Shown here: positions 1-33,362 of the stretch, one piece after another
How the letters are laid out: each line of letters opens with the position of its first letter
Position numbering within the stretch: position 1 is the stretch's first letter
From: Anaerolineae bacterium
GTDB lineage: Bacteria; Chloroflexota; Anaerolineae; B4-G1; SLSP01
Reading direction: 5' to 3'
NCBI GenBank assembly: GCA_016931315.1
Contig: JAFGFB010000028.1
Coordinates: forward strand, 1 to 33,362
Length of the DNA stretch: 33,362 bases
Notes under the pieces: generated by a model
Databases searched by the model: none
Seen by the model: only the letters and a program-made list of their open reading frames with translations
Told to the model about the DNA's origin: nothing
Translations under genes and position numbers: made by a program

Positions 1-463
1 AGCCTGCCATGATCGTCTTGCCTGCACCGGGGTCATCGGCTAGCAAAAAGCGAATACGGGGCAACTTGAGGAAGTAGTCGTAGACCGCTTCCAGTTGGTG
101 TGGCAGGGGGTCAATCCGCGCAATGGAGAGCGCGAAGTACGGGTCATATTCGTAAGCCAATCCCAGGCGCAGCGCCTCAATCGCCAGGCGGAAACGTAAC
201 GGGTCGCCGTCGCCTGGCGGTTCTTCCGGCGCGATTTCCAGCGTCGCCAGCTGCGCCGCAGTCAGGATCGCCTCATGCACCTGATTTGTGCGCATGCCCT
301 GCCCGATCAGTTTGGTCGTCGCACCCAGCGACATCACCACCAGTACCTTGAGCGGTTCAGGGAACAGGGGGCTGCGAACAATCGCATTGGGCTTAAGTTG
401 GCTCAGAATCTCCACCACCACGGTCCTCATTTGCAAATGCGCCCGACTTATACTTCGAGCCAT
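1..463 (-). CDS. SNF2/DEAD-box-type helicase, N-terminal fragment (truncated by window edge)
   Basis: Reverse-strand frame open from ATG at 463 to the window edge; translation MARSISRAHLQMRTVVVEILSQLKP...DPLPHQLEAVYDYFLKLPRIRFLLADDPGAGKTIMAG contains LPHQLEAVY and the Walker A motif DDPGAGKT typical of SNF2-like helicases. Not in the ORF track because it has no stop in the window. Confidence 0.82.
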   Translation of the reverse strand, partial: MARSISRAHLQMRTVVVEILSQLKPNAIVRSPLFPEPLKVLVVMSLGATTKLIGQGMRTNQVHEAILTAAQLATLEIAPEEPPGDGDPLRFRLAIEALRLGLAYEYDPYFALSIARIDPLPHQLEAVYDYFLKLPRIRFLLADDPGAGKTIMAG

Positions 464-523
464 AGGGCGCCCTCATATCATTTGCCCAACTGGCACACAA
501 TTTAGTATATAGACAAAAACAAA

Positions 524-552
524 TGAGGCAAACGCAAGCCACGTTTGCCTCA
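524..552 (-). terminator. Hairpin terminator downstream of the STAND gene
   Basis: TGAGGCAAACG-caagcca-CGTTTGCCTCA, 11-bp perfect stem; on the minus strand followed by TTTGTTTTTG. Confidence 0.6.
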
Positions 553-570
553 GAATTCCTCACACCCCGC

Positions 571-2709
571 TCACTTCTCGCGGCGCCGATAAACCAAGCT
601 CTCCGTAAACGACTTCCCCAATACCCGCCAACCAGCAATCCGGCGCTGATCAAACGTCAAGTGCAATGAGATGGATTCAAAAACAACGGCAAACCCAAGA
701 CAGACCATAGCCATAGTCCAAAAAGGCTCATCAGACACCTGCATGACCACCCGAATCCAGCCCGCGACTGACAAAAACACAACGTTCAATATCACTGCAC
801 ACATCGCCGCAATCATGGCCGCCTTTCCCGGATAGGCTCGGCGATGCATAACAACCCATTCCAATGGATCAGCGAGAACATGAACCTTATCTTCAGTTCG
901 CCAGAAATGCTGCTTCACAATCGTCAGCAGCCATCGAAAACCTTCACCCCTGGGTGTCTTTGGCACTCTTGGGTCCCACAATGCCCAACTAGAATCTCCC
1001 GGTTTCGGCACGCAAGGCCACCACCAACGCCAACCGGACCACACCTCTTGAATAGGATACCGCCACTCCCATCCCTTGACTGCTGCTACACGTTCTGGGT
1101 CTATGCCACTCAGTTTGTTTCGAGCCAATTCCCACATCAACGCGTGTATGCGATACGCGCCACTCGCTATCGGCTGAACAAGGCAATACTGCGCCAGGCG
1201 ATCGAAGGATGCTTCAGCAACTTGATGAGATACTCCCCAAACGGCTTGCCCCATCGCAATGTCATGCCTGTTCAGCAAAGGCACAGCACCCAAAAGCGCC
1301 AGCCGTTCTTGCATCTCACTATCAAGGCTGTCCCAAACTGCCTCCAAAGCGATCCATGCATTGGAGGCAGAGTCATGATATCCCAAGACCAGTTTTCGGC
1401 TCTCGACGTCTGACAAGAGGCGTTGTGTAGCCTCCCATCCCTTGCGTTGTGCTATCCGAGAAGCAATTTCAACCGCCAATGGATAGCGCTCGACCAGATC
1501 AAGTACGGCGGCCAAAGCGTGCTCATCAGTCTCCGTGACTGGCTGGCATTCACTAATCCCAACCGCCAGTTCACGTGCCTCATCCTGCGTCAACGCACCA
1601 AGTAAGATCTGCCAGTCAGAGTTGATGCCCAATCCCTCTGCTTGTTTAACGCTACGTGTAGAGATCAAAACGGTAAGGCCCCGGATGTCTCGCAACCAAT
1701 GTAGCGACTGCAGTTGTTCGACGTTGTCCACAATAGCCAGCGCCCTTCTAGTGATCAGATGCTCTCTGAGCATTAACCGCAAAGCCTCTATTGAAGCACT
1801 TTGTGCAGAAGCTTGCTGGCAGAGCCGCATCACTATAGGACGCAGTAATCCCGCATCTGTATCAGCCAACATAGGGGGATTCCCACTAAAAGCAACAAGC
1901 CCTCCATCAAATTGCTTGCCCAGGTCCACACTACGAAGGAATGCACCCAACATCGAAGTTTTCCCAATGCCACCCAAACCGATCAAGGCCACCCATGCCC
2001 CCACATCTGCTGCCTGCAAAACGCACTCATGCAATGCAGCGAGAGGCTGTTGGCGAGTAATCTCAAAAACAGGACGTGCAAAACCTGCATCTGATACTGG
2101 TAGTGCACTCACAGGTTCTTCTGACATAGAACCGAGAATGATGCAAATACTAGCAAGGCTTTGATTTAGCCAGCGATAGAAAGTGTAATCCGCAAGATTT
2201 ACCGTTTCCCTCGCTACAGATTTCGCCACATCTGCGTCGATACCCCACTCCGCGAGGCAATCCGGATCTTGCAAGTATTGCAGTGTGACCTCCGTAGAAC
2301 TTTTGCCAAAAGATGTAGCTCGATAGCGAGCATAACGCCGGCTCATCAGTGGAGCAACATAATGCGCAAAGGGGATGAACGCGATTGTCCAATGCTTAGC
2401 ATTCGCTTTCGCAACCAGAAGTTGCGGGAGGATCTCACGGCACCAGAACTCAGACAAAGCCCAAGCAACAACTAGACCAGGATACTCGGCATCAATGGAC
2501 GTCGGAATTCCATGAGTCTGATATAGAGCAACTAACGCCTCCACTTCAACTGGTAGAGGCGGCAATTCTGCCTGCTCCAAGGCTTGCAGCACATCCTTCA
2601 GAGCATCAGGAGACAGCTTTGGATTTGCTACTGATTTTGCTACTGAAAATGCAACCACAGTACTCCCATCGAACCCCTGTGTATGCCATAATGGTGATGT
2701 ACCAGCCAA
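571..2709 (-). CDS. STAND/NB-ARC-like NTPase with C-terminal transmembrane segments
   Basis: 712-aa ORF; P-loop VALIGLGGIGKTSML, Walker B-like LAIVDNVE, LISTRS motif, followed by a winged-helix-like region; two hydrophobic stretches near the C-terminus. Start codon at 2709 is TTG, so the exact start is uncertain. Confidence 0.75.
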   Translation of the reverse strand: MAGTSPLWHTQGFDGSTVVAFSVAKSVANPKLSPDALKDVLQALEQAELPPLPVEVEALVALYQTHGIPTSIDAEYPGLVVAWALSEFWCREILPQLLVAKANAKHWTIAFIPFAHYVAPLMSRRYARYRATSFGKSSTEVTLQYLQDPDCLAEWGIDADVAKSVARETVNLADYTFYRWLNQSLASICIILGSMSEEPVSALPVSDAGFARPVFEITRQQPLAALHECVLQAADVGAWVALIGLGGIGKTSMLGAFLRSVDLGKQFDGGLVAFSGNPPMLADTDAGLLRPIVMRLCQQASAQSASIEALRLMLREHLITRRALAIVDNVEQLQSLHWLRDIRGLTVLISTRSVKQAEGLGINSDWQILLGALTQDEARELAVGISECQPVTETDEHALAAVLDLVERYPLAVEIASRIAQRKGWEATQRLLSDVESRKLVLGYHDSASNAWIALEAVWDSLDSEMQERLALLGAVPLLNRHDIAMGQAVWGVSHQVAEASFDRLAQYCLVQPIASGAYRIHALMWELARNKLSGIDPERVAAVKGWEWRYPIQEVWSGWRWWWPCVPKPGDSSWALWDPRVPKTPRGEGFRWLLTIVKQHFWRTEDKVHVLADPLEWVVMHRRAYPGKAAMIAAMCAVILNVVFLSVAGWIRVVMQVSDEPFWTMAMVCLGFAVVFESISLHLTFDQRRIAGWRVLGKSFTESLVYRRREK

Positions 2710-2725
2710 GATTAAGGAGGACTCA

Positions 2726-2815
2726 ATGATATCAATTCTTGCCCAGTGTCCGTTTACAGCGGCCCTTTTCGTCTGGTGGCGATGGCGGCAGCTAAAACGG
2801 AGGCGAGCCAGATGA
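2726..2815 (+). CDS. Putative 29-aa small hydrophobic/cationic peptide
   Basis: AAGGAGG Shine-Dalgarno 5 nt upstream of ATG at 2726; translation MISILAQCPFTAALFVWWRWRQLKRRRAR, stop TGA 2813-2815. Below ORF-track size threshold. Confidence 0.3.
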   Translation: MISILAQCPFTAALFVWWRWRQLKRRRAR

Positions 2816-2820
2816 ACCCC

Positions 2821-3180
2821 CTAACTCGACGATTTATCAGCCGCTCGCCGGTACCGCCACTCCACGTACTCCATTATCTCCTGTCTCTCCTCTGGCGTAA
2901 GGCGCTTCATCATATCGTAGACCTCGGAAAAACTGAGATCATCATCTGGCGCAGGCAGAGCCGAGAGATGCCCCGCGAGGCGAAACACCTTCTCCTCCGG
3001 CATATCAAGCGCCTTGGCAATAGCACGGCACAATTCTGGTCCCGCATTGCGGTCACCATTTATGACGCGCAAGATAGCAACATGACTTACTTCGCCACGC
3101 CGTGCCAGCTCGCTGATATTCCATCCTCGTTCATTTATCTGCCTTTCCAACCACTGACCGAAATGCGTTTCCGATTTCAT
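2821..3180 (-). CDS. XRE-family HTH transcriptional regulator
   Basis: MKSETHFGQWLERQINERGWNISELARRGEVSHVAILRVINGDRNAGPELCRAIAKALDMPEEKV... is a classic Cro/CI-type HTH. Start refined from the 3282 ORF start; ATG at 3192 is an alternative. Confidence 0.85.
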   Translation of the reverse strand: MKSETHFGQWLERQINERGWNISELARRGEVSHVAILRVINGDRNAGPELCRAIAKALDMPEEKVFRLAGHLSALPAPDDDLSFSEVYDMMKRLTPEERQEIMEYVEWRYRRAADKSSS

Positions 3181-3207
3181 AATCCCCCCCATAATGGCCA
3201 CACTCCT

Positions 3208-3240
3208 ACTTGACAACAAGTGTACCGTATGATACAATAC
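3208..3240 (+). promoter_or_regulatory. Sigma70-type promoter with overlapping inverted repeats (candidate operator)
   Basis: TTGACA (3210-3215), 17-nt spacer, TACAAT (3233-3238); ACTTG-N4-CAAGT (3208-3221) overlaps the -35 and GTAT-G-ATAC (3227-3235) overlaps the -10. Confidence 0.75.
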
Positions 3241-3272
3241 TACTACCAACTGACTTATTATCAGAGGAACCA

Positions 3273-3686
3273 ATGGACACAATCAACAACCTTCAGATGC
3301 CGCGCCTCGACCGGGTACAACGACTCCGATCTCAAAAACTCTTGACCATGGAGTACCAGCCATCAGAGATCGCCGAAATTCTGGGTATCCACATTGATAC
3401 AATATACCGATCACTAATCCCAGCCGGTTGCCCGCATCGACGCGACGAGAAAAACCGCATCTGGATAGTAGGCACAGAGTTAACACAATGGCTCCAAACA
3501 ATAAAGAAAAAGAAACTGAGTATGCAGCCGGATGAAGCTTTTTGCTTGCACTGCAATCGACCTGTGAAAATGCAGGATCCGCTTTCGATCACATTTCAGA
3601 ATCGCGTAATAGAAATGGTTACCGGCATATGCCCCCATTGCGGAACCACTATCAACCGCGCTCGAGCACGCGAGAATAGAGAATAA
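3273..3686 (+). CDS. HTH (excisionase/MerR-like) protein with C-terminal zinc ribbon
   Basis: MEYQPSEIAEILGIHIDTIYRSLIPAGCPHRRDEKNRIWIVGTELTQWL HTH, then CLHC...CPHC. ATG at 3273 preceded by an AGAGGA-type RBS. Confidence 0.7.
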   Translation: MDTINNLQMPRLDRVQRLRSQKLLTMEYQPSEIAEILGIHIDTIYRSLIPAGCPHRRDEKNRIWIVGTELTQWLQTIKKKKLSMQPDEAFCLHCNRPVKMQDPLSITFQNRVIEMVTGICPHCGTTINRARARENRE

Positions 3687-3688
3687 AC

Positions 3689-4813
3689 ATGGGAAACAAT
3701 AACGTACTCATATGCCGCGAAAACTGGATGGACGTCCAAGCCTATCTGGCATACTGCGAAAAGACAAAGAGAAATACTGCTGCAACAATCAAAAGGCAAT
3801 GGGGATTGCTGCGACACGCACTTGAGTGGAGCAAAGATAGACCCTTTCCTCAATCCCCAAGTAACACTACTAGTTTTCCCGATTATCTGGAACAAGTCGG
3901 AATCGTCAGTACCAGAAGTGATGGCAAAACAGGCAAATTATCGCCAGTAACCAAACGCCGAGCACTCGAGGAATTGGTACGATTCTTCCACTTCATGCGC
4001 AAAATCGATCCCAAACGCTACCCTCCGCACGCTGTCAACGATGAATGGTTAGCAAGTTTGAAAATTCTAACCAAGGAAAATCAGGTTATCGAGCATGAGT
4101 TCTACACTTTCACAGAAGTCGAGCGGCTAGCTGCAGCCCCAAATCATGATGAAACACTTACCCAATTTCGTCTACGCGCGGCCATAGCACTCTTGTTCCT
4201 ATCAGGGATGCGCGTTGGAGCGCTGGTCACGCTTCCACTTAAAGCCATCAATCTTTCAGTAGCACACCCAGTCATTTGGCAATGGGGACTATATGGCGTT
4301 CAAACCAAAAACAGCAAACCAATCAACACATATCTACTACAAATCCCCAATCTACTGAAAATAGTCACGCAATGGGATGATTTAGTCCGCAGCCAATTAC
4401 AACCCGATGCACTATGGTTCGCCGATATTACCCGCGATGGCATGGCACTGACTGGAAAAACCAGAGGTGGACAATCACGTGGGGATGCTGTACGCAAAGG
4501 ACTCCATTCCCTATGTGAAAGCATCGGTATTTCATACAAACACCCCCATTGTCTCCGTCATGGACATATCGTTTACGCAGTGAAACGCGCCCGTGATATG
4601 AAAGCTTTGACCGCTATCTCACAAAATGTGGGGCACGGAGATCTCACCGTCACCCTGCAAGTTTATGGGAAGCTAACTGGCGATGACATCCAGGTATCAA
4701 TCGCAAGCTTAACACAATCTGATACATTCTCACCATCAACGCTTGATGGCGCAAACCGCGACGCGCTAATCGAACAGCTATCGCTCACGTTGAAAATGTT
4801 AAAAGGAGAGTAA
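3689..4813 (+). CDS. Tyrosine recombinase/phage-type integrase
   Basis: 374 aa; catalytic motifs LSGMRVGALVTLP (Arg), HPHCLRHGHIVYA (HxLRH), VGHGDLTVTLQVYGKL (GH...Y). Confidence 0.93.
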   Translation: MGNNNVLICRENWMDVQAYLAYCEKTKRNTAATIKRQWGLLRHALEWSKDRPFPQSPSNTTSFPDYLEQVGIVSTRSDGKTGKLSPVTKRRALEELVRFFHFMRKIDPKRYPPHAVNDEWLASLKILTKENQVIEHEFYTFTEVERLAAAPNHDETLTQFRLRAAIALLFLSGMRVGALVTLPLKAINLSVAHPVIWQWGLYGVQTKNSKPINTYLLQIPNLLKIVTQWDDLVRSQLQPDALWFADITRDGMALTGKTRGGQSRGDAVRKGLHSLCESIGISYKHPHCLRHGHIVYAVKRARDMKALTAISQNVGHGDLTVTLQVYGKLTGDDIQVSIASLTQSDTFSPSTLDGANRDALIEQLSLTLKMLKGE

Positions 4814-4817
4814 AAAA

Positions 4818-4859
4818 AGATGCTCATTCCCACTGTTTTCACAATAAGAACGAGCATCT
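4818..4859 (-). terminator. Intrinsic terminator-like hairpin downstream of tRNA-Pro
   Basis: AGATGCTC (4818-4825) / GAGCATCT (4852-4859) with a long loop; on the minus strand the stem is followed by T6-7. Confidence 0.55.
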
Positions 4860-4870
4860 CCTTTCGTCTG

Positions 4871-4945
4871 TCGGGGCGGATGGATTTGAACCTTCGACCT
4901 CTACAACCCCATTGTAGCGCCCTAGCCAAACTGGGCTACGCCCCG
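4871..4945 (-). tRNA. tRNA-Pro (anticodon GGG)
   Basis: Reverse complement CGGGGCG TA GCCCAGTTTGGCTAGGGC G CTACAATGGGGTTGTAG AGGTC GAAGGTTCAAATCCATC CGCCCCG A folds as a cloverleaf; anticodon loop ATGGGGT gives GGG; CCA not fully encoded. Confidence 0.93.
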
Positions 4946-5013
4946 CCAACGTTCGAGATTATACCGCAATCCATGATTTTGACAAGCGCGCTATTGCGCG
5001 CACCATCGCACTC

Positions 5014-6183
5014 TCACACCTCGATTTCGAAGCGGTCCCCGTGCCACACTTTTTTCAGCGCTGCTTCCGGTGCGAGCGGTTCATCGCTAGAGCGGTAATA
5101 CAGATAACGGAACAAATCCCGCAGCGCTGCCGCCAGCACCGGCGCCAGGAACAACCCCGCCAGACCACCCAGCTCGCTTCCGATAACCAGAACCACCATC
5201 ACAATCACCGGGTGGAGTTTCACACTGCGCCCCAAAACACGCGGCGAAATGAAGATATTCTCCACCTGTTGAATGCCTACCGCATACACCGCCACCCACA
5301 GCGCCAGAATCGGACGTTGGGTCAGTGCCACCAGCACTGCCGGTATCGCCCCCAGCAGCGGTCCGATATTGGGTATCAACTCGAAAATTCCCGCCAGCAG
5401 CCCCAAAAACACCGCAAAGCGCACGCCCATAATCGAGAAAACAATCGCCGAAAGCGATCCGATAATCAGCCCCAGGAACAGCTGCCCGCGCAGATAGGAG
5501 CTGAAAACCGAGTCCACCAGCGTCAGCACCTTGAACACATCCTCACGAATGGACCCAGGGATGCTGTCTTGTAAAGATTCCTTCAAACCATCAGAATCCA
5601 ACAGAAGATAGAAAGTCCAGAACGGGATAAGGACAACTGCCAGCACAAGCGTGACCGTGTAGGAGATTGCCACAGCTGTACCACTGAGCGCTTGTTGGAC
5701 GATTGTGCCGAGCTGGCTCGAGAAGCGGCTCAAGGTCTCATCAATCCGTGTCTGAATTTGCGGCGGCAATAACCGGTATTGTGCCACTGCACTGTCAGCC
5801 AAATCGGTGAGATAAGTCCACACTTTCTCGCGTTCCGCCCACAGTGTCTGCCCCTGTTGGACCACCAACGGCACCACTAACGCTGAAAATCCCACCAACG
5901 TCGCAATCACCAGCAGGTACGTCATCACTAAGGCAATGGGACGTGCAGTCCGGCGGAAGAACCGCAATCGGCGCCGGGCGCCAATCCACCGCCAACCTCG
6001 CTCAATCAACTTCACCAGCGGCGCCAGTAAATATGCCATGAGCAAGCCCACCACGAATGGCGCCAGAACCGCCCGCGTACGCCATAGGATCGCCCCGAGA
6101 ACGACCGATCCCAGGAAGACCAGCACTAAGCGCCAACGGCGCGGACCCGGAATCTCCAACCAGCGTTCAATCAGCACGCTCAT
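5014..6183 (-). CDS. AI-2E family transporter (PerM-like membrane protein)
   Basis: Multi-TM protein with GLLAGIFELIPNIGPLLGAIPAVLVAL and SPRVLGRSVKLHPVIVMVVLVIGSELGGLAGLFLAPVLAA motifs. Confidence 0.9.
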   Translation of the reverse strand: MSVLIERWLEIPGPRRWRLVLVFLGSVVLGAILWRTRAVLAPFVVGLLMAYLLAPLVKLIERGWRWIGARRRLRFFRRTARPIALVMTYLLVIATLVGFSALVVPLVVQQGQTLWAEREKVWTYLTDLADSAVAQYRLLPPQIQTRIDETLSRFSSQLGTIVQQALSGTAVAISYTVTLVLAVVLIPFWTFYLLLDSDGLKESLQDSIPGSIREDVFKVLTLVDSVFSSYLRGQLFLGLIIGSLSAIVFSIMGVRFAVFLGLLAGIFELIPNIGPLLGAIPAVLVALTQRPILALWVAVYAVGIQQVENIFISPRVLGRSVKLHPVIVMVVLVIGSELGGLAGLFLAPVLAAALRDLFRYLYYRSSDEPLAPEAALKKVWHGDRFEIEV

Positions 6184-6207
6184 AAGCCCCCCTCGCCTCT
6201 GGGTTCT

Positions 6208-8019
<1,812 letters not shown>

Positions 8020-8169
8020 ACCAATGCTCTTCCTTCCAGAAATGCCCTAAAGCATTCCCTCCAATGAATAACGGCGCAACAACGCGATTTGAAGCCCTTC
8101 TGTTCTATGAACTTGAATTGTACCACGATTCGGAGATGGCTCTACCCGCGCCGGGGTGCGGTTGGCCCG

Positions 8170-8955
8170 TTACTGCGCCGCCGCTTCTGCCAGCGCCCGC
8201 TCGATCCACGTCGCGGCAGGTTCCCCAGACGCTCCCAATTGCCACCACCCCAGAAACTCCGTGTTCCCCGCCGGGCCCCGCAACGGCGAGACCATCAAGC
8301 CACGCAGCCCCAATCCCAATTCACGCAACGCAGCGCATACACCTTCCAGCACCTGCAAATGCACAGCGGGATCACGCACCACACCGCCCTTCCCCACCTG
8401 CCCGCGCCCCGCCTCGAATTGCGGCTTGATCAGCGAGACCACCTCACCGCCCGCTCGCAACCAATGCACCGCCGCCGCATAAATCAGCCGCACCGAGATG
8501 AAAGAGACATCGGAAACCACCAGGTCCACCGGTTCATCCAGCGCCGTTACATAACGCGCGTTGGTTCGCTCCAGCACTACCACGCGAGGATTCTGGCGCA
8601 GTTCCCATGCCAGCTGTCCGTAGCCTACATCCAGTGCATAGACCCGCGCGATGCCGCGTTGCAAAAGGCAATCCGTAAATCCCCCGGTCGATGCGCCGAT
8701 ATCTGCGGCGACGCGCCCCGTCACAGAGACCGGAAAACGCACCAGCGCCGCTTCCAGTTTCTCGCCGCCGCGACTTACGAAACGCGGCTTTGCCGCCAGC
8801 ACCAGTGTTGCCTGCGTCGGAACCTGTGCGCCGGGCTTGTCCACCACTTGCCCATCCACAGTCACCTCGCCTGCGCCAATCAAGCGGTGCGCAAGACTAC
8901 GCGAATCTACCAGACCGCGGGTCACCAATAAAACATCCAGTCGTTCTCGTTCCAT
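8170..8955 (-). CDS. tlyA: TlyA family rRNA methyltransferase/hemolysin-like
   Basis: S4 domain ERLDVLLVTRGLVDSRSLAHRLIGAGEVTVDGQVVDKPG plus ADIGASTGGFTDCLLQRGIARVYALDVGYGQL. Confidence 0.93.
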   Translation of the reverse strand: MERERLDVLLVTRGLVDSRSLAHRLIGAGEVTVDGQVVDKPGAQVPTQATLVLAAKPRFVSRGGEKLEAALVRFPVSVTGRVAADIGASTGGFTDCLLQRGIARVYALDVGYGQLAWELRQNPRVVVLERTNARYVTALDEPVDLVVSDVSFISVRLIYAAAVHWLRAGGEVVSLIKPQFEAGRGQVGKGGVVRDPAVHLQVLEGVCAALRELGLGLRGLMVSPLRGPAGNTEFLGWWQLGASGEPAATWIERALAEAAAQ

Positions 8956-8982
8956 GGTCTTCTGGCGGTCTCCGTAAGGCCC

Positions 8983-9939
8983 CTACAGGCTCACAACCAG
9001 TTTTGCCAACACAGTCCACAGATCGTCCGGCAGCGGGGCAGAGAACGTCATTTGCTCCCCCGTCACTGGATGAGTAAACGTCAACTCGCGTGCATGGAGA
9101 AACTGCCTTGGCGCCTCAAGCGGCTGTCGCCCTGGTCCGTAAATGGTATCCCCCACCAGGGGATAGCCTAACCACGAAAAATGCACACGAATCTGGTGCG
9201 TGCGTCCTGTCAGCAGGGTCACATCCACCAGCGTGAAGGGACGCCCTAGACCATCGCGCCACACCTGTGCTCCTTCCCAGCGCGTTCGCGCGGGTTTGCC
9301 ACTGTTGACCACCGCCATCCGTTGCCGGTGTACGGGATGCCGGGCAATAGGCGCATCAATGATGCCCTCCGCTTGCGGCAGTTGCCCAATCAGTAATGCC
9401 GTATACCGCTTGGTCACCGTGCGCCCCTTGAACTGTCGCTGCAGAGCACGAATTGCCGCTTCATGCCGGGCTACCACCAACACCCCCGAGGTGTCCTTAT
9501 CCAATCGGTGCACGATACCCGGACGCAGCGCTTCCGCCCTCGAAGTCTCGCCCATCAGCAAATCGGGGCAGCGCGCCAGTAGCGCATTCACCAGCGTGCC
9601 AGACGCATTCCCCGCCCCAGGATGGACGACCATTCCGGGAGCTTTGTTCACCACTACAATATCGGCATCTTCATAGAGAACGTCCAACGGCAGCGCTTCG
9701 GCTGCTACCGTGGGCAATACGGGGGCAGGCACGATCGCCGTCACAGCATCGCCAGAACGCACTTTGGTCGCAGCGCGCGCGGGATGTCCGTTCAAGGTGA
9801 CCTGCCCCGCTTCAATCAGGCGCTGCACCAGCGCCCGCGAAAGCTCTGGAAAAGCCGTCACCACGGCGCGATCTAACCGCTCGCCCGTCGTCGTCACCGT
9901 AAACGTCAACGGCGTCGCGAGTGGCTCAAGCTGCGCCAT
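8983..9939 (-). CDS. RluD/RluA-family pseudouridine synthase
   Basis: S4 domain and catalytic GIVHRLDKDTSGVLVVARHE; start refined to MAQLEPLATPLTF inside the longer ORF (8983-10116). Confidence 0.93.
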   Translation of the reverse strand: MAQLEPLATPLTFTVTTTGERLDRAVVTAFPELSRALVQRLIEAGQVTLNGHPARAATKVRSGDAVTAIVPAPVLPTVAAEALPLDVLYEDADIVVVNKAPGMVVHPGAGNASGTLVNALLARCPDLLMGETSRAEALRPGIVHRLDKDTSGVLVVARHEAAIRALQRQFKGRTVTKRYTALLIGQLPQAEGIIDAPIARHPVHRQRMAVVNSGKPARTRWEGAQVWRDGLGRPFTLVDVTLLTGRTHQIRVHFSWLGYPLVGDTIYGPGRQPLEAPRQFLHARELTFTHPVTGEQMTFSAPLPDDLWTVLAKLVVSL

Positions 9940-11221
9940 AGACACCTTCTGCATCCACGACGACCCGCCCCGCCTTGAGCACCGCCGCCACGGGATTGGC
10001 GCCAAAACGATAACCCAGATGCCGGTAATCCGGCACATCGAGAAGCAGCACGTCCGCTGCATATCCCGGCGCCAGGCTACCCACCCTATCTCCCATTCCC
10101 AACGCAAAAGCTGCATTCAAAGTAGCAGCGACGAGCGCCTGCCCCGGTGTTAGTCGTAGATAGCGACAAGCCAGCGCAATCACAAAGGGCATAGACTCAT
10201 TCCAGGCGGTGCCGGGATTGCAATCAGATGCCAGCGCCAGCGCCGCACCCTCCGCCAGCAACGCCCGCGCCGGCGTGTACTCGTGATGCGCCAGGCCAAA
10301 GGGCGTGCACGGTAACGCTACTGCCACCGTCTTGGCTTTTCCTAACAGCGCAATCTCCTCCGGCGGCGTTGTCACCAGATGATCTGCCGAAAACGCGCCC
10401 AACTCCACCGCCAGCGAGGTTCCCCCCAGAGACTTGAACTCATCCACATGAATCTTGAGCGGGAAACCTAACGCCCGTGCCGCCTCCAGAATGCGCCGCG
10501 ATTGCGCCAGGTCAAAAGCGCCATCTTCACAAAACACATCGCAGAACGGCAAGCGGGGCAGCTGTAGTTCCCGCGCCTTCGCCACCACCGCCGGCAGCAT
10601 CTCTTGAACCACCAGGTCCACATAATCGTCCGCGCGTCCCTGATACTCCGCTGGAATCGCGTGCGCCCCCAAAAACGTCGGAACCAGGGTCACCGGATGG
10701 CTACGGTCCAGAGCTACAATCGCTTCCAGTTGCCGCAGCTCTGCCTGAGTGTCCAATCCGTATCCCGTCTTCACCTCGACCGTCGTCGCGCCGTGCGCCA
10801 GCATTCGGTCCAATCGGGGACGCGCCTCAGCGACCAACGCCTCCACCGAGGCGCCACGGGTCGCCCGCACGGTAGACATGATGCCGCCGCCCGCCGCCAT
10901 GATCTCCATATACGTCGCGCCCGCGATGCGCCGCTCAAACTCCACGGCGCGATCTCCCATCCAGATCAGGTGTGTATGCGGGTCCACAAAACCGGGGCAG
11001 AGAACCTTGCCCGAACAATCCATCTCGCGCGCGGCGCTGAAGCGCGCCCGCAAATCTGCCGTCGCCCCTACCGCCAGCACCTTTCCATCCTTGAGCGCCA
11101 GTGCACTATCCTCAATCAAGCCAACATCGCCCAGGGATTCACCCCGCTGTGGCTCGCCCGCGATAGGCGGCACCCCACACAGCTGAGTCGCCGAATGTAA
11201 CAGCAGATCAATATCGAGCAT
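9926..11221 (-). CDS. hutI: Imidazolonepropionase
   Basis: GKVLCPGFVDPHTHLIWMGDRAVEFERRIAGATYMEIMAAGGGIMSTVRATR...; KIHVDEF; ASDCNPGTAWNESMPFVIALACRYLRLTPGQAL. Confidence 0.95.
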   Translation of the reverse strand: MLDIDLLLHSATQLCGVPPIAGEPQRGESLGDVGLIEDSALALKDGKVLAVGATADLRARFSAAREMDCSGKVLCPGFVDPHTHLIWMGDRAVEFERRIAGATYMEIMAAGGGIMSTVRATRGASVEALVAEARPRLDRMLAHGATTVEVKTGYGLDTQAELRQLEAIVALDRSHPVTLVPTFLGAHAIPAEYQGRADDYVDLVVQEMLPAVVAKARELQLPRLPFCDVFCEDGAFDLAQSRRILEAARALGFPLKIHVDEFKSLGGTSLAVELGAFSADHLVTTPPEEIALLGKAKTVAVALPCTPFGLAHHEYTPARALLAEGAALALASDCNPGTAWNESMPFVIALACRYLRLTPGQALVAATLNAAFALGMGDRVGSLAPGYAADVLLLDVPDYRHLGYRFGANPVAAVLKAGRVVVDAEGVYGAA

Positions 11222-11287
11222 AGAGTCCTCCTATGTTTGAACTCCATTGTACATCAAGCCACGAATATTGAAACAACCCACTTTAGT

Positions 11288-11304
11288 CGCGATTTCAAAT
11301 CGCG
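11288..11304. repeat. Short palindrome CGCGATTT-c-AAATCGCG
   Basis: Perfect 8-bp arms around 1 nt, upstream of hutI. Confidence 0.5.
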
Positions 11305-11380
11305 CTCTCTCGTGGCATGCGCACTGCGCGCGCCGCGGTCCCCCCAAGCCCAACCAACACCTTCTCCAAAAGCAAAAAAA

Positions 11381-11538
11381 CTACGATGGCAAACCTAGCT
11401 AGACGAACGGGCCTGTGGGCGATGCAAGAATGCAGAGGGGTAGTTTTTTGTGATTTTTGCGGGCGCAGCCCGCAAAAATCACACCGGGGGAAGGTACAGA
11501 GGTTTTTTCAAGCTATCTAGCCAGTTTTGCCACTATAG
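11381..11538. mobile_element. MITE-like palindromic repeat, copy A
   Basis: Imperfect terminal inverted repeats CTACGATGGCAAACCTAGCTAGA / TCTAGCCAGTTTTGCCACTATAG (18/23 match) around central hairpin GTGATTTTTGCGGGC-gca-GCCCGCAAAAATCAC (11450-11482); A-runs flank both ends. Confidence 0.6.
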
Positions 11539-11544
11539 AAAAAA

Positions 11545-11569
11545 GAGCCAGGGTATCGTTCCCTGGCTC
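11545..11569 (-). terminator. Rho-independent terminator of the lytic transglycosylase gene
   Basis: GAGCCAGGG-tatcgtt-CCCTGGCTC with T6 tract on the minus strand. Confidence 0.85.
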
Positions 11570-11590
11570 AAAAGCTGGCATCGCAGAACA

Positions 11591-12430
11591 TCAAGGCACA
11601 AACCAGCCGTCCTGGCGCACCATGTAGAACCACAGCCCAACGCTATAAGGCTCACCCGCGTCATTGGTACATTGCGCAACAATCGCCGTTGGCAGGACGT
11701 CCTCAGGAATCAATGGATAACCTTCAGGAACCCAATTTACGTCACCAAACAGGAAAACATCTTCCCGGGTGGAATCTGCCACCCAAATCGGTCCACCAAT
11801 CTCCGGCGTCATGACTGCAAACATCGCGCGCCATTCCCCCTGCCCCCGCAACCCATGTCGCAATGCCACCGCATTAACATAATCGCGCAAAATCGTCGTA
11901 GCGAAGAATTTGGGTGCGCGATACATGATCTGATCCCACCCGCCGTTGTACGCCGCAAGTGCATTAAATACATCGCCGTTCCCCTGATGAATGACCGTCG
12001 CCAGAGTGCGGGTCCCCCAGAACAGATTGGTTGCAGGATTCAACAGTTCCGCACGGGACGGACGCCAGTAGAATTCAGGGACTTCACTTGGCATGATCTG
12101 CATCAAGCCCACCGAGCCTACCGGACCGATCGCCTGCGAATCCCCACGGGATTCCATCCACACGAGCGAGGCAAGAAAATCGGGGTCGAGACCGCGGCGT
12201 TCCGCTTCATCCAGAATCATGGGTCCCCACTGACGCACCTTTGGGCTCCAATAGGTCGAGAGTTCAGATACTGAAGCCGGGGCAAACGCGGTATCCGCGG
12301 TGAGCGTATCGGGTGATAGCGCCTCCACCGCCTCAGGTTCCGCAGGCTCATCCATGATCGGTGCAGCTGCCACATTGAACAACAACGAATAAAGGCCCAG
12401 CAACAACCATAAGCGGCGCAATTGCCTCAT
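11591..12430 (-). CDS. Lytic transglycosylase (SLT domain), secreted
   Basis: N-terminal signal peptide; LASLVWMESRGDSQAIGPVGSVGLMQIMPSE ... NLFWGTRTLATVI ... ALAAYNGGWDQ. Confidence 0.9.
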   Translation of the reverse strand: MRQLRRLWLLLGLYSLLFNVAAAPIMDEPAEPEAVEALSPDTLTADTAFAPASVSELSTYWSPKVRQWGPMILDEAERRGLDPDFLASLVWMESRGDSQAIGPVGSVGLMQIMPSEVPEFYWRPSRAELLNPATNLFWGTRTLATVIHQGNGDVFNALAAYNGGWDQIMYRAPKFFATTILRDYVNAVALRHGLRGQGEWRAMFAVMTPEIGGPIWVADSTREDVFLFGDVNWVPEGYPLIPEDVLPTAIVAQCTNDAGEPYSVGLWFYMVRQDGWFVP

Positions 12431-12521
12431 GCACTCCCTCGTTTCAAGAGTAAGGATTTACTCACCCGCATACATGATCTTATAGAGGAAAGTGCTATTT
12501 TGTCAAGCTCAAATCGAATTT

Positions 12522-12681
12522 GCGTGCGTTCCAAATCTAGGGCGACAATCTCAAGCGCTCCTAAGGGGCGTATAAAAAGTGATTTTTCGCGGCGGGGCAA
12601 AACCCCGCCGCGAAAAATCACCAAAAGAAAGGCATTTGCATGATAACGGGCTCGCTTTTTCCCCCAAGTCGAAACGCACCC
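12522..12681 (+). mobile_element. MITE-like element, copy B, with 8-bp target site duplication
   Basis: TIRs GCGTGCGTTCCAAA ... GAAACGCACCC; TCGAATTT at both 12514-12521 and 12682-12689; central hairpin GTGATTTTTCGCGGCGGGG-caaaa-CCCCGCCGCGAAAAATCAC (12579-12621). No coding capacity. Confidence 0.85.
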
Positions 12682-12804
12682 TCGAATTTTTAACGCGACG
12701 TTTACCCGGAATTTATGCGGTCATTTACCCTATTGACTGTTGGCTACCCACGATTATAGTATGCCCCAAGAGATGATTAGCCTACCCGACCAAGGATCAT
12801 ACCC

Positions 12805-14091
12805 GTGAGAAGCCATCCATTAATGCTAACCTTACGTCGCCTGCGTGGCAACGCCCGCGGCTGTGTGCTCACCGAGCCACTTTGGGGAATCCCCTTCAAC
12901 CTCTATGCCCCCTATGCCTCCATCTACATGCTCGCCTTCGGCTTGAACGACCGGCAGATTGGCTTCCTCGCCAGCGTTGGCATGGCCATACAGGTCATCT
13001 GGACTTTGTTGAGTGGCGCCATCACCGATAAACTGGGCCGCAAACGCACAACCTTCCTCTTCGATTTCCTCGCCTGGAGCGTTCCCACCCTCATTTGGGC
13101 AGTCGCGCAGAACTACACCTATTTCCTGGTCGCCGCCATCGTCAACGCCACCTGGCGCGTCACGCACAATTCGTGGAACTGCCTGCTGGTCGAAGACACC
13201 GACCCCGACTTACTTGTGGACATCTACTCCTGGATTTACATCGCAGGGCTGTTAGCCGCCTTCGTCGCCCCAGCGACCGGACTTTTCGTGGGACGCTTTG
13301 GCCTGGTGCCCACGGTGCGCGCTTTGTACATCCTCGCTTTCGTGCTCATGACGGCGAAATTCATCATCCTCAACGCCATGGTTACCGAAACCCAACAGGG
13401 AATCGTGCGCATGCAGGAAACCCGACACCAGCACTTATTCAGCGTTTTGCAGGGCTCAGGTCCCGTGCTCCGGAAAATCTTCCACACACCCGCAACGCTC
13501 TACACCGGCGGTCTCATGATTCTGCTTAGCATTGCCAGCTCTATCCGCGGAACCTTCTGGTCCATTCTGGCAGCCGAAGAACTGCACATCAGCGCCAACT
13601 ACATCGCCCTTTATCCCTTCGTTCGCTCGATCATGATGCTCGTTTTCTTCTTCCTGGTCATGCCCCGCTTACGGCTATGGCAGGCACACAAACCCATGCT
13701 CTTCGGGCTCGCGGGCTTGATTATCAGCCAGATTATCCTCATCCTCACGCCGCCGGGAAACTACCTGATTTTGTTCCTCTCGACAGCCCTGGAAGGCTTT
13801 TCGGTTCCGGCAGCCTATACCATGCTCGATACTCTCACCGTGACCACGGTGAACGCCACTGAACGCGCCCGCACCATGGCGCTGCTCAACCTGGCAGTCA
13901 TTCTGGGGAGCTCGCCCTTCGGCTGGATTGGCGGCGAACTCTCGGCGCTCAACCGCCGCCTGCCCTTCGTTCTGATCACGGCGGTTTTCGTACTCAGCGG
14001 TCTCCTCACCTTTCTCGCCAGCCGTGCCGCAGCCCGTCGCGGCGGCAGCGATGCTGATGTCGGTGTCGCAGCGAGTCAATCCCCCTCCTAA
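12805..14091 (+). CDS. MFS transporter
   Basis: ~12 hydrophobic segments; GAITDKLGRKRTTFL MFS loop 2-3 motif. Confidence 0.9.
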   Translation: MRSHPLMLTLRRLRGNARGCVLTEPLWGIPFNLYAPYASIYMLAFGLNDRQIGFLASVGMAIQVIWTLLSGAITDKLGRKRTTFLFDFLAWSVPTLIWAVAQNYTYFLVAAIVNATWRVTHNSWNCLLVEDTDPDLLVDIYSWIYIAGLLAAFVAPATGLFVGRFGLVPTVRALYILAFVLMTAKFIILNAMVTETQQGIVRMQETRHQHLFSVLQGSGPVLRKIFHTPATLYTGGLMILLSIASSIRGTFWSILAAEELHISANYIALYPFVRSIMMLVFFFLVMPRLRLWQAHKPMLFGLAGLIISQIILILTPPGNYLILFLSTALEGFSVPAAYTMLDTLTVTTVNATERARTMALLNLAVILGSSPFGWIGGELSALNRRLPFVLITAVFVLSGLLTFLASRAAARRGGSDADVGVAASQSPS

Positions 14092-14124
14092 AACCCACTG
14101 CGCCAACAGATTGTGCTAACAAAA

Positions 14125-14156
14125 GACGGCTCAGGTATCATCATACCTGAGCCGTC
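14125..14156 (-). terminator. Hairpin terminator between convergent MFS and HtrA genes
   Basis: GACGGCTCAGGTAT-catc-ATACCTGAGCCGTC, 14-bp perfect stem; minus-strand TTTT tail. Confidence 0.8.
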
Positions 14157-14188
14157 GTGCTGAAGCACACAGCCTACGGGCACATAGC

Positions 14189-15394
14189 CTACGGGCGCAT
14201 TCCCAACGTCAGAGAGAGCGTGATGGGTTCCTCACTGCGCAGCACTTTTACCGAAATAGTCTGCCCGGCACTGGCTTGGAAACTAAGGAAACTGTTGAGG
14301 TCAGCGAAACTATTGATCGGTTGATCATCCAACGCGACAATCAGATCCCCCCCCCGCCCCGAAGTTAGATCGGCGGCGATAAGTCCCGCCAAATCTCCTG
14401 GGCCGCCAAGAGTAATGCCGACCACATAAGCCCCCTGAATCTGCGGCAAGTTATAGAGTTCTTGCTCCGCCAGGGTGATTTCTCCATCAAAAGACACTCC
14501 CATATAGGGGTAAACGTAGCGCCCATCAGAAATCAGCCCCGGAACCACGCGCCTTATCGCAGCAGCAGGAATCGAGAAGCCCACCCCCGAGCCCGTGCCG
14601 GTCGTGCTTGCAATCGCGGCATTCACGCCTACCACCTCACCGTTGAGGTTCAGCAGTGGGCCGCCTGAGTTGCCGGGATTGATGGGCGCATCCGTTTGAA
14701 TGACCTCAGGCAGAGAGTAGGTGCTCCCTCCCATCGTCGTGCCGCGTTGCGATTGCAGGCTGCGCCCCAACCCGCTGATGATCCCCAGCGACATAGAACC
14801 CTGCTCGCCAAACGGATTGCCGATGGCGACCACGAACTGCCCCACCTCGAGCGCATCGCTCTGCGCCACCGCGAGCGGTTCAATCTCCTCTGGTAACGCC
14901 TCTACTTTGAGCACCGCCAGGTCGCTATCCGGATCGGCGCCGACCAGCGTCGCCAGCATCCGCTCCCCGTTGGAGAAGACCACCTCGTAAGACCGCCCGC
15001 CGGTGACAACATGATTGTTGGTGACAATGTAACCCTCACGAGTGTAGACAAAACCACTGCCACTACCGCTAGCGATATCACCGCTGCTCACAATAATATA
15101 GACCACAGCCGGGTTGGCTCTTGCATAGAGGCTAGTGAGTGTTTCCTCCAAATCGGTCTCGATGACCGGAGCAGGCGAATACGCTACCGGGGTCCGCTCG
15201 ACCTGAGCCAATCGCTCCGCTACAGCGGCATCCACCAACGCCTCGATTTCCTCGGCGCTCAACGCAGGTGACACCGGTTCCGTCGTTGCCACAGGAGTCT
15301 CTTGGGGCAGCTGCGGCGCAGTCGAAAGGCCGCATCCTAAAACCACCAGCAATAAAGGCGCCACCAACCATCGAACAAGCGCATTCCGTCGCAT
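14189..15394 (-). CDS. HtrA/DegP-like trypsin-family serine protease with PDZ domain, lipoprotein signal
   Basis: LLLVVLGCGLS lipobox; GSGSGFVYTREGYIVTNNHVV (His), DSDLAVLKV (Asp), INPGNSGGPLLNLNGEVVGVNAAI (Ser); C-terminal PDZ. Confidence 0.93.
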   Translation of the reverse strand: MRRNALVRWLVAPLLLVVLGCGLSTAPQLPQETPVATTEPVSPALSAEEIEALVDAAVAERLAQVERTPVAYSPAPVIETDLEETLTSLYARANPAVVYIIVSSGDIASGSGSGFVYTREGYIVTNNHVVTGGRSYEVVFSNGERMLATLVGADPDSDLAVLKVEALPEEIEPLAVAQSDALEVGQFVVAIGNPFGEQGSMSLGIISGLGRSLQSQRGTTMGGSTYSLPEVIQTDAPINPGNSGGPLLNLNGEVVGVNAAIASTTGTGSGVGFSIPAAAIRRVVPGLISDGRYVYPYMGVSFDGEITLAEQELYNLPQIQGAYVVGITLGGPGDLAGLIAADLTSGRGGDLIVALDDQPINSFADLNSFLSFQASAGQTISVKVLRSEEPITLSLTLGMRP

Positions 15395-15458
15395 TACTTT
15401 TACCTCAAAAAGTCTTCATCACCAGCTCAGAAACCCACATTCCCGGGCTTGAGCACAG

Positions 15459-15492
15459 TTGGAGGCAGCGCTCGTGTCGGCGCTGCCTCCAA
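15459..15492 (-). terminator. Intergenic hairpin, probable terminator
   Basis: TTGGAGGCAGCGC-tcgtgtcg-GCGCTGCCTCCAA, 13-bp perfect stem downstream of the 15503-16171 gene; no clear T-tract. Confidence 0.55.
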
Positions 15493-15502
15493 CATTTTCC
15501 GA

Positions 15503-16171
15503 CTAGAAGCGATTGGACCCTAACATGCCCCGCATGTTGTAACTATTGTTCTGCAGCGTATCATCATCGGTATCAGAATCCAGTTCGGGCGCCAATCCGC
15601 CAAAGCGCCCAGGAGCACCCCGCATAGGTCGCCCAGAAGCGCGCGACCTGGGGAAGAGTTGCATATAGAAAGCCTTGTCTTTCAGCGTATCCACCTGCTC
15701 CTGAGTGACGACACCATCTGCAACAGCCTGCTCCAGTGCCGCCTCAACAGCCACCTGCAAACGCTCCTGGAGGGCATCCCGATCCAAATCGAGTTCCTCC
15801 AACCACTCAGCCAGGGTCTTTTCATTAAGCTCTGCCAGTTCGATGCCTAATGCCTCCGCCAACAAGGTCTGGCGGTCGAGATATGGCGCTACCAACATGC
15901 GTAGCCGCAGTTGATCGTATTGTTCCTGCGTGATCAGCCCTTGGTCAAGCGCCTGGTCCAAAGCGCGGGCATGAGCTGCTTCTTGCGCAGACTGCAAATC
16001 CTCCACGGTGATTCCGAGTTCCTCGGCGAGCAGTGCCTCACGGTCTATGCCACCACGGCCAAACCAATCGCCACCGCCATGCGCGCTGACCACGCCTACC
16101 ACACCTGCAGAAAGCGCCATCACCAACGCCACGACCAGACCACGTTTCCACCATTTGTTTTTGAACATCAT
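15503..16171 (-). CDS. Secreted protein with tandem helical repeats (DUF2680-like)
   Basis: Signal peptide MMFKNKWWKRGLVVALVMALSAGVVGVVSA; repeated LLAEELGI..EDL...ALDQGLITQEQYDQL / LLAEALGIELAEL...AVADGVVTQEQVDTL. Confidence 0.75.
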   Translation of the reverse strand: MMFKNKWWKRGLVVALVMALSAGVVGVVSAHGGGDWFGRGGIDREALLAEELGITVEDLQSAQEAAHARALDQALDQGLITQEQYDQLRLRMLVAPYLDRQTLLAEALGIELAELNEKTLAEWLEELDLDRDALQERLQVAVEAALEQAVADGVVTQEQVDTLKDKAFYMQLFPRSRASGRPMRGAPGRFGGLAPELDSDTDDDTLQNNSYNMRGMLGSNRF

Positions 16172-16345
16172 CGTACCTCCTGCTAATAGTGAGCTATCCC
16201 AGGAAGGAATATCTATCCTTTCCTGATGCTCTGAGTGTATCAGGAACTTGTTAGGAAGTTATTAAGCCTTGACGAGAAAGAGAAATGGATCTTCCAGATT
16301 CAACTCGGCAAAACAAGGGCAGCGTTAAACGCACATACAAACCAC

Positions 16346-17590
16346 TTACGCCACAGACTCAGGTTCCTCAAAAATAGCGCGGGCCTCCTCTAAATAAGGT
16401 GCAATCTCAGCCTCAACTCTGCCTTTAGTCAGCAAATAGCGTGTCAATAGATGCTCAGGGGTAAGATCATCGGGGTCCAGACCGTTGAGACGATCACGGG
16501 CGGCGCGATCAATGTCGCGATTGATTTGCGCAAAGAAAGCCCCTTCCAGCAATGGCATTAACACAGCATCGCGCAACTGCGGTTCCTGATCCGGCGTCAT
16601 AACCACGATCAACCGTACTACCGCACCCTCCAAACGATGTCGGGCAACCTCACGACGTATAGCAGTCAACGGTTCCGGTTCCATGCGCACATCTACACGA
16701 AGCGTGTGAAAAGCTCGTGCTGGCAACTCAATGTAACGCCAATCTGCACGCCCCCGTTCCAGAACAATCCAACAGAAACCCTTAGGCTGCTGCTCCTCTC
16801 CAAAATCCACGCGCTCCAGGCTACCGGAGTAAACCACTGGAGGAAAAGCCGCAGGGTTCAAGTTCTGATGCTGGTGAATATGCCCCAGGGCCACATAATC
16901 CCACGTCGGATCAGCGATTGCGGAAAGCGGTACCGTCACATCCCGTCCCACCATGATATTGCGTTCAGAACCCCAATGCGCATTCTCCACCGAGAAATGC
17001 CCCAACAACACAGTCGGTATATCAGGGGCACACTGCGCCCCTAGCTGGCCCAGAATATCCACCAAAGCACCGCTGACAGCCTGATCCAACGCATCCCGAT
17101 TGAGGTGACGGTATTGCTCACGAGTGAGGAGTCGCTGGTAGACCGGAAAAGGCAGCGTTGCCACCTGTAATAAGCCATGACGGGTCTCCAGGCGCAACAG
17201 GCCCGGGTGATCTGCCACAATGACATGGGGAACTGCCAGTGTGCTGAAAATCTCCACACTGGAAGCCCGCTGCTCCATCAAAGGAATATCATGATTGCCC
17301 ACCAGAAGCACGGTGGGAATCGCGGCTTCAGATAAGCGCCGGATACGTTGCGCGAATTCGCGTTGGTGTGTAGGATTAGGGGTTCGCGTGCGGAAAGCGT
17401 CGCCCGCAAAGAGCACGGCATCCGCCTCTTGGGCAATGGCGTAGTCAACCACCTCGTCCATCCGCCGGAGGAAATCCACCACCCGCAGATTCAACCCCGT
17501 CTCAGGGTCCACACGCCCATAATTCTCCATCCCGATATGCAAGTCAGCGAAGTGCAGAATACGGATTGGCTCAGGCACAGACACCCCCAA
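16346..17590 (-). CDS. sbcD: SbcD/Mre11-like DNA repair exonuclease (metallophosphoesterase)
   Basis: ILHFADLHIGMENYG, ADAVLFAGDAFRTRTP, LLVGNHDIP, LLGHFSVENA, DYVALGHIHQHQ. Confidence 0.88.
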   Translation of the reverse strand: MGVSVPEPIRILHFADLHIGMENYGRVDPETGLNLRVVDFLRRMDEVVDYAIAQEADAVLFAGDAFRTRTPNPTHQREFAQRIRRLSEAAIPTVLLVGNHDIPLMEQRASSVEIFSTLAVPHVIVADHPGLLRLETRHGLLQVATLPFPVYQRLLTREQYRHLNRDALDQAVSGALVDILGQLGAQCAPDIPTVLLGHFSVENAHWGSERNIMVGRDVTVPLSAIADPTWDYVALGHIHQHQNLNPAAFPPVVYSGSLERVDFGEEQQPKGFCWIVLERGRADWRYIELPARAFHTLRVDVRMEPEPLTAIRREVARHRLEGAVVRLIVVMTPDQEPQLRDAVLMPLLEGAFFAQINRDIDRAARDRLNGLDPDDLTPEHLLTRYLLTKGRVEAEIAPYLEEARAIFEEPESVA

Positions 17591-17614
17591 GAATAAGATA
17601 ATCTGCCCGCATCT

Positions 17615-18052
17615 CTATATCTGGCTCTCAATCTTCTCGACACGCAAACCGTGGCGTCCACCTTCGAAAGGGGTGGTCAGAAAGGCGTCCACAATCTCCA
17701 GCGCCAGACCAACGCCCACCACACGCCCACCCATCGCCAACACGTTGGCATTATTGTGTGCCCGTGCCATTCGAGCCATATAGGGATCCGTGCAAAGCGC
17801 CGCTCGCACTCCGCGAACCTTATTTGCCGCTATCGAAATACCGATGCCTGTGCCGCAGATCACAATCCCAAGGTCACCCAGACCGGCAAGCACATTGCTT
17901 CCTACCAGGTTCCCGTAATCGGGATAGTCCACGGAAGCGCCAGGATCATGGGTGCCGGCATCCTCCACCTCATGACCCAATGAGAGCAGATGCGCCTTCA
18001 CCGCCTCTTTGAGATCAAAGCCGGCATGATCTGAACCGATACAAATTCGCAT
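17615..18052 (-). CDS. rpiB: Ribose 5-phosphate isomerase B
   Basis: MRICIGSDHAGFDLKEAVKAHLLSLGHEVEDAGTHD...; ICGTGIGISIAANKVRGVRAALC. Confidence 0.97.
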   Translation of the reverse strand: MRICIGSDHAGFDLKEAVKAHLLSLGHEVEDAGTHDPGASVDYPDYGNLVGSNVLAGLGDLGIVICGTGIGISIAANKVRGVRAALCTDPYMARMARAHNNANVLAMGGRVVGVGLALEIVDAFLTTPFEGGRHGLRVEKIESQI

Positions 18053-18064
18053 ACGGTCACCTCC

Positions 18065-18739
18065 CTACCACGTGATTTCCCATCCATTATGAGCGCGCAA
18101 CCAGGCATTCGCGCGCGAGAAATGCCCACAACCCAAGAAACCCCGATATGCTGAGAGTGGCGAAGGATGCGGCGCTTCCAGGACCAAATGCCCGTGCTCA
18201 GCGATCAAAACACGCTTAGATTGTGCATAGGCGCCCCACAGCATGAACACCAATCCCTCACGTTGCTCGCTCAATGCGGCGATGATTCCATCGGTGAGTG
18301 TTTCCCATCCCAAACACCGGTGTGATCCTGGTCTACCCGCAGCTACGGTAAGCACCGCATTGAGAAGCAGCACCCCCTGATCAGCCCAGCGTGTCAGGTC
18401 GGTAGAGAATTGCGGCGCTGCGCCCGCATAAATATCGCGCGCAACTTCCCGGAAAATGTTACGCAACGAAGGCGGAGCCGGCATCCCTTCAGGCACGGAA
18501 AACGCCAGCCCATCTGCTTGTCCCGGACCGTGATAGGGGTCCTGTCCCACAATCACCACCCGCACCTTTTCGAAAGGGGTGCGCTCCAACGCATAGAAAA
18601 TGCGTTCCACTGCCGGGTACACGATTTCCTGCTCCCGCCGCGCAGCAACAGCATCGAGAAGCTGTAAGTGAAGCCCTGCCTCGAATAAGGGCGTTGTATC
18701 CCGCCAGCCATCCAGGAAGCCCAAAGTTGCGGCGCCCAT
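18065..18739 (-). CDS. ung: Uracil-DNA glycosylase
   Basis: VRVVIVGQDPYHGPGQADGLAFSVPEGMPAPPSLRNIFREV; LEAPHPSPLSAYRGFLGCGHFSRAN. Confidence 0.97.
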   Translation of the reverse strand: MGAATLGFLDGWRDTTPLFEAGLHLQLLDAVAARREQEIVYPAVERIFYALERTPFEKVRVVIVGQDPYHGPGQADGLAFSVPEGMPAPPSLRNIFREVARDIYAGAAPQFSTDLTRWADQGVLLLNAVLTVAAGRPGSHRCLGWETLTDGIIAALSEQREGLVFMLWGAYAQSKRVLIAEHGHLVLEAPHPSPLSAYRGFLGCGHFSRANAWLRAHNGWEITW

Positions 18740-18746
18740 CTGCTAA

Positions 18747-20105
18747 CTACTCGCTGCTCGGAGCATCCGGCTCACTATCGTGATCCGGGATCAAAAGTTC
18801 CGCATCACGGATGATTGGGAAAAGATACCCACCGAGGCCCACGGCGAGCGCCGCCAGGCCAAAAATGAAGAACATCAAGCCAATTCCCGCACCCGGACCA
18901 GTGCCCACAAGCTTGCCAAATATCGGCGCCCACGCGCCGCCCTCGCGCATCGCCGGTTCAAAAACCCGATCTGCCAAGGGCCCGGCCAGCAGTGCAGCTA
19001 AAGGCGTAACGAACCACGCAATCAACCGCCGAGTGCCAAAAACCCGCCCTTGAATATCAGGCTCGACCTTAGCTTGCCAAATAGCCTGATTGGAGCCGTT
19101 AATGAGCGGACTGAAAGCACTCCCCAGAAACAGCCCAACGACCCAGAAGGGCAACGACTGTCCCACCCCAAGCAACACCATGCCAAACAAAGCCGTACCG
19201 GCCCAGCCAATCAACACGCCGTGCACGCGACGCTTGAAGCCTCCCCAGGCGCTCATCACGATGCCGCCCAACAACGCTCCCAGCGCCCCTGCCGAATTCA
19301 CCGTGCCAAACATTTGCGCATTGTTGCCCGTGCGTCCCAGAATCATCGCCGAAAAGACAGAATATCCCAGATTATGGAATAGATTCCCGAACAGGAACAC
19401 CAGCTGTAAACCTAACAGGCTTGAACGGCGGAAAATATATCCGAAACCCATCAACGCTTCTTTGAAGAAGTTGCCGCGCGCCGCAGCGCCAGCCTGCGAT
19501 TGCGCGGGCTGCGGAATACGGCTTAACAACAACACCGTAATCGCCACACTCGCCGTACAGAGGTCCACAGCCAACAACCCGGAGACGCCCAGCGGTCCGA
19601 TAAGCGCCCCGGCAAGAATAGGCGCAATAATGCCGGAAGCCGACCCCGCAGTCTCAAGCATCGCGTTGGCGCGCGTGTACTGCGATTTGTGCAGCATCGT
19701 CGAAATTGCCGCCGAATAAGCGGGCCACTGAAAGCCATTCATAATCCCGCCAATCAGCGCCATCACGTAGAGATGCCAGATTTCCAGAGACCCACTCAAA
19801 TACAGGAACAGGATAATCAGCGAAGTGACCGCCGCAGTCAGGTCGCTCAGCAACATCATCAGCTTACGGTTCGCGCGATCCACAATAGCGCCAATGAAGG
19901 GGCCTAACAGCATCATGGGCGTGACAAAGAAGAAACCCACCATTGCCAACGGCGTCGCCTGCCCCGTCTCGCCATAAGCCCAGAAGGTGAGCGCAAAACC
20001 ACTCATCGCCGTGCCAAATAGCGAAAGTACCTGGCTCAACCAGATGATGGTGAAGGTGCGCATCCCGGTGTTCTGGGATTCAGAAGGTACCTGATTCAAG
20101 TGCAC
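18747..20105 (-). CDS. MFS transporter
   Basis: 452 aa multi-TM; GAIVDRANRKLMMLLSDL motif; MFS_3-like organisation. Confidence 0.9.
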   Translation of the reverse strand: MHLNQVPSESQNTGMRTFTIIWLSQVLSLFGTAMSGFALTFWAYGETGQATPLAMVGFFFVTPMMLLGPFIGAIVDRANRKLMMLLSDLTAAVTSLIILFLYLSGSLEIWHLYVMALIGGIMNGFQWPAYSAAISTMLHKSQYTRANAMLETAGSASGIIAPILAGALIGPLGVSGLLAVDLCTASVAITVLLLSRIPQPAQSQAGAAARGNFFKEALMGFGYIFRRSSLLGLQLVFLFGNLFHNLGYSVFSAMILGRTGNNAQMFGTVNSAGALGALLGGIVMSAWGGFKRRVHGVLIGWAGTALFGMVLLGVGQSLPFWVVGLFLGSAFSPLINGSNQAIWQAKVEPDIQGRVFGTRRLIAWFVTPLAALLAGPLADRVFEPAMREGGAWAPIFGKLVGTGPGAGIGLMFFIFGLAALAVGLGGYLFPIIRDAELLIPDHDSEPDAPSSE

Positions 20106-20114
20106 TACCCTCCG

Positions 20115-20675
20115 CTACAGCCGTGGCAACACCACCCCAGTCTGCCCTTGATATTTGCCTTTTTTATCGGCATACGAGATTTCACATGGCTCATCACCCT
20201 CGAAAAACAACACCTGCGCAATCCCCTCATTGGCGTAGATTTTAGCCGGCAGCGGCGTGGTGTTACTTATCTCAATGGTAATGAAACCATGCCATCCCGG
20301 CTCCAGGGGTGTGAAATTCGTCACGATACCACACCTGGCGTAGGTTGATTTTCCCAACACCGCGCCCAATACATTCCGCGGCATTCGAATATACTCCAGA
20401 CTACGTGCAAGGGCGAAAGAATTCGGCGGGATAATACAGATATCTCCCACAAAATCAATCATGGCATGAGAGTCAATTCCCTTAGGGTCCACCACCGTCA
20501 AGTTGCCCACACCCGGGGTGAAAACCTTGAATTCATTGGCAACCCGGATATCATAACCATAGGAAGAAAGGCCAAAAGAAATGATGCCGTTACGCATCTG
20601 CCCATCGAAGAACGGATCAATCATCTGCTGTTCGATTGCAACTTTACGAATCCAATGATCAGGTTTGAGTCCCAT
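20115..20675 (-). CDS. dcd: dCTP deaminase
   Basis: [73 protein letters not shown]. Confidence 0.96.
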
Positions 20676-20694
20676 AGCGTCAAATACTCTCCCT

Positions 20695-21999
20695 TTAGTT
20701 CACCCGTTTATAGAACAATGGCAAAGGTTCAACCGGCGACTCCGAAAAGGTCAATGCCGCCAGTATCCGCCGTTTCGCCTCAGCGCAGCGAGCCTCATCA
20801 TTGGCGTGGATAGTGAACAGCGGTTCCCCCGCGGTGATCCACTCTCCCACCTTGAGGTGTAGCATTAGCCCTACCGCATGGTCTACCGGGTCACCTTTTT
20901 GCAGGCGTCCCCCGCCAAGCCCTACCGTTGCCATACCAATCTCATCGGTCTGGACCCGCGCAAGATAGCCACTTGCAGGGGCAGTAATCACACGCACAAT
21001 GCGTGCCGCCGGGAAGCGCTGCGGCTCATCAAGATAGCGCACGTCACCACCTTGAGCAATCACCATCTGCCGGAATTTCTGCCATGCCGCCCCGGAATCA
21101 ATCGCTTGCTCCACCAACGCTCGTCCCTGCACGGCATCTTGAGCCTGCCCGCCCAGAGCTAACAGCTCACCACCCACTACCAGACAATGCTCCAGAAAAT
21201 CCTGCGGGCCAGCGCCATGCAAAGTATCAATTGCCTCACGCACTTCCAGGCTATTGCCCACAGCCCAACCCAGAGGCTGATTCATATCAGAAAGCAATGC
21301 CACCACCTTGCGCCCCACCTCATTGCCAATGCGCACCATACTCTCTGCCAGCCGTTCCGCATCCTCGACCGTTTTCATGAAGGCGCCGCTGCCGGTTTTG
21401 ACGTCCAACACAATGGCATCCGCCCCAGCCGCGATCTTTTTGCTCATCACGGAACTAACGATCAAGGGCAAGCTCGGCACTGTACCAGTTACATCACGCA
21501 GCGCATAAAGTTTACCATCCGCAGGCGCCAGATTGACACTCTGCCCAGCGAGCACAAAGCCGATTTCCCGCAGCTGTTGCTTGAACTCCGCAACGGAAAG
21601 GTCGCAGTGAAAACCAGGGATAGACTCGAGCTTATCCAGTGTTCCACCAGAGAAGCCCAATCCGCGCCCCGACATTTTCCCTACCGGCAATCCGCACGCT
21701 GCGACCGCGGGGCCAATCACCAAAGACACTTTATCTCCGACGCCACCCGTGGAGTGCTTGTCTACGACAAAAGGTGCAGCGTCCGTGAGGTCCAACATCT
21801 CCCCCGAATGCGCCATTGACAGAGTAAGGTCACGGGTCTCCTGATCACTCATACCACGGAGCATGATTGCCATCAGCAAAGATGAAGCCTGGTAATCGGG
21901 AATAGTTCCATCGGCATAGCCCTGCACGAAGAAATCAATCTCCGCGGTACTCAATACCTTACCATCGCGCTTCTTCTCGATAATCTCAACCATTCGCAT
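20695..21999 (-). CDS. Pyrimidine-nucleoside (thymidine) phosphorylase
   Basis: [81 protein letters not shown]. Confidence 0.96.
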
Positions 22000-22317
22000 T
22001 GCAAATTCCTCCTGAAAACATGGCGCTATTTTGGCGTGTCAATCCCACTCTAAACCAATCCCCACCGCTGAACAGATACGACAAGGATGCACGTCTTCGT
22101 TCTGGCGTATATGACGCCGTTGGGGAGAACGGTAATCCCAGATGATGCAAAAAACAGATTCATTGTACCCCATACAAAGAAGAAAACAAGAGCGGGGAAA
22201 AAAGGAAGTATCCAGCGTTCTCCCGCATTTGTGGTACAATTTAGATAATCGAAAGACAAATATCATACACTGACGTGCCTTCAGGCAGCAGCATTTGAAC
22301 AAGGGCAAAGGATCAAA

Positions 22318-22707
22318 ATGGGCAAGATCATGGTGGTAGACGACAATACGGTAATGTTAGGATTCATGACCACCTTATTAGAATTGGAAGATTATGAGGC
22401 CGTCACAGTATCACGGCCCGAAGACATCATTCCGGCCACACTGACTGAACAGCCTGATGTCATCATCATGGATGTACATCTAGCAGAGCAGGACACCCTG
22501 GCCATCCTAAAAGAGCTCAAAAGCGATCCCCAACTGACGACAATTCCTATCATCGCGGTCTCCGGTATGGATCGCAGTGAAGAGTGTCAGGCTATCGGTG
22601 TTGACGAGTTCATGCTCAAACCCTTTATGCCTGCCAAACTCCTTGAGAAAATCGAGCAACTACGACAATCGCGCCTCAAAAATCAGATGGCAGCAGGCTG
22701 CTCGTAG
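22318..22707 (+). CDS. Response regulator (receiver domain only)
   Basis: MVVDDNTVMLGFM, DVIIMDVHLAEQDTL (phosphoacceptor Asp), IIAVSGMD, MLKPFMPAKLL. Confidence 0.92.
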   Translation: MGKIMVVDDNTVMLGFMTTLLELEDYEAVTVSRPEDIIPATLTEQPDVIIMDVHLAEQDTLAILKELKSDPQLTTIPIIAVSGMDRSEECQAIGVDEFMLKPFMPAKLLEKIEQLRQSRLKNQMAAGCS

Positions 22708-22775
22708 TCCTCGCAGGAATGTTTCCTCACTAGGAACGCGCGCGATAAACAATTCATTCTCGGAACAGGAAATCT

Positions 22776-24530
22776 ATGGCTCGTAAAAGACGCAAAAAGA
22801 CGCCACTTAACGATCAGTGGTACAAGATGGACTTACATTTACACACCCCTGCCTCCTCGGACTTTCAACAGGAAGGCGTCACGTACCTCGAGTTGCTCAA
22901 GGAAGCGGAACGCAAAAACCTGGACATCATCGCTTTCACCGACCATAACACGGTCAATGGTTACAAGACGATGGTGGAGGAAATTGATGACCTGGAGCTA
23001 CTGGAGCGCCTGGGAAGACTTACACCCGATGAGGAACAACGCTTACAGGAGTACCGGCGTCTACTCGGAAAAATACTGGTTCTTAAAGGCTTCGAGTTCA
23101 CCGCGACCTTTGGATTTCATATCCTTGGCATCTTACCGCCCAAAACAAGCATCCGCGATCTCGAATTTCTGCTGCTGCAATTAGGCTTGCCCCCCGACAA
23201 ACTCGATAGCGGAGCCACCGATATGGGTGCAACCACGGATGTCCTCAGCGCCTATCAAATTATCAATGAAGCAGGCGGCATCGTTATTGGGGCACATGCC
23301 AACTCTAATCACGGCGTTGCGCTACAGGGAATGCGATTTGGTGGGCAGACCCGCATCGCCTTTACACAAGACGAAAACCTTCACGCGCTTGAGGTGACGG
23401 ACCTTGACCGGCAGGGAAAAAACACTACCGCACGTTTCTTCGATGGTTCGAAGCCCGAATATCCCCGCCGCATGCGCTGTGTTCAAGGCTCCGACTCACA
23501 CCGTCTCACACGTGACCCACAAAATCCCAAAAATCTTGGCTTAGGTGATCGAGTCACGGAAATATTGCTCCCCGAACTGAGTTTTGAGGCGCTGTATGCC
23601 GTTTTCAATGGCGAGGACTTCGCCTGTACTCGGCCATATCGCGCCGAGGCACGCCCCTTTGATTATATCCAGGCAGCCCGCGAGGAAGGTCCCAATATCG
23701 TGCAGGATTTCCACCAGCATTACAGCAAACGCGGCGGCTTCATGGATGCCATTGTTGCCGATGTTTGCGCGTTTGCCAACACCAATGGCGGGGCGCTCTA
23801 CATCGGGGTACCCGAAGATCCCCGCAAACCACCCACAGGCCTGGGCAATGCGCCGACGCGAGTGCTCAATCAGCTCCGCGGCGAAATCGAGACCCGTATC
23901 ACCCCCGCGCTCCCCGTAACGGTAGATTTACAGGATACATTCGGGATGAAAGTTGCGCGCATTACCATACCGCGAGGCAATGAAACCCCCTATACCGTAG
24001 ACGATAGCAAAATCTACCTGCGCAGTGAGGCTGAAACAACCTTAGCCGTGCGCGATGAAATTGTTACCATGGTTAAACGCAGTCTGGAAGTCGAAGGGCA
24101 GGTCTCGTCAATACCTGTCCCCACCCCTCTAACACCTGCACCGGCGACAACTACCGAGTTACTTCAACCATCTTCCGCTTCAGATGCGCTTTCAGCGCCG
24201 CGAACCGGTGTTGAAATTGCCGATGTTGAGGTGCGCCGCGGAACCCGCTACTACACCATGCGTGACCTGCGTAATGGCAACCTGGTGAAAAACGTAACCC
24301 TACGCTCCGCACGCCATCTCTGGCGCTATGCCATTGAGGAGAACGAGAAGAACCCAGTCAATCCGGCGCAGATACGCTGGTTGGGGGATGTAGGCCTGTG
24401 GAAACGCAGAGCGCACGGCAACCTCACCCGCTTTGATCTGGTGCAGCGTGACGGCGCCACACTACGCGTCTATTATGGGGTGACTGAGGAGGGATTGCAC
24501 GGACCCTGGAATACCCTGGTGGGGGAATAA
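22776..24530 (+). CDS. PHP-domain phosphoesterase fused to Schlafen/AlbA_2-like domain
   Basis: PHP motifs MDLHLHTPASSDF, IIAFTDHNTVNGY, VIGAHANSNHG, VQGSDSHRLT; AlbA_2-like DVCAFANTNGGALYIGVPED ... IYLRSEAETTLAVRDEI; unassigned C-terminal domain. Confidence 0.82.
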   Translation: MARKRRKKTPLNDQWYKMDLHLHTPASSDFQQEGVTYLELLKEAERKNLDIIAFTDHNTVNGYKTMVEEIDDLELLERLGRLTPDEEQRLQEYRRLLGKILVLKGFEFTATFGFHILGILPPKTSIRDLEFLLLQLGLPPDKLDSGATDMGATTDVLSAYQIINEAGGIVIGAHANSNHGVALQGMRFGGQTRIAFTQDENLHALEVTDLDRQGKNTTARFFDGSKPEYPRRMRCVQGSDSHRLTRDPQNPKNLGLGDRVTEILLPELSFEALYAVFNGEDFACTRPYRAEARPFDYIQAAREEGPNIVQDFHQHYSKRGGFMDAIVADVCAFANTNGGALYIGVPEDPRKPPTGLGNAPTRVLNQLRGEIETRITPALPVTVDLQDTFGMKVARITIPRGNETPYTVDDSKIYLRSEAETTLAVRDEIVTMVKRSLEVEGQVSSIPVPTPLTPAPATTTELLQPSSASDALSAPRTGVEIADVEVRRGTRYYTMRDLRNGNLVKNVTLRSARHLWRYAIEENEKNPVNPAQIRWLGDVGLWKRRAHGNLTRFDLVQRDGATLRVYYGVTEEGLHGPWNTLVGE

Positions 24531-24596
24531 CGGCGCGAGGCAATCTCCTTCTCCTGGCTCAACGCCCGCAACATCCGCAAGCCCTCAAAAAGGAAT

Positions 24597-25148
24597 ATGA
24601 TCTTGGAAAGATTCACTCAATCCCCGCAGGTAGCCATCCTCACCGCAAGCGATCGCGCAGCTGCGGGCGTATATACAGATGCAAGCGGACCAGCACTACG
24701 GGAGCTGGTCACGGGCGCCTTGGGGGCGAAGGTGGTGGTCTCGAGCATATTGCCGGATGATCGGGAGCGGCTCGCAGAGCAGCTTCGAGCCTGGGCGGAC
24801 ACTGGTGCTGAAGGTGCATCTCTCGACCTGATTCTCGTCACAGGCGGCACGGGCTTTGCCCCGCGAGATGTCACACCCGAGGCTACCCGCGACGTGATTG
24901 AAAAAGAGGCCCCAGGGCTGGCGGAAGCAATGCGCATGGCATCTCTGCAGCAAACACCCCATGCCATGCTTTCACGCGCAGTCTGTGGCATTCGCGGGCG
25001 AACGCTCATCATCAATTTGCCAGGCAGCCCACGCGGCGCCACCGAAAATCTTCGGGCAATTCTACCTGCCCTACCTCACGCGATTGCTTTGCTACGCGAG
25101 GCGCCAACCAGTGAAGTGAGCCACATAGCCCATACCCATTTGACCTAG
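24597..25148 (+). CDS. MogA/MoaB family molybdenum cofactor biosynthesis protein
   Basis: VAILTASDRAAAGVYTDASGPALRELV; LILVTGGTGFAPRDVTPEATRDVIEKEAPGLAEAMR; LIINLPGSPRGATENL. Confidence 0.94.
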   Translation: MILERFTQSPQVAILTASDRAAAGVYTDASGPALRELVTGALGAKVVVSSILPDDRERLAEQLRAWADTGAEGASLDLILVTGGTGFAPRDVTPEATRDVIEKEAPGLAEAMRMASLQQTPHAMLSRAVCGIRGRTLIINLPGSPRGATENLRAILPALPHAIALLREAPTSEVSHIAHTHLT

Positions 25149-25237
25149 TCTCAAAAGTGCAACACAGAGACTCGCAACAGCGAAACTCGCCCTCGAAAAA
25201 TGCCTTGCTTTCTATTCAAGCTTGGAGAAATGCCAGT

Positions 25238-26923
25238 ATGAAAAACCAAACACCCATCCTCTCTGTCGCAGCCGTGCGCGAGTGGGAAGCTGCGGCAGCA
25301 GCAACCGGACACAGTTACGAGCGCATGATGGAACTTGCGGGGCAAGGGGTTGCCCGTGCCGCACTACGTTATGGGGTCTTGAAAGGGCGCCGCGTTCTAG
25401 TGCTGGTTGGTCCCGGCAACAATGGCGGTGATGGGCTGGTAGCGGCGCGTTGCCTTGCAGAAGCTGGCGCTCAAGTAACGGCTTATCTGGTTGCACCATG
25501 CAAACAGGAAAGTAAAAAGATGCTTGAGAGGGCAGAAAAACGTGGCGTCATCATAGTGACCCGCGAGACTGACCCCGAGGGCGTGGAACTCCGGCGCCTA
25601 TGCGCACGAACAGAGGTATTGATTGACGCGCTGCTAGGCACCGGCGCGCACCCCCCACTCCGTTCCGGCATAGCCACCATTCTGCAAGACGTGAGCACAA
25701 CCTTAGCCCACAATGATGAACGCCAGCCGCTCAGGGCGCTCACCGTACCACCGCAAATTGCGCCGCCACAGCCGCTCATCATTGCGGTAGATGGTCCCTC
25801 AGGTATGGACTTCGATACCGGTGCAGCAGACCCCCTCACGCTAAAAGCGCATATCAGCGTTACTTTCGGCGCTCCGAAAATTGGGCACTTCCATTTTCCA
25901 GCCGCTGAGTTTTGCGGAGATTTGTTCGTGGCCGATATCGGTATTCCAGAATCCGTGCCGCCTCCAGCTGCGTGGGGACGAATTCTTACCGCCGAGGTCA
26001 TACGCGATTGGCTGCCCTCGCGTCCCGCGAATGCCCACAAAGGCATTTTCGGACGGGCGCTGATCGTGGCAGGCTCAAGCAACTACCCCGGCGCGGCCGC
26101 ATTGGCAGCCCTCGCAGCAATCAAAGCCGGTGCGGGACTGGTCACGCTGGGAATTCCAGGAGCGCTACAGGCTGCCATTGTGCCCTTAGTTCCCGAGGTA
26201 ACTTATCTGTCGCTATCAAATGCCCTGGGTGCAATTACAGAGAATGCCGTCACCGACCTGGAAGAAACACTCCCCAACGCTTCTGCGCTGCTTATCGGAC
26301 CGGGGCTTGGACAGGCGCCAGAGACTGTCACTTTTATTCAAAGGCTTTTGGGGACACGTTTGGAACGTCGCCAGGCTGGTTTTACAACCGAGAATACATC
26401 CGCTAACCGTACCTCGCGCCCGCCCGCCGCTCTTCCCCCACTGATTGTAGATGCCGATGGGCTCAATATCCTTAGCGCCCTGCCAGAATGGCCCCAGCTC
26501 CTGCCGCCGGGGAGCATTCTGACGCCGCACCCAGGCGAGATGAGGCGTCTGATGGGTCAGGAAAAAGCCGCGCCCGAGGCTGAGCGCCAGGAGCTTGCTC
26601 GTCAGTATGCCGAGGAATGGGGACAAGTCGTTGTGCTTAAGGGGGCTTTCACCGTCATTGCTGCTCCCGATGGGCGTGCAGTGATATCACCATTCGCTAA
26701 CGCCGGGCTTGCCTCAGCAGGTATGGGCGATGTCCTAGCAGGCACTATCATAGCGTTGCGCGCGCAAGGCTTGAATGCCTTTGAGGCCGCGGCGACTGGA
26801 GTCTATCTTCACGGGCTTGCCGGTGAACTACTGCGCGAACAATCAGGCGATGCAGGGCTGGCGGCAAGCGATGTGGCGCGCAGCCTCCCCGAAGTTCTCT
26901 GGCGGCTCAAACGAGGAGCATGA
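25238..26923 (+). CDS. nnrD/nnrE: Bifunctional NAD(P)H-hydrate epimerase / ADP-dependent NAD(P)H-hydrate dehydratase
   Basis: VLVLVGPGNNGGDGLVAARCLAEAG; IAVDGPSGMDFDTG; HKGIFGRALIVAGSSNYPGAAALAALAAIKAGAGLVTLG; LTPHPGEMRRLMG; SAGMGDVLAGTI. Start refined to ATG 25238. Confidence 0.95.
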   Translation: MKNQTPILSVAAVREWEAAAAATGHSYERMMELAGQGVARAALRYGVLKGRRVLVLVGPGNNGGDGLVAARCLAEAGAQVTAYLVAPCKQESKKMLERAEKRGVIIVTRETDPEGVELRRLCARTEVLIDALLGTGAHPPLRSGIATILQDVSTTLAHNDERQPLRALTVPPQIAPPQPLIIAVDGPSGMDFDTGAADPLTLKAHISVTFGAPKIGHFHFPAAEFCGDLFVADIGIPESVPPPAAWGRILTAEVIRDWLPSRPANAHKGIFGRALIVAGSSNYPGAAALAALAAIKAGAGLVTLGIPGALQAAIVPLVPEVTYLSLSNALGAITENAVTDLEETLPNASALLIGPGLGQAPETVTFIQRLLGTRLERRQAGFTTENTSANRTSRPPAALPPLIVDADGLNILSALPEWPQLLPPGSILTPHPGEMRRLMGQEKAAPEAERQELARQYAEEWGQVVVLKGAFTVIAAPDGRAVISPFANAGLASAGMGDVLAGTIIALRAQGLNAFEAAATGVYLHGLAGELLREQSGDAGLAASDVARSLPEVLWRLKRGA

Positions 26924-27321
26924 TGGCGGAAGGAATTGACTGGACTCAAGTGGGTTGGATTATTCTGGGCATTATGGGGCTTGCGCTCGTGCTCGCGCTC
27001 ACCTTGCTGGCGCTTACCTACCGCAACCTCAGGCACATCCAGGTGCCCCCCAATGCAGACTTTTTCACCACATTGCGCCACATACCGTTTACACTGGTTG
27101 TCATCCTGGACTTGCTGGACCTGGCGCTGGATTTTCTCTCCGCACCTGTTGGATGGCTGATTCTCAGCTATTTTGGATTGGAGCGGCTGCGCACATTGAC
27201 CGTGGTCGAAAGCCTCATCCCGGGCACGCAGTTTATTCCGACCCTCACCGGCGCCTGGCTCCTGGCGAAAGCGGGGGTGCGCTTGCCAGAACCCACTCAA
27301 TTGCGTCGCAACAGCAGCTAA
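26920..27321 (+). CDS. Small membrane protein of unknown function
   Basis: 133 aa; several TM segments; overlaps the nnrD stop by 4 nt (translational coupling likely). Confidence 0.7.
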   Translation: MMAEGIDWTQVGWIILGIMGLALVLALTLLALTYRNLRHIQVPPNADFFTTLRHIPFTLVVILDLLDLALDFLSAPVGWLILSYFGLERLRTLTVVESLIPGTQFIPTLTGAWLLAKAGVRLPEPTQLRRNSS

Positions 27322-27350
27322 TACCTGAAACAGCCATAACACAAAGAAGT

Positions 27351-27387
27351 GCGGGAGACTCGGGGAATCCCTTTTCGAGTCTCCCGC
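27351..27387. terminator. Hairpin between convergent genes
   Basis: GCGGGAGACTCG ... CGAGTCTCCCGC, 12-bp perfect stem. Confidence 0.65.
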
Positions 27388-27428
27388 ACAGGTCTCCACC
27401 TAGTGATCCCCGGTACCCAGAATCGAAC

Positions 27429-28625
27429 TCACAGCAATGATTCGGCGAATCGGGTCCCAAAGGCTACACCTTCGCGCAACAACTCTGGTGTAGGCGACCC
27501 CTTGAACTCCCAAACTTCAGTTGGATTCCACCGCAATGTCTCACACAAGGTATTGAAATCGCGTCGCGCACCGCCGCTCCAGCCGTAGCTGCCAAAACAC
27601 GCAGCCTGCCGATTGAAGATACGCTTGTGTTCCGCCATGTGTAATGCATCCACCATTGGCGGGAATAGCCCTCCCTCATAGGTTGGCGCTCCCACCAATA
27701 CGCCACGCCGGGTATAGAGATAGGGAAGAATGTAGCTCGAATGCGTATGACGGACATCAAAAATCTCAAGCGGCAAGCCCGTACGCGCCACACCTTCAGC
27801 CACGGCCTCCACCATCAGTTCAGTGAGACCATACATCGTCCCATAGAGCAAGGTCACGCCGGGATCCCCTGAACCATCTGCATATTCTGCCCATTTCTTG
27901 TAGAGACTGATGATGTGCTCAGGCTGACTACGCCAGATCAAACCATGCGAAGGAGCCACGATATCAATGGGAACGCCAGCGAGGCGATCAATCGCCTTCA
28001 ACACCGGTTTCGGATAGAGAGAGACGATGTTGACGTAATAGCGTAATGCCTCCTGCTCATAAAAATCCAGGTTGGGATATTGATCGTCGAAAATCGCGCC
28101 CCGCAACGTCCCGTAACCGCCAAAAGCATCACAAGAAAACAAAACACGGTGATGCACCTCATACGTAGACATCGTTTCGGGCCAGTGAACGAATGGCATG
28201 GACACAAACTGTAATTTGTGTTCAGGTCCCAGTTCTAAAATCTCCCCATCTTTTACCTCGCGAACCCCTTCAGTAATATGATAGTAGCTCGCGACCATAT
28301 CCAATGCCTTCTTAGTGCCCAGAATCATCGCGTTCGGGGCGATGCGATGCATAGTTGTCAGCACCCCGGTGTGATCAGGCTCCATGTGATTGACCACCAC
28401 ATAATCCAGTTGGGCCGGGTCCACAATCTGTGCAATCTGATTCAACAAGTCTCCTGCCTTAATATCGCGCGCCATATCAATCAGCGCTTTCTTCTCACCA
28501 TTGATGACATAGGCATTATAGGAGACTCCCTCACGGCTGATAGGCCACAGCCCTTCAAAGAGATCAGTGGTGCGATCATTGACACCAATCCAATATATTC
28601 CCGGTTTTACTTCAATCGCAGGCAT
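27429..28625 (-). CDS. FprA-family A-type flavoprotein (flavodiiron protein)
   Basis: VVVNHMEPDHTGVL iron-ligand motif (HxExDH), FSCDAFGGYGTL; C-terminal flavodoxin LLYGTMYGLTELMVEAVAEG. Confidence 0.94.
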   Translation of the reverse strand: MPAIEVKPGIYWIGVNDRTTDLFEGLWPISREGVSYNAYVINGEKKALIDMARDIKAGDLLNQIAQIVDPAQLDYVVVNHMEPDHTGVLTTMHRIAPNAMILGTKKALDMVASYYHITEGVREVKDGEILELGPEHKLQFVSMPFVHWPETMSTYEVHHRVLFSCDAFGGYGTLRGAIFDDQYPNLDFYEQEALRYYVNIVSLYPKPVLKAIDRLAGVPIDIVAPSHGLIWRSQPEHIISLYKKWAEYADGSGDPGVTLLYGTMYGLTELMVEAVAEGVARTGLPLEIFDVRHTHSSYILPYLYTRRGVLVGAPTYEGGLFPPMVDALHMAEHKRIFNRQAACFGSYGWSGGARRDFNTLCETLRWNPTEVWEFKGSPTPELLREGVAFGTRFAESLL

Positions 28626-28810
28626 GGGAGCACCCCTCCTTCAAGATATTTAACCAACAGCCTGTAAGCTCACGCAGAGAGAGCATCGTCAGAGATTCAA
28701 AACACAATAGAAGCGCACCCTACACAAGCGAGGAAAGGCGCGCCCTCACACTTACGCCATTTGCAGGTAGCCCAAGTATGATGCAGGTTTACTGCGATGT
28801 CAAGCTCAGC

Positions 28811-29248
28811 TTACTTCAGCGTAAGCACCACAATGCCACTAATGGTCAATAGCATTCCGATAATAGTTTTGGGCGTGAAAGACTCGGTTCCGGCTATCAG
28901 CCCCATTAACGCACCAAAGAGCGGCGATGTGAAAGCAATCGGCATGACTGAACCCAGTGGCGCTCCTTTAATCGCTGCATAGAAACACAACATCCCTACA
29001 GCACCTGCCACAACACCGCCACCTAAAATCATCATCGCTAAGGCTTTAGGTCCAGCTTGGGGCAATGTTTTCCATTCAGGATAACTCACAAGTCCCAGAA
29101 TGAGAAACGCCACCGCGGTGCGAATGGTGATTCCCAATTGTGGAGAGAGATTGCCTAAATGCAAACCTCGCTTCTCGAAAAAACCGCCGATACCCCACGC
29201 CATCGCCGTGAATAACGCCAACACCTGTGGGTTGATTTTCATACGCAC
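28811..29248 (-). CDS. EamA-family (DMT) transporter, single-repeat form
   Basis: 145 aa, ~5 TM segments, LFTAMAWGIGGFFEKRGL ... ALMGLIAGTESFTPKTIIGMLLTISGIVVL. Confidence 0.85.
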   Translation of the reverse strand: MRMKINPQVLALFTAMAWGIGGFFEKRGLHLGNLSPQLGITIRTAVAFLILGLVSYPEWKTLPQAGPKALAMMILGGGVVAGAVGMLCFYAAIKGAPLGSVMPIAFTSPLFGALMGLIAGTESFTPKTIIGMLLTISGIVVLTLK

Positions 29249-29281
29249 CCCCTACGTTTCTCAGGCATCAACGAAGTAACA

Positions 29282-29310
29282 CAAAGCCGCCTCAAATGCA
29301 GGCGGCTTTG
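29282..29310 (-). terminator. Hairpin terminator downstream of the lipoprotein gene
   Basis: CAAAGCCGCCT-caaatgc-AGGCGGCTTTG, 11-bp perfect stem. Confidence 0.65.
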
Positions 29311-29371
29311 ATGCTCGTTCAGATTGCCATCTTTGAATGCAAGTCCGGGACAAAGCAATCTTTCCAGAAAA

Positions 29372-30031
29372 CTAATCCGAAACTGTCCAGGTAATCTCGT
29401 CCATAATCTCGACCTCGGTTTCCGTCACAAGGTCATTGCCTTCGCAGTCCTGCGCCAACAAATCATAAGTGTCAGGGTTTACAAAGAAAACGCGCTGACC
29501 TTCCTGCGCCTCAATGGATTCTGACTCCCCCAACCAGTCGTCACCCCAGTCATCGCTGGTCGAAGGAGCAATATAGACGAAGCAGATTTCGGTTGCGCTC
29601 TCGTTGACCAAAACCAAAGGAGCCAGACCTCGTCCCCCTACAGTAACAGTTGTATCGCTGCTGATACCCCAGAACGTTGCCAGGGTTGCCTGATCACAGG
29701 TCATGACTTTTACATCATAGGTCCCAGAGGAAGGCGAGAAAGTTTCCGAATCACCGGCAGCAATTACCTCCTCATCGCCCAACCAATCATCGCCCCAATC
29801 TTCTTCGTCGCTTCCCGAAATTTGAACATAGCAGATATCGTAGGGGGTCTCGTTAGAGATTTCGATATCTAAGTCCCCCGTTGTCTTGGCGGGGGGATCG
29901 GTAAGCACTTGTGTGGGATCAGGAGTATCAGTAGTACCACCACACGCAAGCGAGAATACCAACAACCCGACAATCAAACCTGCAATGACATTGCGTTTCA
30001 TAACTATGCTCCTTAACTGAAATATGAACAC
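29372..30031 (-). CDS. Putative lipoprotein with duplicated DDWGDDWLG domain
   Basis: Signal/lipobox VFSLACGG; two homologous halves ICYVQISGSDEEDWGDDWLGDEEVIAAGDSETF and ICFVYIAPSTSDDWGDDWLGESESIEAQEGQRVF. Confidence 0.8.
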   Translation of the reverse strand: MFIFQLRSIVMKRNVIAGLIVGLLVFSLACGGTTDTPDPTQVLTDPPAKTTGDLDIEISNETPYDICYVQISGSDEEDWGDDWLGDEEVIAAGDSETFSPSSGTYDVKVMTCDQATLATFWGISSDTTVTVGGRGLAPLVLVNESATEICFVYIAPSTSDDWGDDWLGESESIEAQEGQRVFFVNPDTYDLLAQDCEGNDLVTETEVEIMDEITWTVSD

Positions 30032-30110
30032 CGCAGCACAAATAGTGAAATGCCTTCAACAACCTATTATACCGGAGTTTGACAGATGATACAAGCTTCC
30101 TTTTTCAAAG

Positions 30111-30281
30111 GGGTGCGTTTCAAAATGGGGAAAAAGCAAGTTGACTATCATGCGAATGCCTTTCTCTGAATGATTTTTCGCAGCGGGGCTTTACCCGCTG
30201 CGAAAAATCACCTTTTTAGCGCCCCTATGGGGGCCCCCGTAGGGGCGCTTGAGATTGTGGCCCCAGATTTGGAACGCACCC
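30111..30281 (-). mobile_element. MITE-like element, copy C (reverse orientation relative to copy B)
   Basis: TIRs GGGTGCGTTTCAAA ... TTTGGAACGCACCC; its reverse complement aligns end to end with copy B; central hairpin at 30170-30211 and second palindrome at 30218-30249. Confidence 0.85.
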
Positions 30282-30358
30282 CCTTCAGTTACAAATTTGT
30301 GTCAGCTTAGTATCCATGATATAATGGGATTTGAAGCCAGAGCCATAAGAGGACGAAC

Positions 30359-30790
30359 ATGCCCACAGAATCACTCCAGTTTCTGCCACCGACACAGGCA
30401 CGGCAGCTCACCGAGCTGGCAGACCGTGCCAGGCTCAGCCTTTCGCGCTTCGCCTCAGTTAATGTGATGTTTGATGCAGTGGGGTTGCAAATGTTAGATG
30501 AGTGGATTGACCGGCACCTACGCCAGTTTCCACAGCCCTCACGCGATATTGTAACCGTGTGGGGCGCGTTTCTCGGTGAGGTATTCCGGCGGCGTTTCCA
30601 TGGCGAATGGGCAGTTGATGCGTCGCAACATAAGCCCAGACTTGGCGTCATCTGCCCACGCGATCAACGCGGCTTGCTATTTGTAGACGTGATGGGACAA
30701 GTACAACGCCGAATTAAGCATGACATGCAGGAATCTTTGGCATTCTACTATGCTGAGAAGAGTGTCGAAATTCGTGAGGTCGAACTCTAG
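30359..30790 (+). CDS. Hypothetical protein
   Basis: 143-aa ORF bounded by a strong terminator; not recognised. Confidence 0.7.
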   Translation: MPTESLQFLPPTQARQLTELADRARLSLSRFASVNVMFDAVGLQMLDEWIDRHLRQFPQPSRDIVTVWGAFLGEVFRRRFHGEWAVDASQHKPRLGVICPRDQRGLLFVDVMGQVQRRIKHDMQESLAFYYAEKSVEIREVEL

Positions 30791-30807
30791 CATACACAAT
30801 CAATAAA

Positions 30808-30844
30808 CTCAAACGCCTCCCGGAATTACCGGGAGGCGTTTGAG
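30808..30844. terminator. Bidirectional terminator between convergent genes
   Basis: CTCAAACGCCTCCCGG-aatta-CCGGGAGGCGTTTGAG, 16-bp perfect stem. Confidence 0.85.
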
Positions 30845-30865
30845 TTATCCAGAAAGGGAAGTTGC

Positions 30866-31273
30866 CTAGTACGTCACCACACGCGGCAATTCTTTCGCCT
30901 GCTCCACCCAGGTCGCCACCTGCGCCAAAGTGGGAGGACGCCGCACCAATTTGCGCTCCGCGTTGACCTCCAAAATCTTGGCGTAGAGGTTCTCGGGCTT
31001 GCGCTGCGCCAGCTCGGGCACGGTATCTACACCGGCGAACTCCAACAAGTCAGAATACTCCTCCCCAACACCCTTGATCCGGAATAGATCGACACGGTTC
31101 ACCCACTCGAGAATCAATTTGGGTGACAAGCCCGTCGCTTCCGCCAAATCCTTGCGGCCCTTAGGCGTCGACCCCATCTCCAGCAGCACCTGTGTAGTTG
31201 TAACGCCTGCCGCCTTCAACTTCTCAGCATAGGCTTCGCCAATACCCTCAATTACCGTCAATTTCGCCATCAA
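30866..31273 (-). CDS. DUF4332-like helix-hairpin-helix protein
   Basis: LTVIEGIGEAYAEKLKAAGVTTTQVLLEMGSTPKGRKDLAEATGLSPKLILEWVNRVDLFRIKGVGEEYSDLLEFAGVDTVPELA. Confidence 0.85.
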   Translation of the reverse strand: MMAKLTVIEGIGEAYAEKLKAAGVTTTQVLLEMGSTPKGRKDLAEATGLSPKLILEWVNRVDLFRIKGVGEEYSDLLEFAGVDTVPELAQRKPENLYAKILEVNAERKLVRRPPTLAQVATWVEQAKELPRVVTY

Positions 31274-31331
31274 AAACCTCCTTATTATTTGGAAAAAATG
31301 TGGAAAAACCGGGTTAACTGACCTTCAAGAC

Positions 31332-32453
31332 TCAACGCTGTCCCAGGTGCATCGGCATAACCACATGCGTGAAAGCATCCTCATCGCCCAATGCCTTGAT
31401 GACACCGGGGTTGGTAGGCGCATTCACCTCTAGAGCGACCTGGGGCACATCCAAAGCGCTCAAAACATCAATCAGGAAACGGACATTGAAAGCAATTTCC
31501 AGACCGTCACCCTCAATATTAGCACTGAGCGCAGTCGAACCCTCACCAAATTCAGCAGAAGCGGCTGAAACCACCACCTCACCGGGATTGATGCTTAAGC
31601 GGACGATATTGGCCACATCCCGCGCAAAAATGGCCGCACGCTTACAGGCCTGGAGCCACTCCTCTCGCCCCAGCACTACACGGGTACGATAAGATTGCGG
31701 AATGATACGGCGATAATCCGGGAAAGTACCATCAATAAGCCGTGAGTTTAGCACAGTATCCTGAAGTTTGAACACAATCTGATTATGGCGCGCCGTGGTG
31801 GAAATAGCCACCGGCTCCTCATGTCCAGCGAGAATGCGCAGCAGCTCGCCCAGCGCCCGCGCCGGCACAATCACGCTAAAAGGATGGTTGATAGGCTGAA
31901 GCAAGGGGACATGGCGCACCGAGAGCCGAAAGCCATCCGCCGCCGCTAACGTCAAAGATTGGGATCCAAACTCCAGCAGCACACCAGTCAACACGGGGTG
32001 GCTATCATCCGTCGAAGCCGCAAACGTCACGTGCTCCAGCCCTTGCCGCAAATCACCCGCCTCCGCCGCCATTCCTATACCATCTTCAGACTCCGGGACC
32101 AACGGGAATTCCTCATCGGATATCCCCCTGAAGGATGCATTGACGGCATTGCAGGAAAGCGCGAGAGAAAGGCGATGGGGATCCATCTCCAAAGTCACCT
32201 GGTCTGGCGGCAAAGAACTCACCAGGTCAATGAAGTTGCGTGCTGGCACCGTAATTGCGCCATCAGTTTCCACCCGCGCCCCCACCCAATGGACAATACT
32301 CAATTCCAGGTTGGTCGCCGCAAGTTTAAGTTGCCCGCCATCAGTCGCCAACAACACATTGCTCAGGATTGGCATCGTAGTTCGCGAAGGGACCGCACGT
32401 CCCACAACACCTAATCCCTTGGACAGGTTTTCCTGAAGGCAAGAGAGTTTCAT
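31332..32453 (-). CDS. dnaN: DNA polymerase III beta subunit (sliding clamp)
   Basis: MKLSCLQENLSKGLGVVGRAVPSRTTMPILSNVLLATDGGQLKLAATNLELSI ... typical DnaN; C-terminal HVVMPMHLGQR. Confidence 0.97.
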   Translation of the reverse strand: MKLSCLQENLSKGLGVVGRAVPSRTTMPILSNVLLATDGGQLKLAATNLELSIVHWVGARVETDGAITVPARNFIDLVSSLPPDQVTLEMDPHRLSLALSCNAVNASFRGISDEEFPLVPESEDGIGMAAEAGDLRQGLEHVTFAASTDDSHPVLTGVLLEFGSQSLTLAAADGFRLSVRHVPLLQPINHPFSVIVPARALGELLRILAGHEEPVAISTTARHNQIVFKLQDTVLNSRLIDGTFPDYRRIIPQSYRTRVVLGREEWLQACKRAAIFARDVANIVRLSINPGEVVVSAASAEFGEGSTALSANIEGDGLEIAFNVRFLIDVLSALDVPQVALEVNAPTNPGVIKALGDEDAFTHVVMPMHLGQR

Positions 32454-32536
32454 CTAGGGCCTCCTATGGTCAGTTGAACTTTGCGCCTAGCCTCACAGCC
32501 TGTGTACCTGTGTCGGCTTTGATTGCAGATAGTATA

Positions 32537-32565
32537 AGTATACTCTAAGCCCTCAGAATTGACAA
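32537..32565 (-). promoter_or_regulatory. Candidate sigma70-type promoter of dnaN
   Basis: Minus strand TTGTCA - 17 nt - TATACT; -10 overlaps palindrome AGTATA-AG-TATACT (32531-32544). Confidence 0.65.
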
Positions 32566-32655
32566 ATGCAATTATCAAAAATACCTAAGCAAGAGTCTGT
32601 AAAAACTAGATCCCGAGCCAAAAACGCAATGAGATGCAGAGGAGTAGTCTTTTTT

Positions 32656-32696
32656 GTGATTTTTGTGGGTGGGTTGCACCCACCCACAAAAATCAC
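32656..32696. repeat. Palindromic repeat copy D (core hairpin)
   Basis: GTGATTTTTGTGGGTGGGT-tgc-ACCCACCCACAAAAATCAC; upstream ATGCAGAGGAGTAGT shared with copy A; downstream CTTTGGAACGCACCC (ends 32750) shared with copies B/C. Confidence 0.75.
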
Positions 32697-32939
32697 GGCT
32701 ACGGAGAAGGACGCAGAGGATAGATTTGCCCCCCACTTTGGAACGCACCCGAAGCACGTTCAGTATTGCCGAGATTTCCAGGAAAGAGTAAAATAGAGCC
32801 AGGTTTCGCATAGCTGAAGCGCGTTGACCGTTGGAAAGGAGTCGACCCCACGGAATGGACGATTACTTCCGCTATTCAGAAACCAGCACAACAGCTATCT
32901 GGAAAATCTACAGACATGACGGGATGACGACAAGTAAAC

Positions 32940-33305
32940 ATGAGTGACGAAATCATTGAATGTGTCAAATGCGGTCGTGACTTCATCTGGACTGAGGGCG
33001 AACAGCGATTCTTCAAAGAACGTAATCTGAGCCGTCCTAAACTATGCCGGGAATGCCGGGCGCAACGGAACAATGAACGACGGCCTGGAATGCGCGATAT
33101 CAATACGCCGTTTCCCACAAACACAATCCCAACACATCAGCCGAAGCCCAGAAAAAATCCAAGAAATCAGGCGCGCTGGTTGTCACAACCGGTATCCCAC
33201 TTCGGGGCAGCGGCGATAACCATAGCCATCGCTCTGAGCGTGCTCCTTGCCCTGGAATCCTCTCTCAACCCATTATTCGCAATACCGCAAAAGTCACCCT
33301 GTTGA
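32940..33305 (+). CDS. Zinc-ribbon (zinc-binding domain) protein with C-terminal TM segment
   Basis: IIECVKCGRDFIWTEGEQRFFKERNLSRPKLCRECRAQRNNERR (CxxC...CxxC); hydrophobic AAAITIAIALSVLLALE. Confidence 0.7.
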   Translation: MSDEIIECVKCGRDFIWTEGEQRFFKERNLSRPKLCRECRAQRNNERRPGMRDINTPFPTNTIPTHQPKPRKNPRNQARWLSQPVSHFGAAAITIAIALSVLLALESSLNPLFAIPQKSPC

Positions 33306-33362
33306 AGTCTTAGCAAGCGAGAGCCAAAGTTGTCGCAGACGGCTAAACTGAGCACACGTCTG

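Follow-up and report, generated by a model that had tools for sequence, protein, structure and literature searches.

The window, i.e. the whole stretch of 33,362 nucleotides that was analysed, includes a lytic transglycosylase-like gene (11591–12430, minus strand), the name of which comes from the initial annotation and which has homologs in 21 of the 24 family genomes, and a divergent MFS gene. Between the two genes a 160-bp segment (12522–12681, plus strand when oriented from its L end to its R end) is bracketed by the perfect 8-bp direct repeat TCGAATTT, present at 12514–12521 and 12682–12689 (neither copy assigned a strand). The termini are GCGTGCGTTCCAAA at the left and, as reverse complement, GGGTGCGTTTCGAC at the right. 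The L-end terminal inverted repeat (TIR), GCGTGCGTTCCAAATCTAGGG (12522–12542, plus strand; family consensus GGGTGCGTTYCAAANNNGGGG), faces the promoter of the lytic transglycosylase-like gene, and the R-end TIR, GGGTGCGTTTCGAC, is located at 12668–12681 on the minus strand. The second base of the L end differs in this copy (GCG vs GGG; GGGTGCGTT is present in most other copies), which looks like a private mutation. Within the element, no open reading frame (ORF) of at least 100 aa was found.

The lytic transglycosylase-like gene lies downstream of a promoter with the -35 box TTGACA (12506–12501, minus strand), to which the distance of the L end (12522) is exactly 15 bp, and the -10 box TATAAG (12479–12484, minus strand), separated by a spacer of 16 bp. 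Both the -35 box and the whole TTGACA...TATAAG promoter are conserved in the related genomes G001, G002 and G003. On the other side of the element, about 51 bp separate the R end from the promoter that serves the divergent MFS gene (TTGACT-16-TATAGT; 12733–12760, plus strand), which is off the distance found at the L end. The centre of the element forms a perfect hairpin (12579–12621, no strand assigned) with a 19-bp stem (12579–12597/12603–12621) and a 5-nt loop. In the direction of the L end and the promoter, i.e. starting from the R end, TTTTT comes after the hairpin and gives an intrinsic-terminator-like signal (12574–12622, minus strand).

Further copies are present near the right end of the window. 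The second copy (30111–30281, minus strand, 171 bp) has its L end at 30281 and its target-site duplication (TSD) is no longer present; a promoter-like sequence, TTGTGT-17-TATAAT (30297–30325, plus strand), starts 15 bp past this L end. The third copy, truncated or rearranged, has its L end at 32730–32750 on the minus strand, and TTGCCG-17-TAAAAT (32766–32794, plus strand), also promoter-like, starts 15 bp past it. All three L ends of the window (12522, 30281 and 32750) fit the 15-bp offset, the boxes being weaker at 30281 and 32750. The third copy (32640–32750) has retained its L end while its R half has been swapped for a different hairpin (GTGATTTTTGTGGGTGGGTTGCACCCACCCACAAAAATCAC).

Copies in related genomes and the empty site

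BLASTN identified at least 43 copies of the 160-bp element in the window's own genome (G000; 4.35 Mb in 330 contigs, 88.8% complete), mostly with 76–90% identity, some of the 65 matches being self-matches of the internal hairpin. The TIR core occurred 192 times and the reversed control pattern 16 times, a 12-fold excess. Among the 149 relatives searched, the element was present in the sister species G002 and G003 of the same genus and was not found in G001 and G004, and one further genome contained only a hairpin-sized fragment. Within the genus the size of the element varies from about 110 to 175 bp, and the 43 copies that were aligned have a mean pairwise identity of 81%. Among the copies read, perfect flanking repeats of 8–9 bp were present in 22 distinct copies of the genus, nearly all of them with different sequences, the chance expectation being about 1.5e-5 per copy.

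In G002 and G003, the element is missing from the orthologous intergenic region, which includes a single target-like octamer (CCAGATTC / CCAAATTC). The identity of the neighbouring protein is 90 and 87% in these two genomes, respectively, and the spacer beyond the octamer is unrelated. In the simplest reading, the window copy would have been inserted after separation from the species of G002 and G003. No orthologous insertions shared by G000, G002 and G003 were found among the sampled loci.

The element is a MITE, with TIRs, varying TSDs, a short sequence without coding capacity, many copies and an empty site. The initial annotation had identified 12522–12681 as a MITE with an intact TSD on the basis of the TIRs, the perfect 8-bp repeat and the lack of an ORF, and this identification stands; other copies in the genome and in relatives, as well as an empty orthologous site, had been named there as checks, and both were found. 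The 19-bp hairpin and its covariation, the copies at 30111–30281 and 32750, the fixed promoter distance and the tandem arrays had not been mentioned.

Distance to the promoter

When promoters of the sigma70/sigmaA type were called with a score of at least 9/12, the -35 box was found to start 14–17 bp outside 28 of the 70 distinct L ends in the genus, whereas only one of the 49 R ends had a promoter at this distance (Fisher p-value 5e-7). The other four-base offset windows included on average 1.3 and at most 2 promoters, and shuffled sequences on average 0.6 and at most 3. With a threshold of 8, a promoter was present at the same position in 37 of the 70 L ends; with the threshold of 9/12, 60% of the L ends have none there. 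When read outward, the genus consensus of the L end has TTg.c at offset 15, followed some 24 bases later by a.aat, and that of the R end shows no promoter signal. The insertion of the MITE is promoter-targeted. The transposase complex would place the L end towards the promoter, 14–17 bp upstream of the -35 box, and at this distance the promoter would be left intact.

Similar targeting has been described by Guerillot et al. 2014 (PMC3942029) for TnGBS, ISLre2 and some elements of the ISKra4 group, whose insertion sites are upstream of sigmaA promoters, 13–17 bp separating the inverted repeat (IR) from the -35 box, and for which the orientation was proposed to be set by the asymmetry of the IRs. 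As in the MITE, the insertion of TnGBS and ISLre2 (p-MULT 3) is oriented, 15–17 bp upstream of the -35 box and with one IR always on the promoter side (PMC3942029); unlike the MITE, they are autonomous elements with a transposase of a different family, and their reported hosts are mainly Firmicutes. Several insertion sequences (ISs) of the ISKra4 group, 13 altogether, have been reported 13–17 bp from the IR upstream of sigmaA promoters, but the IRs of these ISs are near-perfect and promoters were predicted on both sides of them, while the MITE has unlike ends and is inserted one-sidedly (PMC3942029). Promoter targeting by Mutator-like transposases has been known from autonomous elements (TnGBS, ISLre2 and the 13 ISs of the ISKra4 group; PMC3942029). 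For an uncultured lineage, a high-copy MITE whose ends are asymmetric represents many natural insertions, so that the distance, the orientation and the part played by IR asymmetry can be quantified statistically. The L ends can also be used as promoter markers, based on sequence only, in genomes for which there is no transcriptome.

Tandem pairs of copies separated by the same octamer were found at three sites of the genome (L007, L010 and L027). In L010 and L027 the outermost L end has a promoter at a distance of 15 bp, and in L007 the flank of the outermost L end is occupied by another element. The better TSD is on the promoter-side copy in all three pairs. With the promoter as the reference point for the position, elements arriving later would reuse the promoter-proximal octamer and the copies of a tandem array would share one TSD; with a transposase reusing the octamer in this way, arrays are the expected product of successive insertions. 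We infer that the arrays arise by successive insertion at one octamer.

A second MITE family of about 180–250 bp, with the TIR GGGTATAGGACAAATTATTGGGA and a hairpin of its own (GTGATTTTCGTG...CACGAAAATCAC), was also observed in G000, G002 and G003 (L002, L007, L009, L015, L020, L022, L043, L060, L098 and L105). Its elements often directly adjoin those of the first family with a common 8-bp target and join similar arrays, and in L015 an element of this family is situated about 15 bp from TTGACA.

Insertion sequences with the same ends

A class-wide pattern search with GGGTGCGTTYCAAMNNNGGGG, in which the control gave no hits, showed that a further family, f16, has elements with the same ends. 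One genome of this family (G293) includes an IS of 1,466 bp in which both TIRs enclose a transposase split over two frames. The transposase matches the NCBIfam model ISKra4 at 2.6e-50 and 1.9e-12 and the ISLre2 model only at 4.7e-08; the ISKra4 scores are below the 205-bit cut-off of NCBI, the query protein being split over two frames, and the placement by profile match is at the level of the family, not of the ISKra4 or ISMich2 group. In G003, of the same genus as the window, ISKra4-like transposases adjoin the TIR in four contigs, the copies being fragmented or interrupted and none of them having a readable TSD. In one of these ISs, the agreement with the L and R ends of the MITE extends at both termini past the shared core (GGGGCGA / GGGGGAAAAG), and its transposase is interrupted by an IS21-like istA/istB pair, identified by visual inspection of the translation. 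The sequence of the L end of the MITE has its counterpart in the transposase-3' end of the G003 IS. A complete IS of 1,464 bp with both TIRs was found in the scan of the genome collection (L218, 1–1464), in a MAG filed as Candidatus Diapherotrites archaeon.

The TIRs are shared with ISKra4-family ISs at L173, L195 and L218, none of which has a readable TSD (the flanks mismatch in L173 and L195, and L218 begins at a contig end), and TIR-flanked ISKra4-type transposases occur in at least two genera. The initial annotation had suggested looking for an autonomous partner IS and had not recognised the family; the transposases flanked by the same TIRs identify it as ISKra4. The promoter distance recurs in these relatives: at an IS end in G003 (contig C12) the promoter is at offset 16, and also in f16 the promoter peak is at offsets 15–17. 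The one-sidedness was not significant in f16 (19 of 56 vs 5 of 26, p-value 0.2), one reason being that the ends are difficult to classify.

It is highly probable that the element is a non-autonomous MITE of an Anaerolineae (Chloroflexota) genus, that an ISKra4-family transposase mobilises it in trans and that it is inserted at a distance measured from the promoter. A transposase of this family (prokaryotic Mutator-like, p-MULT 4) would recognise the asymmetric TIRs (GGGTGCGTTYCAAANNNGGGG) and make the 8–9-bp duplications, and the shared ends suggest that it also moves the MITE. The ISKra4 family includes the groups ISKra4, ISMich2 and ISAzba1 and has hosts also among the Chloroflexi (PMC3942029). 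The MITE has its TIRs in common with the ISKra4-type transposase genes found here and differs from the family in lacking a transposase.

Duplications of 8 bp and ends starting with GGG are common to several IS families, and an ISKra4-type transposase was not detected in the window genome (88.8% complete, with several contigs ending near these repeats). Both points would agree with a MITE moved by some other IS family with 8-bp TSDs (IS256, IS1595, IS4/IS5-type, ISL3 or IS6), its likeness to ISKra4 being coincidental. The promoter distance is, however, a known trait of ISKra4, ISLre2 and TnGBS elements, and it is ISKra4-type transposases that the TIR flanks, in more than one genus. We consider a partner from another family very unlikely. 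The other transposase families searched, by Pfam models, were DDE_Tnp_1, IS1595 and Transposase_mut/IS256, and they were rejected as partners: DDE_Tnp_1 genes were absent or without a flanking TIR in G000, G002 and G003; IS1595 genes were absent or without a flanking TIR in the genus and absent from 14 TIR-bearing genomes; and Transposase_mut/IS256 genes were absent or without a flanking TIR in the genus. The matches to Transposase_mut in f16 were no more than weak fragments, the flanks of which were scanned over part of their length.

The transposase frames of the ISs at L173 (1715–3180), L195, L193 and L218 (1–1464) are always in a +1 (or -2) relation, shifting at a T5C5–6 run that precedes LDQ or LDE. 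The run is a candidate for programmed frameshifting; in the literature the frameshift of the ISMich2 group is -1, in contrast to the +1 (or -2) of the partner ISs. In L196, L192 and L218 part of the TIR doubles as coding sequence because the last transposase codons (LPPS or LPPN and stop) fall within it. L188, in contig C161 of G002, includes an uninterrupted frame of 516 aa that is a distant relative of the ISKra4-type query and has the ends GGGTGTGTTTCATTTGAGTTAGGC / GGGTGTGTTTCAAATGAGTTGAAA; it is a related but distinct IS.

Central hairpin

The single-strand folding of the window element has a z-score of -4.6, i.e. it is 4.6 sd better than that of shuffled sequences. Over the 21 stem pairs of the 43 aligned copies, 93.9% were Watson–Crick pairs, in comparison to 79.9% (maximum 82.5%) after column shuffling. 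Cells with a double change numbered 96, against 3–12 in slid registers, and up to four pair types were present per position. Variability is higher in the upper stem than elsewhere in the element (0.25 vs 0.18), so the upper stem changes fast but symmetrically. Loops were found in inverted forms (AAA/TTT and GAA/TTC), and when the two outermost pairs were left out, G–T and A–C mismatches were about equally common, so that no RNA strand is favoured. The covariation would fit either structural selection or arm-to-arm correction during replication.

In the direction from R to L, a T-run follows the hairpin in 39 of the 47 copies, and in the opposite direction in none of the 47. In the terminator scan, too, the hairpin of the window copy was classed as terminator-like (minus strand). 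With a terminator on this side, the promoter would be protected against transcription coming from upstream, and the fast-changing symmetric hairpin together with the promoter-facing T-run suggests a function in insulation. The MITEs may then be mobile promoter insulators, in which the hairpin and T-run would terminate transcription arriving from upstream and shield the gene while its promoter stays intact, and the arrays would grow at the same octamer with presumably the newest copy nearest the promoter. This proposal is tentative, and we regard it as somewhat less probable than its opposite.

The T-run, confined to the promoter-facing direction, and the compensatory changes that keep the stem paired would also agree with a domesticated regulatory repeat, either a promoter insulator or a regulatory RNA, the promoter bias of which would result from selection after random insertion. 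Selection could, however, hardly fix both the distance of 14–17 bp and the orientation, and the autonomous relatives have the same offset. Positions were not common between the species among the sampled loci, the balance of mismatches favours no RNA strand, and an Rfam search gave no family match for the element, the only match being a tRNA. Domestication is accordingly given little probability. Finally, the strong palindrome and the intergenic location would also suit an extragenic palindrome of the ordinary kind (REP/BIME-like) or an attenuator, the flanking repeats being fortuitous, but this class, which has neither TIR-defined ends nor TSDs, is contradicted by the defined TIR ends, the copy-specific 8–9-bp TSDs, the empty site and the ISs with the same ends, and it can practically be dismissed.

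As a non-autonomous MITE dependent on an IS, the element is of a known kind. Like bacterial MITEs in general, and like the 187-bp ISL3-linked MITE of Microcystis (PMC11448079), it is short, non-coding, bounded by TIRs, hairpin-forming, present in many copies and IS-dependent. In the open-access literature, we found no MITEs described as having a fixed distance to promoters, a terminator-like hairpin that faces the promoter or arrays that share a TSD, and the literature on the TIR sequence and on MITEs of Chloroflexi contained nothing relevant to this family; a MITE in high copy number that is positioned by distance to promoters, inserts one-sidedly and forms arrays with a shared TSD was not found described there.

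Elements with similar ends and different interiors were also observed. Those of f16 (L120–L182) have identical TIRs, TSDs of 8–9 bp and unrelated, densely palindromic multi-hairpin interiors (168–435 bp). In G124, where a partner transposase was not found, several 214-bp copies have identical ends, which suggests recent activity, and a further TIR variant, GGGTGCGTCCCAAATTATGGGC, with 8–9-bp TSDs is present in L156 (1597–1778) and L159 (3991–4209). In another genus, a 154-bp element with the same TIR (L088, in contig C56 of G013) has an interior formed by a CCGCAGAG-type repeat.
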